Source of the DNA: Desulfovirgula sp. | Lineage (GTDB): Bacteria; Bacillota; Desulfotomaculia; Desulfotomaculales; Desulfocucumaceae | Assembly (NCBI GenBank): GCA_020725625.1 | Contig: DYET01000034.1 | Location: 1-64,000 of the forward strand | Direction of reading: 5' to 3' | DNA length: 64,000 nucleotides | Shown: positions 1 to 64,000 of the stretch, in pieces | Numbering within the stretch: position 1 is the first letter of the stretch | Layout: every line of letters starts with the position of its first letter | Notes under the pieces: generated by a model | The model's database searches: none | Told to the model about the DNA's origin: nothing | Seen by the model: the letters and a program-made list of their open reading frames with translations, nothing else | Program-made: the position numbers and the translations under genes

Positions 1-190
1 TTCAAGCAGCTTAAAAGAGAACTGGTTCCACAGATAGTCCGGACCCCGGGCTTAAACTGTCCCCAAACGCCCCTGCAGCTGGATATTTCTGGTAAACAAT
101 CTTGTTAAATTAAGAAAACGATTCTTTTAGGCTGTTTTCCTTATGAATCTGTCCTGTTGTTTTGTCAACCAAAACTGTAAAGAAAGGGTG

Positions 191-382
191 ATGAATACAG
201 TGACTATTCCACTGAAACTCTACACTGCACTGAAAGTAGCGAAGATTCTGAAGGTAAAAAAGGCTTACGTTTACGAATTGGTTGCCAGTAAAAGACTGAA
301 AGCGGTGAAATTATCGGAAAGACGTTTGAGGATACCGGAAGCTGCGGTAGACGAGTATATTCAAAGTGCGATTAACCAGTAA
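191..382 (+). CDS. Excisionase-like helix-turn-helix DNA-binding protein
   Basis: A 63-residue protein with the layout of the MerR-like/excisionase HTH family: a first helix-turn-helix around residues 15-35 (KVAKILKVKKAYVYELV), then a short wing and the motif RRLRIPEAAVDEYI near the C-terminus, typical of excisionase-family proteins that bind attachment or promoter DNA. The ATG at 191 is preferred over the one at 143 because AGAAAGGGTG lies directly upstream. It sits 65 bp before the integrase, the usual place for a recombination directionality factor, so it probably steers excision or regulates the element. A role as a plain transcriptional regulator cannot be excluded. Confidence 0.75.
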   Translation: MNTVTIPLKLYTALKVAKILKVKKAYVYELVASKRLKAVKLSERRLRIPEAAVDEYIQSAINQ

Positions 383-388
383 GCAGGA

Positions 389-430
389 AAAGGGCCGGAC
401 AGGTGCGAATAATCACCTATCCGGCCCTTT
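389..430 (+). terminator. Long hairpin between excisionase and integrase genes
   Basis: Two 17-nt arms (389-405 and 414-430) pair with a single mismatch around an 8-nt loop and are followed by CTTTCTTC. The hairpin ends just before the integrase ribosome binding site GGAGGT at 436-441. It can end transcripts from the excisionase gene or attenuate integrase expression. The upstream in-frame GTG at 403 lies inside the stem, which supports the integrase start at 448. Confidence 0.6.
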
Positions 431-447
431 CTTCGGAGGTATCTGAA

Positions 448-1530
448 ATGGCGCAAATTCAAAGAAGGGGTCCAAACCGCTATTTGATAACAATATATCT
501 CGGGAGGGATGCTCAGGGCAAGAGAATTCTGGAAAACGAGACTTTTTACGGGTCATTGTCCGAGGCCAGGCTGAGGGCCGCAGAGCTGGAAGTCGTAAAG
601 CGAAAGCGGGGGCCGAGGAAACTCGCCAGGACCGTCGGGGAATACCTGGAGACCTGGTTGGAAAGGATTAAGGGAACGGTGTCCCGGCGCACTCACGTTA
701 CATATTCCTGGCACGTAAGAAAGATTCTGCCCGCTATAGGGAACCTCCAGCTGTACGGCCTCACGGCCTTCGAACTCCAAGAAAAACTGGCCGGCTTGTC
801 CGGGAAGCCGAAGACATTGAAAGGGATGTACGGCACACTCAAAACCGCTTTCAAGCAGGCAGTGGCGTGGGGGTTGCTGAGTACCGACCCCAAGGCGGGA
901 ATCAAGGCCCCGCGCGTGCCCCGGCGGGAAATTACCGTGCTGACCAGGGAGGAACTGGTAAGTCTTCTGGAAGCGGCGAAAGGCTATAAGCACCACATGA
1001 TTATCCGGCTCCTGGCCGTCACCGGCGCGAGGCTGGGTGAAATCCTGGGCCTGACCTGGCTGGATATTGACCTTGAAAAAGGTACGGTCACTATCAGGCG
1101 GGCTGCCGATACCAAGTTCAGGGAACTGAAAGAGACCAAGACGGCAAGCAGCCAGCGAATTCTGTCCCTGGACCCGGAGACGGTGGCGTTGCTCAGGGAT
1201 TTCCAGAAAGCCCAGGGGAGGGGAAAAGTCGCTTCCCTGAAGCGCGGCAGCGCCCTGGTGTTCGCTTCTCCGGACGGCAGGCCGGTACGGGAAGACGCGG
1301 TGCGCCGCACAATGGCCCGCATACTGAAAAAAGCAGGGCTGGATCATTACCGCCTTCATGACCTGCGGCATACGGCAGGGTCGTTGCTGCTGGACGCCGG
1401 ACATTCTCTGGCGCTTGTGGCAGCCTTCCTCGGCCACTCCAGCACGGCCACGACGGCTTCAACCTACACCCACGCCGTCAGGAAAGGGGTGGGTATGGCC
1501 GGGGTTTTAAACCCGGTGTCAGACAGATAG
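448..1530 (+). CDS. int: Tyrosine recombinase / phage-type site-specific integrase
   Basis: A 360-residue integrase. The N-terminal part has an AP2-like arm-binding region (residues 1-55) and a SAM-like core-binding domain (about 60-150). The catalytic domain carries the full tyrosine-recombinase set: Arg195 (TGARLGE), HDLRHT with His304 and Arg307, His330 (LGHSS) and the nucleophile Tyr340 (TYTHA). The start at 448 is chosen because GGAGGT lies 7 bp upstream. With the preceding excisionase-like gene it marks the end of an integrated element of the Firmicutes ICE or phage type. No attachment site is visible in the window, so the insertion target is unknown. Confidence 0.95.
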   Translation: MAQIQRRGPNRYLITIYLGRDAQGKRILENETFYGSLSEARLRAAELEVVKRKRGPRKLARTVGEYLETWLERIKGTVSRRTHVTYSWHVRKILPAIGNLQLYGLTAFELQEKLAGLSGKPKTLKGMYGTLKTAFKQAVAWGLLSTDPKAGIKAPRVPRREITVLTREELVSLLEAAKGYKHHMIIRLLAVTGARLGEILGLTWLDIDLEKGTVTIRRAADTKFRELKETKTASSQRILSLDPETVALLRDFQKAQGRGKVASLKRGSALVFASPDGRPVREDAVRRTMARILKKAGLDHYRLHDLRHTAGSLLLDAGHSLALVAAFLGHSSTATTASTYTHAVRKGVGMAGVLNPVSDR

Positions 1531-1685
1531 TCAGACAGCTGACGGGAAACCTGGTAATATCAAGGGTTTTACCGGGGGTAGAATACTTCGATTCCTGCCG
1601 GGCGCATTTAATTTTAGACAAGCGAAAGGTCGGGTCTAGGGTTCCGCAAGGAATGGGGCGGGCCGAAGGGCCTGCCCCGCAATTC

Positions 1686-2195
1686 ATGGTGAAAACAGAA
1701 AGGACAAAAGAAGCGCTTGCCCGCCTTTTGAACATGTTCGAGAGCGACAACCTGCCAACCGCCGTCGCCAGGACGGTAATCAAGGGTGATGCCAGACCCT
1801 TCGACAAGTGGAGCCTGGGCAACAGGTTGCTCATGCCGCGTTCAGGCGCGCGGGTTCAAGCAGTGGCAGGAAGTTGACGAGGCAGGCCCCGAAACCGGGA
1901 AAGAGCGGGAAGTGTAAGGACGTTTTTCCACGAGCTTGCCCACGCCGTGCACTACTAGGTCAAGCCCGGTAGCCAGCACGCCGACCAGGAAATCATCGCT
2001 GAAACCGTTGTCTGCGCCTTGTGCGAGCTGTATGGCTACATCGGCTACGTCTGGTATGGCTGGGAATATATCCGGCACTACATCGCCCTGGACGGCCAGC
2101 GGGCGCTGAAAAACGTCAACGATCTGGCGGAACTGGAGGAGATAAAGGTATATACGACGGCGGTTATGCTAAAAGAAATCGAATATGGTAGATAA
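1686..2195 (+). pseudogene. ArdC-like antirestriction protein, degenerate
   Basis: Reading across frames recovers both halves of an ArdC-type protein. From 1686 the N-terminal ssDNA-binding part is read (PFDKWSLGNRLLM). A +1 shift near 1845 moves to a frame giving ARGFKQWQEV and then TAA at 1915. From 1920 the first frame resumes with the zinc-metallopeptidase part, FFHELAHAVHY, followed by a TAG at 1956, then QEIIAETVVCALCELYGY and a stop at 2193. Intact ArdC proteins are about 300 residues; the middle is deleted here. ArdC proteins protect incoming mobile DNA from host restriction, which fits the adjacent integrase. The gene is clearly dead. Confidence 0.8.
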
Positions 2196-2205
2196 AGGAG
2201 ACAGG

Positions 2206-2234
2206 CCCCGCTGAATGGCGGGGTTTTTGTTTTT
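2206..2234 (+). terminator. Intrinsic terminator after the ArdC remnant
   Basis: Six-base GC arms CCCCGC (2206-2211) and GCGGGG (2218-2223) around a 6-nt loop, followed by TTTTTGTTTTT. It closes the mobile-element remnant. Confidence 0.8.
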
Positions 2235-2578
2235 AGTGATAGTCATTTGTTGACTAAAAAATCATCCATCTTTCATCCCCTCCCTCACAACCATTTTTTT
2301 ATTTGGCAAAGCAACGCCGGCTACTTTCACTGGGGCGAATAAAATTTTGGAAAAGGAATAATAATAAATCTGGGCATTACAAGTGAACACTGTCTTGGTA
2401 TTTAAAAACGGGAACCGTTTATTCTGTCAAAAACCCTACCGAGGCCCGGTAGGGATTTTTGTTCAGGGAATCCCGGGCATAAATTCCCCGCCCAGGAAGG
2501 ATAAGGCGAAGGGGGATAAAGCCGGCTGCGGACTCCTTGATTTTGCATATAGAAATATTAAAAGACTGGAGGATTGTT
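2235..2578. other. Intergenic region without a recognisable gene
   Basis: A+T-rich spacer between the element remnant and the sugar-nucleotidyltransferase gene. Apart from the hairpin at 2434-2454, no coding region, tRNA or recognisable riboswitch is visible. It probably holds the promoter of the next gene, whose ribosome binding site GGAGG is at 2569-2573. Confidence 0.5.
2434..2462 (+). terminator. Leader hairpin with U-tract upstream of the nucleotidyltransferase fusion
   Basis: Perfect 8-bp stem CCCTACCG (2434-2441) / CGGTAGGG (2447-2454) with a 5-nt loop, followed by ATTTTTGTT. It lies about 120 bp before the next start codon and no gene immediately precedes it, so it may be an attenuator in the leader rather than a gene-end terminator. 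Confidence 0.6.
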
Positions 2579-5062
2579 ATGAAGGCAGTGATTATGGCGG
2601 GAGGTGAGGGCTCACGCCTCAGGCCCCTCACCTGCAACCGCCCCAAGCCGATGGTGCCGGTTCTGAACAGGCCGATGATGGCCTACATAGTCGAACTGCT
2701 CAAAAAGCACGGCATAACCGAAGTGGCTGTGACCCTGCAGTACCTGCCCGGAACCATCCGGGACTATTTCGGGAACGGGTCGGAATACGGCGTGAACATG
2801 AGGTATTTCGTCGAGGAGGTTCCCCTGGGGACCGCCGGCAGCGTCAAAAACGCTTCGGCCTTCCTGGACGACACCTTTTTGGTAATCAGCGGCGATGCCC
2901 TGACGGACTTCGACCTGGGCCGGGCCATCGGCTTTCACCGGGAGAAGGGAGCCCTGGCCACCCTGGTTCTGACCAGGGTGGAAACTCCCCTGGAATACGG
3001 AGTGGTGATCACCGGCCCGGACGGAGACATCGCGCAATTCCTGGAAAAGCCGTCCTGGGGGGAGGTTTTCAGCGATACAGTGAACACCGGGATTTACGTG
3101 CTGGAACCCGAAGTGCTGGAATACGTTAAAGAGGGCCGAATGTTCGACTTCAGCAAGGATCTTTTTCCCCTCCTGCTCAGGGAGGGAAGGCCCCTGTTCG
3201 GCATGGTGGCCGAGGGCTACTGGTGCGACATCGGCAACCTGCAGCAGTACCTGCAGGCCCACATCGACGTCCTCTCCGGGCGGGTCCACCTGCCGTTCCC
3301 GGGGAGAGAAATAGCGGACGGTGTTTACGCCGGCGAGGGGGTGGAAATCGACCCTTCCTCGGTGATCAGGGGGCCGGTTTTCATCGGCGACAACTGCAAG
3401 ATAGGCGGACAGGCCAGAATTGACTCCTTCAGCGTGCTGGGAAACAACTGCCTCATTGGCGGCAGGGCCACCATTAAGAGGAGTGTCCTCTGGAACGGCG
3501 TATACGTGGGACCGAACGCGGCCCTGCGGGGGGCCGTCCTGGGATCCCGGGTGCAAATCCAGTCGGGGGCGGGGGTTTACGAGGGGGCGGTAATCGGCAG
3601 CGATTCGGTAATCAAGGAAAACGGGGTGGTCAAGCCCGACGTTAAAATCTGGCCGCACAAAATGGTCGAGGCAGGGACCACAGTGAAGACCAGCATCGTC
3701 TGGGGAACCCGCTGCCCAAAGAAAATATTCGGCCTGGACGGCGTTACCGGCCTGGCCAACGTCGAAATGACACCCGAATTTGCCGCCCGGGTGGCCGCCT
3801 CCTTTGCCAGCGTGGCGGGGGGAAGCGGCCATCTGGCGGTGAGTTCGGACAGCTACCCGGCCTCCCAGATGATCAGGGGGGCCGTATCCAGCGGCATGCA
3901 GTCGGTGGGCGCGGCGGTTTACGACTTGGGGGACGGCATCACCCCTATGCACCGCTTTGCCGTCAGGACCATGGATCTGGACGGCGGGATTCACGTCAAG
4001 GTTAGCTCCAGGAATATAGACCTGGTGACCATGGTATTCACAGGCCGGAGCGGGGGTAACATCACCCGCAGCGCCGAGCGCAAGGTGGAGAACGCGCTGA
4101 TGAGGGAAGATTTCAAACGGGCCGACTCGTCCCGGGTGGTCCCGGTGGAAAAGGTCCGGGGTATGGCGGAACGGTATGTCGCCCACCTTTCCCTGGCCGT
4201 CGACGGCCTTGCCTTACGGGGAGGCGGCGTAAGCCTGGTCATGGCGTACGACCGGACCAACCTGGAGAGGTTTGTGGTTCCGGTCTGCGCGGATCTGGGC
4301 ATAAGGACGGCCAATATAGACTGCCGGGAGTACGGCTGCGGGGCCGGGAACTGGGAGGCGTACAGGGAAATGCTGCCCCGGCTTTCCGAGGCTGTGGTCA
4401 AGAGCGGCGCCACCGCCGGCGCCCTGCTGGATCCCAATGGCGACTGCCTGGTCCTGGTGGATGAAAGGGGCAGGATAATCGGCGACGATATGCTTACCGC
4501 CCTTTCGGCCCTGATATTGCTCAAGGTCCGGGGAGGGCCGGTAGTGGTGCCGGTGACCGCCCCGGAGGCGATCGAAAAAATGGCTGAACGGTACAGCGGC
4601 AAGGTAATCCGCACCAAAACAGCCGTCCAGGACTTTGTGGAGAGGGTGCTGGCGGTGGAGGGGCGGGAGGCGGAAGGGGAAGGAATTTCCCAGTTCCTGA
4701 TGCACTTCGACGCCTTGGGAGCCCTTCTTAGTATAATCGGCTTCGCCCGCCGGCGGGGCCTGACCCTGGGGCAGCTGGCGGACGAAGTACCGGTCTTTTA
4801 CATGGACAAGAAAACAGTGCCGGTTCCCTGGGAGGCCAAGGGAACGGTTATCAGGAGGATTATCGAGGATCACGGGGGGCCGGAAATGGAATTGCTGGAC
4901 GGTGTCAAGGTCTTTCACCAAAACGGCTGGGCACTGGTCCTGCCAGACCCGGAGGAGCCGGTCTGCAGGATTTTCAGCGAGGGCGCGTCGATGGAAATTG
5001 CCGAATCCTTGGCGGATTTTTACATCGAGAGGATAAACAGGATCGTGGGAGGCCAAGGGTAA
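2579..5062 (+). CDS. Sugar-1-phosphate nucleotidyltransferase fused to a phosphomannomutase-like domain
   Basis: An 827-residue fusion. Residues 1-235 are a nucleotidyltransferase of the mannose-1-phosphate guanylyltransferase/glucose-1-phosphate thymidylyltransferase type, with the signature [13 protein letters not shown] at the start. About 245-375 is a left-handed beta-helix of hexapeptide repeats, and about 385-820 is a phosphoglucomutase/phosphomannomutase-like region. The mutase part is degenerate: the TASHNP phosphoserine loop is replaced by KVSSRN around residue 470, and the metal-binding DGDxDR loop reads [11 protein letters not shown]. The nucleotidyltransferase is therefore probably active and the mutase half probably structural or regulatory. 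The start at 2579 has GGAGG 5 bp upstream. It likely supplies activated sugar for surface polysaccharide. Confidence 0.88.
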
Positions 5063-5080
5063 AAGACAGATTAATGACGA

Positions 5081-5113
5081 CCCCTGGATTTTCAAAACCA
5101 TCCAGGGGTGATC
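5081..5113 (+). terminator. Hairpin after the nucleotidyltransferase fusion
   Basis: Nine-base arms CCCCTGGAT (5081-5089) and ATCCAGGGG (5100-5108) around a 10-nt loop, followed by TGATCTTTT. The stem is strong and the U-tract weak. It separates this gene from the convergent gene ending at 5187. Confidence 0.55.
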
Positions 5114-5186
5114 TTTTAAATAAGAAGATTTAGCCAGTATCAATAGCTATCTTTTTCATATTCTCTACCGCCCGCCTTTTTCCCGG

Positions 5187-6800
5187 TTACTGCCCGCTGG
5201 CCAGCTGCTGCTTTTCCCCGGCCCGGTCGGCGTAGTGCCTGAAGTCGATGTCCGGGAAAATGTTGTTCCTGGCCTCCAGGTGGCTGAGCCATTCCCCGTC
5301 AATCCTGTTTTCACAGATTTCACGGTACAGCCTGATGAAATTGTCCAGGTGGGTTTTTGTCCGCCTTACGGCGTAACCGGTCATGGTGCCGGTGCTCATG
5401 ATGAAGGCCCAGTCGCTGCTCTGCGCCAGCATCAGCTCCCTTGCCGCCTGCTTCAGCGCCCTGGCCTGAAGGCCTGAAGCATGGTAAAATCTTTCGGCCA
5501 GCCAGACCATCCTGTCCGCAGCCGTGTGCAGGTGCCTGTAGATCCAGTCGTTATTTTTGCTCAGCCACATTTCGTTGTAGCCCTTGTGTCCCCAGCTGGA
5601 CGCGCAGGGTGTGGCCACCTGGTTGCAGCCGTGAAGCCTCAGGTAGTCGGAGGGGCTGATCAGGCACAGGGTTTTCTGGTCAAAATTGATTTTCCTGATC
5701 AGGAACTCCAGCCAGATGGGGCCCTCAAACCACCAGTGCCCGAAAAGTTCGGCGTCGTACGGGGCCACGATAACGGGCGGCCTGTCCATGAGGGTGTTCA
5801 GGTGCCTGACCTGCAATTCCCTGTTGAACATAAAGTTGCCTGCGTGAACGGCAGCCTTTTCCACCGCGTTTGAGGGGACGTAGGGTTCTTTGTGGTTGGT
5901 GCGCCCGGTGATGCGGTAGTATTTGATGCCGGTGTGGATCCTGATCCCGTCGGGGTGGATGTAGGGCCTCACATATTCAAAATCCAGGTCAAAGCCGATA
6001 TCCCTGTAGAATTCCCGGTAATCGAAATCGCCCGGGTAGCCCTCGTTCGAACTCCATACCTGTTTTGAGGACTCCACGTCCCTCCCGAAGGCGGCCACTC
6101 CGGAAGGGCAGAAGATGGGAGCGAACACCCCGTACCTGGGCCGGTGGGAGGCAAACAGCACCCCGTGGGTGTCCAGGATGAAATATTTTATCCCGTACTC
6201 CTTGAGGATCAGGTCGATGCCCGCGGTGTAAGCGCACTCCGGAAGCCACATGCCTTGGGGAAAGTGGCCGAAGTGAGAGGCGTAAAGGTCGATGGCGGTC
6301 CTGATCTGGGCACGGGCGGCGTTTTTGTTGATGAACATAAGGGGCAGGAAGCCGTGGGTGGCGGCACAGGTGATTACCTCCAGCCTGCCGAGATGCTGGA
6401 ACCTTTTGAAGGCCTCCACCAGGTTCCGGCCGTACCTGTGGTAGGTTTCCCGGGCCTGGCGGAATTGCTCCTGGTACAACAGGGCGGTAGCGTGAAAGGG
6501 GCTGTTGTACGTCCGCCCGGCCTCCTTGTCGGCCAGCTCAATAAGCTTGTTCAGGTGCCTCTCGTAACGGTCCTGGAGAAGGCCGTCCGTAAGCGTTGAG
6601 ATGAGGGTCGGGGAGAGGCTTACGGTCAGCCGGAAGGGTATGTTCTCGCCCACAAGACGGTCGAATACGTTTATCAACGGGATGTAAGTCTCGGTTATGG
6701 CCTCGTAAAGCCATCTTTCCTCCAGAAAATGATCGTGTTCAGGGTGCCTCACGAACGGCAGGTGGGCGTGGAGCACCATGCAAAGATAACCCTTGGTCAT
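5187..6800 (-). CDS. GH57 family 1,4-alpha-glucan branching enzyme
   Basis: A 537-residue glycoside hydrolase family 57 protein of the DUF1957 branching-enzyme type. The N-terminus has the GH57 motif HAHLPFVRHPEHD. The catalytic nucleophile is Glu188 in WLPECAY and the acid is Asp349 in YDAELFGHWWFEGP, positions close to those of the characterised Thermus branching enzyme. The C-terminal helical part carries the WGHKGYNEMW segment. The start at 6800 is chosen because GGAGG lies 5 bp upstream. It adds alpha-1,6 branches to alpha-glucan in the cytoplasm. It lies 20 bp after the DUF4912 gene on the same strand, so the two are probably co-transcribed for glycogen-like storage. Confidence 0.9.
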   Translation of the reverse strand: MTKGYLCMVLHAHLPFVRHPEHDHFLEERWLYEAITETYIPLINVFDRLVGENIPFRLTVSLSPTLISTLTDGLLQDRYERHLNKLIELADKEAGRTYNSPFHATALLYQEQFRQARETYHRYGRNLVEAFKRFQHLGRLEVITCAATHGFLPLMFINKNAARAQIRTAIDLYASHFGHFPQGMWLPECAYTAGIDLILKEYGIKYFILDTHGVLFASHRPRYGVFAPIFCPSGVAAFGRDVESSKQVWSSNEGYPGDFDYREFYRDIGFDLDFEYVRPYIHPDGIRIHTGIKYYRITGRTNHKEPYVPSNAVEKAAVHAGNFMFNRELQVRHLNTLMDRPPVIVAPYDAELFGHWWFEGPIWLEFLIRKINFDQKTLCLISPSDYLRLHGCNQVATPCASSWGHKGYNEMWLSKNNDWIYRHLHTAADRMVWLAERFYHASGLQARALKQAARELMLAQSSDWAFIMSTGTMTGYAVRRTKTHLDNFIRLYREICENRIDGEWLSHLEARNNIFPDIDFRHYADRAGEKQQLASGQ

Positions 6801-6820
6801 GATATCCTCCAAGTATTTTA

Positions 6821-7537
6821 TTATGTTTGGCCTGCGGGATCATAAAAGCCAGGTGAACCGACCCCCAGGGGAGCCCTTCCCATTCGCTCATGGATTTCTT
6901 CCACAATCATGGGTGAACTTACACCGGTCTGGTATCTTAAGGTGCGGTATATTCCCTCGATCCACATCCATTCCTCATCCAGGTTGTCTGACAGGGCATC
7001 CCTGGGTGTGGTCACAAAATTTGAGCGAAGTACGGTGATGAAGGTGCCGTCGGGGAAAATCCTCCCCATGTCCACGCAGTACGTCCGGTTTGCCTCGGGA
7101 ACGTTGATGTGCCAGCTGTCGGCCCGGTCGTTCAGGCTGCAGTCGAAGAAACTGTTGGCATTGCTGCCGTTGAAGTCTATTCCCGTGACATCGTAAACCC
7201 TCAGCACGGCCCTGGTGGCATCCCAGACGCTTGGCCCGTATTTGGTTGAGATTTCTTCCATCTTGGTGGCCGTTATTTCCCAGTACGCGTACAGCCAGTA
7301 TGGATCCCTGACCATTAGCACCAGGCGGTCGATGCCGTACGACCGGGGCAATTCAGGAACTGGATCGGGTTCTGCCTGTTTTGGCGGATCTCCCGGCAAC
7401 TGGGCGTACTCTTCCAAAAACTCCAGCGCTTCCCTCCTGCTCCGTGGCTTCCGGAGGGTGCGGCGCCTGAATGCCGGCCATAAAAAAACAGCCAGTAGCA
7501 GTAATACGGCAGCCCCGATTAACAGCAGCGCTGTCAT
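6821..7537 (-). CDS. DUF4912 protein with N-terminal membrane anchor
   Basis: A 238-residue protein. Residues 1-20 form one membrane helix (MTALLLIGAAVLLLLAVFLW), followed by a basic stretch, which suggests a cytoplasm-facing soluble part. Residues 65-215 match DUF4912, with the typical DRLVLMVRDPYWLYAYWEIT near 70-90 and a fold resembling a carbohydrate-binding beta-sandwich. The start at 7537 is preferred over 7591 because GAGGTGG lies 7 bp upstream. DUF4912 genes commonly sit beside GH57 enzymes, as here. A role in tethering or substrate binding for the branching enzyme is inference. Confidence 0.8.
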   Translation of the reverse strand: MTALLLIGAAVLLLLAVFLWPAFRRRTLRKPRSRREALEFLEEYAQLPGDPPKQAEPDPVPELPRSYGIDRLVLMVRDPYWLYAYWEITATKMEEISTKYGPSVWDATRAVLRVYDVTGIDFNGSNANSFFDCSLNDRADSWHINVPEANRTYCVDMGRIFPDGTFITVLRSNFVTTPRDALSDNLDEEWMWIEGIYRTLRYQTGVSSPMIVEEIHERMGRAPLGVGSPGFYDPAGQT

Positions 7538-7893
7538 GAGGTACCACCTCACTTGGTGATATAATGTTGCGGGTTGTTTTAAGGTCAGCAAAAATTAATC
7601 ATTTTTTAGTATTGCCAGGGTCCCGGGGGTTATAATCATATAAAAAACCGGTAATCCCTTCTAAAGCAGGTGGACGGCAATCAAAAAAGCCGCTGTGCTT
7701 GTAGTGGTTGTGCGACTATAACTCTTTTAAAAACAAAAATTATTATTCCTAAATATAAAAATAAAAATACGTCACCACCTTTTTAAATTTTAGCGGCGGT
7801 GATAATATTGTTAGAGGGTTTTTAAGGCCGTAGGAAGGCCATGTTAAAAAATCACGTCGATGGTGAAATCATGATCAGGAAAGTGAGCAGCCC
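7538..7893. other. Divergent intergenic region
   Basis: About 350 bp between the minus-strand DUF4912 gene and the plus-strand endonuclease III gene. The stretch 7720-7790 is strongly A+T-rich and the region must contain divergent promoters. No coding region, RNA gene or terminator is evident. Confidence 0.5.
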
Positions 7894-8568
7894 ATGAGAA
7901 AAGTTCCGGCAGGCGGGGGAAGGATCCGGGAGGTTCTGGACAGGCTGGCCGGGCTGTACCCGGATGCCGGGACGGCCCTGAAGTACGGAAGCACATTTCA
8001 GCTCCTGGTGGCCGTCATGCTGTCCGCCCAGTGCACCGACCGGCAGGTGAACAAGATTACCGCCGGCCTTTTTGAAAAATACCGCACGCCGGAGGACTTC
8101 GCCGCCCTGGGGTGGGAGGATCTGGCGCGGCTCATAAAGGGTTGCGGCCTGCACCGGAACAAAAGCCGGAATATTGTCGGCGTCAGCCGCATCCTGGTGG
8201 AGAAATACGGGTCCCGGGTGCCCGCCGACCGGGAAGCCCTGGAGGCGCTTCCGGGGGTGGGCAGAAAAACGGCCAACGTGGTTCTCAGTGTTGCCTTTAA
8301 CAAGCCCGTAATGCCGGTGGACACCCACGTTTTCAGGACATCCCGGAGGCTGGGGCTGTCTTCCGGCAAGACTCCGGGGGCGGTGGAGAAAGACCTGGTC
8401 GGGGTTGTTCCCCGGGATTTGCTGGGCAGGATACACCACTGCCTGATCCTGCACGGCCGGGAGGTGTGCCGGGCCAGGAACCCCCTCTGCAGCGGGTGCG
8501 CCCTGTCGGACCTTTGCCTCCATTGCCGTTCGTCAGTGGTCGGTCGTCAGGAGTCAGAAGACATTTGA
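7894..8568 (+). CDS. nth: Endonuclease III (DNA glycosylase / AP lyase)
   Basis: A 224-residue base-excision-repair enzyme that removes oxidised pyrimidines and cleaves the abasic strand. The helix-hairpin-helix LPGVGRKTANVVL contains the catalytic Lys125, and the catalytic Asp143 lies in PVDTHVFR. A [4Fe-4S] loop with spacing C-x6-C-x2-C-x5-C (CRARNPLC, GC, ALSDLC) lies near residues 193-209. The C-terminal tail (VVGRQESED) is encoded by a short repeat-like sequence also seen near 21523 and is probably not conserved. The start at 7894 has only a weak ribosome binding site. Confidence 0.95.
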   Translation: MRKVPAGGGRIREVLDRLAGLYPDAGTALKYGSTFQLLVAVMLSAQCTDRQVNKITAGLFEKYRTPEDFAALGWEDLARLIKGCGLHRNKSRNIVGVSRILVEKYGSRVPADREALEALPGVGRKTANVVLSVAFNKPVMPVDTHVFRTSRRLGLSSGKTPGAVEKDLVGVVPRDLLGRIHHCLILHGREVCRARNPLCSGCALSDLCLHCRSSVVGRQESEDI

Positions 8569-8624
8569 CCCGGGTCATGTGTCTTTATGTCAGTATGATA
8601 GTTATCAGTTGAGTGGTGGTAGTT

Positions 8625-9083
8625 TTGCGCGTTGTCCTGGTTGAACCCGAGATCCCCGCGAATACAGGCAATGTGGCCCGGACCTGCGCCGTTACCGGGG
8701 CGGAGCTGCACCTGGTCAAACCGCTTGGATTTTCTATCGACGACAGGCACCTGAAAAGGGCCGGGCTGGATTATTGGCACCAGGTAAAGGTATTCCTGCA
8801 CGAGAACTTCGGCAGCCTGCTGCAGGAATACCCGGAGGGCAGGTTTTTATACTTCTCCACCAGGGGCAGGAAGTTATACACGGAAATAAGGTACACGGAG
8901 GGCGATTTCCTGGTCTTCGGCAAGGAAACCGCCGGCCTGCCAGACCACATCCTCAAGGCCAACGAGAACCATACCCTGAGGTTGCCCATGCTGCCGGGGC
9001 GGCGTTCCTTGAACCTGTCCAACTCGGTGGCCGTGGTGGTCTTCGAGGCCCTGAGACAGCAGGGATTCCCCGGAATGGCCTAG
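8625..9083 (+). CDS. trmL: tRNA (cytidine/uridine-34 2'-O)-methyltransferase
   Basis: A 152-residue SPOUT methyltransferase of the TrmL/CspR family, which methylates the 2'-O of the wobble nucleotide of tRNA-Leu isoacceptors. The N-terminus RVVLVEPEIPANTGNVARTC is diagnostic, and the C-terminal trefoil-knot motifs VFGKETAGLP and LPMLPGRRSLNLSNSVAVV are present. The TTG at 8625 is taken as start because it places the conserved VVLVEPE at residues 3-9 and has GGTGG upstream; GTG at 8613 is the alternative. Confidence 0.93.
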   Translation: MRVVLVEPEIPANTGNVARTCAVTGAELHLVKPLGFSIDDRHLKRAGLDYWHQVKVFLHENFGSLLQEYPEGRFLYFSTRGRKLYTEIRYTEGDFLVFGKETAGLPDHILKANENHTLRLPMLPGRRSLNLSNSVAVVVFEALRQQGFPGMA

Positions 9084-9211
9084 GGCCGGGGCGAGGTATT
9101 ACAGGCGATTTTGAAAAAGCAGGATTTATCCTTTTCCAAATAGAATATGTATATTATTATTAACATAATATGAACATGTTACGTGACGGTGGTTCCGGGG
9201 GAGGGGCGGTC

Positions 9212-10147
9212 ATGGAGTTGAGCCTTAACCATCTGAAAAGATCCATGGAGAGGGAAGGCTACGTCAGCGAGGACGACCTGGCGGTGACGGTGTTCCTTGC
9301 CCTGACCCTGAAAAAACCCCTGCTGGTGGAAGGGGCGCCGGGGGTCGGAAAAACTGAAATCGCCAAGGTGCTGGGGAGGGTGTTCAGAACCGAGGTGATC
9401 AGGTTGCAGTGCTACGAGGGCCTTGACGAAAACAAGGCCCTGTATGAGTGGAATTACCAGAGGCAGCTTTTGAAAATCCAGATTCTCAAGGACCAGTGCT
9501 CCCAGAAGGACATTGAAAAGGACCTGTTCGACGAGGAATACCTCCTGGAAAGGCCTCTTTTGAAGGCCATCAGGAGTTCAAAAAGGGTTGTTCTGCTGAT
9601 TGACGAGGTCGACAAGGTGGATGAACCGTTTGAGGCTTTTCTTTTCGAGCTTTTGTCGGACTTCCAGGTCTCCATACCGGAACTGGGCACCCTGACGGCA
9701 AGGGAGATTCCCATCGTAGTGCTCACCAGCAACGGGGACAGGGAACTCTCGGACGGCCTCAAGCGGCGCTGCGTCTACCTTTACATCGATTACCCGGACA
9801 TCGAGAAGGAAGCAAAGATACTGCAGATGAAGGTCCCCGAGGCCGGAGAAAGGCTTAACCGGGAGATTGCCGCGGCGGTAGGCTACATCAGGGCCAACCT
9901 GGACCTTCGCAAGCAGCCGTCCATCGCCGAGTCCCTGGACTGGGCCAGGGCGCTGGTGGCGCTCCACGCCGACGCCCTGACGGCGGACAACATGGCCAGG
10001 ACCGTCAACCTTCTGCTGAAGAACCGGGACGACCGCATGCAGGTGCTGGACGGCAGGGTGCTGCAGGACATCCTGAGACATGCCTCCGGCGCGGGGGCCG
10101 AAGAAGGAGGCCGCCCGGCGTGCCGGTGCCGGAACCACGGGCACTGA
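9212..10147 (+). CDS. MoxR-family AAA+ ATPase
   Basis: A 311-residue ATPase of the MoxR group, chaperone-like proteins that help insert cofactors or remodel partners bearing a von Willebrand A domain. Walker A is GAPGVGKTE near residue 42, Walker B is VVLLIDEVDK near 130, and sensor 1 is VLTSNGDREL. The start at 9212 has GGGGGAGGGG upstream. The Cys/His-rich tail CRCRNHGH is unusual. Its partner VWA gene follows in the same frame after this gene's TGA, with 93 bp between the stop and the first standard start codon. Confidence 0.9.
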   Translation: MELSLNHLKRSMEREGYVSEDDLAVTVFLALTLKKPLLVEGAPGVGKTEIAKVLGRVFRTEVIRLQCYEGLDENKALYEWNYQRQLLKIQILKDQCSQKDIEKDLFDEEYLLERPLLKAIRSSKRVVLLIDEVDKVDEPFEAFLFELLSDFQVSIPELGTLTAREIPIVVLTSNGDRELSDGLKRRCVYLYIDYPDIEKEAKILQMKVPEAGERLNREIAAAVGYIRANLDLRKQPSIAESLDWARALVALHADALTADNMARTVNLLLKNRDDRMQVLDGRVLQDILRHASGAGAEEGGRPACRCRNHGH

Positions 10148-10240
10148 AAGCGGGGAGCCGGGCTGATCAAGATAAATCCAGAATATTTACGCATTTATGA
10201 AATCGGCCTGATTCAGAATCTTGACACCTTTACACGGGGG

Positions 10241-11680
10241 GTGTCTCCCTTGAGACAAGGTGAAATAGCCGGTATAGTGGCCGAAGTGGAGAGTCCGGGC
10301 CGGGACACCATCCAGTACAACATCACCAGGTTTGTCCAGATACTAAGGCACCTTGGCGTCCGGGTAAGTCTGGCGGAAACCGTGGACGCCGTGACCGCCC
10401 TGTCAAGGATCGACCTGCTGGACAAAAACCAGGTCAGGGGGGCGTTAAGGGGCTGCCTGGCCAAAAGCAGGAAAGAGGCCGGTATTTTTGACCAGGCCTT
10501 CAACCTCTTCTTCACCACCCCGGAAAAAAAGTCGGAGAGGCGCCGCCTACACCGGGAGGCGCTGGCCGAAAGGGAACGCAGCATAAGCAGGGCGGAGCAG
10601 GACCTGATGGAGGTTGTGGAGGAGTGGCAGAAGGACCTGCCGGAAAGAATCGCATTCACCGACCAGCAGTTGGAGACATTCTCCCTCCTTCCGGAAAGCG
10701 AGAAGGAGAGGATGAAGGAGATCCTGGAGCGAATGAGGGCAAACCCGGTCAACAACCCGGGCGATCTGATCAACAGGGTGCTGCAGTCTTCCCTCAATTA
10801 CTGGCGCTACTACATGCTGAAAAACGCTTCCGAAAAAGGTGGGCCCGGCCCGGAACTGGAGGCCAGCTTTACCGGGGACGACGATCTGGACGAGGTCATC
10901 CGGGGGGTGGCGGCCCAGTTTTACCACCACCCGGGGGACCGGATCCTGTACCGTGACATGGAAACCCTTGACGATGCCGACATCCCCCGGATGACCTCCC
11001 TGATCAACCACCTGTCCTCGCAGCTGGCCCTGGGCATAAGCAGACGGTACAGGCGCAGCACCAGGGCGGCGGCGGTGGACATCAGGCGAACCGTGCGAAG
11101 GAATATCAAGTACGGGGGGGTTCCCATCGACCTGCGCTACCGGGCCAGGCGCAGGAAAAAGCCAAAATTCCTGCTCATCTGCGACGTCTCGGCCTCCATG
11201 GCCCGCTACGCCAGGTTCGTCTTGCAGTTTATTTACGGCCTGAACAGCGCCCTGGGGGGCGTGGAAAGCTTCATATTCTCGGAGAACCTGGAGAGGGCCA
11301 CGGACTATTTCAGCCGGAACAGGACTTTTTCCCGGATCATGACCGAAATGATCAACGAGAGCAGGGAGTGGGGAAAATCAACCAACCTGCATGCCTCCCT
11401 TGAAACGTTTCTCCGGCTGTACGGAAGCACGCTGTCCCCGGAAACCGTCCTCTTCATCGTCAGCGATGCCAGGACGATAGCCCCGGAGGCCGCAGCCGGG
11501 CTGCTGCGGGAGATAAGGCTCAAGTGCGGGGACGTCATCTGGCTGAACACGCTTCCCCGCCGGGACTGGGAAAACAAGGCCCCCGTCGGGGCGTTCAGCG
11601 GCATTGTGGAAATGTATGAGTGCAACACCCTTTCCCAGCTGGAAAGGGCACTTCGCCGGTACGTGCTGAAAAAAATATGA
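10241..11680 (+). CDS. VWA (CoxE-like) domain protein, partner of MoxR ATPase
   Basis: A 479-residue protein. The N-terminal 280 residues are helical and charged. The C-terminal CoxE-like von Willebrand A domain has the MIDAS motif DVSASM near residue 312, followed by the expected conserved Thr (KSTNLHASL) and Asp (FIVSDART). Such proteins pair with MoxR ATPases in metal-cofactor or complex maturation. The GTG at 10241 has a G-rich stretch upstream. The frame is open back to the MoxR stop at 10145-10147 and reads plausibly as protein (IKINPEYLRIYEIGLIQNLD), so a non-standard upstream start is possible. Confidence 0.85.
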   Translation: MSPLRQGEIAGIVAEVESPGRDTIQYNITRFVQILRHLGVRVSLAETVDAVTALSRIDLLDKNQVRGALRGCLAKSRKEAGIFDQAFNLFFTTPEKKSERRRLHREALAERERSISRAEQDLMEVVEEWQKDLPERIAFTDQQLETFSLLPESEKERMKEILERMRANPVNNPGDLINRVLQSSLNYWRYYMLKNASEKGGPGPELEASFTGDDDLDEVIRGVAAQFYHHPGDRILYRDMETLDDADIPRMTSLINHLSSQLALGISRRYRRSTRAAAVDIRRTVRRNIKYGGVPIDLRYRARRRKKPKFLLICDVSASMARYARFVLQFIYGLNSALGGVESFIFSENLERATDYFSRNRTFSRIMTEMINESREWGKSTNLHASLETFLRLYGSTLSPETVLFIVSDARTIAPEAAAGLLREIRLKCGDVIWLNTLPRRDWENKAPVGAFSGIVEMYECNTLSQLERALRRYVLKKI

Positions 11681-11744
11681 CGGGAATCAAAAAATTCAAA
11701 ATATATGGATGTTCCTATTCTGTTATTTAGGAAGGGTGGTGACC

Positions 11745-13478
11745 TTGGGGGTTAAAAACCTGGCCGGAGGTATATTCGTAGATGAATTGGCTGCCCTTCA
11801 GTCCATCCACAACATCGTCATGGGAATAGACTACCAGGGGCGCATTTTCATATTCAACTCGGCCTGTGAGAGGGTGTTCGGGATCAAGGCGGAGAAGGCC
11901 ATAGGACGCTTCATCAACGACGTTATACCCGGCACCGGCCTGATGAAGGTGCTCAAGACAGGCAAATCGCACATCGGCAGAAAGTTCATGGTTGGAAATT
12001 CCCTCTGGGTGGTCAACAGGACCCCGATCATAAGGGGGAACAAAATCACCGGGGCCATCGGGGTGGCCCAGGAAATCACGGAACTGCAGCACCTGGCGGA
12101 GGAACTGGAGGTGGTCAAGGAACTCAAGGGGACCCTCCAGACCATCTTCGACAGCGCCCACGACGGTTACATGGCGGTGAACAACGACGGAAACATCATC
12201 ATGATCAACAAGGCCTTCGCTGAACTGCTGGATCTGCCTTCCCCCGAAACGGCCATGGGCAGGCACGTAACGGAAGTTGTCAAGGAGCCGGTGCTGCACC
12301 CCGTTTCGCGCAGCGCAAAGCCACACCTGGCGGAGATTGCGCGCATCAACGGGAGGGAAACGGTGGTTATGCGCTACCCCATCCGGAAGGACGGCAAGAT
12401 TTTCGGGTCGGTCTGCAAGGTTATCTTCAAGGACGTCAGCCAGCTGGTTTCCTTGGCGGAAAAAATAAATCACCTGAACAGGGAGCTTAATTACTACAAG
12501 AACGAACTGGAAAGGGTGCAGGGAGCCCGCTACACCGTGGACAACCTGATCGGCAGCAGCCCTGTGATGGTCAGGCTGAAGGAAACGGTCAGGAGGGTGG
12601 CCCAGGGCCCCTCGACCGTTCTGATCAGGGGAGAGAGCGGTACGGGCAAGGAGCTCTTAGCCCACGCCCTTCATTCGGGATCTCCCCGGCGGTTCGGCCC
12701 CTTTGTCAAGGTAAACTGCGCCGCCGTTCCTGAGAACCTGCTGGAGTCCGAGCTGTTCGGCTACCGGGAGGGGGCCTTTACCGGGGCCAGGCGGGGCGGG
12801 AAAATAGGCAAGTTTGAGCAGGCCAACGGGGGCACCATATTCCTGGACGAAATCGGCGACATGCCGATGTCCATGCAGTCTAAGCTGCTGAGGGTGTTGC
12901 AGGAAAAGGAAATAGAGCGCCTTGGGGAAAACATACCAAGGCCGGCTGACGTACGGGTGGTGGCGGCAACCAACAGGGCCCTGGAGGAGTTGATCAGCGA
13001 GGGCAGGTTCCGGCAGGACCTCTATTACCGCCTGAACGTGGTGTCCCTGGTCATCCCGCCGCTGAGGGAGAGGATGGAAGACATTGAAGATCTGGCCATG
13101 CACTTCATAAGCAAGTTCAACATGGAATTCGGGCTGGACGTGCAAGACATGGAGAAGGACGTCTGGAACCTGTTCCACAGCTACCACTGGCCCGGCAACG
13201 TCAGAGAACTGGAGAACATCATCGAAAGGGCCTTCAACATGGTGGACGGCCAGTTTATATCCCTCTCCCATCTGCCGCAATACCTCCAGAAGATGAGCAA
13301 GGGGTCGAGGCGATCGCCGGTGGAAAGGGGACTGCCGGCCCTGCTGGACCAGGTGGAAAAAGAGGCCATCCTGGAGGTCCTTGCCTCCACCGGGGGAAAC
13401 AAGATGCAGGCCGCAAAACTGCTCGGCATATCCAGGGCCTGGCTGTACAAAAAGATGAAGCAGTACAGTATAAAATAA
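11745..13478 (+). CDS. Sigma-54-dependent transcriptional activator with two PAS domains
   Basis: About 577 residues. Two PAS domains (roughly residues 8-105 and 130-230; NIVMGIDYQGRIFIFN and GYMAVNNDGNIIMIN) precede the AAA+ domain, with Walker A GESGTGKE, the sigma-54-contacting loop GAFTGA and Walker B GGTIFLDEIGDM. A Fis-type HTH closes the protein (NKMQAAKLLGISRAWLYKKM). The TTG at 11745 fits the AGGAAGGG site best; GTG at 11736/11739 and ATG at 11709 are alternatives. It should activate sigma-54 promoters in response to a small ligand or redox cue. No -24/-12 promoter is evident beside it, so its target is unknown. Confidence 0.9.
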   Translation: MGVKNLAGGIFVDELAALQSIHNIVMGIDYQGRIFIFNSACERVFGIKAEKAIGRFINDVIPGTGLMKVLKTGKSHIGRKFMVGNSLWVVNRTPIIRGNKITGAIGVAQEITELQHLAEELEVVKELKGTLQTIFDSAHDGYMAVNNDGNIIMINKAFAELLDLPSPETAMGRHVTEVVKEPVLHPVSRSAKPHLAEIARINGRETVVMRYPIRKDGKIFGSVCKVIFKDVSQLVSLAEKINHLNRELNYYKNELERVQGARYTVDNLIGSSPVMVRLKETVRRVAQGPSTVLIRGESGTGKELLAHALHSGSPRRFGPFVKVNCAAVPENLLESELFGYREGAFTGARRGGKIGKFEQANGGTIFLDEIGDMPMSMQSKLLRVLQEKEIERLGENIPRPADVRVVAATNRALEELISEGRFRQDLYYRLNVVSLVIPPLRERMEDIEDLAMHFISKFNMEFGLDVQDMEKDVWNLFHSYHWPGNVRELENIIERAFNMVDGQFISLSHLPQYLQKMSKGSRRSPVERGLPALLDQVEKEAILEVLASTGGNKMQAAKLLGISRAWLYKKMKQYSIK

Positions 13479-13582
13479 CCGCCTGCCGCCGCAGTCCAGG
13501 TCTTTCATTTTTTCCGGGTCCTTCATTGAAATTGAAGAAAAAATAAGGTAAAATCCCCCTGTAGAAAGTTAGGGGGTTTGTT

Positions 13583-14275
13583 TTGTGGAAAACCGACGCT
13601 TTTTTTGAGGTTGTGACGGACTTGACCCTGCGGACCAAGAAAATCACAGTAAAATTGCCAAGTCTGGAGCTGCCCCTGATCATAGTAGAAGACGTAGAAG
13701 CCCTGATTACCGATCCCGCCGATGAGGATAAGATCCCCCTCTGGGCGGAAATCTGGCCGGCCGCCAGGGGCCTGTCGCAGTTTATCTGGGAAAACATGAA
13801 CTTTTCCGGGCAAAAAGTGCTGGAACTGGGGTGCGGACTGGGGCTGCCCGGGATTGTGGCCGGGCTGAAGGGAGCCCGCGTCACCTTTTCTGACTACCAG
13901 CCGGACGCCCTGGATATCTGCTCCCGGAACGCAGGGTTAAACGGGCTGGCCGGCGCCGGGTACCATCTGGGGGACTGGCGGAACTTCCGGCTCGAGGAAC
14001 TGTACGACTGGATTGTCGGATCCGACATCCTTTACGACCCCAAGTTTCACGCTTTCCTGGCCCGCATCTTCGCGGACAATACGGCCCGCGGCGGAGGTGT
14101 TCTGGTTTCGCACCCCGGCCGCAAGCCCACTTTTGAGTTTATCGCCAGGTGGCGCCGGGAGACCGGCTGCCGGGAGTACCACACCGTAATCCCGGTCAGC
14201 ATAAACGACCCACACTTTCCGCATTACGAAATCCACGTTCACAAGCTCACCAGGCAGGATTCGCCCGGGCGGTGA
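13583..14275 (+). CDS. Class I SAM-dependent methyltransferase (METTL21/Nnmt-like)
   Basis: A 230-residue methyltransferase. The SAM-binding motif I is VLELGCGLGLPGIVAGLKGA near residues 77-96, preceded by the family motif IPLWAEIWPAA and followed by the acidic loop FSDYQ. The family includes protein lysine methyltransferases; the substrate here is unknown. It starts with TTG at 13583 behind AGGGGG. It lies 104 bp after the sigma-54 activator on the same strand, with no clear operon link. Confidence 0.8.
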   Translation: MWKTDAFFEVVTDLTLRTKKITVKLPSLELPLIIVEDVEALITDPADEDKIPLWAEIWPAARGLSQFIWENMNFSGQKVLELGCGLGLPGIVAGLKGARVTFSDYQPDALDICSRNAGLNGLAGAGYHLGDWRNFRLEELYDWIVGSDILYDPKFHAFLARIFADNTARGGGVLVSHPGRKPTFEFIARWRRETGCREYHTVIPVSINDPHFPHYEIHVHKLTRQDSPGR

Positions 14276-14365
14276 AAACCCCGGGGGGCCGCGGCGAAAG
14301 ACGGGGCGCCGGGAGGGATTTAAATCCGCCTGCCGGTGAAGCCGAAGTAGACAGGGGTGTTGTTA

Positions 14366-14524
14366 GTGGAGGGGCAGTTTGGTTTTGCCCACCTGCTGTG
14401 GCTGGCCCTGGTGGCGGTGGCTACCATTGCCGTTCATACCAAGCTGAGGCGGATGGGCCAGCCGGTGTGGGCGGTTATTGCCAGCCTGGCGGGCCTGGGA
14501 CTGATGATCTGCATGATCATCTGA
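14366..14524 (+). CDS. Small two-helix membrane protein
   Basis: A 52-residue protein starting at GTG 14366 with AGGGG 8 bp upstream and ending at TGA 14522. After a short N-terminus (MEGQFGFAH) come two hydrophobic helices, LLWLALVAVATIAVH and WAVIASLAGLGLMICMII, joined by a basic loop KLRRMGQP. That predicts a helical hairpin with the loop in the cytoplasm. It lies 72 bp before dnaE. I do not recognise the family; codon use resembles its neighbours and the hydrophobic pattern makes a chance frame unlikely. Confidence 0.6.
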   Translation: MEGQFGFAHLLWLALVAVATIAVHTKLRRMGQPVWAVIASLAGLGLMICMII

Positions 14525-14596
14525 AGGCGGGGAGAAACAGGAAACAGACAACAGCCAAAAGGGAGCGCGAGGTTCCCGGATCTTTTAGCGAGGTCG

Positions 14597-17500
14597 GTGA
14601 AAGTGTCCTTCGTTCACTTGCATGTTCACACTGAATACAGCCTTCTGGACGGCGCCGCCCGGATCGAACAGGTGGTTGAAAAGGCAGCCCGGCTGGGTAT
14701 GCCTGCTCTGGCCGTAACCGACCACGGGGTTATGTTCGGGGCGGTTGATTTTTACAAGACCTGTAAGAAGCAAGGCATCAAGCCTATAATGGGCTGCGAG
14801 GTGTACGTGGCCCCCCGGACCATGGCCGACCGCGCCCCCAAGGTAGACGACAACCTGTACCACCTGGTGCTTCTGGCCGAAAATGAAGAAGGATACCGGA
14901 ACCTGTTAAAGCTTGTCTCCATGGGCTACACCGAGGGCTTTTACTACAAGCCGAGGGTGGACAAGCAGGCCCTGGCCGCGAACAGCAAGGGACTGATCGC
15001 GCTGTCGGGCTGCCTGGCCGGGGAGCCGGCCGCCAGGATCCTCGGCGGGCAGCCCGGCGAGGCCGTGAAGGCGGCTGCGGAATACCGGGACATCTTCGGG
15101 GAGAATAATTATTACCTGGAACTGCAGGACCACGGCTTTCAGGAGCAGGCCGCGGTCAACCGCGAACTGGTCGGGATCAGCCGGGCAACCGGCATTCCCC
15201 TGGTGGTTACCAACGACGTCCACTATGTTGAGAGGGACCACGCCGAAATGCAGGACATCCTGCTCTGCATTCAGACCGGCAAGACCGTGGACGACCCGAA
15301 CAGGATGAGGTTTCTGTCCCGGGAACTGTACCTCAAGAGCCGGGATGAAATCAACCTGCTGTTTGGCGAGCTGCGCGGGGCCATGGACGTTACCGCCGAA
15401 ATCGCCCGGCGGTGCTGCGTCGACCTGTCCTTCGGCAGCCTCCACCTGCCGGTGTACAACGTTCCTGAAGGCTTCACGGTGGACACGTACCTGGAGAAGC
15501 TATGTTACGAAGGCCTCCAGCGGCGGTACAGGAACACCTCGGACCTGGTCAGGAAAAGGCTGGAATTCGAACTCAAGGTCATCAAGCAGATGGATTATTC
15601 GGCCTACTTCCTGATCGTCTGGGATCTCATCCGCTTCGCCAGGGAAAACGGGATCCCGGTGGGTCCCGGGAGGGGATCGGCGGCCGGCAGCCTGGTGGCA
15701 TACTGCCTGGGAATAACCAACATCGACCCGCTGAAGTACGGGCTGCTGTTCGAGAGGTTCCTCAACCCGGAACGGGTGTCCATGCCGGATATAGATATCG
15801 ACTTTTGCTTTGAGCGGCGAGGCGAGGTCATCAACTATGTGACCAGGAAATACGGGGCCGACCGGGTGGCCCAGATCGCCACCTTCGGCACCATGGCGGC
15901 AAGGGCGGCCATCAGGGATGTAGGCCGGGCCCTGAGCATGCCCTACAGCGAGGTGGACAGGGTGGCCAAGCTGGTACCGGCGGAACTGCACATAACCATC
16001 GAGAAGGCCCTGAACGATTCGCCCGAACTTAAAGACCTCTACGAAAACAACGGCCAGGTCAGAAAACTCATCGACATGGCGGCCCTGCTGGAGGGGATGC
16101 CCAGGCACGCTTCCACCCACGCCGCCGGAGTGGTCATCACCCGAAAGCCCCTGACCCACTACCTGCCTCTTTACAAGGCCTCTGACGGTCCCCTGACCAC
16201 CCAGTTCGCCAAGGACCAGGTGGAGGAACTGGGACTTCTCAAAATGGACCTGCTGGGCCTGCGCACCCTTACGGTGATTGCCGACACAGTAAGGATGGTG
16301 AAGGAGAACAGGTCGGTCGACCTGGACATGGACGACATACCGCTGGACGACGCGAAAACATACGACCTTCTCTGCCGGGGTGAGGGAACCGGGGTGTTCC
16401 AGCTGGAAAGCAGCGGCATGAAGGCCATTCTCAGGGACTTGAAGCCCGGGGTCTTCGAGGACATCGTGGCCCTGGTGGCCCTCTACCGGCCCGGCCCCCT
16501 GGGCAGCGGCATGGTCAGCGATTTTATCGTCAACAAGCACGGCGGGCGCAGGGTGACCTACCTGCACCCGAAGCTGGAGCCCATACTAAAGGACACCTAC
16601 GGGGTGATCCTCTACCAGGAACAGGTCATGCGCATTGCCTCGGACCTGGCCGGGTTTACCCTGGGCCAGGCCGACCTGCTGCGCCGGGCCATGGGCAAAA
16701 AAAAGCCCGAAATCATCGCCGGGCTGAGGGCGCAGTTTACCGAGGGAGCGGTGAAAAACGGCGTCAATGCCGACACCGCCGGGCAGATCTTCGACCTGAT
16801 GGAATATTTTGCCGGCTACGGCTTTAACAAGTCCCACTCCGCCGCCTACGCCATGGTCTCCTACCAGACCGCCTATCTCAAGGCCAATTATCCGGTGGAG
16901 TTCATGACCGCGCTGCTTACTTCAGTCAGGGACAACACCGACAAGGTGGCCGTATATATTGAAGAATGCCGCCGCATGGGGATTGACGTCCTGCCGCCTG
17001 ACATCAACCAGAGCGGGGAGAGCTTTTCCGTGGAGGGAAACAGTATCCGCTTCGGCCTGGCCGCCATCAAGAACGTCGGCCTGGCCGCCGTTGAGGCGAT
17101 AATCTCGGCCAGGGAAAAGGACGGTCCCTTCTATAACTTTGCCGATTTCTGCAGCCGCCTCGACACCAGGGTAGTGAACAGGCGGGTGATGGAAAACCTG
17201 ATCAAGTCCGGGTCCCTGGACTCCCTGGGCAACGCCCGGTCCCAGCTGATGGCCTCGCTGGACGCAGGCCTGAACCTGGCCCAGCAGGCCCAGAAGGACC
17301 GCGCCAACGGGCAGCTTTCGCTGCTGGACTTCTGGGGGGAGGAGGTGCGGCATACGGTATCCTTGAACATGCCGGACATCCAGGAATACCCCGCGGGCGA
17401 AATGCTGGCGATGGAAAAGGAGGCCATCGGCTTTTACCTCAGCGGCCACCCGTTGACGGACTACCGCCAGGCCCTGGCTGAACTGGACGGGGCTACCGTT

Positions 17501-18013
17501 GCCGAAATCAAGGAGCTTGACGGGGAAGCGGCCGTCACCTGCGGGGGGATGCTTACCTCGGTAAAAAAAATTAACACCAGGAAGGGGGACCCGATGGCCT
17601 TCGCCAGCCTGGAGGACCTCACCGGGAGCCTTGAAGTCGTTTTCTTCCCGCGGATTTACCGTGAATTTCAGGTGCACATCCGGAACGACGCGGTGGTAGC
17701 CGTGAAGGGAAGGGCCTCCACCGCGGGGGAGACGGTGAAGATTCTGGCCGAAGAGGTGCAGCCCCTGACAAAAAAATTAAGCGGCGACCTGTACCTCAGG
17801 TTGGACGGGGCAACCCAGGAGGTGATGGACAGCGTCAAGATACTGCTGCGATCGTACCCGGGGGACGCCAGGGTGTTTCTCTACTTCGAGAAGGAGAAAA
17901 AACTTAAAATGATTCCCAGGGAAAACTGGGCCGATTTGTCTGGGCCCCTGCTGGCTGAAATGAAAAAGCTGTTGGGCAGCCACAATGTAAAGGTCAAGGA
18001 AAGTGGGGACTAG
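14597..18013 (+). CDS. dnaE: DNA polymerase III alpha subunit
   Basis: A 1138-residue C-family replicative polymerase. The N-terminal PHP domain begins HLHVHTEYSLLDGA, the catalytic aspartates are in PDIDIDFCFERR at residues 397-408, and the helix-hairpin-helix and OB regions follow (SVKKINTRKGDPMAFASLED near 975-995). The length matches the DnaE1-type Firmicutes enzyme rather than PolC. A GTG start at 14597 with AGCGAGG upstream is used. The last 90 residues resemble the anticodon-binding-like tail of DnaE proteins. mtrB follows after 82 bp. Confidence 0.97.
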   Translation: MKVSFVHLHVHTEYSLLDGAARIEQVVEKAARLGMPALAVTDHGVMFGAVDFYKTCKKQGIKPIMGCEVYVAPRTMADRAPKVDDNLYHLVLLAENEEGYRNLLKLVSMGYTEGFYYKPRVDKQALAANSKGLIALSGCLAGEPAARILGGQPGEAVKAAAEYRDIFGENNYYLELQDHGFQEQAAVNRELVGISRATGIPLVVTNDVHYVERDHAEMQDILLCIQTGKTVDDPNRMRFLSRELYLKSRDEINLLFGELRGAMDVTAEIARRCCVDLSFGSLHLPVYNVPEGFTVDTYLEKLCYEGLQRRYRNTSDLVRKRLEFELKVIKQMDYSAYFLIVWDLIRFARENGIPVGPGRGSAAGSLVAYCLGITNIDPLKYGLLFERFLNPERVSMPDIDIDFCFERRGEVINYVTRKYGADRVAQIATFGTMAARAAIRDVGRALSMPYSEVDRVAKLVPAELHITIEKALNDSPELKDLYENNGQVRKLIDMAALLEGMPRHASTHAAGVVITRKPLTHYLPLYKASDGPLTTQFAKDQVEELGLLKMDLLGLRTLTVIADTVRMVKENRSVDLDMDDIPLDDAKTYDLLCRGEGTGVFQLESSGMKAILRDLKPGVFEDIVALVALYRPGPLGSGMVSDFIVNKHGGRRVTYLHPKLEPILKDTYGVILYQEQVMRIASDLAGFTLGQADLLRRAMGKKKPEIIAGLRAQFTEGAVKNGVNADTAGQIFDLMEYFAGYGFNKSHSAAYAMVSYQTAYLKANYPVEFMTALLTSVRDNTDKVAVYIEECRRMGIDVLPPDINQSGESFSVEGNSIRFGLAAIKNVGLAAVEAIISAREKDGPFYNFADFCSRLDTRVVNRRVMENLIKSGSLDSLGNARSQLMASLDAGLNLAQQAQKDRANGQLSLLDFWGEEVRHTVSLNMPDIQEYPAGEMLAMEKEAIGFYLSGHPLTDYRQALAELDGATVAEIKELDGEAAVTCGGMLTSVKKINTRKGDPMAFASLEDLTGSLEVVFFPRIYREFQVHIRNDAVVAVKGRASTAGETVKILAEEVQPLTKKLSGDLYLRLDGATQEVMDSVKILLRSYPGDARVFLYFEKEKKLKMIPRENWADLSGPLLAEMKKLLGSHNVKVKESGD

Positions 18014-18095
18014 GGGGTCATCCTTGCCAATACCGGCGCGGCTGTGCTATTATTTTCGATAAGAAGCCGGGGGTACCGGCGGGTGAGGTGGTTTG

Positions 18096-18332
18096 ATGTC
18101 TGACAATGTATATGTAGCCGGGGATTATATTGTGGTCAAGGCTCTGGACAACGGAGTGACCATAATAGGTCTTACCCGGGGTAAGGACACCAAGTTTCAC
18201 CATTCTGAAAAACTGGACAAGGGCGAGATAATGGTAGCCCAGTTTACCGAGCATACCTCAGCCATTAAAATCAGGGGGAAGGCCGAGGTGCTGACGAAGC
18301 ATGGCGCGGTCAGAAACGATGATCTGATTTAA
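18096..18332 (+). CDS. mtrB: Tryptophan RNA-binding attenuation protein (TRAP)
   Basis: A 78-residue protein nearly identical in its core to Bacillus [24 protein letters not shown] and [14 protein letters not shown]. The three residues that contact RNA in B. subtilis (Lys37, Lys56, Arg58) are conserved as Lys39, Lys58 and Arg60. TRAP forms an 11-subunit ring which, loaded with tryptophan, binds about eleven GAG/UAG repeats in trp leader RNAs. The start at 18096 follows GAGGTGG. No trp gene or anti-TRAP gene is in the window, so the regulated genes must lie elsewhere. It is followed by a terminator. Confidence 0.95.
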
Positions 18333-18334
18333 CG

Positions 18335-18373
18335 ATAACCCAGGGTGAATAGCAAACTCTGGTTATTTTTTTC
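18335..18373 (+). terminator. Intrinsic terminator after mtrB
   Basis: Arms ATAACCCAG (18335-18343) and CTGGTTAT (18359-18366) pair with one bulged C, followed by a run of seven T. It ends the dnaE-mtrB transcript. Confidence 0.65.
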
Positions 18374-18440
18374 TTTCTTAGAGGAATACGCTGGTTTAGG
18401 GTAGAAAAAACTAATTCGTGCTCCACTGCGGGGAGGGGGT

Positions 18441-18638
18441 ATGGTCGTGTGGACCGTGGTTTACATAGCGCCTCACAGGAGGGAAGCCGAGAGAATCAAA
18501 GACATGCTGTCGGGCGAGGGCTTTCTGGTCAAGTTGAAATCCGTCGGGCTCTCCCAGACCGGCGAGTGCGGGCCGGTTGAAGTCCTCGTCCCGGAATCCG
18601 AAGTAGAGGAAGCTTTGGAAATAATTAATAATTTATAG
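18441..18638 (+). CDS. DUF2007-like putative signal-transducing protein
   Basis: A 65-residue protein starting at ATG 18441 behind GGAGGGGG. The pattern WTVVYIAPHRREAERIKDML, a middle GEC/GPVEVLVPES and a helical end (EVEEALEIINNL) fit the small DUF2007 ferredoxin-like alpha/beta family, often found as a single-domain protein in Clostridia next to pfkA. Its function is unknown. Confidence 0.7.
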   Translation: MVVWTVVYIAPHRREAERIKDMLSGEGFLVKLKSVGLSQTGECGPVEVLVPESEVEEALEIINNL

Positions 18639-18730
18639 CCGCCACCTGCGGGTGGGCCGGCGGTCGGCTGTCCAAAGTGATTGGCGGGCCAGGCCGGACA
18701 TTTTATGGGTGGCGTTTAGACAGAATATAA

Positions 18731-19726
<996 letters not shown>

Positions 19727-19770
19727 TGTTAAGGTAAGGCGTTTTGCTGTTTGATTAGGGGGTTGCTCCG

Positions 19771-21522
19771 ATGCTTCGCACAAAGATTGTCTGTACCGTA
19801 GGTCCGGCGTCCGAGAGAGTGCCGGTTCTGATCAAAATGATGCAGGCCGGGATGAACGTTGCAAGGCTCAATTTCTCCCACGGGACCCACCAGGAACATG
19901 CCAGGAGGCTGGAACTGATCAGGGAGGCCGCCCGGAAAGCGGAAAAGAGCGTTGCGGTAATGCTGGACACCAGGGGGCCTGAAATCAGGCTGGGCTATCT
20001 GGAAAGGGAGCCCCTGGAGCTGAAAGCCGGGCGAAAGGTGACCCTGACGGTGAATAATGTAAAGGGCAGCGAGGACCTGCTGCCGGTAACATACCCGGGT
20101 TTGCCCAGGGACGTCTGCCCGGGAGACCGGATTCTCATAGCTGACGGCCTCATTGAGCTGAGGGTGCTGAACAAGACGAGAAAGACGGTGGATTGCGAGG
20201 TGATCAACGGCGGGGAGATCACCTCCCAAAAGGGGGTCAATCTGCCGGGCATCATGGTGAACATACCGGCGGTTACCGACCAGGACGTAGATGATATAAT
20301 CTTCGGCATAAAAAACGGCATAGACTACATTGCCGCCTCGTTCATCAGGAAGGCCAACGACGTACTGGCCATCCGGCAAATCGTCGAGGAGTCAGGGGCC
20401 GACGTTGACATTATCGCCAAGATTGAAAGCCGGGAAGGGCTGAACAACCTCGACGAAATAATCAAAGTGGCCGACGGGGTCATGGTGGCCAGGGGGGACC
20501 TGGGGGTGGAAATACCGGTGGAGGAAGTCCCCCTGGTCCAAAAAATAATCATTGAAAAGTGCAACAGGGCCGGCAAGCCCGTGATCACCGCCACCCAGAT
20601 GCTGGAGTCGATGATTCACAACCCCAGGCCCACCAGGGCCGAGGCCAGCGACATAGCCAACGCCATATTCGACGGTACCGATGCAATCATGCTTTCGGGG
20701 GAAACGGCGGCCGGCAGATACCCGGTGGAGGCCGTTCAGACCATGGCCAGAATCGCCAGGAAGGCGGAATCCTCCCTGAGATACGAGGAAATGCTGATCC
20801 GCAGGCAGAGGTCCGCGGCCTGCACAGTGACGGACGCCATCAGCCACGCGACCTGCACCATAGCCGAGGACCTGGGTGCCACCGCCATAATAACGTCGAC
20901 CGAAACCGGGTACACCTCAAAAATGGTCAGCAAGTACCGTCCCAGGGCTCCGGTGGTGGCGGTGACGCCGGAGAAGAAGGTGTTGAGAAAGATGGCCCTG
21001 GTCTGGGGCGTCCAGCCCCTCCTGGTGGACCGGACGAAAGACACGGACAGCATGATTTCCACCGCCATCGAGGCCTCGCTTGAGGCCCGCCTGATCAGCC
21101 CCGGCGACCTGGTGGTGATTACGGCGGGAGTTCCCGTTGGAGTCCACGGGACGACGAACCTGATCAAGGTTCACACGGTGGGAGACATAGTGGCAAGGGG
21201 AACCGGGATTGGCCCCAGGGCTTATACCGGCCGGGCAAGGATCTGCCATACCGTTAGGGAGGCCCTGGAGAAGGTGGAGTCTGGGGATATCCTGGTCACC
21301 GAGGCCACCGACAGAGAGTACATACCGGCCATCGAAAAGGCCGGGGCCATGATTACCGAGGCGGGGGGGCTGACCTCCCACGCCGCCATCGTCGGACTGG
21401 AATTCGGCATTCCGGTGGTTGTGGGCGTGGAGGGGGCCACGGCGCTCATCGAGGACGGCGAAACCATTACCGTCGACGGCCAGAGGGGACTGGTGTACAA
21501 GGGAACGGCAAGGGTATTATAG
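19771..21522 (+). CDS. pyk: Pyruvate kinase with C-terminal PEP-utilising domain
   Basis: A 583-residue enzyme converting phosphoenolpyruvate and ADP to pyruvate and ATP. It has the N-terminal barrel (RTKIVCTVGPAS), the substrate loop MVARGDLGVEIP and the signature around ATQMLESM, then the allosteric domain. The extra last 110 residues form a PEP-utiliser mobile domain (GGLTSHAAIVGLEFGIPVVV), as in Bacillus pyruvate kinases. It is co-directional with pfkA and probably in one transcript. Confidence 0.97.
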   Translation: MLRTKIVCTVGPASERVPVLIKMMQAGMNVARLNFSHGTHQEHARRLELIREAARKAEKSVAVMLDTRGPEIRLGYLEREPLELKAGRKVTLTVNNVKGSEDLLPVTYPGLPRDVCPGDRILIADGLIELRVLNKTRKTVDCEVINGGEITSQKGVNLPGIMVNIPAVTDQDVDDIIFGIKNGIDYIAASFIRKANDVLAIRQIVEESGADVDIIAKIESREGLNNLDEIIKVADGVMVARGDLGVEIPVEEVPLVQKIIIEKCNRAGKPVITATQMLESMIHNPRPTRAEASDIANAIFDGTDAIMLSGETAAGRYPVEAVQTMARIARKAESSLRYEEMLIRRQRSAACTVTDAISHATCTIAEDLGATAIITSTETGYTSKMVSKYRPRAPVVAVTPEKKVLRKMALVWGVQPLLVDRTKDTDSMISTAIEASLEARLISPGDLVVITAGVPVGVHGTTNLIKVHTVGDIVARGTGIGPRAYTGRARICHTVREALEKVESGDILVTEATDREYIPAIEKAGAMITEAGGLTSHAAIVGLEFGIPVVVGVEGATALIEDGETITVDGQRGLVYKGTARVL

Positions 21523-21590
21523 GTCAGAAGACAGTACACAGGAGACAGGAGACAGGAGATAGAATAAATCCAGCTCCTGACTCCAATTCC
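21523..21590. repeat. Short low-complexity repeat after pyk
   Basis: Three near-identical 7-nt units of the form CAGGAGA follow GTCAGAAGACA; the latter also occurs at the end of nth (about 8558-8568). After it comes a C/A-rich stretch with repeated CCAATTCC. It looks like a dispersed genomic repeat rather than coding or regulatory DNA. Confidence 0.45.
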
Positions 21591-21663
21591 CAATTCCTAA
21601 CACCCAATTCCCACCTATAAATTCCTCCCCGGTGGTTATGCTAAATACTCGGGGAGAGTGCTT

Positions 21664-22257
21664 ATGGACAGCAGAGCGTATCACCTTTTGGGGGATCTGG
21701 GACTGGGGGGGCTGTTCGTAGGATCAGTCATCGAGGCCCTGGGCGCCCCTTTTCCCGGGGGTCTAATGCTGGTTCTGGCCGGGGTCCTGATCAGCAACGG
21801 CTGTCTGAACTACGCCGGGGCGCTTGCGCTTTCGGTGGTCGGATTCAACCTGGGGGCCACGGCTGCGTATTTCATCGGCAGGACCGTTGGCGAGCCGTTC
21901 TTCAGCAGGTTTGAGAAGTTGTTCAGGATTGACGGCCAAAAGCTGGACCGGGCCAGGGACTGGCTGGAGCAGTCCGCAGCAGCGTTCATTCTGGTCGGCC
22001 GGTTCGTGCCCATGGCCAGCAACCTGACTCCATACCTGGCAGGAATGAGCAGGCTGAGCCCGGCCCGCTTTTTGTTTTACAACAGTATCTTCGCCGTGAT
22101 CTGGGCCAATTTCAACCTTGCCTTGGGGTATTACTTCTCCCGCAGCTGGCAGTTGGTCATGAGATTCACCGAAACCCACCTTCCCTATATCGCCGGCGCC
22201 GCACTGGCGCTGTACCTGGCCGCTGCCCTGCTAATCAGGAGAAAATACAAAATATAA
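21664..22257 (+). CDS. DedA-family integral membrane protein
   Basis: A 197-residue membrane protein of the DedA/VTT family, implicated in lipid (undecaprenyl phosphate and phosphatidylethanolamine) flipping and envelope homeostasis. It has re-entrant hydrophobic segments near the N-terminus (EALGAPFPGGLMLVLAG), the family motif GRFVPMASNLTPYLAGMS, and two C-terminal membrane helices. The ATG at 21664 has GGGGAG 7 bp upstream and is preferred over GTG 21658. It stands alone. Confidence 0.88.
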   Translation: MDSRAYHLLGDLGLGGLFVGSVIEALGAPFPGGLMLVLAGVLISNGCLNYAGALALSVVGFNLGATAAYFIGRTVGEPFFSRFEKLFRIDGQKLDRARDWLEQSAAAFILVGRFVPMASNLTPYLAGMSRLSPARFLFYNSIFAVIWANFNLALGYYFSRSWQLVMRFTETHLPYIAGAALALYLAAALLIRRKYKI

Positions 22258-22426
22258 AAGTCAGTTACATGGGTATTAAGGTGAATTTTCAAGCGGCCGG
22301 GAAGGAATCGGCCTCCATTCTGTTGAATATTATGAAAAATAATTAACGTACGTATATTGGCAATATTTTGTGCATTACACCATTTCTTCCATAACCCGAC
22401 AATAAAAAGATAGGAGCGAAAGACTG

Positions 22427-24031
22427 ATGAGAAGCGTGAATTACGAACCGCTTACCCCGGTAAGTTTCCTCAGGAGAAGCGCGGCGGTGTTTCCGAACAA
22501 AACCGCGGTGGTTTACAACGACCGGCGCTACACCTACGCGCAGTTTCACGAGCGGGTGAACAGGCTGGCCAGCGCCCTGAGCAAGGTGGGCGTCGGCAGG
22601 GGAGACAAGGTGGCCTTCCTGTGCCCCAACATCCCACCCATGTTGGAGGCCCACTTTGGAGTTCCCCTGCTGGGCGGGGTGCTGGTGAGCATAAACATTC
22701 GGCTATCTTCCAGGGAAATCGCCTACATCCTGAACCATTCCGACTCCAAAGTCCTGTTTGTAGATGCAGAGTTTGCCGGGCTGATTGAGCAGATAAAGGG
22801 GGAGATGCCGAACATCAAGACCATCGTCAACATTCTGGACGGAGTTTCCGAGAAGCCATTTGACGGACCGGAATACGAGGAATTCCTGCTGACCGGCGAC
22901 CCGGATCCTTTTCCCTGCCCGATCGAAGACGAGCTTGAGAACATAACCATCAATTACACGAGCGGGACCACCGGCCTGCCCAAAGGGGTCATGTACAGCC
23001 ACAGGGGGGCATATCTCAACGCGGTGGGCGAGGTCATGGAGCACCGGATGACTTCGGACTCGGTTTACCTCTGGACACTGCCCATGTTCCACTGCAACGG
23101 CTGGTGCTTCACCTGGGGAGTGACGGCCATCGGCGGCACCAACGTGTGCCTGCGCAGGGTGGTGCCCGAAGAAATATACCGCCTGATCGAAGAAGAAGGG
23201 GTCAGCCACCTCTGCGCCGCTCCCACCGTGCTGATCGCCATGGCCGGCTACCCCGGGGCCAAGGAATGCAGGATGAAGACCACCCTGAACGTCATTACAG
23301 CGGGGGCGCCGCCGGCCCCGACGGTGATCAAGAATATGGAGTCCATCGGGGCGGTAGTTACCCAGGTGTACGGCCTGACCGAGGTTTACGGGCCCCACAG
23401 CGTCTGCGAGTGGCAGAGGGAGTGGGATTCCCTGGACGCGGACGAGAGAGCCAGGATTAAGGCCCGCCAAGGGGTCCCGTACATCACCGCAGAGTTCATG
23501 GCGGTGGTGAATCCGGCCGACATGACCGAGGTTCCGGCCGACGGGGCAACCATGGGTGAAATAGTCATGCGCGGGAACAATGTCATGATCGGGTATTACA
23601 AGCAGCCCGAGGAGTCCAAGGAGGCATTTAGGGGAGGCTGGTTCCACAGCGGGGACCTGGCCGTCAGGCATCCCAACGGTTACGTGGAAATCAAGGACAG
23701 GATGAAAGACATCATCATCAGCGGTGGAGAGAACATTTCCACCGTCGAGGTGGAAAACGTCATCTACCAGCACCCCGACGTGCAGGAGGTGGCCGTGGTG
23801 GCCGTTCCCGACCCAAAGTGGGGCGAGGTTCCCAAGGCCTTTGTGGTGCCCAAGCCGGGCACCAGCCCCACCGCTGAAGACATCATCAAATTCTGCCGGG
23901 ATCACATCGCCAGGTTCAAGGTGCCCAAGCATGTTGAATTTGGTGAACTTCCCAAGACTTCAACCGGCAAGATTATGAAGTACCGCCTGAGGGAGAAAGA
24001 GTGGAAGGGGTACGAGAAGCGGGTCAACTGA
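22427..24031 (+). CDS. AMP-forming fatty/aryl acyl-CoA ligase
   Basis: A 534-residue acyl-CoA synthetase of the ANL superfamily; it activates a carboxylic acid through an acyl-AMP intermediate. The P-loop is YTSGTTGLPKGV near residue 180, the adenylation motif is QVYGLTEVYGP, and the C-terminal hinge is GWFHSGDLAVRHPNGYVEIKD with the catalytic Lys in STGKIMKYRLR. The overall form is that of medium- or long-chain ligases (FadD-like); the acid is not predictable. It begins at ATG 22427 after AGGAGC. A sigma-54 activator follows 121 bp downstream. Confidence 0.9.
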   Translation: MRSVNYEPLTPVSFLRRSAAVFPNKTAVVYNDRRYTYAQFHERVNRLASALSKVGVGRGDKVAFLCPNIPPMLEAHFGVPLLGGVLVSINIRLSSREIAYILNHSDSKVLFVDAEFAGLIEQIKGEMPNIKTIVNILDGVSEKPFDGPEYEEFLLTGDPDPFPCPIEDELENITINYTSGTTGLPKGVMYSHRGAYLNAVGEVMEHRMTSDSVYLWTLPMFHCNGWCFTWGVTAIGGTNVCLRRVVPEEIYRLIEEEGVSHLCAAPTVLIAMAGYPGAKECRMKTTLNVITAGAPPAPTVIKNMESIGAVVTQVYGLTEVYGPHSVCEWQREWDSLDADERARIKARQGVPYITAEFMAVVNPADMTEVPADGATMGEIVMRGNNVMIGYYKQPEESKEAFRGGWFHSGDLAVRHPNGYVEIKDRMKDIIISGGENISTVEVENVIYQHPDVQEVAVVAVPDPKWGEVPKAFVVPKPGTSPTAEDIIKFCRDHIARFKVPKHVEFGELPKTSTGKIMKYRLREKEWKGYEKRVN

Positions 24032-24152
24032 CAATCCGGCCTGACATTCACGCATGCCGGGTCTTAAGCTGCAGGGCGCGGGATACCGGGAGGTTCGTCC
24101 CTTATCCCCGCCCCTAAAATTCTGTTAAATCAAAAAAACCGGCGGTGATACT

Positions 24153-25592
24153 GTGATTCACCGGGAAGGAGCAAAGGCGGCGGTGAAGGGCGGCAATTCA
24201 GCCGGGAACATATCGGCCGACCGGTTGCTGCAGGCGATTTTCAACAACCGGCACGAGGGCCTGGTGGTTGTTGACGGCCAGGGAGTCATCGGCCAGATCA
24301 GCGAATCACTGGTCGAAGCTCTCCAAAAAAGCCAGAATTACTTTATAGGCCGGCCAATCAGCGAAACCTGCCCGTATTTCCGCAAGGTGGCCAGGGTACT
24401 AAGGACGGGCAACCCCGAATTTGGAAAAATCCAGGCCATTGCCGGGAAAAGCGTGATGGTGGACTACATCCCGATTGCAGATCACGGTGAGATTACCGGG
24501 GCTCTGGTCAAGGTTACTTTCCTAAGCCCCCAGTACCCAAGGGAAAAGAGGTCAGCCCCGGGCAGGGGAAGATGCCGGGCGCCCTCGGCCCACGGCTACA
24601 CTGTCAAGTACACCATCGACGACATCCTCGGGTCCAGCCCTCAAATGATCGACCTCAAGGAGACCCTGCTGAAAATCGCTCCCAGGAATTCAAACGTTCT
24701 GATTACAGGGGAGTCGGGGACCGGAAAGGAGCTGATCGCCCAGGCCATCCACAACGCCAGCCTGAGAAGGTCAGGCCCCTTTGTCAAGATCAACTGCGCC
24801 GCAATCCCGGAAAACCTTCTTGAATCCGAGTTTTTCGGCTACGAGGAGGGCGCCTTCACCGGGTCAAAAAAAGGGGGGCAGGCCGGCAAGCTGGAACTGG
24901 CCAACAAAGGCACCGTCTTTCTCGATGAAATAGGAGAGCTGCCATTTCCCCTCCAGGCCAAGCTTTTGCGCTTCATCCAGGATAGGGAAATACAGAAGCT
25001 GGGCAGCGAGGAGACCCTGATATCCGACGTGCGCATTGTGGCTGCCACCAACGTCAACCTGGAGCAGCTGGTTAAATACAAGAAGTTCAGGGAGGACCTG
25101 TACTACCGATTGAACGTGGTCAACCTGAACATACCTCCCCTCCGGGAACGCAAGGAGGATATTGCCGAACTGGTTGCACACTTTATCGAGAAGTTCAACC
25201 GATCTTTCAAGTTCAAGGTGGCCGGAGTGTCGCCCGAAGTCCAAACCGTTTTTAACCGCTACTCATGGCCCGGCAACGTCAGGGAACTGGAAAACGTCAT
25301 CGAAAGGGCCTTCAACATCCTGGAGGGGAATGTCATCCTCCCGTCACACCTGCCTTCTGCCCTTTTAAGCCAGACCGTCTTCAACAGGGAGAAGTCGGAC
25401 CACCCCATAGACAATATTGCCTCGGCCCTGAACAAGGGGCAGACTCTCGAAGAGATCATGGACCAGCTGGAGAAGCTGGTCATCCTCCAGGCCCTGATGC
25501 TCAGTCACGGCAACAAGGCCAAAACCGCCCAACTGCTTAACATTTCCCGGCCCGGGCTATACAAAAAGATGGCCAAGCTGGGCCTGGCCTGA
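24153..25592 (+). CDS. Sigma-54-dependent activator with PAS domain, GAFTGS loop
   Basis: A 479-residue activator. A PAS-like sensory domain spans about residues 20-125 (NRHEGLVVVDGQGVIGQI), then AAA+ with Walker A GESGTGKE, Walker B GTVFLDEIGELP and the arginine-finger region, and a Fis-type HTH at the end (NKAKTAQLLNISRPGLYKKM). The sigma-54 contact loop reads GAFTGS instead of GAFTGA. It begins with GTG 24153. It sits between acyl-CoA ligase genes and upstream of a candidate -24/-12 promoter (25774-25789), so it probably controls fatty or organic acid activation. Confidence 0.9.
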   Translation: MIHREGAKAAVKGGNSAGNISADRLLQAIFNNRHEGLVVVDGQGVIGQISESLVEALQKSQNYFIGRPISETCPYFRKVARVLRTGNPEFGKIQAIAGKSVMVDYIPIADHGEITGALVKVTFLSPQYPREKRSAPGRGRCRAPSAHGYTVKYTIDDILGSSPQMIDLKETLLKIAPRNSNVLITGESGTGKELIAQAIHNASLRRSGPFVKINCAAIPENLLESEFFGYEEGAFTGSKKGGQAGKLELANKGTVFLDEIGELPFPLQAKLLRFIQDREIQKLGSEETLISDVRIVAATNVNLEQLVKYKKFREDLYYRLNVVNLNIPPLRERKEDIAELVAHFIEKFNRSFKFKVAGVSPEVQTVFNRYSWPGNVRELENVIERAFNILEGNVILPSHLPSALLSQTVFNREKSDHPIDNIASALNKGQTLEEIMDQLEKLVILQALMLSHGNKAKTAQLLNISRPGLYKKMAKLGLA

Positions 25593-25910
25593 GGCCTGTA
25601 CTCCCTTTGGAAAAGGAGGAGATAACCGTAGACATGATAACATTAGATAACGTAAATAAAAGTAAACATAATGTCAGTCCGGCCACCGCAAAACCCGAGC
25701 CGGGTGCCGCTGAGATGAGCTAGAAAACCATTAAACCCAAAAATAAGACCGCTCGCCCTCCGAAGAAATAAAATGCCACATATTTTGCAATATTATGTAT
25801 TTTATTAATTTTAATTATTTTGCGAGAGGAGGTCAGGAACAGGGGTAAAAGGGATTTTTTATTAGGGGCGACAGACTGATTTGGATTTTTATAATCTTTG
25901 GAGGGTAAAA
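25593..25910. other. Intergenic region carrying a candidate sigma-54 promoter
   Basis: About 320 bp without a gene, A+T-rich from 25780 to 25870. It holds the TGCCAC-N5-TTGCA element described separately and, further upstream, unassigned sequence where activator-binding sites could lie. Confidence 0.5.
25774..25789 (+). promoter_or_regulatory. Candidate sigma-54 (-24/-12) promoter
   Basis: TGCCAC, five bases, TTGCA: the exact spacing of the sigma-54 consensus TGGCAC-N5-TTGCA with one mismatch, in the -24 GG pair. The predicted start would fall near 25801, about 110 bp before the small wHTH gene. It lies directly downstream of a sigma-54 activator gene. The GG-to-GC change lowers confidence. 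Confidence 0.45.
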
Positions 25911-26177
25911 ATGGGCGGCATTCGGAAAGAGAGAGAGGGTTTTATTCCGAAATCGGGGCCGGCCAACAGAAATCAAAAAATACTGGCCAAGGAAGCCATT
26001 GTCAGCCTGCTGAAAAAAGGCCGGCATACACCCCGTGAAATTGCAGAACATTTCGGGCTCTCGGTGGACTTGGCCAGCGAGTTGGTTGAAGAGCTGGTCA
26101 GGGCCGGGAGGGTGCACAGGGAAAACGGCAAGCACCCGCTGGTACGCCTGAAGGAACCCATGGAAAAGTGGTCTTGA
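25911..26177 (+). CDS. Small winged-helix DNA-binding protein
   Basis: An 88-residue basic protein. After a charged N-terminus, residues 22-78 form a winged helix (LAKEAIVSLLKKGRHTPREI, then EHFGLSVDLASELVEELVRAGRV and a short beta wing). The ATG at 25911 follows GGAGGG and is preferred to 25881. It is 73 bp upstream of an acyl-CoA ligase and downstream of the candidate sigma-54 promoter, so it may be a local regulator of the ligase. The exact family is not recognised. Confidence 0.7.
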   Translation: MGGIRKEREGFIPKSGPANRNQKILAKEAIVSLLKKGRHTPREIAEHFGLSVDLASELVEELVRAGRVHRENGKHPLVRLKEPMEKWS

Positions 26178-26250
26178 TGAGGTGCGCCTGATATGCAGGC
26201 ATTTACCGCAGGCTGCTGCAGCAATAAATATAAATAAAGGAGGCATGTGA

Positions 26251-27912
26251 ATGGAAGTAGGAAAAATCACCATCGGGGGACTGGTGGACGAAATAGCCTC
26301 AAAGTTCCCCAACAACGATGCACTGGTTTACCCGGACCTGGGCATCAGGTATAGTTACGAACAATTTCGCCAGGTCTGCAACCGGGCGGCCAAGGCATTC
26401 ATGAAGCTGGGCCTGCAGAAGGGTGAAAAGGTCTCCATCTGGGCCAACAACGTTCCGGAATGGGTGATTGCCCAGTTTTCCACCGGCAAGATGGGAGCAG
26501 TGCTGGTTACCGTAAACACCAACTACCGTGCCTTTGAGCTGGAGTACCTCCTGAAGCAGTCCGACAGCACAACGCTTATTTTGATTGCCGGGATAACCGG
26601 TAACGAGTATCTGAACATGGTCTACGAACTTTGTCCGGAGCTCAGGGAATGCCAGCCGGGGCAGCTCAGGTCGGCCAGGCTGCCCCTGCTGAAAAACTTG
26701 ATCTTTTTGGGTAAGGAAAAGCATCCCGGCATGTTCACCTGGGACGAAGTGATGGCCATGGCAGATGAGGTAAGCGATGAGGACCTGGCTTCCCGGCAAG
26801 CCTCCCTGGACCCTCACGACGTGATTAACATGCAGTACACCTCGGGCACTACCGGGTTTCCCAAGGGAGTCATGCTCACCCATACCAACCTCATAGGCAA
26901 TGCCGTAAGCCTGGCCGAGTGCATGTCCTTCACCGAAAAAGACAGGTTATGCATACCGGTCCCCTTCTTCCACTGCTTCGGATGCGTTCTGGGCACCCTC
27001 ACCTGTGTGGTTTCAGGTGCCGCCATGGTACCCGTGGTGGCCTTCAAGGCCCAAAAGGTGCTGGAAACCATAGAGAAGGAAAGGTGCACAGCGGTGCACG
27101 GAGTGCCCACCATGTTCATCGCCGAACTGGAGGAAATGGAAAAGAAGCACTACGACACCTCGTCCCTCAGGACCGGAATTATGGCCGGCGCCCCTTGCCC
27201 CATCGAGGTTATGAAGGCCGTGGTAAACAAGATGGGGGCCAGGGAGATATGCATCACCTACGGCCAGACCGAGGCTTCCCCGGGCATCACCATGACCAGA
27301 ACCACCGACCCCATTGAGCTGAGGGTGAGCACGGTCGGCAGGGCCCTGCCCAACGTGGAGGTCAAGATCGTCGACCCCGCCACCGGGGAAACGGTGCCTC
27401 CAGGGGTGCAGGGCGAACTGTGCACCAGGGGATACCACGTCATGAAGGGCTACTACAACATGCCCGAGGCGACGGCCCAGGCCATAGACGGTGAGGGCTG
27501 GCTGCACACCGGAGACCTGGCCATCATGGACGAAAACGGCTATTGCAAAATCACTGGACGGCTGAAGGACATGATCATCCGGGGCGGCGAGAACATATAT
27601 CCCAGGGAAATTGAAGAATTTCTGTACACCCACCCGAAGATCAAAGACGTCCAGGTGGTAGGGGTTCCCAGTGCCAAGTACGGCGAGGAGGTTGTGGCCT
27701 TTATCCAGCTGAAGGAAGGGCAGACCGCCACCGAGGAGGAAATAAAGGAATTCTGCCGCGACAAGATATCCAGATTCAAGATTCCCGCCTTTGTACTGTT
27801 TGTAGACCAGTACCCCACCACCGCCAGCGGGAAGATCCAGAAATACAAGCTTAGGGAGCAGGCCACCAAGGTCCTGGGCAGAGAGAAGGACGCCAGCATA
27901 GAAACAGCCTGA
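26251..27912 (+). CDS. AMP-forming acyl-CoA ligase (FadD-like)
   Basis: A 553-residue ANL-superfamily ligase. The P-loop is YTSGTTGFPKGVMLTHTN near residue 195, the A5 motif ITYGQTEASPG near 335, and the hinge GWLHTGDLAIMDENGYCKITGR near 420, with the catalytic Lys in TASGKIQKYKLRE. The conserved C-terminal segment RGGENIYPREIEEFLYTHP matches medium/long-chain fatty acyl-CoA ligases. The start at ATG 26251 follows GGAGG. It is likely co-transcribed with the wHTH gene and belongs to the sigma-54-linked ligase group. Confidence 0.92.
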   Translation: MEVGKITIGGLVDEIASKFPNNDALVYPDLGIRYSYEQFRQVCNRAAKAFMKLGLQKGEKVSIWANNVPEWVIAQFSTGKMGAVLVTVNTNYRAFELEYLLKQSDSTTLILIAGITGNEYLNMVYELCPELRECQPGQLRSARLPLLKNLIFLGKEKHPGMFTWDEVMAMADEVSDEDLASRQASLDPHDVINMQYTSGTTGFPKGVMLTHTNLIGNAVSLAECMSFTEKDRLCIPVPFFHCFGCVLGTLTCVVSGAAMVPVVAFKAQKVLETIEKERCTAVHGVPTMFIAELEEMEKKHYDTSSLRTGIMAGAPCPIEVMKAVVNKMGAREICITYGQTEASPGITMTRTTDPIELRVSTVGRALPNVEVKIVDPATGETVPPGVQGELCTRGYHVMKGYYNMPEATAQAIDGEGWLHTGDLAIMDENGYCKITGRLKDMIIRGGENIYPREIEEFLYTHPKIKDVQVVGVPSAKYGEEVVAFIQLKEGQTATEEEIKEFCRDKISRFKIPAFVLFVDQYPTTASGKIQKYKLREQATKVLGREKDASIETA

Positions 27913-28030
27913 TTGGCCGATATCACCCCGGGGCAACGGATTTTTGCAGGTATCGGCCCGGTCAACCGAACATGTGGGCAAGTTGAAAGAAGGGCTTGCC
28001 TAACATTTTGAAGCATGAAGGAGGGTAAAT

Positions 28031-29662
28031 ATGAGCCAGCACAACATGGTAGACTACGACAAAACGTACGCCGAGTTCAGGCTGGAGGTTCCCGAGTATT
28101 TCAACTTCGCCCGGGACGTGCTGGACAAGTGGGCGGAAGACCCCGGCAAACTGGGCATGTGGTGGATTGACGACTACGGCAACGAGGAGAAGAGAACATT
28201 TCTGCAGCTGTGCAACGACTCCCGCCGGGTTTGCAACGCGCTGGCCGGCCAGGGGGTGAAAAAGGGGGACGTGGTCATCGTCATCCTGCCCAGGCTGATT
28301 GAGTGGTGGGTAATCAACATCGCCTGCCTGAGGATGGGCGCCGTCATCAGCCCCGGCACCACCCAGCTTACAGCCAAGGACATCAGGTACCGCTTCGACG
28401 CCTCCGAGGCCGTATGCATCATCACCGACAACTCCATCGCACCCAGGGTGGACGAGGTAGTGAACGAGTGCCCGACGGTGAAGACCAAGATCATCATCGG
28501 GGATAAACGGGAGGGTTGGATCAACTACCAAGACCTTTTAGCCGGGGCTTCGGATGAGTTTGAAACCGCCAATACACGCAGCGACGACAACGCCATCCTG
28601 TATTTCACTTCGGGTACAACGGGCTACCCCAAGATGACCGTGCACACCCACGCCTCGTACCCGATTGGCCACAGGATAACCGGCTTACTCTGGATTGACC
28701 TTAAGCCCGGCGACCTGCACTGGAACCTCAGCGACACCGGCTGGGCCAAGGCCGCCTGGAGTTCCTTCTTCGGGCCGTGGAACGCCGGGGCCGCCATCTT
28801 TGTACACCACAGCCCCCGTTTTGACACCAAGAGAACCCTGGAGATTCTCAGCAAGTATCCCATCACCACCATGTGCGGGGCCCCCACCAACTACCGGATG
28901 CTGGTTCTGGAGGACCTCAAGGCCTATAAATTCCCGTCCCTCAGGCACTGCGTGGGTGCCGGGGAGCCGCTGAACCCCGAGGTCATCGAGATTTGGAAGG
29001 ATGCCACGGGACTTACCATCAGGGACGGTTACGGGCAGACCGAGACCGTGCTGCTGGCCGGCAGCTTTCCTTGCATAGAGCCCCGGTTCGGGTCCATGGG
29101 CAAGCCATCGCCCGGGTTTGACATCCAGGTCATAGACGATCAGGGAAATATCCTTCCGCCCAACCAGGAGGGCGACATTGCCATTAGGGTGAAGCCGGCC
29201 AGGCCGGTGGGACTGTTCAAGGAATACTGGAAGGATCCCCAGAAGACCGCCAGCGTTTACCGGGGGGACTGGTACATCACCGGCGACCGCGCATACCGGG
29301 ACGAGGACGGGTACCTCTGGTTCGTCGGCCGGGCCGACGATGTAATCCTGGCCGCAGGCTACCGCATCGGCCCCTTCGAGGTGGAGAGCGCCCTGCTGGA
29401 ACATCCGGCGGTGGCGGAGTCCGCTGTAGTATCCAGCCCCGACGAGATTAGGGGCGAGGTTGTCAAGGCCTTTATTGTCCTTGCTCCCGGTTACCAGCCG
29501 TCGGATGACCTGGTGAAGGAACTCCAGGAACACGTCAAAAAGGTCACCGCGCCTTACAAGTATCCCAGGAAAATAGATTTTGTGGAATCGCTTCCCAAGA
29601 CCATCAGCGGCAAAATCCGCAGGGTGGAACTCCGCGAGCGGGAGTGGGGCAAGAAGAAGTAG
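28031..29662 (+). CDS. Acyl-CoA synthetase, medium-chain/acetyl type
   Basis: A 543-residue ANL enzyme resembling ACSM-type medium-chain acyl-CoA synthetases: an N-terminal FNFARDVLDKWAEDP segment, P-loop YFTSGTTGYPKMTVHTH near 195, A5 motif RDGYGQTETVLLAG, and a C-terminal domain with the catalytic Lys in TISGKIRRVELRERE. Compared with the two ligases upstream it has the shorter, acetate/butyrate-like architecture. It starts at ATG 28031 behind GGAGGG. It precedes the symporter cluster, which suggests uptake and activation of a short-chain acid, but the substrate is unproven. Confidence 0.9.
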   Translation: MSQHNMVDYDKTYAEFRLEVPEYFNFARDVLDKWAEDPGKLGMWWIDDYGNEEKRTFLQLCNDSRRVCNALAGQGVKKGDVVIVILPRLIEWWVINIACLRMGAVISPGTTQLTAKDIRYRFDASEAVCIITDNSIAPRVDEVVNECPTVKTKIIIGDKREGWINYQDLLAGASDEFETANTRSDDNAILYFTSGTTGYPKMTVHTHASYPIGHRITGLLWIDLKPGDLHWNLSDTGWAKAAWSSFFGPWNAGAAIFVHHSPRFDTKRTLEILSKYPITTMCGAPTNYRMLVLEDLKAYKFPSLRHCVGAGEPLNPEVIEIWKDATGLTIRDGYGQTETVLLAGSFPCIEPRFGSMGKPSPGFDIQVIDDQGNILPPNQEGDIAIRVKPARPVGLFKEYWKDPQKTASVYRGDWYITGDRAYRDEDGYLWFVGRADDVILAAGYRIGPFEVESALLEHPAVAESAVVSSPDEIRGEVVKAFIVLAPGYQPSDDLVKELQEHVKKVTAPYKYPRKIDFVESLPKTISGKIRRVELREREWGKKK

Positions 29663-29673
29663 CAACCGGGCCG

Positions 29674-29714
29674 CCTTCCGGCCGGGTGGACGGAACGCCT
29701 CCCCGGCCGGAAGG
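29674..29714 (+). terminator. Long GC hairpin after the acyl-CoA synthetase
   Basis: Thirteen-base arms at 29674-29686 (starting CCTTCCGG) and 29702-29714 pair perfectly around a 15-nt loop; an A-rich, not T-rich, stretch follows. It is probably a 3'-end stabilising or pausing structure. Confidence 0.5.
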
Positions 29715-29751
29715 TCGGTGAAAAAAGAACCTTAATACTGCCTGAGGGACC

Positions 29752-29776
29752 GGGGGGCTTAAAAATGCCCCCCTTT
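29752..29776 (+). terminator. Intrinsic terminator-like hairpin
   Basis: GGGGGGC (29752-29758) and GCCCCCC (29767-29773) flank an 8-nt A/T loop, followed by TTT. It closes the ligase transcript and isolates the exonuclease gene. Confidence 0.6.
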
Positions 29777-29938
29777 AGACGGGGCCGATCTTTTTGTTTG
29801 CACACAGTATTCCGGCCGGCTGACGGGTAAAAAAGGTTTAACAGAATGGATAAATGAGGTTATTGTTTTATTAGGCGGTGCTGATTTTGAGCCGGGGAAC
29901 GTTCCGATTTCCCGGTTTCCCGTACCTGCGGCTGAAAA

Positions 29939-30715
29939 GTGGAACGCGCCGCAAGACGACATGGTCGGCGTAAAAGGCTGGTGTGGATACTGGTGGAAGG
30001 GATCAAAAAGCTGTTCCCATTGGGCTGGTTTAACAGGGAAGAAAGGCAGGCGGACGCAGAGGGAGCCAGGAAGCTTGAAAAGTTCCGGGATCTGGTAAAA
30101 AAGAATGACTACCGCCTGAAGGACAACCATCCTCTCCGGGAATTGAAGCTGGTGGTGCTGGACACCGAGACCACGGGCTTAAGGCCCCAGGCGGGCGATG
30201 AAATAATTTCCATAGGGGCCTGTGTTATTCGGGACGGCAGGGTTTTGCCCCAGTTGTTTCACAGGCTGGTAAACCCCGGCCGCCATATACCGCCCTTCAT
30301 CACTGAACTGACGGGAATAAGCAACGAAATGGTGGCCGGGGCGGGAGACTTTTGCACGGTGATGTCGGAGTTCCTGGAATTCCTTCAGGACAGCGTGATT
30401 ATCGGCCACTCCATAGAATTCGACGTCAACTTTCTGAATTACAAGCTTAAGCCTTACCATGTCAGGATAAACAATTTTCTGGTGGACACCGGGATGCTTT
30501 CCAGGGCGCTGAACCCCCAGTGGAAAATCCACACCCTGGACAGCATTCTGGCAAACCTGGGCATTGAGCCCGAGGGAAGGCATACCGCCCTGGGGGACGC
30601 CCTGCTTACCGCCGGGGTTTTCCTCAACTTTTTGGATCGCCTGGAAGACTTAAAGGTTTTTACCCTTTGGGACCTGCGGTGCTACATCAGAAACGCCTTG
30701 ATGTACCGGTTCTAG
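29939..30715 (+). CDS. DnaQ-like 3'-5' exonuclease (DEDDh)
   Basis: Up to 258 residues. After a basic N-terminal region, an exonuclease domain begins near residue 67 with exo I VVLDTETTGL, exo II SIEFDVNFLNYK (preceded by VIIGHS), and exo III HTALGDALLTA, giving the DEDDh set. It is related to the epsilon subunit of DNA polymerase III and to exonucleases found beside cNMP/CBS/DUF294 proteins and acetate-type symporters in other anaerobes, as here. The start is uncertain: GTG at 29981 or 29993 would also fit. Confidence 0.8.
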   Translation: MERAARRHGRRKRLVWILVEGIKKLFPLGWFNREERQADAEGARKLEKFRDLVKKNDYRLKDNHPLRELKLVVLDTETTGLRPQAGDEIISIGACVIRDGRVLPQLFHRLVNPGRHIPPFITELTGISNEMVAGAGDFCTVMSEFLEFLQDSVIIGHSIEFDVNFLNYKLKPYHVRINNFLVDTGMLSRALNPQWKIHTLDSILANLGIEPEGRHTALGDALLTAGVFLNFLDRLEDLKVFTLWDLRCYIRNALMYRF

Positions 30716-31059
30716 GGTGTGACTTGGCCCGGATAGTATTTTGCCTGCTTTTTTTCACCCCCTCAAATGCAGCATATGTTCACCGAAATACCCAAAAGGA
30801 GACTTGAAATACCCGGAACCGGGCGAGGAATGGGTAAAAAGTTCACGGACTGCGGTTAAACCGCCGTCAAAACACGAAAGTTCTGAATTAAAACAATTGA
30901 CACAATATAGCTACTATTACAAACAATATTGTGGTATTTTTTTAGGGATATACCGGGATCATCTGGTGAGAGGCAAATTTTTTCAACCGGGAGGGATGCG
31001 TATCGGTGCCATAGCTTAGCTTCTAAGAAAACATATAGAAAGGTAAAGGGAGTGAGATC
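30716..31059. other. Intergenic region upstream of the symporter operon
   Basis: About 340 bp with no gene. It contains the palindrome ACAATATTGT (30923-30932) within A+T-rich sequence and a TTGACA hexamer near 30897, so it probably carries the promoter and an operator for the symporter genes. No riboswitch or RNA gene is recognisable. Confidence 0.5.
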
Positions 31060-31383
31060 ATGTCTGACAAGATTCATTACAAGGATCTGCCGCCCCTGGA
31101 CAGCGCCATTGTGAACCGCATGTCCAAGGAAATCAAAATCTGCATCTGGCTGTTCATAGTCTATGCGTTTTACCTGTTCATCGTCCCCATCCTGAATTTC
31201 AACGCCCCCGACTTCATGAAAACCAGGATCTGGGGGGGAATGTCCCTGACCTGGTTCCTGACCGCCATCGGGGCCAAGATAATGGCCTGGCTGATCGCGG
31301 CCATACACGTTTATTTCTACACCAAGGACTTTTATATCTCTGAAACATACGACCAGAAAACGGCGAAGGGGGCTGGAATGTAA
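31060..31383 (+). CDS. DUF4212 small subunit of a sodium:solute symporter
   Basis: A 107-residue protein with two membrane helices (residues about 27-47, IWLFIVYAFYLFIVPIL, and 65-88, GGMSLTWFLTAIGAKIMAWL) and short hydrophilic ends. This is the DUF4212 family, always paired with a large sodium:solute symporter. Its TAA (31381-31383) directly abuts the symporter ATG (31384), so the pair is translationally coupled. The start has GGGAGTGAG upstream. Confidence 0.88.
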   Translation: MSDKIHYKDLPPLDSAIVNRMSKEIKICIWLFIVYAFYLFIVPILNFNAPDFMKTRIWGGMSLTWFLTAIGAKIMAWLIAAIHVYFYTKDFYISETYDQKTAKGAGM

Positions 31384-32940
31384 ATGATAATTTTCGAGCC
31401 GAAATATCTTTTTACCATCCTGCTGCTATTAACCATCGTGGTCATCACCTTCGCCACCCAGAAATACACCCGCAGCACGGTTAACTTTTACGTGGCAGGG
31501 CGGAGCTTCGGCTGGGTCATGAACGGTTCCGCCATCGCCGGGGACTACCTCTCGGCCGCAACCTTCCTGGGCCTGGCCGGACTGACCTTTGCCTTCGGCT
31601 ATGACGGCATATTCTATACCTTCTGCTTTTCCGCGGGGCTGACCCTGCTGACGGTGTTCGTGGCCGGTCCCCTGAGAAGGTTCGGCGCCTACACTGTGCC
31701 GGACTTCCTGGCCCAGCGCTTCCACAGCAAGAGGGCCCGGATGGTGGCGGTCATCGTGGTGCTGGCCATATCCGGATTTTACGCCGCGCCCCAGATTCTC
31801 GGAGCGGCCGGTATCCTGAAGATGTTCTTCGGTACCACGTACAGCTTCGGCGTCATCTTTACCATCGTGGTAATGGTGTTTTACGTGGGCGTGGGCGGGA
31901 TGAAAGGGACCACCATCAACCAGGCCCTGGAGATCTGGATCCGCTTCGGGGCTTTTGTGATCCTTTTTGCCATGGCCATCGCCGCCGGCCATAATTACGG
32001 CAAAATTATGGACATCCTGGTCAGCTTCAAGGGGGCTGTCCCGGACACCGCCCAGGTGGCCGGCAAGGCCATAATGCACGACGGTTCCAAGTGGGAGTGG
32101 ACCGGCGGTTATCTCTTCAAGACCTTGCCGTCCACCATCTCCATCCTTTTCGGCCTGATCTTCGGCACCCTGGGCCTGCCCCACATCCTGCTTCGCTTCT
32201 ACACCAACCCGTCGGCCAAGGAGGCCCGCTACTCCGGCCTCTTCGCCATCGGCATCGCCTCGGCCTTCTTCATCCTGGCCCTCTACCTGGGCACCGTCGG
32301 CCGGGCCGTCTTCGTCGAGGGCGGGCTGGCCCCGCACATAGTCAAGAACTTCGCCACCGGGGGTGTGAACATGGTCATCCCGACCCTGGCCGAGGCCCTG
32401 GGCGGCAAGTGGCTGCTGGGAATAGTGGTGGCCGGCGCCTTCGCGGCGGTGTTCTCAAACCTCTCGGGGCTGTTCATCGCCAGCACCGGCGCCCTGGGCC
32501 ACGACATTTACGCCCACTTCATCAACCCCAACGCCACCGAGAAGCAGAAGGTGGCCGCGGCCAGGTGGTCGGCGGTACTGTGCGGCGTGTTTTACGGGAT
32601 TCTGGGCCTGCTGGTGGAGAAGGCCTCCATCGGCCACCTGGTGGGGCTGGCCTTCAACGTGGCGGCCTCAACCTTCGCGCCCATCTTTGTTCTGGGCATC
32701 TGGTGGCGGGGCATGACCGAGAAGGGCGCCATCGCCGGACTGCTGGTGGGGTTGCTGTCGTCCCTGTACTTCATCTTCCTGCCCCAGTTGGTACCCGCAG
32801 CCATTAGGTACCCCATTCCGGGGCTCTTTACAGTGCCCCTGGGCTTCCTGGCGGTTTATGTGGTTTCCAAGCTTGACGGGATGGTCCCCGCCGACGTCAA
32901 CGAGTTCATGACCAAGATTCACTCCAAGGAAGCGCTGTAA
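31384..32940 (+). CDS. Sodium:solute symporter (acetate/organic acid permease type)
   Basis: A 518-residue membrane protein with about 13 helices. It belongs to the SSS family: FYVAGRSFGWVMNGSAIAGD near residues 36-55 and the conserved GMKGTTINQALEIW region. With its DUF4212 subunit it resembles the ActP-type acetate/organic-anion:Na+ symporters of Geobacter-like and syntrophic anaerobes. Nearby acyl-CoA ligases suggest it feeds acid uptake. The true substrate could also be another monocarboxylate. Confidence 0.93.
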   Translation: MIIFEPKYLFTILLLLTIVVITFATQKYTRSTVNFYVAGRSFGWVMNGSAIAGDYLSAATFLGLAGLTFAFGYDGIFYTFCFSAGLTLLTVFVAGPLRRFGAYTVPDFLAQRFHSKRARMVAVIVVLAISGFYAAPQILGAAGILKMFFGTTYSFGVIFTIVVMVFYVGVGGMKGTTINQALEIWIRFGAFVILFAMAIAAGHNYGKIMDILVSFKGAVPDTAQVAGKAIMHDGSKWEWTGGYLFKTLPSTISILFGLIFGTLGLPHILLRFYTNPSAKEARYSGLFAIGIASAFFILALYLGTVGRAVFVEGGLAPHIVKNFATGGVNMVIPTLAEALGGKWLLGIVVAGAFAAVFSNLSGLFIASTGALGHDIYAHFINPNATEKQKVAAARWSAVLCGVFYGILGLLVEKASIGHLVGLAFNVAASTFAPIFVLGIWWRGMTEKGAIAGLLVGLLSSLYFIFLPQLVPAAIRYPIPGLFTVPLGFLAVYVVSKLDGMVPADVNEFMTKIHSKEAL

Positions 32941-32973
32941 AACCGCTCTTCAGCCAAACGGCAAAAACAGATT

Positions 32974-33002
32974 AGGGCTTGCCGATCGCTTCGGCAAGCC
33001 CT
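32974..33002 (+). terminator. Perfect 12-bp hairpin after the symporter
   Basis: AGGGCTTGCCGA (32974-32985) and its exact complement (32991-33002) around a 5-nt loop. There is no T-run after it, so it may be an mRNA stabiliser or a processing site between the symporter and the next gene rather than a full terminator. Confidence 0.55.
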
Positions 33003-33064
33003 AAAATTATGGAAACGGCCGGTAAGCGGAATTTATTTTCAGACTTCAGAGGAGGTGCGGGAAG

Positions 33065-34993
33065 ATGCCCAAAAGCATCCGCGAGGTGCTGGACACCGTT
33101 CCACCCTTCAACGTTCTGCCGCCGGAGGTCCTGGACTCCCTGGAGGCCAGGCTGATCATGAAGACCTACCCCCCCGGATCTTACGTATTCAAACAGGGCG
33201 AAGGGAGCCTTAACACCCTGTTTCTCATCGTCAGGGGATCGGCAGAGGTGGTGGCCGTCAACGACAAGGGGGACGAGGCCGTGCTGGGCTTCAGGGGGGT
33301 GGAGGATTTTTTCGGGGAGACCGGGCTCACCGGGGGGCAGTACTCGGCCTCGGTCAGGGCCAAGGAGGAACTGACCTGCCTGCTTATTCCCGGGGAGGAG
33401 GTGGACCGGCTGATCGGAAGGCACAGCGATTTTGCGGGGTATCTTACCGAACTGCTGGTGGAGCGGATGCGGTCGCTGTATGACGGGATTATCCAGGAAC
33501 AGTCCTTTGACGCTTACGGAGTGGTGGAGACCCCGCTGTTCAGGAAGCGTATCAGCGACATCATGTCCTCACCGGTAATCACCTGTTCCACCAGGGACAC
33601 CGTGGTTGAAGTGGCCGAACTGATGAGGATCAGGAGCATAAGCGCGGTAATGGTGGTGGACGGGGAAAACCGGCCCGTGGGAGTCATTACCAACGCCGAC
33701 CTGGTGCACAAGATACTGGCCCGGTCGGTCACCGATTACCCCGGTATAATCGCCGGCACCATCATGAATCCCGACGTGGTTACCATAAATTCAGACGCCT
33801 TTTACGCCGAGGCCCTGATGGCCGTGTCCAAGCACCAAACCAAGCAACTGGCGGTGACCAGGAAGGGAAAACTGGTGGGCATAGTCACGCTGGCCGACCT
33901 GGTCAAGACCAGAAGCACGGGAACGCTGACCATCATTCACGACATAGAGTCCCAGAAGGACATAGAAGGGCTGTCCAGAATAGGCACCGAGGTGGATAAC
34001 CTCCTCAACGCCCTGGTGGCCGAGAAGGCGCCGGTGCAGGAAATACTCATGATCATCTCCGAGTTTCACGAGCGGCTTACCAGGAAGGTCATCCAGCTTT
34101 GCGAGGAGGAGATGGCCGGGAGCGGCTTCGGCCCGCCCCCGGCGGAGTACTGCTGGGTGAATACCGGCAGCGCCGGGCGCCGGGAGCAGACAATCCGGAC
34201 CGACCAGGATAACTTCATTATCTTCCGGGACCCCGGGAAAGAAAAAAAGGAAAAAGTCCGGGATTATTTCCTGAGACTGGCCCTGATGGTCAACGAGGGA
34301 CTGGACCGGTGCGGGTTCGCCAAGTGCCCGGGCAATGTAATGGCCTCAAACCCGCTGTGGTGCAGGTCTCTCAAAGAGTGGGAGGGCGTGGTCAAAAACT
34401 GGGTGGATAAAGTGTCCAAGGACCCCCAGTCGGTCAGGCAGCTGACCATCATGCTGGACTTCAGGCCGGTTTGCGGGGAAAAAAAGCTGGCTCAAGCACT
34501 GTGGGAAAAAACGATAGAAATATACCGGGAATCAACCGCCGTTTCGCATTACCTGACTCAGGACGACCTGAGCGCCAGGGTGCCGGTAACCATGTGGGGG
34601 GGGTTCGTTACCGAAAAAACCGGTCCCCACAAGGACGAGATCAACCTGAAGGCCTCGGCCGGGGTGCACATAGTCAACTGCATCAGGATTTTCGCCCTTA
34701 AAAACGGGATCGCCGAAACCAACACCTTTGGCAGGATTGCGGAGTTGCGCCGGGTGGGGGGGCTCAAGGCCGACGAGGCCGACTTTGTTGAGGCCGCTTA
34801 CGAAACCCTGATGATGTTCAGGATCCGGGAAAATCTGAAGAAGGTAAAAAGGGGGGAAAAGGCGGACAACTACATAAACCCGTCGCAATTAAGCAGGCAG
34901 GAGCGGGAAATATTGAAGGGCGCCTTCACCGCCGTGTCCCGACTGCAGAAGCTGACCGGGTCCACCTTTACGCTGTTGTGGCTGGCCAAGTAG
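33065..34993 (+). CDS. cNMP-binding / CBS-pair / DUF294 nucleotidyltransferase-like protein
   Basis: A 642-residue signalling protein. Residues 15-135 form a cyclic-nucleotide-binding-like domain (PPGSYVFKQGE). Two CBS repeats lie at about 160-285 (DIMSSPVITCSTRDTVVEVA and MNPDVVTINSDAFYAEALMA). From about 300 comes the DUF294 nucleotidyltransferase-like region with GSAGRREQTIRTDQDN, then the DUF294 C-terminal helical domain. Such proteins sit beside acetate-type symporters in many anaerobes and probably regulate the transporter or nucleotidylate a target according to adenylate levels. Start ATG 33065 with GGAGG upstream. Confidence 0.88.
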   Translation: MPKSIREVLDTVPPFNVLPPEVLDSLEARLIMKTYPPGSYVFKQGEGSLNTLFLIVRGSAEVVAVNDKGDEAVLGFRGVEDFFGETGLTGGQYSASVRAKEELTCLLIPGEEVDRLIGRHSDFAGYLTELLVERMRSLYDGIIQEQSFDAYGVVETPLFRKRISDIMSSPVITCSTRDTVVEVAELMRIRSISAVMVVDGENRPVGVITNADLVHKILARSVTDYPGIIAGTIMNPDVVTINSDAFYAEALMAVSKHQTKQLAVTRKGKLVGIVTLADLVKTRSTGTLTIIHDIESQKDIEGLSRIGTEVDNLLNALVAEKAPVQEILMIISEFHERLTRKVIQLCEEEMAGSGFGPPPAEYCWVNTGSAGRREQTIRTDQDNFIIFRDPGKEKKEKVRDYFLRLALMVNEGLDRCGFAKCPGNVMASNPLWCRSLKEWEGVVKNWVDKVSKDPQSVRQLTIMLDFRPVCGEKKLAQALWEKTIEIYRESTAVSHYLTQDDLSARVPVTMWGGFVTEKTGPHKDEINLKASAGVHIVNCIRIFALKNGIAETNTFGRIAELRRVGGLKADEADFVEAAYETLMMFRIRENLKKVKRGEKADNYINPSQLSRQEREILKGAFTAVSRLQKLTGSTFTLLWLAK

Positions 34994-35056
34994 GTTTTGC
35001 AGATAATAGTTTAACAATAACCAATAACCTGCCTGCCAATAACCTAATTAATACCG

Positions 35057-35797
35057 CTACAGTGGCACCAGCCTAATCCTTCCCTTGACCGCCAGCCGGT
35101 CTCCCAGGATGGCCAGGGCGCCGCTCACCCCGGGAATGGAAGTGGCGAAACTGACAGCCTTTTCCAGGTCGTCCCAGGACTTGACCAGGTTTCCGGCGGC
35201 GGTGGCCGCGGCGTCGGCCAGAGGGGCCGACGGGGAGACCACAACCACCGCGTCGGCGCACCCGAAGCTCAGGGAGTGGCCGACCGTGCCGGATGAGGTG
35301 CAGATCCCCGCCGGCGTTTCATCGGGGCGGATTTCCAGGCCCAACCGGTAGCTCAGCACCGACCTGCCGGCAAAAATGCCGATCAGCCTTTTTCGCCTGG
35401 TGCGCAGGAAAATATCCCCGCCGTTTTCCACAATCACTTCGCGGGAATACCTCAGGAGATCCCTGCCCACCGCCTCGGATATGGCCCCGGCCACGGCCGC
35501 CATGGGTCCCACCCCGGCGGACCTGGCGGCGCCGGCCATGGCCGTCGCGATGGCCGGCGCGCCGGGCAAGGTATGGCAGGGGACCAGGGATTTTAAAAAT
35601 CCCGGGTCCCTTTCGATGTAGTCCTCCAGCTGGGCCCGGTACTTCCTGACCAGCTTTTCCACCAGTTCAACCGTTTTCTCATTGTAGCGCTCCTTCCTTA
35701 GGCCCACGTCGAGGTCGGTTTCCCTGACGGCCACCCGGAAGTGGACCAGGTCATCCTGGCGGTGCCTGAGGCGGTAATCCCTTTCCAGGTACTCCAA
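35057..35797 (-). CDS. UPF0280 (COG2122, ApbE-related) protein of homocysteine synthesis
   Basis: A 246-residue protein of the UPF0280 family, related to ApbE flavin transferases (motif VENGGDIFLR near residues 120-130; SSGTVGHSLSFG further on). It starts with TTG at 35797 immediately after the TAG of the NIL-ferredoxin gene, so it is translationally coupled to it. In sulfate reducers and methanogens, genes of this family, NIL-ferredoxin and COG1900 are required together for a route forming homocysteine from aspartate semialdehyde. Its own chemistry is not settled. Confidence 0.85.
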   Translation of the reverse strand: MEYLERDYRLRHRQDDLVHFRVAVRETDLDVGLRKERYNEKTVELVEKLVRKYRAQLEDYIERDPGFLKSLVPCHTLPGAPAIATAMAGAARSAGVGPMAAVAGAISEAVGRDLLRYSREVIVENGGDIFLRTRRKRLIGIFAGRSVLSYRLGLEIRPDETPAGICTSSGTVGHSLSFGCADAVVVVSPSAPLADAAATAAGNLVKSWDDLEKAVSFATSIPGVSGALAILGDRLAVKGRIRLVPL

Positions 35798-36208
35798 CTA
35801 GAGCTTTACCTCCATGGCCCTCACCGGGCAGATTTTTAGGCACAGCTGGCAGACCACGCAGTTGTCACCGTCAAACCTGACCTCCATCGACGGCCTCTCC
35901 AGATAGAGGGCACCGGTCGGGCAGATGGCCGTGCAGCCCCCGCACATAATGCATCTTTCTTCATCCCTAACGATTTCCTGGGTCAGGGCCTGGACCTGGA
36001 CTCCCTGATCACGCAGGTAGTTCATCCCTCCGTCCACCTGATCCCCGGTGATTTCCAAGACCATGGTACCCTCTTTCTGCGGGTTGACATTGGCCTTGAG
36101 GATGTTCACGACAAGGTCGTAGTCCTTGACCAGCCGGTAGATGATGGGCTTGTCGGAGATGTCGGGACCGAACCTCAGTACTATTTTTTTAGGCGCCACA
36201 CGCCTCAC
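35798..36208 (-). CDS. NIL-domain [4Fe-4S] ferredoxin
   Basis: A 136-residue protein: an N-terminal NIL domain (residues 5-75, KIVLRFGPDISDKPIIYRLV), as found in methionine transporters and sulfur-metabolism proteins, then a two-cluster ferredoxin with CIMCGGCTAICPTGAL and CVVCQLCLKICPVRAM. It is the middle gene of the COG1900/NIL-Fd/UPF0280 operon and is thought to supply electrons or carry sulfur in homocysteine formation. Its stop codon abuts the next start. Confidence 0.9.
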   Translation of the reverse strand: MRRVAPKKIVLRFGPDISDKPIIYRLVKDYDLVVNILKANVNPQKEGTMVLEITGDQVDGGMNYLRDQGVQVQALTQEIVRDEERCIMCGGCTAICPTGALYLERPSMEVRFDGDNCVVCQLCLKICPVRAMEVKL

Positions 36209-36291
36209 TCCTTGCCAGTTTATTTTTCCGGGTCGCGGTTTTGGTCAGCATCAGACGGTCCATCCAGCCTTTTTCGACAAACCCTGGCACA

Positions 36292-37482
36292 TTACCCCTT
36301 CAGGGCCTTGCCGCTGATCCCGTCCGCCGGAGAGGGCAGGAGCTGCACGGGCTCGGTGAGCAGAAACCTGCCCTGTTCGATCCACTGCTTGAGAATTCCG
36401 GCTATTTCCCTGGCCTTAGGGTAGCTTGACAGCGGCGCGGCAGGAACCTCCTTGCCGTTCACCTTTATCCTGCCAGATTTGAGTTCGGCATAGCTTACAT
36501 AGCCCATGTTGCCCGGGGTCCGGCTGGGGTAGGCCTCGCTGTAGTCCACCACCGGCGCGTACAGTTCCCGGTCGCTGGCCGCCGCGTAAAGGGCGATTTC
36601 CTCGTCCAGGATGGGAATGGGTATGCCGATGCCCACCGCAAAGGAAGCGCCGTACCCGACAAAGCTGATCCCTTTCAGCCACCTGGGGGACATCTGCTTG
36701 AGATCCCCGATCACCGCCAGGGTTCCTCCGGCCGGCCCTAGGGTTTTTCCGTCCGGCGACTTCTGGATGGAGGGGAAGTGCTGGGTACCGTGCCAAGCCA
36801 CATACCCGACGCCCCCGCCCAGGAATATCCTGGTGCCTATGCCCACGGTCCTGAAGTGCGGGTCCTTGAGAAGCGGGCTAAGCTGGCCGGAGGTGGAATA
36901 ATGGGCGTTGCCGAGGTTGGGCTTGAGCATTCCCATATAGGTGTATATCGTCCGGCTGCCCAGGTTCACCGCGCAGTTATAGTTCTGGTACGCGTTGCGC
37001 GGGTTGAATAAAAATGCCTCGTTTATATCGTCAATGGTGATGGTGGTCTCCAGTTCCCTGCGCGGGTAACAGTCAGTGCCGTAGCTTGTGGCTTTCAGGC
37101 GGACCGGCCGGCGGGCCACCAAGTCCTCGATGACGTGCCCGCCGCCGTACCGGAATTCCCCGGGATAGTTGCTGTTCAGCGGGTCGTCTTCGGGCACCTC
37201 GGTGGCGCCGATGTAAACGTCCACTGCCGCTATGCCGGAGTAAGCGGGCACGCCGTTGAGCCATACCTTTTGCATCTTCATGCGGGGGGCCGGGTGGCCC
37301 AGGTTTAGAAAGGCGCCGGACGAACACATGGGAGCGAAGGTGCCGGTGGTTACAACGTCCACCTGCCTGGCTGCGGCGGCCAGGCCTTTTTCCTCCGCCA
37401 GGGAAACGAAGTCGTCTGCAGTCAGGACAACAGCCTTTCCCGTCTTGATTTTTGCGTTGATTTCCGCGTAGCTCTTTTCCAT
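36292..37482 (-). CDS. COG1900/DUF39 homocysteine biosynthesis protein
   Basis: A 396-residue protein of the COG1900 (DUF39) family, which in methanogens and sulfate reducers is needed to convert aspartate semialdehyde plus a sulfur donor to homocysteine. Visible family motifs are the Cys in FAPMCSSGAFLNLGHP near residue 55, a Cys in SYGTDCYPRRE near 145, and WHGTQHFP near 245. The start at 37482 follows GGAGGG; an earlier TTG lies within the leader. It is the first gene of a three-gene operon under a SAM-I riboswitch (37575-37688), the regulation expected for a methionine-pathway gene. The next gene starts 83 bp downstream. Confidence 0.9.
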   Translation of the reverse strand: MEKSYAEINAKIKTGKAVVLTADDFVSLAEEKGLAAAARQVDVVTTGTFAPMCSSGAFLNLGHPAPRMKMQKVWLNGVPAYSGIAAVDVYIGATEVPEDDPLNSNYPGEFRYGGGHVIEDLVARRPVRLKATSYGTDCYPRRELETTITIDDINEAFLFNPRNAYQNYNCAVNLGSRTIYTYMGMLKPNLGNAHYSTSGQLSPLLKDPHFRTVGIGTRIFLGGGVGYVAWHGTQHFPSIQKSPDGKTLGPAGGTLAVIGDLKQMSPRWLKGISFVGYGASFAVGIGIPIPILDEEIALYAAASDRELYAPVVDYSEAYPSRTPGNMGYVSYAELKSGRIKVNGKEVPAAPLSSYPKAREIAGILKQWIEQGRFLLTEPVQLLPSPADGISGKALKG

Positions 37483-37527
37483 GAAAAATCCATCCCTCCA
37501 CCTGTGCTCTAAATCCAGCAAGAGATT

Positions 37528-37558
37528 AATAAGGCCTCTTCCGAAACAGAAGAGGCCT
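37528..37558 (-). terminator. Riboswitch-controlled terminator
   Basis: On the minus strand, AGGCCTCTTC (37558-37549) pairs with GAAGAGGCCT (37541-37532) around a 7-nt loop, followed by TATTAAT. The AAGAGG end of the riboswitch P1 helix can instead pair with CCTCTT in the terminator arm, giving the antiterminator expected of an S-box leader. Ligand binding should favour this terminator. Confidence 0.7.
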
Positions 37559-37574
37559 GCAAAACCTTGCCCAC

Positions 37575-37688
37575 CTCTTATCTTTCAGAAGTATAAATAC
37601 TTCTGCAGGAATTAGCACCATGCCATTCAAATGAACGGCTGGTTGCCGGGCTTCACTGGGCCAGTCCCTCCGCCACTCCGGATAAGAG
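37575..37688 (-). promoter_or_regulatory. SAM-I (S-box) riboswitch
   Basis: On the minus strand the leader contains the S-box core in order: P1 strand CTCTTATC (37688-37681), the GAGGGACTGGCCC kink-turn/P2 segment, GTGAAGCCCGGCAACC, the variable P3 arm, GGTGCTAATTCCTGC of the binding core, a P4 hairpin, and the closing P1 strand GATAAGAG (37582-37575). S-adenosylmethionine binding lowers expression. It precedes the COG1900/NIL-Fd/UPF0280 operon and links that operon to methionine supply. Confidence 0.93.
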
Positions 37689-37716
37689 CACATCTCATAT
37701 TTTGTTACTGAAGCAT

Positions 37717-37746
37717 AGTATAGCAGTACGCCCCGGATTTTGTCAA
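37717..37746 (-). promoter_or_regulatory. Sigma-A promoter of the homocysteine operon
   Basis: TTGACA at 37746-37741 and TATACT at 37722-37717, 18 bp apart. The expected start lies about 20 bp before the riboswitch P1 helix. Confidence 0.75.
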
Positions 37747-37833
37747 TCATAAATTGGAATGTGAGAGTCAAGAAGCCTAATCCAGACATTACTCTTTTTG
37801 AATTTTCAAGGTAGCTGCCGGGGGTTTTGGGTT

Positions 37834-39483
37834 TCATTCCAGGGCCGCAATCCATCTTTTTATTTTTCTGTCCTCGTCCAGCAGCAGGGATTGGGCCTGT
37901 TCGACGGTAACCGGTACGAAGCGGACCGCGTCGCCAGGCATGAGCTGGGCCACCTTTGGCAGGTCAATGGATACAATCGTCCCTATTTCAGGATATCCGC
38001 CCGCCGTTTGGGAGTCGACAAACAGTATGATGGGCTTTCCGTGGCCGGGCACCTGCACCGTCCCCGGGACCGTGCCGTCGGAGATGATCTCGGCGGGCCC
38101 CAGGTGTTCCACGTTCGGGCCTTCCAGCCGCAGGCCCGTCCTGTCCGAGTCGATGCTCACGGAATACTCCGAAGAAAAAAATGTTTCCATGCCCTTTCGG
38201 CTGAAATAGTCGTCCCGGGGACCGGGCACAACCCGTAAAAGGCGGGGTTTTTCCCGGCTTGGAAGCATGTTCGGGGGAACTTCCCGGGGCTGGGCACCGC
38301 AACCGGCAACTTCCCGGCCGGCGCCTGCCGCCGCCAACACGTCCCCGGCTTCCAGGGCGCGCCCCCGGTAGCCCCCAAGTCCTGTGCGCAGGAAGGTGGA
38401 GCGGCTTTCCATCACCGGCGGCACTTCAATGCCGCCGGCAACGGCGAGATACGCCCGGCACCCCTCCCCGGGGCCGAAAAAAGAAATTACCGACCCGGCT
38501 TTTACAGGTACTGACCGCCATCCCGGCAGGGGCTTTTCATCAAGCCGGGCGCCCAGGTCGGCCCCGGTGACGGCTATGACCGTGTCACCAAGTACTTCCA
38601 GGCGGGGGCCGATGGCAGTTATTTCCAGGCAGGCCCTGTTTTCGTCGTTTCCCACCAGGAGGTTGGCCAGTTTGAACGAGTAATGGTCGGCGGCACCGGA
38701 CGGCGGGATTCCGAATTGCTGGTAGCCGTGTCTCCCCAGGTCCTGGACGGTGGTCAGCAGCCCGGGCTGGATTACCTTAAACAGCGGGACGGCGCACCCG
38801 GCCGGCAGGCCGGACAGCCGGCGGTATTCGGCCTCGCTTATCTCAACGAAGCGCACGCAGTCCCCTGCTTTCAACAGGACGGGAGGGTTCTTGCCGGGAT
38901 CGTATAGTTTCAATGGGGTTCGCCCGATAATCCGCCATCCCCCGGGGCTGTCCACGGGGTAAATGCCGGTCTGGCTGCCGCCGATGCCCACCGAACCAGC
39001 CGGTACGACGGAACGGGGGTTTTTCAGCCTGGGGGTGATCAGGCGCCGGTGCAGTTCGCCCAGGTAAGGGAAGCCGGGCAGGAACCCAAGCATATACACG
39101 TGATATAGTTTTCCGCTGTGCAGGGAGATTACCTGTTCCGCCGTCAGGCCATGGTGGCGGGCGACAAAATCGAGGTCGGGGCCGAGTTCGCCGCCGTAAC
39201 AGGTCGGTATTTCCACCGTCCTGTGGGTGGAACCGCCGGCCGGACGCCGGGACGACACCCGGGAAATAATTTCTCTTACCAGGTCCCGGTGGGATATTTC
39301 CAGCGGGTCGTAATGCACCACCACTGACCGGTAAGTAGGCACCAGTGCGGTTACTCCGGGCAACGGACGGATTTTTTCCGACAGGATCCGAACCCGCCTG
39401 CTTACGGCCCTGCTGATTTGGTTGTCCAGTTCAACAACAAGACAGCGGTCGCCCGCTGTCCTGAAGCGAGGCCAATTACTCAC
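37834..39483 (-). CDS. 5-oxoprolinase subunits PxpB and PxpC, fused (KipI-KipA)
   Basis: A 549-residue fusion. Residues 1-225 are PxpB/KipI-like (LPGVTALVPTYRSVVVHYDP, MLGFLPGFPYLG, SVGIGGSQTGIYP), and about 235-545 are PxpC/KipA-like (VIQPGLLTTVQDLGRHGYQQ, SGAADHYSFKLANLLVGN, DSQTAGGYPEIG). With PxpA these subunits hydrolyse 5-oxoproline using ATP; in Bacillus, KipI also inhibits the sporulation kinase KinA. No pxpA gene is adjacent. It starts with GTG at 39483. Proximity to sigK may be coincidence. Confidence 0.9.
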   Translation of the reverse strand: MSNWPRFRTAGDRCLVVELDNQISRAVSRRVRILSEKIRPLPGVTALVPTYRSVVVHYDPLEISHRDLVREIISRVSSRRPAGGSTHRTVEIPTCYGGELGPDLDFVARHHGLTAEQVISLHSGKLYHVYMLGFLPGFPYLGELHRRLITPRLKNPRSVVPAGSVGIGGSQTGIYPVDSPGGWRIIGRTPLKLYDPGKNPPVLLKAGDCVRFVEISEAEYRRLSGLPAGCAVPLFKVIQPGLLTTVQDLGRHGYQQFGIPPSGAADHYSFKLANLLVGNDENRACLEITAIGPRLEVLGDTVIAVTGADLGARLDEKPLPGWRSVPVKAGSVISFFGPGEGCRAYLAVAGGIEVPPVMESRSTFLRTGLGGYRGRALEAGDVLAAAGAGREVAGCGAQPREVPPNMLPSREKPRLLRVVPGPRDDYFSRKGMETFFSSEYSVSIDSDRTGLRLEGPNVEHLGPAEIISDGTVPGTVQVPGHGKPIILFVDSQTAGGYPEIGTIVSIDLPKVAQLMPGDAVRFVPVTVEQAQSLLLDEDRKIKRWIAALE

Positions 39484-39800
39484 GAAACTTTCACTCTCCA
39501 GTACCGAGGTTCAAAGACGCACCCCTTACGCAATATCGCCGGCAGCGGGGCCGGGCAACGTTCTGTTTGGGTAGTTAAGGGAACGGCGTTGTCAGGGACG
39601 GCGGTTTTGCCGGTGCTGCGGAACGGGAAGGCGCCGGCCGCCGGGGCCCGGTTCGCACCCAGTTAGTTCTTCAAATTTGCGATCATTCCTCCCAAATGCG
39701 CATAAAAAAAATCGGCTTCATAAACAAAGACGACATCCGCTGAAGATGCCGTTCCAAAATGCCTCCGGGATTAAGGAGGAAGGCGGCGCCTTAAAAGCGG
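39484..39800. other. Intergenic region between sigK and the oxoprolinase gene
   Basis: About 315 bp. It holds a sigK terminator candidate (39726-39751) and presumably the promoter of the oxoprolinase gene. Nothing else is recognisable. Confidence 0.45.
39726..39751 (-). terminator. Candidate terminator of sigK
   Basis: On the minus strand CGGCATC and GATGTCG pair (one G-U) around a 7-nt loop, followed by the T-rich TCTTTGTTTAT. It lies about 50 bp after the sigK stop. Confidence 0.45.
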
Positions 39801-40505
39801 TCAGACTCCCTCCACGGCGAAATAGTCGTTCAGCCGGTTGATGGCCTTTTTTTCTATCCTGGACACGTAGGACCTGGAGATGCCCAGCTTCTTGGCTATT
39901 TCCCTCTGGGTCAGGCGGAGGCCCCCCTTCAACCCGTAGCGCATGATGAGGATCTTTTTTTCCTGCGAGTTGAGGTCCGACAGCTTGTTCCAGAGGCGGT
40001 CGCTTTCAAATTTACCGGAAACGGCCTCGATTACGGTTTCAGGGTCGGTGCCCAGCACGTCGATGAAGCTGAGCTCGTTGCCCTCCTTGTCGGTGCCGAT
40101 GGGATCATAAATGGAGCATTCCGATCGGTACTTTTTCCGGGACCTGAAGTACATGAGGATTTCGTTCTCTATGCACTTCGAGGCGTAGGTGGCAAGGCGG
40201 GCGGCCTTGTCCGGATTGTAAGTGTTAATTGCCTTGATCAGCCCGATAGTGCCGATGGAAACCAGGTCGTCAAAATCCTCCCCTTCCCCGTCGAACTTTT
40301 TGGTGATGTGGGCCACAAGCCTCAAATTCCTCTCGACCAGGGTTTTTTTGGCGGATTCGTCTCCCGCCGCGGCCTTTGCCAGGTACATGTTTTCCTCTTC
40401 ATCGCTGAGAGGCTTTGGAAAACTGTTGTTGGCAACATAGGCCAGCAAAAGGGCCAGGCCGTTGACTACGGAAAGTACCGCCGGAGCAAGGATACCGGGC
40501 AGCAT
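39801..40505 (-). CDS. sigK: RNA polymerase sporulation sigma factor SigK
   Basis: A 234-residue sigma-70 family factor highly similar to SigK/SigE of spore formers. The N-terminus has the hydrophobic pro-sequence (residues 5-27), which in Bacillus is clipped at the forespore membrane. Region 2 reads LRLVAHITKKFDGEGEDFDDLVSIGTIGLIKAI, and region 4 has the HTH LTQREIAKKLGISRSYVSRIEKKAI. The start at 40505 follows GGAGGAGGG. The gene is uninterrupted; no skin element is present. It shows that the organism descends from spore formers. Confidence 0.93.
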   Translation of the reverse strand: MLPGILAPAVLSVVNGLALLLAYVANNSFPKPLSDEEENMYLAKAAAGDESAKKTLVERNLRLVAHITKKFDGEGEDFDDLVSIGTIGLIKAINTYNPDKAARLATYASKCIENEILMYFRSRKKYRSECSIYDPIGTDKEGNELSFIDVLGTDPETVIEAVSGKFESDRLWNKLSDLNSQEKKILIMRYGLKGGLRLTQREIAKKLGISRSYVSRIEKKAINRLNDYFAVEGV

Positions 40506-40759
40506 TCAATCCCTCCTCCTGCCTTGAAAAATGCGATGCCTTATATCTTATGCCCGATCCGGGCAAAAGTGCCAGTCCCAAAGAAAGTTTTTAACGTTGT
40601 TGCAAAAATGAAATATAATTTGTTTAGTATTTGTTTATTTAAGATGTTAATTAAATGATAAAATAGGGTTAAGGACGGGAATGGCGGTGTAAAGGCGGCT
40701 GGTACGGTTTTTGAAATAGTTTTAATTGCGTAAAAAAACCATCACAAGGAGGTTATCCA

Positions 40760-41584
40760 ATGTGCCAGTGGTGTGTGAAGCACGGGGACGGAGGAAAATG
40801 GTACTTTAATACCAGGAACTACGCCCAGAAGATGTACAAGCTGAGGGCCAAGGAAATAAAGAGGAAGGGCGCGGAGTCCAACCCCCAGACCATGGCCGAG
40901 GACATTATGGCCGAGGCTATAGAGGCCAGGAGCCTTGACCCGGTGAACTTCCCCATGCTCAAGGAAAGGGCGGAGCAGTTGAGCCAGGCCGTTCATTTCG
41001 GCCAGGTAATCACCCTGGAAGAAGTTTGCGCCATCATGGACATCGCCTATCCCCTGGCCAAGATGACCTGCGCCTGCCGGCGGCACGTACGGGGGCTGCC
41101 CAACGAAAAGAATTATTTCTGCATGGGGATCGGGGTCGGCATGTTCAAGTGGGAGAGATGGCCGGAGACTTACCGGGGAGGCGTGGAGTTTTTGTCGCCC
41201 GGAGAGGCCAAGGAGTGGTTGAGGGAAGTGAACAAAATGGGGATGGTGCACACCTTCTGGACCTTTGGGACGCCCTACATAGGCGGCATATGCAACTGCG
41301 AGTACCCTGTCTGCCTGGGCATCAGAAACAGGCTCGATTACGACATCAGGGTGCTGATCAAGGGAGAATGGGTGGCCCAGGTGGACGGCAGCCTGTGCAC
41401 CGGCTGCGGCACCTGCGTGGAGCGCTGCCAGTTCGGGGCGGTCAAGATTGAGGTGTCCCTGGGCAAGGCCAGCGTGAACATGATGAAATGCTTCGGCTGC
41501 GGCCTCTGTGAGACCGGGTGCAAAAACAAGGCCGTGACCATGGTCGACCGCAACAGCCTCCCGGTACTGAGGGAAATCTGGTAG
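40760..41584 (+). CDS. Iron-sulfur protein with two C-terminal [4Fe-4S] ferredoxin motifs
   Basis: A 274-residue protein. The first 190 residues contain additional cysteines (MCQWC at the start, MTCACRRHV, YFCMG, GGICNCEYPVCLG) that could bind another cluster or metal. The C-terminus has CTGCGTCVERCQFGAV and CFGCGLCETGCKNKAV, a standard two-cluster ferredoxin. It starts at ATG 40760 behind AAGGAGG. It heads a co-directional group with a second ferredoxin 12 bp later, a Cys-rich protein and an amidohydrolase. I do not recognise the system; it is likely an electron-transfer unit for an unknown reductase. Confidence 0.75.
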   Translation: MCQWCVKHGDGGKWYFNTRNYAQKMYKLRAKEIKRKGAESNPQTMAEDIMAEAIEARSLDPVNFPMLKERAEQLSQAVHFGQVITLEEVCAIMDIAYPLAKMTCACRRHVRGLPNEKNYFCMGIGVGMFKWERWPETYRGGVEFLSPGEAKEWLREVNKMGMVHTFWTFGTPYIGGICNCEYPVCLGIRNRLDYDIRVLIKGEWVAQVDGSLCTGCGTCVERCQFGAVKIEVSLGKASVNMMKCFGCGLCETGCKNKAVTMVDRNSLPVLREIW

Positions 41585-41595
41585 GAGGTGGAAAG

Positions 41596-41871
41596 ATGCT
41601 GTTACCCGAAATAAATATCAACCACGATCTCTGCCGAAGGCCACTGGAGTGCGCCATTTGCCTGAGTGTATGTCCCCAGGCTGTGTTCAAGGCGCTGCCG
41701 GTCAACGTGTACAAGTTCATGGAGACGCCGGAGGATGAATACAGGCTGAGGCCGGTATACAGGGTGGATTGCTCGGGCTGCGGCAAGTGCGTCAGTGATT
41801 GCCCGGCGGGCGCCATTTCAATTGAATTCAGGCAAATCGATCCCGGAAAAGGAGGGCGGTCAAATGGTTAA
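41596..41871 (+). CDS. Small ferredoxin-like protein
   Basis: A 91-residue protein. The first cysteine set is loosely spaced (CRRPLECAICLSVCPQAVF) and the second is standard (CSGCGKCVSDCPAGAIS). The start at 41596 follows AGGAGGTGG and lies 12 bp after the previous gene. Its end overlaps the next start by 8 bp, so translation is coupled. It probably accepts electrons from, or passes them to, the preceding iron-sulfur protein. Confidence 0.75.
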   Translation: MLLPEININHDLCRRPLECAICLSVCPQAVFKALPVNVYKFMETPEDEYRLRPVYRVDCSGCGKCVSDCPAGAISIEFRQIDPGKGGRSNG

Positions 41872-42412
41872 AAGCTACCCGGAGTACAGCTACGACCTGG
41901 CGGACGAATTGATTGAAGCCATGGCTCCCTACCGGGCGGACGGAGTGGTGGCCCTTGTCAAGGAGAAATCGTTAGCCGGCCCGGATCCTGAGGTTTTCAG
42001 GGAAGCGGGGGAAAGGGCCGCGTCCGCGGCGGTGGAGGCGGGAAAAACTTACCGGGACAGGACCGGCGAGATGATTGACCTGGTGGCCGCTAAAACCGGG
42101 CTGGCGTTTCCCACGGTTATGCAGCGCTACCTCGAGATATGGCTGTTGTGCACCGGCCTGGCCGAAAAGTGGCAACTGAAGCAGGCCACCCTGAGGGGCA
42201 TCGTCTACGAGGTAGCCCAATGCGCGGTCAGGGAAAGGGCGGGCCAGGAATGGCCTCTTACCGGGACAGCGGCCTGCGGCCGTTATTGCGAAGGGGCGCT
42301 GGAGACCATGGTCGCAAAACTGGGCCTGGATCTCGGGGTCGAGAGGGAGGACCTGGACGGACAGCAGGGCCTGTGCAGGTTTACGATAACCCCGAGGCAG
42401 TGTTCCTTCTGA
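41864..42412 (+). CDS. Cysteine-rich protein of unknown function
   Basis: A 182-residue, mostly helical protein. No recognised motif. The C-terminal third is cysteine-rich, with CGRYC and CRFTITPRQC, spacing that could bind a metal or cluster. The start ATG 41864 follows GGAGGG inside the previous gene. It is the third gene of the coupled iron-sulfur group. Confidence 0.65.
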   Translation: MVKSYPEYSYDLADELIEAMAPYRADGVVALVKEKSLAGPDPEVFREAGERAASAAVEAGKTYRDRTGEMIDLVAAKTGLAFPTVMQRYLEIWLLCTGLAEKWQLKQATLRGIVYEVAQCAVRERAGQEWPLTGTAACGRYCEGALETMVAKLGLDLGVEREDLDGQQGLCRFTITPRQCSF

Positions 42413-42502
42413 TCGTGAGGAGATCCATCACCCGGAACGGTGCCGGTCCATGGTGGAGGATCCATCCTTTCTTTTTGATCTGCTTTCCCGGGGGAGGTGC
42501 TG

Positions 42503-42781
42503 GTGCAGGTCAATACCGGCAGCATTACCGGGGACTTCGGGGAGGAGTGGGCGGAAGCGGCCCGGTTTATGGTATCGCGGCGCTGGGTGCATCTGACCGG
42601 TTCTAATGCGCACTATGTAAACCAGTGGCCGCCGGTTCTGAGCGGCGCCCTGGAACTGATTGAAGGTATCGCCGGGCCCGGAGCCGCTCGCTTGATAAGC
42701 AGAGTCTGGCCCCGGGAGATACTACGGGGCAGAGATATCCAAGCCTGGGAGCCGCTGCCCCCGCCCGACAGGCAGCTTTGA
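42503..42781 (+). CDS. Small protein of unknown function
   Basis: A 92-residue protein starting at GTG 42503 with GGGGGAGG 5 bp upstream. It contains several Trp residues (EEWAEAARFMVSRRWVHLTG and RVWPREIL) and a Pro-rich tail (EPLPPPDRQL). No family recognised. It lies between the Cys-rich gene and the amidohydrolase, co-directional, so probably in the same transcript. Confidence 0.5.
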   Translation: MQVNTGSITGDFGEEWAEAARFMVSRRWVHLTGSNAHYVNQWPPVLSGALELIEGIAGPGAARLISRVWPREILRGRDIQAWEPLPPPDRQL

Positions 42782-42817
42782 GGCAAATTTTAGTTAAAAG
42801 TTAAAGGAGACAGAAAA

Positions 42818-43660
42818 ATGAGCACCCCGGTGATTGATTTTCATATCCATCCCATCTATTACGAGACGTACTCCTCGTCCACTGAGGAATGGATTAGGAA
42901 CATCCAGGGAAAATCACGGACCCAATGGCCGGCCTTTGTGGAGGAGTTTTCCCGGCCGGCCAGCTTCTCCCGTTTCCTGCGGGAAAGCGGCGTCGACTAC
43001 GGGGTAGTCCTGGCCGAACTCAGCCCCATTACCACCGGCATGTGCCCAAATGAGTACGTGGCGGAATTCTGCCGGGGCCAGGAGAACATGATCCCCTTCG
43101 CCAGCGTGAATCCCTACCTGATGACCAACCCCAGAAAGGAACTGGCCCGCCTGGTACGGGACTTCGGGATCAAGGGGCTTAAGCTCTACCCCACCTACAA
43201 TTACTTTTACCCGAACGACCGCATGCTTTACCCGGTGTATGAAAAGGCCGAGGAATTGCAAATCCCGGTCATGGTGCACACCGGATCCTCTGTTTTTAAG
43301 GGTTCCCGGCTCAAGTACGGCGACCCCCTTTATCTGGACGATGTGGCGGTGGACTTTCCGGGCCTTTCCATCCTGCTGGTGCACAGCGGGCGGGGAGTGT
43401 GGTACAGCATGGCGTTTTTCCTGGCCCGCCTCCACCCAAATGTGTACATGGAGGTGGCCGGACTGCCACCACAGAAGCTGTTGGATTATTTCCCGGATCT
43501 GGAGCGCAACGCCGACAAGATTGTCTTCGGTTCGGACTGGCCCGGAGTGACCAGCATCCGGAACAATATCGAAATCATCCGCCGCCTTCCCCTGCAGGAT
43601 ACCACCAAGGAAAAAATACTGGGGGGCAATGCCGCCAGGCTGTTGAAGATAAAAACCTAA
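42818..43660 (+). CDS. Amidohydrolase-2 family metal-dependent hydrolase
   Basis: A 280-residue TIM-barrel hydrolase. Metal-binding motifs are DFHIHP at the start, MVHTGS and LLVHSGRG in the middle, and VFGSDWPG at the end, as in the amidohydrolase-related (PF04909) family, which includes decarboxylases and lactonases. ATG 42818 follows AAAGGAGA. It closes the iron-sulfur gene group, where a decarboxylation or ring-opening step could be coupled to electron transfer, but the substrate is unknown. Confidence 0.85.
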   Translation: MSTPVIDFHIHPIYYETYSSSTEEWIRNIQGKSRTQWPAFVEEFSRPASFSRFLRESGVDYGVVLAELSPITTGMCPNEYVAEFCRGQENMIPFASVNPYLMTNPRKELARLVRDFGIKGLKLYPTYNYFYPNDRMLYPVYEKAEELQIPVMVHTGSSVFKGSRLKYGDPLYLDDVAVDFPGLSILLVHSGRGVWYSMAFFLARLHPNVYMEVAGLPPQKLLDYFPDLERNADKIVFGSDWPGVTSIRNNIEIIRRLPLQDTTKEKILGGNAARLLKIKT

Positions 43661-43858
43661 GGCCGGCACAGGTTTTGTGTGCCCGATCCCATCAGTGCAA
43701 AACCCCGCCCCCGGCCCCATATTTTCATTGTCCGTGGTGCCGCTTTAGCGGCATGAAGTCTATGGCGAAATGTGGGGGTGCGGCCAAAAATTAACTTTAT
43801 CGGCTTAACCGAAGCGGGTTAACCTAGATCCAGCATCGGTCTTTAGAGGGCGGGCTGG

Positions 43859-45220
43859 ATGATGGCGACGCGCATCAGGATGACACCAGGGACTTACCGG
43901 AGGCTGACCATTTCTCCGCCCCAGGCACTGGTGGCGGGGTTTGCTTTGATTATCCTGCTGGGTGCGGCGGTTTTAACACATCCCGGATTGACGGCCCCCG
44001 GGAGGCAAACGGACTTTCTCACCGCCCTGTTTACCGCCGCCTCCGCGGTATGCGTAACCGGACTGGTGGTGGTTGATACCGGGACCCACTGGACGCTCCC
44101 GGGCCAGGTCTTCATACTCCTGCTCATCCAGGTGGGAGGCCTGGGGTTTATGACCACGGCCATGATTTTTTTCATTATTATGGGAAAAAAAATCGGCCTT
44201 AAAAACAGGCTGCTGGTCCGGGAATCCCTGAACCAGATCAGCATCCAGGGCGTCGTCGGGCTGATCAGGGCGATCCTGTTTTTTACCCTGGGCGCGGAAT
44301 TGCTGGCCGCAGTTGTCCTGTGGAGCTGGTGGGCCGGCCCGATGGGGCCGGGCCGGGGAGCCTGGTACGGGATATTCCACTCGGTTAGTGCCTTCAACAA
44401 TGCCGGCTTCGATTTGTTCGGGGATTACAGGAGCCTGACGGGGTACGTCTCCGACCCCGTGGTGAACCTGGTGGTAACCACCCTTTTCATCACCGGCGGG
44501 ATCGGCTTTTCAGTGGTCTACGATCTCTGGAAAAACAGGGGGGCTAAAAAGAAGCTGTCCCTGCACACCCGTCTTGTCATAGCCTCCACCCTGATTCTCC
44601 TGGTGCTGGGTTCGGTTCTTTTCGCCTTCCTGGAGTGGGGCGCGACCCTGAAAGGCCTGCCGCTCAAGGACAAGCTGCTGGCCTCGTATTTCCAGGGGGC
44701 GACCCCGCGCACGGCCGGCTTCAATACCGTGGACATCGACGCCCTACGGCCGACCACGCTGTTTCTAATCACGGCCCTGATGTTCATCGGGGCATCGCCG
44801 GGTTCCACCGGGGGAGGCATCAAGACGACCACCTTCAGCCTCCTGCTTCTTGCCGCCGGATCGATCGCGGCCGGCCGGGAGGACATCGAAATATACGGCA
44901 AAAGGATACCTTCCCGCCAGGTATACAAAGCCCTGGCCATCTTCCTGCTGGCCGCCTTCTGGGTGGTCCTGGCGACCATGATTCTTACCGTCACTGAAAA
45001 GGCCGCCTTCCTGAGCCTTTTTTTCGAGACGGTATCGGCCTTCGGTACCGTGGGCCTGTCTATGGGCTGCACGCCGGATTTGAGCGTAGCCGGGAGAGTG
45101 CTGATTATTTTAACCATGTTTCTGGGCAGGATCGGGCCGCTGACGGTGGCCTTCGCCCTGGCCCGGGGCAGGGGGCGGCCGAAAGTCAGGCATCCCGAGG
45201 AAAAAATCATGGTGGGGTAG
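43859..45220 (+). CDS. ktrB: KtrB/TrkH-type potassium channel subunit
   Basis: A 453-residue membrane protein with four pore-loop repeats; the selectivity-filter glycines are in AVCVTGLVV, FNNAGFDLFG, TPRTAGFNTVD and FGTVGLSMG. It mediates K+ uptake together with the RCK subunit encoded 7 bp downstream. The start may be 43859 or 43862. The 200 bp upstream contains a GC hairpin (GCCGC/GCGGC, near 43740-43753) but no c-di-AMP riboswitch that I recognise. Confidence 0.92.
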   Translation: MMATRIRMTPGTYRRLTISPPQALVAGFALIILLGAAVLTHPGLTAPGRQTDFLTALFTAASAVCVTGLVVVDTGTHWTLPGQVFILLLIQVGGLGFMTTAMIFFIIMGKKIGLKNRLLVRESLNQISIQGVVGLIRAILFFTLGAELLAAVVLWSWWAGPMGPGRGAWYGIFHSVSAFNNAGFDLFGDYRSLTGYVSDPVVNLVVTTLFITGGIGFSVVYDLWKNRGAKKKLSLHTRLVIASTLILLVLGSVLFAFLEWGATLKGLPLKDKLLASYFQGATPRTAGFNTVDIDALRPTTLFLITALMFIGASPGSTGGGIKTTTFSLLLLAAGSIAAGREDIEIYGKRIPSRQVYKALAIFLLAAFWVVLATMILTVTEKAAFLSLFFETVSAFGTVGLSMGCTPDLSVAGRVLIILTMFLGRIGPLTVAFALARGRGRPKVRHPEEKIMVG

Positions 45221-45227
45221 GCAAGGC

Positions 45228-45878
45228 ATGAAACAGTTCGCGGTTATCGGTCTGGGGCGTTTCGGGTCGAGCCTGGCCAGGACGCTGGCCGGGATGGGCT
45301 ACGAGGTCCTGGCCATCGACAGCGACGAAAACAAGGTGGAGGAACTGGCGGACACGGTCACCCACGCGGTCCAGGCCAACGTGCTGGAGGAGGCGGTGAT
45401 CAGATCCCTGGGCCTGCGCAACTTCGACGTGGTGGTGGTGGCCATCGGCCAGGACATTCAGTCAAACATACTGGTCACCTTGATGCTCAAGGAGACGGGC
45501 GTCAGGAAGGTGGTGGCCAAGGCCTCCAGCCATCTGCACGGCAGGGTGCTGGAAAAAATCGGGGCGGACATCGTGGTTTTCCCGGAAAGGGACATGGGCG
45601 AGCGGGTGGCCCGCTGGCTTGTGTCCAGGAACATTATCGACCAGATCAACCTGTCCCCGGACTACAGCCTGGTGGAACTGACCGCGCCGGACGAACTGGC
45701 TGGGCTCACCCTGGCCGACTCGGACTTAAGGAGCAAGTACGGCATAACGCTGCTGGCCATTCGCCGGGGCGATGATTTCATTATTTCGCCCGAGTCCGGG
45801 CAGAGGATTGAGGGGGGGGACATTCTCATCGGGATCGGGAGAAATGAAAAGATGAAGGCCCTGGAGACCGAGGAATGA
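45228..45878 (+). CDS. ktrA: KtrA/TrkA RCK regulatory subunit
   Basis: A 216-residue cytoplasmic protein with an N-terminal Rossmann fold (IGLGRFGSSLARTLAGMG) binding NAD(H) or ATP and a C-terminal TrkA-C domain from about residue 140 (LVELTAPDELAGLTLADS). It gates the KtrB channel. ATG 45228, 7 bp after ktrB, same operon. Confidence 0.93.
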   Translation: MKQFAVIGLGRFGSSLARTLAGMGYEVLAIDSDENKVEELADTVTHAVQANVLEEAVIRSLGLRNFDVVVVAIGQDIQSNILVTLMLKETGVRKVVAKASSHLHGRVLEKIGADIVVFPERDMGERVARWLVSRNIIDQINLSPDYSLVELTAPDELAGLTLADSDLRSKYGITLLAIRRGDDFIISPESGQRIEGGDILIGIGRNEKMKALETEE

Positions 45879-45917
45879 ATACCCGGTAGGGCAGGCGGGA
45901 ATTGTCAACCGCCAAGA

Positions 45918-45947
45918 TCGAAAAGGGGCCGGCTTTTCGCCGGCCCC
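45918..45947 (-). terminator. Minus-strand intrinsic terminator
   Basis: GGGGCCGGC/GCCGGCCCC (45925-45933 and 45939-45947) form a 9-bp stem. On the minus strand it is followed by TTTT, so it ends transcripts of the small gene at 45963-46134. It may work in both directions and also end the ktrBA transcript. Confidence 0.65.
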
Positions 45948-45962
45948 CGGGTGGTGACGGCC

Positions 45963-46134
45963 TCAGGCCCCGACCTGTTCCTTGGCGGGCGACTGAATAA
46001 GCCTTCCGACGCAGCGGAAGCATTTTTCCAGATGATCCTGGGCAGCGGCTCAGCGGCTTGGTAAAGTAGGAGATGATAATGAGGGCTGCGGCCGAAATAA
46101 CGATGCTGTAAAACAGCGGCTTATTGGTTCGCAT
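45963..46134 (-). pseudogene. Small membrane-anchored protein gene with a frameshift
   Basis: From ATG 46134 the frame encodes one membrane helix (MRTNKPLFYSIVISAAALII...) and then turns into low-quality sequence. Shifting by one base near 46050 gives AAQDHLEKCFRCVGRLIQSP and a stop at 45963, directly before the terminator. The total length, 172 nt, is one more than a multiple of three. Either a broken gene or a sequencing error. The family is not recognised. Confidence 0.4.
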
Positions 46135-46274
46135 TTTTAAAAAACCGGCTGCCTGTGGACCCGGGTGTGCCGGGAGGGTGGGGAATCTTTGCGCCAAAAG
46201 GGAAGGCTATTGCAACCCCGGACCCTTTCCCGATTCCGGTTCCCGACCCGGCGGCCTCTGGAGGATGGGCTGAG

Positions 46275-47537
46275 ATGAAAGGTTTTAAAATTCACTATGG
46301 CTGGGCCATCCTGGCTGTTGGTATTCTGGTGGTGGCGGGATCGCTGGGTTTCGGGCGGTTCGGCTACAGCATGATCCTGCCCTCGATGCAGGCCGGACTG
46401 GGGCTGACACATGATGAAACGGGTATCATCGCCTCGGCCAACATGTTCGGGTACGTCCTGGCGGCCCTGGGTGTCGGAATGCTGGCCTCCCGGTACGGCC
46501 CCAGGGTGGTCATTGCCGCGGCCCTGTTCTGGACCGGCCTGACCATGGCCGCCACAGCCCTTGCCGGAGGGGTGGCCTCCCTTGTCCTTCTACGCTTCCT
46601 CACCGGTACCGGCAGCGCCGGCGGGAATATCTCCATAATGGGGCTGGCTTCCAGCTGGTTTTCGGCGAAGCGAAGGGGAATGGCCTGCGGCTTTCTGGTG
46701 GGCGGATCCGGGCTGGCGATTGCGATCACTGGCTGGATCGTCCCGCTCATTAACCGGGCATACCCCGATCAGGGGTGGAGGTACTGCTGGCTGGTACTGG
46801 GGGCACTGATCCTGGCTGTGGGAATACTCTCGGTGTTTTGCATCAGGAACCACCCCCGGGAAAAGGGGCTTGATCCGGTGGGAGGGCCTGATCCGGGGGC
46901 CGAGGGTCAGTCGTCTTCCCCCGATCGCACCCTGGGCGTCCGGGAAATATTTTTTTTCAGGGGTGTCCCGGTGCTGGCCGCGACCTATTTTTGCTTCGGC
47001 TTCTCTTACATAATCTATGCCATGTTTTTCGTCAACTACCTGATGGGTGAAAAGGGCTTCAGCCAGGCGGCGGCGGGAGGCATCTGGAGCCTGGTGGGCT
47101 TTCTTTCGATAGGCAGCGCAGTCATCTGGGGCACCTTGTCGGATGCCGTCGGCCGCCGCCCGGCCATGGTGATTGTCTTCAGCCTGCAGGTAATCAGCTA
47201 CACTCTGCCGGCGGCCACCGCGTCGGCCGCATTTGTGTGGGTTTCGTCGGTCATCTACGGCCTTACCGCCTGGAGCATACCGGGGCTTGTCGCGTCCTAC
47301 TGCGGCGACCTGGTGGGGCCGAAAAACGCGCCGGCCGCACTGGGTCTGGTCACCTTCTTTTTCGGTATCGGCCAGGTTCTGGGGCCCACCTGCGCCGGGT
47401 ACATCAAGGAGTTGAGCCGATCCTTCGGCGGGGCCTTTTACCTGGCGGCACTGCTGGCCCTGACCGGGGCGGCCCTGTCCCTGTGGAGGCGGGGCCGGCC
47501 GGCCGGGGACTGCCGCCGATCCGGGGTCAGATGTTGA
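46275..47537 (+). CDS. MFS transporter, oxalate/formate-antiporter or monocarboxylate type
   Basis: A 420-residue major-facilitator protein with about 12 membrane helices. It begins GWAILAVGILVVAGSLGFGR and has the family loop YGPRVVIAAALFWTGL near residue 75; the second half starts FFFRGVPVLAATYFCFGFSY. The start ATG 46275 with GGAGG 11 bp upstream is chosen over the longer Pro-rich extension from 46155. Substrate unknown; likely an organic anion. Confidence 0.85.
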   Translation: MKGFKIHYGWAILAVGILVVAGSLGFGRFGYSMILPSMQAGLGLTHDETGIIASANMFGYVLAALGVGMLASRYGPRVVIAAALFWTGLTMAATALAGGVASLVLLRFLTGTGSAGGNISIMGLASSWFSAKRRGMACGFLVGGSGLAIAITGWIVPLINRAYPDQGWRYCWLVLGALILAVGILSVFCIRNHPREKGLDPVGGPDPGAEGQSSSPDRTLGVREIFFFRGVPVLAATYFCFGFSYIIYAMFFVNYLMGEKGFSQAAAGGIWSLVGFLSIGSAVIWGTLSDAVGRRPAMVIVFSLQVISYTLPAATASAAFVWVSSVIYGLTAWSIPGLVASYCGDLVGPKNAPAALGLVTFFFGIGQVLGPTCAGYIKELSRSFGGAFYLAALLALTGAALSLWRRGRPAGDCRRSGVRC

Positions 47538-47572
47538 CGGGGATCCGGGCATGGCCTATGATTAAGACATAA

Positions 47573-47893
47573 ATGGGGGTAAGCGACCTGTCAAGGTCCC
47601 TGGGCATCTCAAAGAGCACGGTTTACGGCATTGTCCAGGCGCTGACGGAACTGGGGGTAATCCTCCAGGAACCGCAGTCGAAGAAATTCAGGCTGGGGCC
47701 AACCCTTATCCACCTGGGAAACGCCATTTGCGTGCCCGTCCTTGATCCCTGAGGGCGGCCTATGGCCGCCGTGTGGATGGTCGGCTTCAGCCACTCGTTC
47801 AGCGGGGAGAAGATGGACCGGGCGGTGGCGGCTACTGTGCAGGCGGCCGCCAGGATCTGCGAGATGCTGGGGGTAAAAGGTGCAGGGAAATGA
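47573..47893 (+). pseudogene. IclR-family regulator, truncated and internally deleted
   Basis: The frame from 47573 encodes the IclR winged helix (SDLSRSLGISKSTVYGIVQA, then QEPQSKKFRLGPTLIHLG), missing the first helix, and meets TGA at 47750. In the same frame from 47762 the IclR C-terminal helix follows (DRAVAATVQAAARICEMLG) to the TGA at 47891. The effector-binding domain of about 170 residues is deleted. It overlaps the next gene by 4 bp. IclR proteins usually regulate catabolic genes. Confidence 0.75.
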
Positions 47894-48645
47894 AGCTGAT
47901 GGATGCATTCCAAGTCCGCGGGGGCGACCTGGTGGCGCTGGTGGGGGCGGGCGGCAAGTCCTCGGCTATGTCCGTCCTGGGAGAAGAGGCGGTTAAAATC
48001 GGCTTCCGGGTGGTTTTGACGACCACCACCAAGATTTATTTGCCCCCGGTAAAAGCCGGGCGGCCGGTGTTGATGGGCGGCGGCCGGGAAATTGTGGACA
48101 GGGTCCGGCTGGCGCTGAGGGACTGGCCCCTGGTGGTGGCAGGGGCCGGCGCCGGCGAGGGGAACAAGCTCCTGGGGATGAACAGGGAGATGCCGGAGCT
48201 GTTCCTCGGGGCGGGTGCCGACCTGGTGCTGGTGGAGGCCGATGGGGCGGCCGGCAGGCCCTTCAAGGCGCCGCGGGAGGGGGAGCCGGTGATTCCCCGG
48301 GGGGCCACCGCGGTGGTACCGGTAGTGGGCATTGATTGCCTGGGGCTGCCGCTGTCTGCGGATCACGTGCACCGTCCGGAAATGGTGACCCTTCTGGCGG
48401 GAATTAAGCCCGGTCAGACGGTGACTCCAGCAACCGTGGCCCGGGTTCTTTTCCATCCCGGGGGCTACCGGAAGGAGGTTCCACCGGGCAGCCGCTGGAT
48501 ACCGTTTATTAACAAGGTGCTAACTCCGGCTGACCTGGCGCGGGCCCGGGAACTGGCAGACCTGCTGGGCCGGGGCGGGGCAAAAAGGGTGGTCATCGGG
48601 TCAACCCTGGCCGAAGACCCGGCAAGTGAGGTGGCTGTGTTTTGA
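47890..48645 (+). CDS. yqeC: YqeC-type selenium-dependent hydroxylase accessory protein (putative)
   Basis: A 251-residue protein of the YqeC family: P-loop-like LVGAGGKSSAM near residue 15, LVEADGAAGRPFKAP near 110, and VVGIDCLGLPLSADHVHRPE. YqeC genes travel with molybdenum hydroxylase maturation genes and a MocA-type nucleotidyltransferase, as here, but no xanthine dehydrogenase-like hydroxylase lies nearby. It starts at ATG 47890 and its TGA overlaps the next start by 4 bp. Confidence 0.82.
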   Translation: MKLMDAFQVRGGDLVALVGAGGKSSAMSVLGEEAVKIGFRVVLTTTTKIYLPPVKAGRPVLMGGGREIVDRVRLALRDWPLVVAGAGAGEGNKLLGMNREMPELFLGAGADLVLVEADGAAGRPFKAPREGEPVIPRGATAVVPVVGIDCLGLPLSADHVHRPEMVTLLAGIKPGQTVTPATVARVLFHPGGYRKEVPPGSRWIPFINKVLTPADLARARELADLLGRGGAKRVVIGSTLAEDPASEVAVF

Positions 48646-49244
48646 TCGCGGCTGTGGTTCTCGCCGCCGGGACTTCTTCCCGTCTGGGCACGCCAAAACA
48701 GTTGCTGCCTTACCGGGGGCGGACTGTCCTGGCGGCGGTGGTGGAAACTGTTTTGCGGTCACCGGTGGATCAGGCGGTGGTGGTCCTGGGGTACAGGGCG
48801 GATGAAATAGCCGGGTGTCTAGCGGGGCTTCCGGTGAAAGTGGAGGTCAACAGCCGTTACGCACTGGGCCAGGCCACCTCCCTCAAGGCCGGCCTGGCGG
48901 CCCTGGAGGGGGAGGTCCGGGCGGTTCTCTTTATGCTGGGGGACCAGCCGGCCGTAAGCCCGGTGACAGTGAGGCTGCTGGTGGAAACCCACGGGATTAC
49001 TGGAGGCATTGTGGCGCCCTTTTTCCAGGGAAAAAGGGGCAACCCGGTCCTGTTCGACCGGCTGTTTTTTTCGGCCATCCAGTCCCTGGAGGGCGATGTG
49101 GGGGCCCGGGAAGTCATCCGGAGGCATCCCGAAAGCCTGCACAGGGTGGACGTGCCCGACCCGGGAGTGATCGCCGACATCGACACCTGGGAGGACTACC
49201 GCCGGCTCCTGGACATGGCGGGGGAGCGAGGGGTGAAATTGTAG
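48642..49244 (+). CDS. MobA/MocA-like molybdenum cofactor nucleotidyltransferase
   Basis: A 200-residue NTP-transferase: VVLAAGTSSRLGTPKQLLPY at the N-terminus is the nucleotide-binding signature, VVVLGYRADEIAG follows, and FMLGDQPAVSPVT is the metal-binding aspartate region. The family attaches CMP to molybdopterin for xanthine-dehydrogenase-type hydroxylases. It starts with TTG 48642, sharing 4 bp with yqeC, so the pair is coupled. Confidence 0.85.
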   Translation: MIAAVVLAAGTSSRLGTPKQLLPYRGRTVLAAVVETVLRSPVDQAVVVLGYRADEIAGCLAGLPVKVEVNSRYALGQATSLKAGLAALEGEVRAVLFMLGDQPAVSPVTVRLLVETHGITGGIVAPFFQGKRGNPVLFDRLFFSAIQSLEGDVGAREVIRRHPESLHRVDVPDPGVIADIDTWEDYRRLLDMAGERGVKL

Positions 49245-49290
49245 ATCCGGAAGAAATCGCGGGGCAACACCGAAACCGGAACACCTTTGC

Positions 49291-49446
49291 ATCTGGGAGT
49301 GCGGCCGGGACTACCTGCATAAAGGTGATGCCGCCGCAAGGATTGCCGGGGCGTTCGGCCGGGCCGGGGATAAAACTGACCGACCCCATACCCCCATCTC
49401 GCCCGGCGAAGTGGTTGATACCATTGAGAAGATAATATATTATTAA
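49291..49446 (+). pseudogene. Decayed gene fragment of unknown family
   Basis: An open frame without a start codon reads IWECGRDYLHKGDAAARIAG and ends PISPGEVVDTIEKIIYY. The preceding sequence in another frame (EIVDPEEIAGQHRNRNTF) looks like the same protein, so a frameshift is likely. It is probably the C-terminal remnant of an enzyme once linked to the molybdenum hydroxylase genes. I do not recognise the family. Confidence 0.4.
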
Positions 49447-49509
49447 CTTGTCTGACAAAAAAATAACCGGGCTGAAAAAATGCCCAAATGCACCGGGGAG
49501 TGGTTTTTT

Positions 49510-50055
49510 GTGGCTATCTATGAGTTTGAGGGAAAGCGCCCGTCCATCGGCAGGGGCTGCTATATCCACCCCGAGGCCACCATCATCGGGGACGTGGTCA
49601 TGGGTGAGGGCTGCTATGTGGGGGCCGGGGCCCGCATCAGGGGGGACTGGGGGGCCATAACAATCGGTCCGGGTTCCAACATCCAGGAAAACTGCGTGAT
49701 CCATGTCTATCCCGGCGAGACGGCCCGGCTCGGCCCCAGGAGCCACATCGGCCACGGGGCCATACTGCACACCCCCAGGCTGGGTGAACACGTCCTGGTG
49801 GGAATGGGGGCCATCATCATGGACTGGACCGAGATCGGCGACGGCTGCTGCATAGGGGCCGGTGCGCTGGTCACCGAAAAAACAGTCATCCCACCGTATA
49901 AGCTGGCCCTGGGAGTGCCCGCCCAGGTCGTGGCGGACATCACGGACAAAATGAGGATGCTGCTTGATGAGGCCACGGGCTTCTACCTGGCCCTGCCGCC
50001 CCGCTGCCTGAATGGAATGAGGGAAATAAAGCTGGAAGAAGTTCTTGAAAAATAA
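49510..50055 (+). CDS. Gamma-carbonic-anhydrase-like hexapeptide protein (PaaY/CaiE type)
   Basis: A 181-residue left-handed beta-helix protein. The N-terminus IYEFEGKRPSIGRGCYIHPE is typical of PaaY/CaiE-like proteins. Hexapeptide repeats run through residues 20-130, and the zinc histidines appear in NCVIHVYPGE and HIGHGAILH. GTG 49510 has GGGGAG upstream and fits the family start; an ATG at 49480 would add ten residues. Function is carbonic anhydrase or thioesterase-like, unconfirmed. Confidence 0.85.
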   Translation: MAIYEFEGKRPSIGRGCYIHPEATIIGDVVMGEGCYVGAGARIRGDWGAITIGPGSNIQENCVIHVYPGETARLGPRSHIGHGAILHTPRLGEHVLVGMGAIIMDWTEIGDGCCIGAGALVTEKTVIPPYKLALGVPAQVVADITDKMRMLLDEATGFYLALPPRCLNGMREIKLEEVLEK

Positions 50056-50154
50056 AATGAAAATTTGAACCGGCAATGACGGGATTTACCCGAAACGGGG
50101 TTTCTATCTCCCGTCTCCTGACCGGTAAAGTTTTCAGGCTGAATATTATTCATT

Positions 50155-50185
50155 CCGCCGGTGATCAAGCCGGCGGATTTTTTTT
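50155..50185 (+). terminator. Strong intrinsic terminator
   Basis: CCGCCGG (50155-50161) and CCGGCGG (50170-50176) around an 8-nt loop, followed by A and eight T. It ends the hexapeptide-protein transcript. Confidence 0.85.
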
Positions 50186-50269
50186 GTCCGGAACCTTGGG
50201 ATTAGCATGATAGGATTAACACCTTCTTCGTTTCTTCATACAGGCGGCGGGCTGAACGGCAGCAGCTTT

Positions 50270-50719
50270 CTACTGAATTGGAATCCGGCGGCCCCAATTT
50301 TCCCCGGGGTCGCTCTTGACCATCCTTATTTCCAGCACTCCGTTTTTATATGTTGCCTGGGCCTGATCGGGCTTAACCCTGGCCGGAAGCTGGATGACCC
50401 GGGTAAAGGTGCCGTAATAGCGCTCGTTGTAGACCGAGTGCTCCTCCTTGAAGTCCTGGGACCGCTTGATTTCGCCCCGTATGGTAAGCTTGTCGCTGTC
50501 TATCCTGAGGTCAATGTCGTCTTTGGCCTGTATGCCAGGCAATTCCGCGGTGGCGACGACCTCGTTTTCGGTCTGGTAAACATCAATCCTGGGGCCGAAT
50601 CCCGTTACCCCCGCGATGTCTTGCCTGGCGACCCTTCCCCAGAGGTGGTCAAGGTAGCGGTCAATCTGGTGGCGCATCTGGCTGAGATCGTGGAAAGGAT
50701 CCCATCTGGTGATTCCCAA
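50270..50719 (-). CDS. Hsp20/alpha-crystallin small heat-shock protein
   Basis: A 149-residue holdase chaperone. The alpha-crystallin domain spans about residues 45-140, with the core ATAELPGIQAKDDIDLRI and the C-terminal loop YKNGVLEIRMVK. The C-terminal IPI motif for oligomer assembly is at the very end (RRIPIQ). It starts with TTG 50719 behind GGGGG. Convergent with the gene before it and not obviously in an operon. Confidence 0.93.
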   Translation of the reverse strand: MGITRWDPFHDLSQMRHQIDRYLDHLWGRVARQDIAGVTGFGPRIDVYQTENEVVATAELPGIQAKDDIDLRIDSDKLTIRGEIKRSQDFKEEHSVYNERYYGTFTRVIQLPARVKPDQAQATYKNGVLEIRMVKSDPGENWGRRIPIQ

Positions 50720-50865
50720 CGTTTCATTCCCCCTGTCAGGTTTTTTTATATTGTGCTCAATAACAGGGAAAATATTCTCCTTGAGAGACAGAACCTAGAC
50801 TCCCATGCCTCAAGAATGCGGAACCACGAACAATACTCGCCGGTGTCAGGTCCCGGGGGCGTTCG

Positions 50866-51264
50866 ATGCTCACGGAAGACGAGGCCAAGGAGGTTTTATC
50901 CCGGGCAGGCGTGCCGGTAACTCCCTGCCAGGTGGTCTTCAGTGCCCGGGAAGCGGCCCGGGCGGCCCGGGAAATCGGTTTTCCGGTGGTCCTGAAGGTC
51001 CGATCTGCCGTTATTACCCACAAGACCGATGTCGGGGGGGGGGTATATTTAAACCTTAAAAGCATCACCCAGGTTCGCCGGGCCTTTTATGATCTGATGA
51101 AAAAGGTAAGGCACCGTGACCTCCGGGCGGGGGCCGCCGTACAGCCCATGGCCCCTTCCGGAATTGAGGTGATTACCGGCATGACCGGAGATCCCCAGTT
51201 CGGTCCGGTCCGCGGTGCTGCCAAAGCGGGTGGAGCGGTTCGGCTTCCCCGATTTGCTTTATAA
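50866..51264 (+). pseudogene. Truncated ADP-forming acyl-CoA synthetase beta subunit
   Basis: The first 120 residues match the ATP-grasp beta domain of ADP-forming acetyl/acyl-CoA synthetases: LTEDEAKEVLSRAGVPV, FPVVLKVRSAVITHKTDVGG, and GIEVITGMTGDPQFGPV, where the family continues with MFGLGG. Here the frame instead turns to RGAAKAGGAVRLPRFAL and stops. The domain is normally about 230 residues, so the gene is cut in its middle. Likely non-functional. Confidence 0.75.
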
Positions 51265-51401
51265 GTAATTTATATAGTATGAGAAATAAAAAGGATTTCC
51301 CGGGGGCACTGTCATAATAACACTTATCACGGAACTACAAAATCACTTGCTGGTACCGCTATACGGCATGGGCTGGTAAATAGAAAGGCAGAGGTTTAAA
51401 T

Positions 51402-52283
51402 ATGCCGTTCGGCAATGTCTTTGAGACCATTGGAAACACCCCGCTGGCCGAGCTCAGGTCATACGGCAGGCCCGGCGTCAGAATATACGCCAAGCTGGAA
51501 GGGAACAACCCCGGCGGGTCGGTGAAAGACAGGACAGCCAAGTACCTCATAGAAGCTGCTGAAAAGGAGGGCCTGCTAGGGAAGGGGAGGGTTATCCTGG
51601 AGGCCACCAGCGGCAATACCGGCATTGCCCTGGCCATGATTGCGGCCGCAAAAGGGTACAGGTTTACGGCCGTCATGCCCGAAAACGCCAGCCTGGAGAG
51701 GGTGAAGCTGTTGAGGGCGTTCGGGGCCGAGGTGATTCTGACCGACGGTGAAAAAGGGACCAACGGGGCCATCGAAACGGCCGTCAGGATGGCCCGGGAG
51801 GACGGCAGGTACTACATGCCGGACCAGTTCTCCAATCCGGCCAATCCACAGGCCCACTACGAGACCACCGGCAGAGAGATTGTCGAGGATCTGCCCGAAG
51901 TCACCGCCCTGGTGGCCGGAGTCGGAACCGGGGGGACCATTACCGGGGCCGCCAGGAGGCTGAAGGACCACAACCCCGGGATTCATGTGGTGGCAGTGGA
52001 GCCGCCTCCCCAGACCAGGATCCAGGGGCTGAGGAATATGGAAGCCTTCAAGCCCCCGGTTTACGACGAGTCGGTCATCGACTGCAAATTGTCGGTACCG
52101 GATACCGAGGCCTTCAGGCTGGCACGGGAGCTTTATGTCAGGGAGGGAATAGCGGCGGGCATTTCCTGCGGAGCTGCCCTCTGGGGGGCAATCCAGTACG
52201 GCAAAGGGATAGAAAAGGGAAACATTGTGGTAATCTTCCCGGACCGGGGAGACAGGTACATCAGCACCGAGCTGTTCGACTAG
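51402..52283 (+). CDS. Cysteine synthase / O-acetylserine sulfhydrylase (CysM-like)
   Basis: A 293-residue PLP enzyme of the beta family. The lysine that binds PLP lies in NPGGSVKDR near residue 45, and the phosphate-binding loop is GVGTGGTITG near 180; TSGNTGIALAM is also present. Length and the overall pattern are closer to CysM than to CysK. It forms cysteine from O-acetylserine (or O-phosphoserine) and sulfide. ATG 51402. Its stop lies 10 bp from the convergent MFS gene. Confidence 0.9.
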   Translation: MPFGNVFETIGNTPLAELRSYGRPGVRIYAKLEGNNPGGSVKDRTAKYLIEAAEKEGLLGKGRVILEATSGNTGIALAMIAAAKGYRFTAVMPENASLERVKLLRAFGAEVILTDGEKGTNGAIETAVRMAREDGRYYMPDQFSNPANPQAHYETTGREIVEDLPEVTALVAGVGTGGTITGAARRLKDHNPGIHVVAVEPPPQTRIQGLRNMEAFKPPVYDESVIDCKLSVPDTEAFRLARELYVREGIAAGISCGAALWGAIQYGKGIEKGNIVVIFPDRGDRYISTELFD

Positions 52284-52293
52284 CACCGGCAAG

Positions 52294-53475
52294 TCAAATT
52301 TGCGCCTTGCCCCCTTCCACGGGACTGTCCTGCCGGGACCGGGCCAGGTAGAACATGAAGGAAGCCAGGGCCACCAGTGAGCATGTTACGTAGAGAGGCC
52401 CAACCCCCAAGCCGGTTATCAGCAGCCCACCCAAAGCTGAACCGGCTATTCCCGCCAGCCCGCCCAGGAACGCCGCCAGCAGCCCCTGACCGCTGGACCT
52501 CAAACGGTCGGGAACCAGCTTGCTCATGTGGTATACCGAGCACAAAAAGAAGAGGCCGAAGGAAAGGCTGTGAGTAAGCTGTAGCAGGACAATCACCGAG
52601 GGAGTGGTGACCACGCTGAAAAGCGCCCAGCGAACCGAAAACACCGCCGCCGCCGCCGCCAGGAGCTTCAATTCCGAAAACCTGGCCAGGAGGAATCCGC
52701 CGGCGGCCAGGACGGGTACCTCGCTCAGGGCTGCCACCGTCCAGGCGTAGCCCACGGTTTCCGTGTTGCCGCCCATCTGCTTGATGAATATGCCCAAGAA
52801 GGCATCGTTGGCCCTGTTGGCCGAGTTTAAAAGGGCGGTAAGCAAAAGGAATGTCATTACCCGGCGGTCGGAAAGCAGTATTTTCACGTCGCCCAACTCG
52901 GCCTTCCGGCCGAGGTAGACGGCGTCTGCCAGGAAAAAGCTGATGACAATGCATACCAGCAGCAGGACAAAGTAGCAGACGGGAAAAAGGTCCAGGCTGT
53001 ACAGGCGAAAAAAAATGCCGAAGAAAACGGCGCTGAAGCCAAATCCCAGGGAACCCCAGAGCCTGAAGCTGCCGTAATGGCCGTCGGTATTTTTGATTGA
53101 CGACAGGGTCAGGCTGTCGGTCAGGGGAATGACAGGAAAGGAAAACACATTAAAGAGAAACAGTGCCGGCAGCAGCAGTTCAAAGGATTTGAGGCGGAAA
53201 ACCAGCATGGACAGCAGGGCGGTGACCACCAGCTGAAGGATGATTAGCTTTTTTACCGTCTTCAGGCGGTCGCTGATGAACCCCCAGACGGGCTGCATGG
53301 TTATGATCACCAGCGGCCCGAGGGAAAAGAGCACCCCTATCTGCCAGTTGGTGAGGCCTTTGTGGTGAAAAAGCAGGGGCAAAAAGGGAAGGAACAGCCC
53401 GATGGTGGAAAAATAGAAAAATATAAACAGTTTTAACACCAGGCTTCCGGCCTGTGCACTGCTGACGCCCGACAA
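52294..53475 (-). CDS. MFS transporter, LacY/MFS_1-like
   Basis: A 393-residue transporter with about 12 helices: LVLKLFIFFYFSTIGLFLPF at the start and the loop WGFISDRLKTVKK typical of the MFS_1-like (PPP/LacY-related) family. The TTG at 53475 follows GGGGAGA and is chosen over 53499. Substrate unknown, possibly a sugar or aromatic acid. Confidence 0.8.
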   Translation of the reverse strand: MSGVSSAQAGSLVLKLFIFFYFSTIGLFLPFLPLLFHHKGLTNWQIGVLFSLGPLVIITMQPVWGFISDRLKTVKKLIILQLVVTALLSMLVFRLKSFELLLPALFLFNVFSFPVIPLTDSLTLSSIKNTDGHYGSFRLWGSLGFGFSAVFFGIFFRLYSLDLFPVCYFVLLLVCIVISFFLADAVYLGRKAELGDVKILLSDRRVMTFLLLTALLNSANRANDAFLGIFIKQMGGNTETVGYAWTVAALSEVPVLAAGGFLLARFSELKLLAAAAAVFSVRWALFSVVTTPSVIVLLQLTHSLSFGLFFLCSVYHMSKLVPDRLRSSGQGLLAAFLGGLAGIAGSALGGLLITGLGVGPLYVTCSLVALASFMFYLARSRQDSPVEGGKAQI

Positions 53476-53660
53476 TATACCGTTTCTCCCCGAAAGCAAA
53501 TAATTCAGTATTCACCCCGGAGTGCCCGTTATCCTCCTTGAAGACGCGGGAAAATCAGCAAATATCTGTTCGTCGGGCGGGAAAATCCTGTTTTACACGC
53601 TGATCCGGCTTGCTGATCCTGTGCTATAATAGTTTAAAGCCTTTTGCCGGAGGTTCGGCC

Positions 53661-54151
53661 GTGATCAGGGAAAAGTTTCATGAATTTCTTCAGGAACTGC
53701 TTGACCAAACCGTCCGCTGTTACGGGGACCGGCTGGTTACCCTGGCGGTTTTCGGTTCGGTGGGGCGGGGGTGCCAGAGGGCCGATTCCGACATTGATAT
53801 TTTAATTATCGCCGAAAACCTGCCTGATGGCAGGCTCAAGAGGATGCGGGAATTTGAGAAGGTGGAAGAAGCCCTCGAGTCTTCCCTGATCCGGCTGAAG
53901 GATGCGGGTATAAGCACCTGCCTGTCCCCGGTAATCAAATCGCCCGGGGAGGTTAAGCACGGCAGCTTGTTGTTTCTGGACATGATAGAGGACAGCCTGA
54001 TCCTCCATGATCGGGGAGGTTTTTCCGGTCTTTCCTGCGGGAATTTAAAAAAAGGCTGGACGCCCTGGGCGCCCGCCGGGTGGTGCGGGGCAACGCCTGG
54101 CACTGGGTGCTGAAGGATAAATACCGGGAAGGCGAGGTCTTCGATCTGTGA
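53661..54151 (+). pseudogene. MNT nucleotidyltransferase antitoxin, frameshifted in a T-run
   Basis: A MNT-type minimal nucleotidyltransferase: AVFGSVGRGCQRADSDIDIL carries the GSx10DxD site. The GTG start at 53661 has GGAGG 7 bp upstream. After DRGGF at 54022 the reading frame drifts, but adding one T to the run of five restores FRSFLREFKKRLDALGARRV and RGNAWHWVLKDKYREGEVFD up to the TGA at 54149. That tail is typical of MNT proteins. Its stop overlaps the HEPN start by 4 bp. Either broken or a homopolymer error. Confidence 0.75.
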
Positions 54152-54495
54152 ATAACCATACCCTGGCCCAGAGTTACTTGATCAAGGCCACCAAGCGACT
54201 GCGCGTCCTGGAGGTGCTCATGGAGGAAGATGCCTATTCCGACGTGGTGCGGGAGGCGCAGGAAACAGTGGAGCTGGCCTTAAAGGGTATTTTGCGCCAG
54301 ATTGGCATAGAACCCCCGAAACAACATGATGTGGGCGGGTTGATCCTGGAATACCGGGACAGGTTGCCGTCACCGGTGGGGAAAAAAGCCGGGAAACTGG
54401 CCCGGATTTCCAAGTGGCTGAGAAAGGAGAGGGAGTTTGCCTTCTATGGCGACGTGGATTTTATGGTAACACCTCGAGCTAGTTTTTTGCGGTAG
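54148..54495 (+). pseudogene. HEPN toxin of an MNT-HEPN pair, 3' end truncated
   Basis: A 115-residue HEPN-domain protein: AREAQETVELALKGILRQIG and WLRKEREFAFYGDVDF are family landmarks, the latter including the conserved YGDxDF. After it the family continues with PTxxYTxxDA-type helices, but here the frame turns into TPRASFLR and stops in A+T-rich DNA. The truncation coincides with the left end of the HerA/NurA island, so insertion of the island probably broke this gene. GTG start at 54148, coupled to the MNT gene. Confidence 0.75.
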
Positions 54496-54924
54496 CCCCT
54501 TTTCTTCTGACATTTAACCCCTATAATTGCTTTATAACCCGAAAAATTTTATTCTGGAAATGCTTTCGAGTGTTTGCCACGACCTGGACGAAAACTCTTT
54601 TTTATTTACTCCGAAACCAAATCGTCTTGGTTCCTTGATTCGCATAATTGATGAAATCTCCTTCAATCCCGCCACTGAATGTACAAACTGAGGGTTTTGC
54701 CGTCAGTCAAAGTAGATATTAACAGGATACGACCCAATCTTTTTGAGCGGCTAATTTTTCGCCAACAGAGGCAGGTTTTTTCTTTATACTGACGAATACT
54801 TAGTAGAGTTACCCTAAGAATGATGGCAAATGAATATGATTTGAGGCGGCATAAAGTAGCATTCCAAATTTGATAAGTCCATTACTTATATATAGTTGTT
54901 TATTTCTAAGAAGGAAGTGTCAGA
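54496..54924. other. A+T-rich left border of the island
   Basis: About 430 bp with no recognisable gene, terminator or RNA. It must hold the promoter of the defence operon. Composition clearly differs from the chromosomal flank. Confidence 0.5.
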
Positions 54925-57900
54925 ATGAATGTTAACCTCGAAGTATTCGCAGCAAAGCTCGCGCCCGGTGTTACTCAAAAGTTGCTTTTTGCCGCGAAAC
55001 AAGGTGTTACAGAAGCAGATTTCCGAAGGGAAGCTGCCCATATTCTTGAACAGGCTGGAGCAGAGGCTAACCTTACCATTGTCCCCCGGGACGAGTTTTC
55101 TGTTGCCCGAGGCCGTGTAGATTCAGTCTACAACCGCCTAGTACTGGAGTACAAGCGGCCTGGTACAATAAGGGCTACCAACGACCGGCGTGCCAACCAG
55201 GATGTTATCAGGCAGGTGCAGGAATACATTCTTGATGTGGCGAAACGGGAGCGCAGGGAATCTCAACGTCTTGCCGGTGTAGCCACTGATGGCTTCTATT
55301 TTATTTTCGTCCGCAGGGTTGGTGAGGGCTGGTCTGTTGACGACCCGGTGCCGGTTACCCCTGTTTCTACGGAACGCTTTCTACGCCTTCTCTTTTCGCT
55401 TTCCGCAGGTGCCGCGCTGGTACCAGAAAACCTTGTAGAAGACTTCGGCCCAAACAGTTGGCGGGCTAAAACCGCGGTCCGGGCGATCTACCGGACCCTT
55501 GCTAGCAGCAAAAATCCTCTCGTTGAAAAACTCTTCGAACAGTGGCGCTTTTTCTTCAGTGAAGCCACCGACTATAAAGAATGGGCGGGTCGCATTGAAT
55601 CGAAGCCAGAATTCCGGACTTTTGTCGGCTCGCTCTGGACTAAGGAGGAGATCAAACATCTCGATCCTGCCAGGGTTTTTTTCGTCCTCCATACTTACTA
55701 TGCCCTCCTGATTAAGCTGGTAGCTTCCCTAGCGGCTGCCCGATTCACAGGCAGTTCCCCTACCCCCCTTTCGCAGTTAGCGGCCAAGGCAGGGGGGGAA
55801 CTGCAAGAAGCCTTAGCGGAATTAGAACGTGGTGGACTTTTCAGGGAATACGGAATCCGAAACTTTCTTGAAGGGGACTTTTTCGGATGGTATCTTGCCT
55901 CGTGGAACGATGACATTGAAGAGGCAACTGGTAAACTTGTCCAGCGCTTAGCTGAGTACGACCCCGGTACGTTAGAACTGGCGCCGGAGAACGCCCGCGA
56001 CCTGCTCAAGAAGCTTTACCACTACCTCCTACCCCGCGAGATCCGCCACGATCTCGGTGAATACTATACTCCAGACTGGTTAGCGGAACGTCTAATAATT
56101 CAGACCTTGGGGGCTGATCTAGGTAACGCCGCCAAGCGCGTTCTGGATCCGGCCTGTGGCTCGGGTACCTTCCTGGTGATCCTGATCAAATACATCCGTG
56201 AAAGGGCGACTCGAAAGAAGCAGGACCCGGTGGCAACGCTGGAGTTAATATTGCAGAACGTTATCGGGATTGATCTCAACCCCCTGGCCGTTATCGCCAC
56301 CCGGACCAACTATCTTCTAGCCTTGGGCGACTTGCTGAAATACCGGAGGGGTGATATTGACATTCCAGTTTATCAGGCAGATTCAATTCTCACCCCCTCC
56401 CGGGGGAGCGGCTTGTTCGATGGTAACGTCTTCTTGTTAAAGACGTCTGCCGGAATTTTTCGTGTCCCGGCATTTTTTGCGGAACGGGAACGGATTGATG
56501 CACTGACAAATGAGCTGGATGCAGCCGTGGAAGAAGGGATCGGTGAAAATACCTTCCTGTCGCGGGTAGAAAAACAGGCCAACCTCGAACCAGAGGAGAT
56601 GGCGGCTGCGTCGGACGACCTGAAGATTCTCTATCAACAATTACGCGATCTTCACGAACAGGGACTGGATGGCGTTTGGGCCCGAATTATCAGGAACGCC
56701 TTTGCTCCACTTTTCCTAGATGCTTGCCACTATATTGTCGGCAACCCGCCATGGATTAATTGGGAGAACTTACCAGAGGATTACCGTTTACAGACAAAAT
56801 CCCTATGGGAACACTACGGCCTTTTTCCCCACAGCGGAATGGACACGATCCTGGGTAAGGGAAAGAAAGACATCTCCATGCTGATGACCTACGTAGCAGT
56901 GGACCGCTACCTCCGGCGCGGCGGCAAGCTAGGTTTCGTTTTGACCCAAAGTCTCTTTAAAACGTCCGGGGCTGGACAGGGTTTTCGCCGTTTTCTCTTG
57001 CCGGACAAAACGCCTTTTGGACCCATGGTAGTTGAGGATATGGTAGAACTAAAACCCTTTGAAGGGGCCACTAACCGGACGGCGGTAGCCGTATTTGTAA
57101 AAGGAAGCGCAGTTCGATACCCCGTCTCTTATCAGTACTGGAAAAAACGCGGAGAAGGCCGTGACAGTGCTATCGGGTTCGATACCCCGTACGAAGAAGT
57201 TACAAAGGAAAAGATAACCTATAAGGCATGGTACGCAGAACCGGTAGACAAGGAAGACCGTACTTCCGCATGGATTACGGCGAGGCAGAAAGCCCTGCAT
57301 GCCTTGCAAAATGTTCTAGGGAATTCACCGTATTCGGCCCATGCTGGATCATATTCCGGTGCTAACGGTATTTACTGGGTAGAGATTATTGGCACAAGAC
57401 CAGGTGGCCTGGCAATCGTGACCAATATCACGGAAGGAAACAAACGGCGTGTCCCTGACACGCAGGCTACAGTCGAATTCGACTTGTTATATCCCCTGCT
57501 GCGTGGTCGTGACGTTAACCGTTGGATAGCAATCCCTTCCACTCATATCCTGATAACCCAGGATCCCGTCACCCGGCGCGGTATAGCTGCGGAGATTATG
57601 GAAAGAGAATACCCAAAGGCTCACTCATATCTCTCAAAGTTCGAAGGGATTCTAAGAAGTAGGGCTGCCTTTCGTCGTTATTTTAAAGAGACCGACCCTT
57701 ACTGGTCCATGTTCAACGTTAGCACGTTTACATTTGCGCCTTGGAAAGTTGTGTGGCGTGAACAGGCTTCAGAATTTACTGCAGCGGTAGCAGGACCGTT
57801 CAGTAATAAGCCAGTTATTCCTGATCATAAGCTTATGATGGTCGAAGCAAGTTCGCGTGAGGAGGCCTACTATTTGTGTGCTGTTCTGAATTCTACTCCA

Positions 57901-58167
57901 ACGCGTTTTGCAGTGAAAGCATATACTGTCCAAATCCAAATGAATACACATATTTTGGATAATGTTGCCGTGCCAAAGTTTTCACCTAAAAAAATATTAC
58001 ATAAGAAAATAGCTGAACTTTCCGAGGTGGCACATAAAACTGCTTCTGAAGGCAATACCGCCGAAGTTAAGAGAATCGAGGAGGAAATAGATCACTGGGT
58101 GGCCAAACTATGGAACCTGACGGATGAACAAATGGTAGAAATCAAGCGTTCGTTGGAGGAGGCCTGA
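54925..58167 (+). CDS. Fused PD-(D/E)XK nuclease / N6-adenine DNA methylase
   Basis: A 1080-residue protein. Residues 40-110 have a PD-(D/E)XK-like nuclease core: Asp66 (GRVDSVYNR), Glu75 and Lys77 (LEYKRPG). A helical region follows. The Eco57I/type IIG-like methylase begins near residue 370 with SAM motif I DPACGSGTF (Asp408) and the catalytic NPPWINW (Asn607). The C-terminal 350 residues resemble the specificity region of type IIG enzymes (FAPWKVVWREQA). It starts at ATG 54925 behind AAGGAAGTG. It likely modifies and restricts DNA. Genes follow within 2, 17 and 10 bp. Confidence 0.9.
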   Translation: MNVNLEVFAAKLAPGVTQKLLFAAKQGVTEADFRREAAHILEQAGAEANLTIVPRDEFSVARGRVDSVYNRLVLEYKRPGTIRATNDRRANQDVIRQVQEYILDVAKRERRESQRLAGVATDGFYFIFVRRVGEGWSVDDPVPVTPVSTERFLRLLFSLSAGAALVPENLVEDFGPNSWRAKTAVRAIYRTLASSKNPLVEKLFEQWRFFFSEATDYKEWAGRIESKPEFRTFVGSLWTKEEIKHLDPARVFFVLHTYYALLIKLVASLAAARFTGSSPTPLSQLAAKAGGELQEALAELERGGLFREYGIRNFLEGDFFGWYLASWNDDIEEATGKLVQRLAEYDPGTLELAPENARDLLKKLYHYLLPREIRHDLGEYYTPDWLAERLIIQTLGADLGNAAKRVLDPACGSGTFLVILIKYIRERATRKKQDPVATLELILQNVIGIDLNPLAVIATRTNYLLALGDLLKYRRGDIDIPVYQADSILTPSRGSGLFDGNVFLLKTSAGIFRVPAFFAERERIDALTNELDAAVEEGIGENTFLSRVEKQANLEPEEMAAASDDLKILYQQLRDLHEQGLDGVWARIIRNAFAPLFLDACHYIVGNPPWINWENLPEDYRLQTKSLWEHYGLFPHSGMDTILGKGKKDISMLMTYVAVDRYLRRGGKLGFVLTQSLFKTSGAGQGFRRFLLPDKTPFGPMVVEDMVELKPFEGATNRTAVAVFVKGSAVRYPVSYQYWKKRGEGRDSAIGFDTPYEEVTKEKITYKAWYAEPVDKEDRTSAWITARQKALHALQNVLGNSPYSAHAGSYSGANGIYWVEIIGTRPGGLAIVTNITEGNKRRVPDTQATVEFDLLYPLLRGRDVNRWIAIPSTHILITQDPVTRRGIAAEIMEREYPKAHSYLSKFEGILRSRAAFRRYFKETDPYWSMFNVSTFTFAPWKVVWREQASEFTAAVAGPFSNKPVIPDHKLMMVEASSREEAYYLCAVLNSTPTRFAVKAYTVQIQMNTHILDNVAVPKFSPKKILHKKIAELSEVAHKTASEGNTAEVKRIEEEIDHWVAKLWNLTDEQMVEIKRSLEEA

Positions 58168-58169
58168 TT

Positions 58170-59309
58170 ATGGGTAATCCGTTTGAAGGTCTTCAACCGG
58201 CACTTCAGGTAATCGCAAGAGAAGGATACATCCTGCCGGCCACTGGTCAGGCGGTGGAAGACTTGATGCGGCCCGACCAGGAAGAAGCTTACGACAGGGT
58301 ACGCCTTGGCATAGAACCAGGGGATGTTCTCGACCTAGTTATCGAGGTGCCTAACCGGAACCTTTACGTGGACAGCACACCTATTGGAAGAGAAAAAAGG
58401 CATATTTTTCAGTACTTCCTTGATGGGTCGGCCAGAACCTTTTACCTGGGCAATGTAGTGGAGGGTGACAGGCAGACGCCTATTCATGTGGCGCAAATTG
58501 GCGCCGCAGCAATCGTTCGGGATAACCTGGGACGAATGAAGATCGCCGATTCAGAGCAAAGGTTTGTGCTGCTCATGGATAAAGACCAACTTTCGTTTGG
58601 CCAGCAGGTGGAGGACGCAGTCAAAGCGGCGGGATCGCGCTACGAATTTGTCAACCTTAAAGAGGAGGACCGCCAGACAGACGGAATCCAAGCCGGAAAG
58701 GAGCCTAGGTCTAGGGCGGCGCACAAGGCCAACTGGCGGATGCGTGTACTGGAAAAACATATCGCCACAAAACTGGAAAGGAAACCCGGTCAGTGGCTGG
58801 TGCTCGACGGGGGACTGGGGAGCGAATACGCAAAAGACTGGCCGGATGGAAAAGATTATCTGGGGGTGGTTAAATCTTCCTGGAAGGAACTTAAGTTCTC
58901 TGTCAAGAGCGGCCGCGTAAAACAGACACTTAATACCTACCAGCTTCTGGCTAACCTGAAGGTTGGCCAGCGAACCCTGGCATTCGGGCTAAGAGAAGGA
59001 CTTATTGCCACCTGGTACGTCCGCATCAGGGGTCCGGAATACCTGGAATTCCCGCTCATGGGGGTGTTGCGCATTGAACTTCCCAACCCCAGCCGGGAGG
59101 CGGTTCATTCGGAACTCATCGATGAACTATCCGGAGCCTTGGTTGCCGAAAGAAGTGTTTCCCCACATGGAAAAGATTCCAGGTGGCATTCTCACCTGTA
59201 TCCAATCTACCTGGCCGAGCAATCGGTTAAGAACGGTTTTGTAACTACAGAGGTTCTCAAGGCGGGTATGAAGTGGCCGGCTCATGCTAGCGGTGCCATT
59301 ACCCGGTAA
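58170..59309 (+). CDS. NurA-family nuclease
   Basis: A 379-residue protein. NurA landmarks are present in order: the first catalytic Asp in YFLDGS (Asp85), the second in VLDGGLGSEY (Asp213) followed by LGVVKSS (Lys235), and the C-terminal YPIYLAEQSVK. NurA is a 5'-3' exo/endonuclease that acts with the HerA translocase; a HerA-like gene follows immediately. The start is 2 bp after the methylase stop, and GGAGG lies inside that gene's end. The sequence is divergent from archaeal NurA, so the assignment rests on motifs. Confidence 0.78.
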   Translation: MGNPFEGLQPALQVIAREGYILPATGQAVEDLMRPDQEEAYDRVRLGIEPGDVLDLVIEVPNRNLYVDSTPIGREKRHIFQYFLDGSARTFYLGNVVEGDRQTPIHVAQIGAAAIVRDNLGRMKIADSEQRFVLLMDKDQLSFGQQVEDAVKAAGSRYEFVNLKEEDRQTDGIQAGKEPRSRAAHKANWRMRVLEKHIATKLERKPGQWLVLDGGLGSEYAKDWPDGKDYLGVVKSSWKELKFSVKSGRVKQTLNTYQLLANLKVGQRTLAFGLREGLIATWYVRIRGPEYLEFPLMGVLRIELPNPSREAVHSELIDELSGALVAERSVSPHGKDSRWHSHLYPIYLAEQSVKNGFVTTEVLKAGMKWPAHASGAITR

Positions 59310-59326
59310 AGGAGGTAAAACACAGT

Positions 59327-61087
59327 ATGGCTGACGAACTAAAAGGCAATGCAATACTACCAGCGGATCGGAGGATCATCGGGAAGGCTTCCGCTACTGA
59401 GCGGGATCCGAACTCGTCAGAAAAGTTTTCTTTTTGGCTGGGGCCGGACGAAATCGTCAACCCTTTTGACATTGTTGAAGCGGAGCAAATGGAAGATACC
59501 CGTACCTTTGGCCTGGTAACCAATATCAAACAGATTACCGATGCTCCTTCCCACATTTCCAATTATATCTCCAGTGACTTTGGTAGCACCCAATCTATAC
59601 CGCAAACCCCTCGTCAGGGTACCAACGTGGCAGAGGTAAACGTGCTCGCCAATTACGATCCCTCCGAACCTCAAAGGTACCCCATGGGCATTTATATGCC
59701 GGTCCAGAACGATGCACCGGTGTGCTTCGCAGATGAAAAAGGGATTCACGTGGCCCTCGGTATTGACAAAATGTTTGAATATGAGAAGGAATATAACGAG
59801 CGTATCACAATCCCAGCGGGAATGATCCGAATGTCCAATGGAACGAAAGTGCGGGTATATCTGGACAAACGGTATGTGTTGGGACCGGAAGGAGCGCATG
59901 TCAACATCTCCGGGATCTCCGGTCTAGCCACCAAGACCTCTTACGCGATGTTCCTAATCCAGTCCATCTTGCAAAGTGTGGGAGCGAAAGATATTGCAGT
60001 TGTCTTGTTAAATGTTAAGCAGAACGACCTCCTGGTGATCGACAAGCCAAGAAAGGACATTAAACCGGGGGATCTTGAACTCTGGGAGCTTCTCGGCCTC
60101 AAACCGCAACCGTTTGAGAATGTCCGCTACCTACTCCCGTGGGGTAAGGAAACACAAACCACCGGACTTCCCAATTGCTTCGGTGAGCCACCTGACCAAT
60201 TCCAGACCTACGCATACTCTCTGGAGGATGTGGTGGGTAACCGTGCCAGTCCGGGGCCAGGCCTTGGCCTTTTGATCCGTGTGCCGGATCCCTGGGACAC
60301 CCTGGGTGCCCTTATCGGAGAAATTCAGCACGGTATCAGTAATCAGGAATCCAAGTGGAGAAATGTCAATACCTGGAGCGCACTTTTAAATGGGCCTCCC
60401 CTGATGGACAAGGGTATTCCCCAGCCTATAGGAGAGGTGAGGGCCTCATCCGTGGGCCGCTTTATCAGGATCCTTCGGCGGGTGGTAAGGAACCGTCAAT
60501 CTGGCTTGTTTGTGGAGCAAAGGGCTCCAAGGCGGGCAGTAAACCTAGGTGAAGAAATCCGGAAAATTGAGGGCGGTCAAACCACTGTGGTTGATATTGC
60601 CAAGCTGACCGATGAGGAACGGGCCCTGGTTTTCGGGCACATAATACAAGAAGTTTATGGTATGTACGCCGAGGCTACTATTGATGAAAGAGGTGACTTG
60701 CCGAAAAAAGTCATCATTTTTGTTGATGAACTGAATAAGTACGCGCCATCGCGCCGGGGAGAAAGCGACTCATCAATTCTTGAGTATGTACTCGACATTG
60801 CCGCTAGGGGTCGCTCGCTGGGAGTTGTGCTAATCTCGGCGGAACAATTTATGAGTGAGGTTCACGGGCAGGTGGTAGGAAACTGCGCCACTAAGGTTAT
60901 CGGCCGGAGCGATTCGTCCGAACTGTCTGATGCCGCCTATCGTTTTATCGCACAGGACGTAAAGGCGCACCTAACACGCTTAGACAAGGGGGAGCTTCTA
61001 CTCTCGCATCCCATCTATAGACAACCAATAAAAATCGAATTTCCGCGAACTGCATATCAGGCGATAGGACATGATCGCATGAGGTGA
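59327..61087 (+). CDS. HerA-like DNA translocase ATPase with atypical P-loop
   Basis: A 586-residue ATPase of the HerA/FtsK superfamily. An N-terminal HAS-barrel-like part (residues 35-190) precedes the ATPase. The P-loop reads GISGLATKTS (residues 196-205) with Thr in place of the Gly before the catalytic Lys203. Walker B is VIIFVDELNKYAP; the sensor/finger region AARGRSLGVVLISAEQ and GNCATKVIGRSDSSEL follow, as in HerA. ATG 59327 after GGAGG. It presumably drives DNA for the NurA nuclease and couples to the two methylases. Confidence 0.88.
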   Translation: MADELKGNAILPADRRIIGKASATERDPNSSEKFSFWLGPDEIVNPFDIVEAEQMEDTRTFGLVTNIKQITDAPSHISNYISSDFGSTQSIPQTPRQGTNVAEVNVLANYDPSEPQRYPMGIYMPVQNDAPVCFADEKGIHVALGIDKMFEYEKEYNERITIPAGMIRMSNGTKVRVYLDKRYVLGPEGAHVNISGISGLATKTSYAMFLIQSILQSVGAKDIAVVLLNVKQNDLLVIDKPRKDIKPGDLELWELLGLKPQPFENVRYLLPWGKETQTTGLPNCFGEPPDQFQTYAYSLEDVVGNRASPGPGLGLLIRVPDPWDTLGALIGEIQHGISNQESKWRNVNTWSALLNGPPLMDKGIPQPIGEVRASSVGRFIRILRRVVRNRQSGLFVEQRAPRRAVNLGEEIRKIEGGQTTVVDIAKLTDEERALVFGHIIQEVYGMYAEATIDERGDLPKKVIIFVDELNKYAPSRRGESDSSILEYVLDIAARGRSLGVVLISAEQFMSEVHGQVVGNCATKVIGRSDSSELSDAAYRFIAQDVKAHLTRLDKGELLLSHPIYRQPIKIEFPRTAYQAIGHDRMR

Positions 61088-61097
61088 AGAAAGGATA

Positions 61098-62330
61098 ATG
61101 GCGCACAAGTATAGAGTAGAGGAACGACTGGGTTGGCGACGATGGGTAACGCCACAACTCCTAAGGGATAAACCTGTACATCGCTGGTATGTATTCCCAC
61201 ACAGCTTCACTGGAGAGTTGGTTCATGCCCTGATAGACGAATGGGACCTTGGCAAGAAGGATCGCATCCTTGATCCTTTTGTCGGGGCGGGAACGACGCT
61301 GTTGGCTGCCAAAGAGAGGGAGATACCCGCTAGTGGTTTTGATCTTTCACCGTTGGCAGTCCTCGCCGCACGCACGAAGGTTGCCAACTACAATATTTCA
61401 AACCTAAAAAAAGCTTGGAAATCTGTAAAGAAAACTTTTTACAATGTTAACAGGAACAAAGTTTCCAGGCCGTATCCTGAATTAGTTCAGAAGGCTCTAC
61501 CAGGGCGAGTTCTTGAGGTATTCGACGCGCTTGCCAGGATAATTGATGAAGTCGAGATGTTCGAAACGGACCGGGATCTTCTCCGTTTGGCGTTACTTTC
61601 CATTCTTCCCCTTTACAGCAGTGCTATTGCAACGGGTGGTTGGCTCAAATGGGTTGAGAAGCAAGTGGACGAAAAAAGCATTCCGGAAGCATTAACGGCG
61701 CGTGTTGAGATGATGCTGCATGATCTGCAGGAGGTACAGCTTCCGCGGCTACCAGGGTGGCAAGCTGTTCAGGCAGATGCACGACAGCTTCCCGTTCAAG
61801 ATGAGTCTTATTCGGCAGTCATTACTTCTCCACCCTATCCCAATCGCCACGATTACACCAGGGTATTCGGGATCGAGCTAATGTTTGGTTTTATAGGTTG
61901 GGAAGAAACGCGGCAGCTTCGCTATCAAAGCTTTCATTCTCATCCGGAAGCACGCCCGACGCGACCGGGTGCTAATGATTACAAATCACCAACAGCACTG
62001 ACCAAGGCAGTTAAAAACCTCAGAGAAAAAAATCTGGAACCTCGAATTATATCTATGATAGAAGGTTATTTCCTTGACTTGTATTTGTGTCTTCGAGAAA
62101 TGAAGCGTGTTTGCCGCCAAGGGGCGAAGATTGCCTTTGTGGTCGGCAATGCACGGTACTGTGGAGAAACTATTTTAGTAGATGAACTTACGGCAGAAGT
62201 CGGGGAACAGGCTGGCTTGAAATGCTCTAAACTCCTCGCAGTTCGCTATCGGGGTAATAGTGCACAGCAAATGGGTAGATACGGACGCAGCCCTTCTCGC
62301 GAGAGCGTAGTCATTTTTGATAAATCGTAA
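61098..62330 (+). CDS. SPPY-type DNA methyltransferase (N4-cytosine or N6-adenine)
   Basis: A 410-residue DNA methyltransferase. Motif I DPFVGAGTT (residues 59-67) comes first and motif IV TSPPYPNR (residues 243-250) later, an order like the alpha class. SPPY is most often associated with N4-cytosine methylation. ATG 61098, 10 bp after the HerA gene. Last gene of the four-gene operon; it may protect host DNA from the NurA/HerA or fused-nuclease activity. Confidence 0.88.
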   Translation: MAHKYRVEERLGWRRWVTPQLLRDKPVHRWYVFPHSFTGELVHALIDEWDLGKKDRILDPFVGAGTTLLAAKEREIPASGFDLSPLAVLAARTKVANYNISNLKKAWKSVKKTFYNVNRNKVSRPYPELVQKALPGRVLEVFDALARIIDEVEMFETDRDLLRLALLSILPLYSSAIATGGWLKWVEKQVDEKSIPEALTARVEMMLHDLQEVQLPRLPGWQAVQADARQLPVQDESYSAVITSPPYPNRHDYTRVFGIELMFGFIGWEETRQLRYQSFHSHPEARPTRPGANDYKSPTALTKAVKNLREKNLEPRIISMIEGYFLDLYLCLREMKRVCRQGAKIAFVVGNARYCGETILVDELTAEVGEQAGLKCSKLLAVRYRGNSAQQMGRYGRSPSRESVVIFDKS

Positions 62331-62650
62331 GAGAATTACCTGACGACGTTTTTTAAATCTGTTAAAAAGTATTGATTCTAAATAATTTAGTGTCACAGTC
62401 GATGATAAAATGACCAACCTACATTGCAGAGGCTGCCATCCGCCCCGCGAGGAGGTATACAATGGGAGCAGGAAGTTAAAAGAATTTTTTTCGATATCTG
62501 TAAAAACACCTGCCTGAATTAAGGCTGTATTTTTCCAGGGTTAGATTAAATTCAGACTTCATATCCGCTGATAATTACAATCTGGTCTTCAGCACGCTTT
62601 CTAATTGCAGTAACATTGCAGTAATTGGGTGGTATCCGTATTAAAAAACC
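62331..62650. other. Intergenic region right of the island
   Basis: About 320 bp. It contains the possible HEPN remnant at 62414-62479 and a direct repeat TTGCAGTAA (twice within 62602-62625). No terminator for the operon is clear and no intact gene is seen. Confidence 0.45.
62414..62479 (+). pseudogene. Possible 3' remnant of the interrupted HEPN gene
   Basis: After an in-frame TGA at 62411, the frame reads PTYIAEAAIRPARRYTMGAG to a stop at 62477. The PT start followed by an AxxAIxxARR helix resembles the C-terminal end missing from the HEPN protein at 54148-54495. The match is short and by eye only. Confidence 0.3.
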
Positions 62651-62728
62651 TGGTCGGGATGGAGGGATTTGAACCCCCGGCCTCCTGCTCCCAAGGCAGG
62701 CGCGCTAGCCAAACTGCGCCACATCCCG
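62651..62728 (-). tRNA. tRNA-Pro (anticodon TGG)
   Basis: Minus-strand cloverleaf: acceptor CGGGATG (62728-62722) pairs with CATCCCG (62661-62655), discriminator A and CCA encoded (62654-62651). The anticodon stem CCTGC/GCAGG encloses the loop CTTGGGA with anticodon TGG; the T-loop is TTCAAAT. A T-rich run follows on the minus strand. Confidence 0.95.
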
Positions 62729-62790
62729 ATAAATACCGCAAAGGTAATTATAACAGAACACCCTTTCCATTGCAATCGTCAAAAAAGCCG

Positions 62791-62819
62791 AAAAAAAAAG
62801 TCCAGCATCGTTGCTGGAC
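62791..62819 (-). terminator. Minus-strand intrinsic terminator
   Basis: On the minus strand GTCCAGCA/TGCTGGAC (62819-62812 and 62807-62800) form an 8-bp stem with a 4-nt loop, followed by nine T. No minus-strand gene is visible directly upstream. Confidence 0.75.
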
Positions 62820-62977
62820 GGGGAGAGATAGAACTCACCAAAGCGGAGTGTTACTATTATTGCCACTCTTTAAGAATATATACACGGTATGGAAAAAAAG
62901 ATAATCAATATTATGGTAATAAATGACAGTCCTCCTCATTATAGTATTTAGTAAGAAAGTGATGGGGAGGTCGCGAA

Positions 62978-64000
62978 ATGGCTGTGATGAGAAAAATAGT
63001 GGCCGGGGCGGCATTATGTTTTTTGCTAGTCCTGTGCCCATCCCCTGAAACGGCCCCGGCCCTGCCCCCGGCCGCAACTGAGATCGATCCGGATCCGCCG
63101 CCAAAGAGCAGGCAGATCGTCATGCTGGTGGTGGACGGGCTGCAGGCCGACTCCCTGAGCCCCGGCAGGACGCCGAATATAAACGGGCTGGGCATGGCTG
63201 GGGCCAGGGCCGACAGGGTCAGCGCCATGCCCCCGGACAATTCCGAAGCCAGGTTGTATTCACTGCTCAGCGGGACCGACCCGGCCGATCACGGCTACAC
63301 GGGAGGGAAGGCCTCCCCCGGGCGGCGCACGATAATGTCGTACCTGGAGGAAAAGGGGCTCAAAAGTGCAGTTGTGGACGGGACCGGCCGGCTGGAAAAA
63401 GCGTGCGGGGAATTAGGCCTGAAAAACTTCGGCCCCTTCGGCAGCGACGGTGAGGTGGTGGCCGCGGCACTGGACTTGATCCGGAACAAAAAGCCGTTCC
63501 TGACGGTGGTGGTGCTGCCGGGGCCGGGCAGGCAGTTGGCCCTTTCCGGAAAGGACTCGAAAGATTACCAGTCCTCGGTGACCGCCGCCGACACCATGGT
63601 GGGGAAGATGTTCAGGCAACTGCACGCAGACGGGATTTTTGAAGAAACAATGATCATCGTCACCGGCACCACCGGCAGGCCCCCGCTGGTCATCAAGGGA
63701 AACGACTTTGCTGCCGGGGCGAAGCTGCCGCCGGTCTGCCTTAAAGACCTGGCCCCCACCCTGGGTTACCTGTACGGGATAAGCATGCCGGAGGGGGGAG
63801 GGCTGATCATATGGGACGCCCTGCGGCCGGCGGCCGGCCGGACGGAAATTTTCATGCTCAAGCAAAGGGTCAGGGACCTGGGCGCTGCATACGCCGACGC
63901 CGTTGACGCGGCGGCCCGCCTGGAAAACGAAAAAATCCTGGTTCAGGAGGAAAAAACGCGCCTGGCCAGGGATAAAAGATTCGTGGAGGAAGAGATTGAA
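62978..64000 (+). CDS. Exported alkaline-phosphatase-superfamily-like protein (3' end outside window)
   Basis: The first 341 residues of a protein that runs off the window; ATG 62978 follows GGGGAGG. The N-terminus is a signal peptide (KIVAGAALCFLLVLC, then APALPPA). Residues 45-105 resemble the alkaline phosphatase/phosphoglycerate mutase superfamily (IVMLVVDGLQADSL, TPNINGLG, LLSGTDPADHGYTGG). The metal-binding DHG-type site near residue 230 reads IVTGTTGRPPLVIKG, lacking Asp and His, so the domain is probably catalytically dead. A charged coiled-coil region starts near 285 and continues past the end. Confidence 0.75.
   Translation, partial: MAVMRKIVAGAALCFLLVLCPSPETAPALPPAATEIDPDPPPKSRQIVMLVVDGLQADSLSPGRTPNINGLGMAGARADRVSAMPPDNSEARLYSLLSGTDPADHGYTGGKASPGRRTIMSYLEEKGLKSAVVDGTGRLEKACGELGLKNFGPFGSDGEVVAAALDLIRNKKPFLTVVVLPGPGRQLALSGKDSKDYQSSVTAADTMVGKMFRQLHADGIFEETMIIVTGTTGRPPLVIKGNDFAAGAKLPPVCLKDLAPTLGYLYGISMPEGGGLIIWDALRPAAGRTEIFMLKQRVRDLGAAYADAVDAAARLENEKILVQEEKTRLARDKRFVEEEIE

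Follow-up and report, generated by a model that had tools for sequence, protein, structure and literature searches.

A stretch of 64,000 bp from Desulfovirgula sp. (the window) contains five consecutive open reading frames, all on the plus strand, of which the first two are evidently related to ferredoxins and the last to amidohydrolases. This arrangement raises the question of whether the five genes act together and, if only some of them do, what those might contribute to the cell. The initial annotation regarded them as a tightly spaced five-gene redox group that might be coupled, via the amidohydrolase, to a hydrolysis or decarboxylation step. The five ORFs were all recovered at the positions given there. 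The reading of them as one group had to be revised considerably.

Extent of the unit

ORF1 (40760-41584, plus strand) encodes a protein of 274 aa and is followed after a gap of 11 bp by ORF2 (41596-41871, plus strand; 91 aa), with GGAGGTGG located just upstream of the latter. ORF2 in turn overlaps ORF3 (41864-42412, plus strand; 182 aa) by exactly 8 bp, as had been noted before. A weak candidate promoter, TTAACG-17-TATAAT (40591-40619, plus strand), lies upstream of ORF1; it agrees with the consensus at 10 of 12 positions, and matches of this quality were in total no more frequent than in shuffled sequence. The close packing originally ascribed to all five genes applies to ORF1-3, but not to the remainder, because 405 bp separate ORF3 from the amidohydrolase gene and the fourth gene, which lies in this gap, is only a remnant.

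The order ORF1, two-cluster ferredoxin, ORF3 was preserved in 28 of 28 loci, which belong to two classes; loci in which the contig ended first were left out of this count. Because the same order was found wherever the contig permitted it to be seen, the three genes belong together, and the segment from 40760 to 42412 is a true unit, beyond what chance would produce. The genome itself harbours a second copy of all three genes (C37:6163-7861), whose products share 57% (ORF1) and 38% (ORF3) identity with those of the window. By sequence search ORF3 was present in 7 of 113 genomes of the order, in one of them as a decayed copy with stops, and no ORF1 homologue of at least 52% identity was found in the order without ORF3. 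A sample of 399 genomes of the phylum revealed the second class possessing the unit. Here ORF3 occurred in 21 of 83 genomes, almost all of them from one large genus, which we would guess to be Desulfosporosinus.

It had been proposed to look for the five-gene order in other anaerobes, and scattering of the genes in relatives had been named as the observation that would speak against a functional unit. Genes 4 and 5 were indeed scattered, whereas genes 1 to 3 were not. A five-gene operon is rejected on the basis of this synteny; what remains of the proposed redox gene group is its first three members, without the amidohydrolase as its end.

The fourth gene, a 94-aa ORF (42497-42781, plus strand), had been taken for a small Trp-rich protein. 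It corresponds to the C-terminal third of CpsB/CapC, matching profile positions 159-233 of 234 in Pfam PF19567, and full-length CpsB/CapC homologues could be aligned in two frames, one being that of the ORF and the other that of the preceding stretch HPERCRSMVEDPSFLFDLLSRG. Since only the end of PF19567 is represented and the earlier parts lie in another frame, the ORF is not a genuine small protein but part of a frameshifted, 5'-truncated remnant of a CpsB/CapC (PHP domain) pseudogene (42423-42781, plus strand) outside the unit. In the sister genome, a Peptococcaceae MAG and the closest relative, an unrelated MBL-fold gene (L011:8708-9664, on contig G001:C42) was found in this place. The DNA similarity between this locus and the window ends just before the end of ORF3 and picks up again at the amidohydrolase gene.

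The fifth gene (42818-43660, plus strand) encodes an Amidohydro_2 protein of 280 aa, as judged from a match to PF04909 over its full length (E 1.5e-40) and from the metal-site motifs DFHIHP, VHTG, VHSG and GSDWP, which represent the HxH, His, His and Asp elements of the amidohydrolase superfamily. It too lies outside the unit. Homologues (E<=1e-20) were detected in 23 of 60 related genomes and ORF3 in 4 of the same 60, and the flanks of the homologues in four of these genomes contained neither ORF1 nor ORF3 nearby. Only this genome and one congener have the amidohydrolase gene next to the unit. A functional tie between the two is unsupported, the amidohydrolase being widespread among genomes of the order that lack the unit and occurring in other surroundings, and equally unsupported is the proposed link to hydrolysis or decarboxylation through this protein.

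Properties of the three proteins

Both ORF2 and the C-terminus of ORF1 are two-cluster ferredoxin domains according to the Fer4 families. ORF2 matched Pfam Fer4_7 above the cut-off (E 1.8e-9, 38.3 bits), its first cluster motif is C-x5-C-x2-C-x3-C, and its eight-cysteine pattern, typical of two [4Fe-4S] clusters, was recovered by script at 27 of 27 loci and additionally at a 28th.

ORF1 showed a more elaborate structure composed of an N-terminal MCxxC motif, a middle domain with the elements CxCR, C and CNC(x4)C, and the ferredoxin domain at residues ~205-258 (Pfam Fer4 and Fer4_7; Fer4 36.1 bits, above the cut-off). The motifs MCQWC and CNCEYPVC, to which attention had been drawn earlier, are both present, and the Pfam search gave no domain beyond the ferredoxin ones. 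In an alignment of 28 unit sequences 16 cysteine columns were retained. Two of these, C2 and C5, were found in 27 of the 28 sequences, with one gap; C104, C106, C121, C178, C180 and C185 are likewise kept outside the ferredoxin domain, and the remaining conserved cysteines are the eight of that domain. Judging from their number, the eight extra cysteines would suffice to hold one or two additional clusters. The predicted structure of ORF1 reached a pLDDT of only 39.

ORF3 matched nothing in Pfam or NCBIfam, and nine of its homologues received no assignment when compared with NCBIfam, which also gave no above-threshold assignment for the other ORFs of the group. Although ORF3 diverges to about 24-35% identity, the 30 homologues compared (about 24-65% identity) share four cysteines without exception, namely C120, C138, C142 and C171. 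The structure prediction that had been recommended for this protein was carried out with AF2 from three sequences and yielded a model with a pLDDT of 71 and a pTM of 0.73, in which a helical N-terminal half is followed by a strand-strand-helix-helix-strand-strand unit. When compared with solved structures by Foldseek, the model matched H-NOX proteins, subunits of the TRAPP/Bet3 type and the aromatic-sensor (V4R) domain of MopR, all of which represent one fold class. The probabilities of these matches were as high as 1.00, but the TM values were 0.3-0.48 and the rmsd 6-12 Å, and the best E value was 1.9e-3, with none below 1e-3. The model suggests an approximate fold class for ORF3, the fold match itself being modest. 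This likeness stems from the fold of the model and has no counterpart in a sequence match to V4R: ORF3 gave no Pfam match to PF02830, hhalign to V4R sets gave probabilities below 1, and a search of solved structures with the ORF3 sequence returned nothing useful.

Genomic context and possible functions

The genes that accompany the unit at other loci provide most of the clues to its role. At 19 of 30 ORF3 loci the flanks retrieved contained an HpaB-family gene, in most cases within 1.3-8.5 kb of ORF3; in a further genome (G014) such a gene lay ~20 kb away. Sigma-54 regulators and MaoC pairs were found at about 20 of the 30 loci each, and enoyl-CoA hydratase, CoA ligase, acyl-CoA dehydrogenase, HBDH and thiolase at 11-17. 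Downstream of the unit, genomes of the second class usually encode a pair of MaoC-like hydratases, a sigma-54 regulator, an enoyl-CoA hydratase and an HpaB-family protein, as well as an acyl-CoA dehydrogenase and a 3-hydroxybutyryl-CoA dehydrogenase. In the order, the unit keeps company with CoA ligases and nitroreductases, with an MBL-fold hydrolase and DUF362, and with thiolase and HpaB proteins. Outside this window, the unit is genetically linked to CoA-dependent acid catabolism.

The best match of the linked HpaB proteins was 4-hydroxybutyryl-CoA dehydratase (AbfD, PDB 1u8v). They retain the positions C99, C103, H292 and C299 of 1u8v, which are the [4Fe-4S] ligands of that enzyme. Some are near-orthologues (CFQRC, HRQSYGGC; E 3e-218) and many belong to a divergent subfamily with the motifs CIQRC and HRHSYxGC (E about 1e-84). 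No HpaB gene was found near the unit in the window, at its C37 paralogue, in the sister genome or in one further genome (G088). The genome under study does possess HpaB genes of both groups, complete with the ligand residues, on other contigs; in the window the unit has lost the operon or never had it. The divergent subclade also occurs in genomes without ORF3 (three examples were noted), and for this reason the association of HpaB genes with the unit is one of clustering, not of dependence. An obligate need of these enzymes for the unit is rejected.

Starting from the conserved gene trio, its invariant cysteine sets and its linkage to CoA catabolism, we give about an even chance to the view that ORF1-3 constitute an iron-sulfur electron-transfer module, in which ORF1 and ORF2 form a chain of clusters and ORF3 acts as adaptor or sensor for a flavin or Fe-S enzyme of acyl-CoA catabolism. 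The three products would assemble into a complex, and the clusters bound by ORF2 and ORF1 would pass electrons to or from such an enzyme of the anaerobic pathway. ORF1 would contribute two ferredoxin clusters and a further Cys-rich centre built from the CxCR/C/CNC..C and MCxxC cysteines. ORF3, as a small V4R/H-NOX-like protein with a single four-cysteine metal site, could tie ORF1 and ORF2 to the partner or to a ligand. The likeliest partners would be found among the enzymes of the operon that usually surrounds the unit: the 4-hydroxybutyryl-CoA dehydratase-like HpaB protein, the acyl-CoA dehydrogenase or else a reductase of the FMN enoyl type. The neighbouring genes (ligase, dehydratase, hydratase, dehydrogenase, thiolase) suggest a 4-hydroxyacyl- or crotonyl-type route. 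Several points count against this reading. No partner redox enzyme adjoins the unit in the window or at the C37 paralogue; the HpaB enzymes of genomes that lack ORF3 manage without the module; and the dehydration of 4-hydroxybutyryl-CoA involves no net redox change. The low confidence of the ORF1 model and the modest fold match of ORF3 (TM 0.4-0.47, best E 1.9e-3) also weigh against it. We consider doubtful a bolder version of the electron-transfer module, namely an undescribed iron-sulfur redox complex that exclusively serves a new branch of radical enzymes resembling 4-hydroxybutyryl-CoA dehydratase, ORF3 being its docking or sensing subunit and the representative of a new four-Cys metalloprotein family of V4R/H-NOX fold.

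The unit might instead be a maturation or repair factor for an HpaB-type dehydratase or another Fe-S enzyme. In the dehydratase it would be responsible for building the oxygen-sensitive [4Fe-4S]/FAD site, inserting it or returning it to the reduced state, the four-cysteine site of ORF3 acting as cluster carrier. The linkage to HpaB-type enzymes with intact cluster ligands would fit such a role, as would the invariance of the four cysteines in a protein otherwise rich in substitutions. It is nevertheless unlikely, given that members of the same HpaB subclade occur in genomes without the unit and that none of the three proteins resembles a known assembly factor in Pfam or NCBIfam.

A redox or ligand sensor feeding the adjacent sigma-54 regulator is another conceivable role, with a small molecule or metal bound in a V4R-like pocket of ORF3 and ORF1 and ORF2 reporting the redox state. 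The resemblance of the ORF3 model to the MopR domain and to H-NOX sensors points in this direction, as does the frequency of sigma-54 regulators noted above. There is also a precedent in the V4R-domain regulator MsvR, whose redox-sensitive DNA binding is modulated by Cys residues (PMC3729527). We regard this role as quite improbable, however: a DNA-binding or signalling domain was detected in none of the three proteins, no regulator adjoins the unit in the window, and sixteen cluster-type cysteines suit electron transfer better. Hardly credible, finally, is a five-gene redox complex coupled to hydrolysis or decarboxylation through the amidohydrolase, which has in its favour the co-directional arrangement in this genome and one congener and against it the pseudogene in fourth place, the wide occurrence of the amidohydrolase in the order without the unit and the different neighbours of the unit at the other loci mapped.

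Comparison with described families

No described family in Pfam or NCBIfam covers ORF3. A description of the module was not found in the open literature on the neighbouring enzymes or on ATC hydrolase or V4R in combination with iron-sulfur proteins; a 2026 paper on benzene activation (PMC13101534) brings up 4-hydroxybutyryl-CoA dehydratase solely to compare mechanisms.

A close parallel to ORF1 is provided by long 4Fe-4S ferredoxins of the CxCR/CNCCxCCC type (355-369 aa), three of which are encoded in the same genome. In both, a middle domain precedes a two-cluster ferredoxin, and the middle domain of ORF1, comprising CxCR, a stretch resembling EA..L...GLVH and CNC, is collinear with theirs; hhalign gave a score of 32 (E 6e-4), compared with 14-19 for control comparisons. 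ORF1 is ~90 aa shorter, however, has the N-terminal MCxxC, and carries CNC-x4-C (CNCEYPVC) where the long ferredoxins have the CNCCxCCC run. As this cysteine run before the ferredoxin domain is absent, ORF1 does not belong to the long-ferredoxin family. Four stand-alone ORF1-like proteins with 31-36% identity have its length and its cysteine pattern; their genomes yielded no ORF3 homologue at E<=1e-3, and none adjoined the gene.

For ORF3 a weak match at the profile level points to the ATC_hydrolase proteins (PF14196; L-2-amino-thiazoline-4-carboxylic acid hydrolase). A profile of nine ORF3 sequences aligned with ten such proteins over 131 columns with an hhalign probability of 73 (E 3.1e-5, score 37.6), whereas two unrelated alignments used as controls scored 14-19 with probabilities below 1. 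Three examples of PF14196 also showed a cysteine spacing, C-x14-17-C-x3-C...C, like that of ORF3. Single ORF3 sequences did not reach the Pfam gathering cut-off for PF14196, the best E value being 0.13 for one of seven. ORF3 is probably a distant relative of this group and not a member of it.

Catabolic operons with an attached ferredoxin module are already familiar. Here, a family without an entry in Pfam or NCBIfam is accompanied, wherever a complete locus was found, by one and the same pair of iron-sulfur proteins, and this holds for anaerobes of two classes. That the family regularly lies in operons beside divergent relatives of 4-hydroxybutyryl-CoA dehydratase offers an entry point to an anaerobic acid-degradation pathway which, as this operon context suggests, uses a dedicated iron-sulfur helper.

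Gene exchange beside the three-gene unit

A CpsB/CapC (PHP domain) pseudogene, truncated at its 5' end and frameshifted, occupied positions 42423-42781 of the window. Longer homologues with an open frame were present in the same genome (contig C201) and in relatives. In the sister genome (locus L011) the exact position of this remnant was taken by a gene for an MBL-fold hydrolase (L011:8708-9664), of which no trace remained in the window. The occupation of one place by the CpsB remnant in the window and by the MBL-fold gene in the sister genome is a lineage-specific gene exchange.

Genes around the unit and the amidohydrolase

Upstream of the unit, three genes on the reverse strand (35057-37482; DUF39-like, NIL plus ferredoxin and UPF0280-like, named by eye) resembled an anaerobic homocysteine biosynthesis set and were conserved in the sister genome. 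A 549-residue ORF (37834-39483) that by eye looked like a KipI-KipA fusion (5-oxoprolinase subunit B/C-like) was absent from the corresponding place there.

Homologues of the window amidohydrolase at loci L054 and L055 (genomes G038 and G027) lay near genes that by eye were UbiD/UbiX-like, molybdenum hydroxylase-like, benzoyl-CoA reductase-like or indolepyruvate oxidoreductase-like. These neighbours suggest a role for the homologues in the breakdown of aromatic compounds.

Other copies and the divergent HpaB branch

A diverged second copy of the unit was found on contig C37 of the same genome (L048:6160-7861), without CoA-catabolism neighbours. Genome G010 carried a degenerate ORF3 copy with stops and frameshifts (L078:6864-8100, contig C96), directly preceded by a MaoC-like gene and followed by branched-chain amino acid transporter genes; two HpaB genes lay farther along this contig.

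The 4-hydroxybutyryl-CoA dehydratase-like proteins included a divergent branch whose genes (L062:11203-12675, L140:13543-15021 and others) often adjoined the unit. Its members carried CIQRC and HRHSYxGC motifs and retained the cluster ligands.
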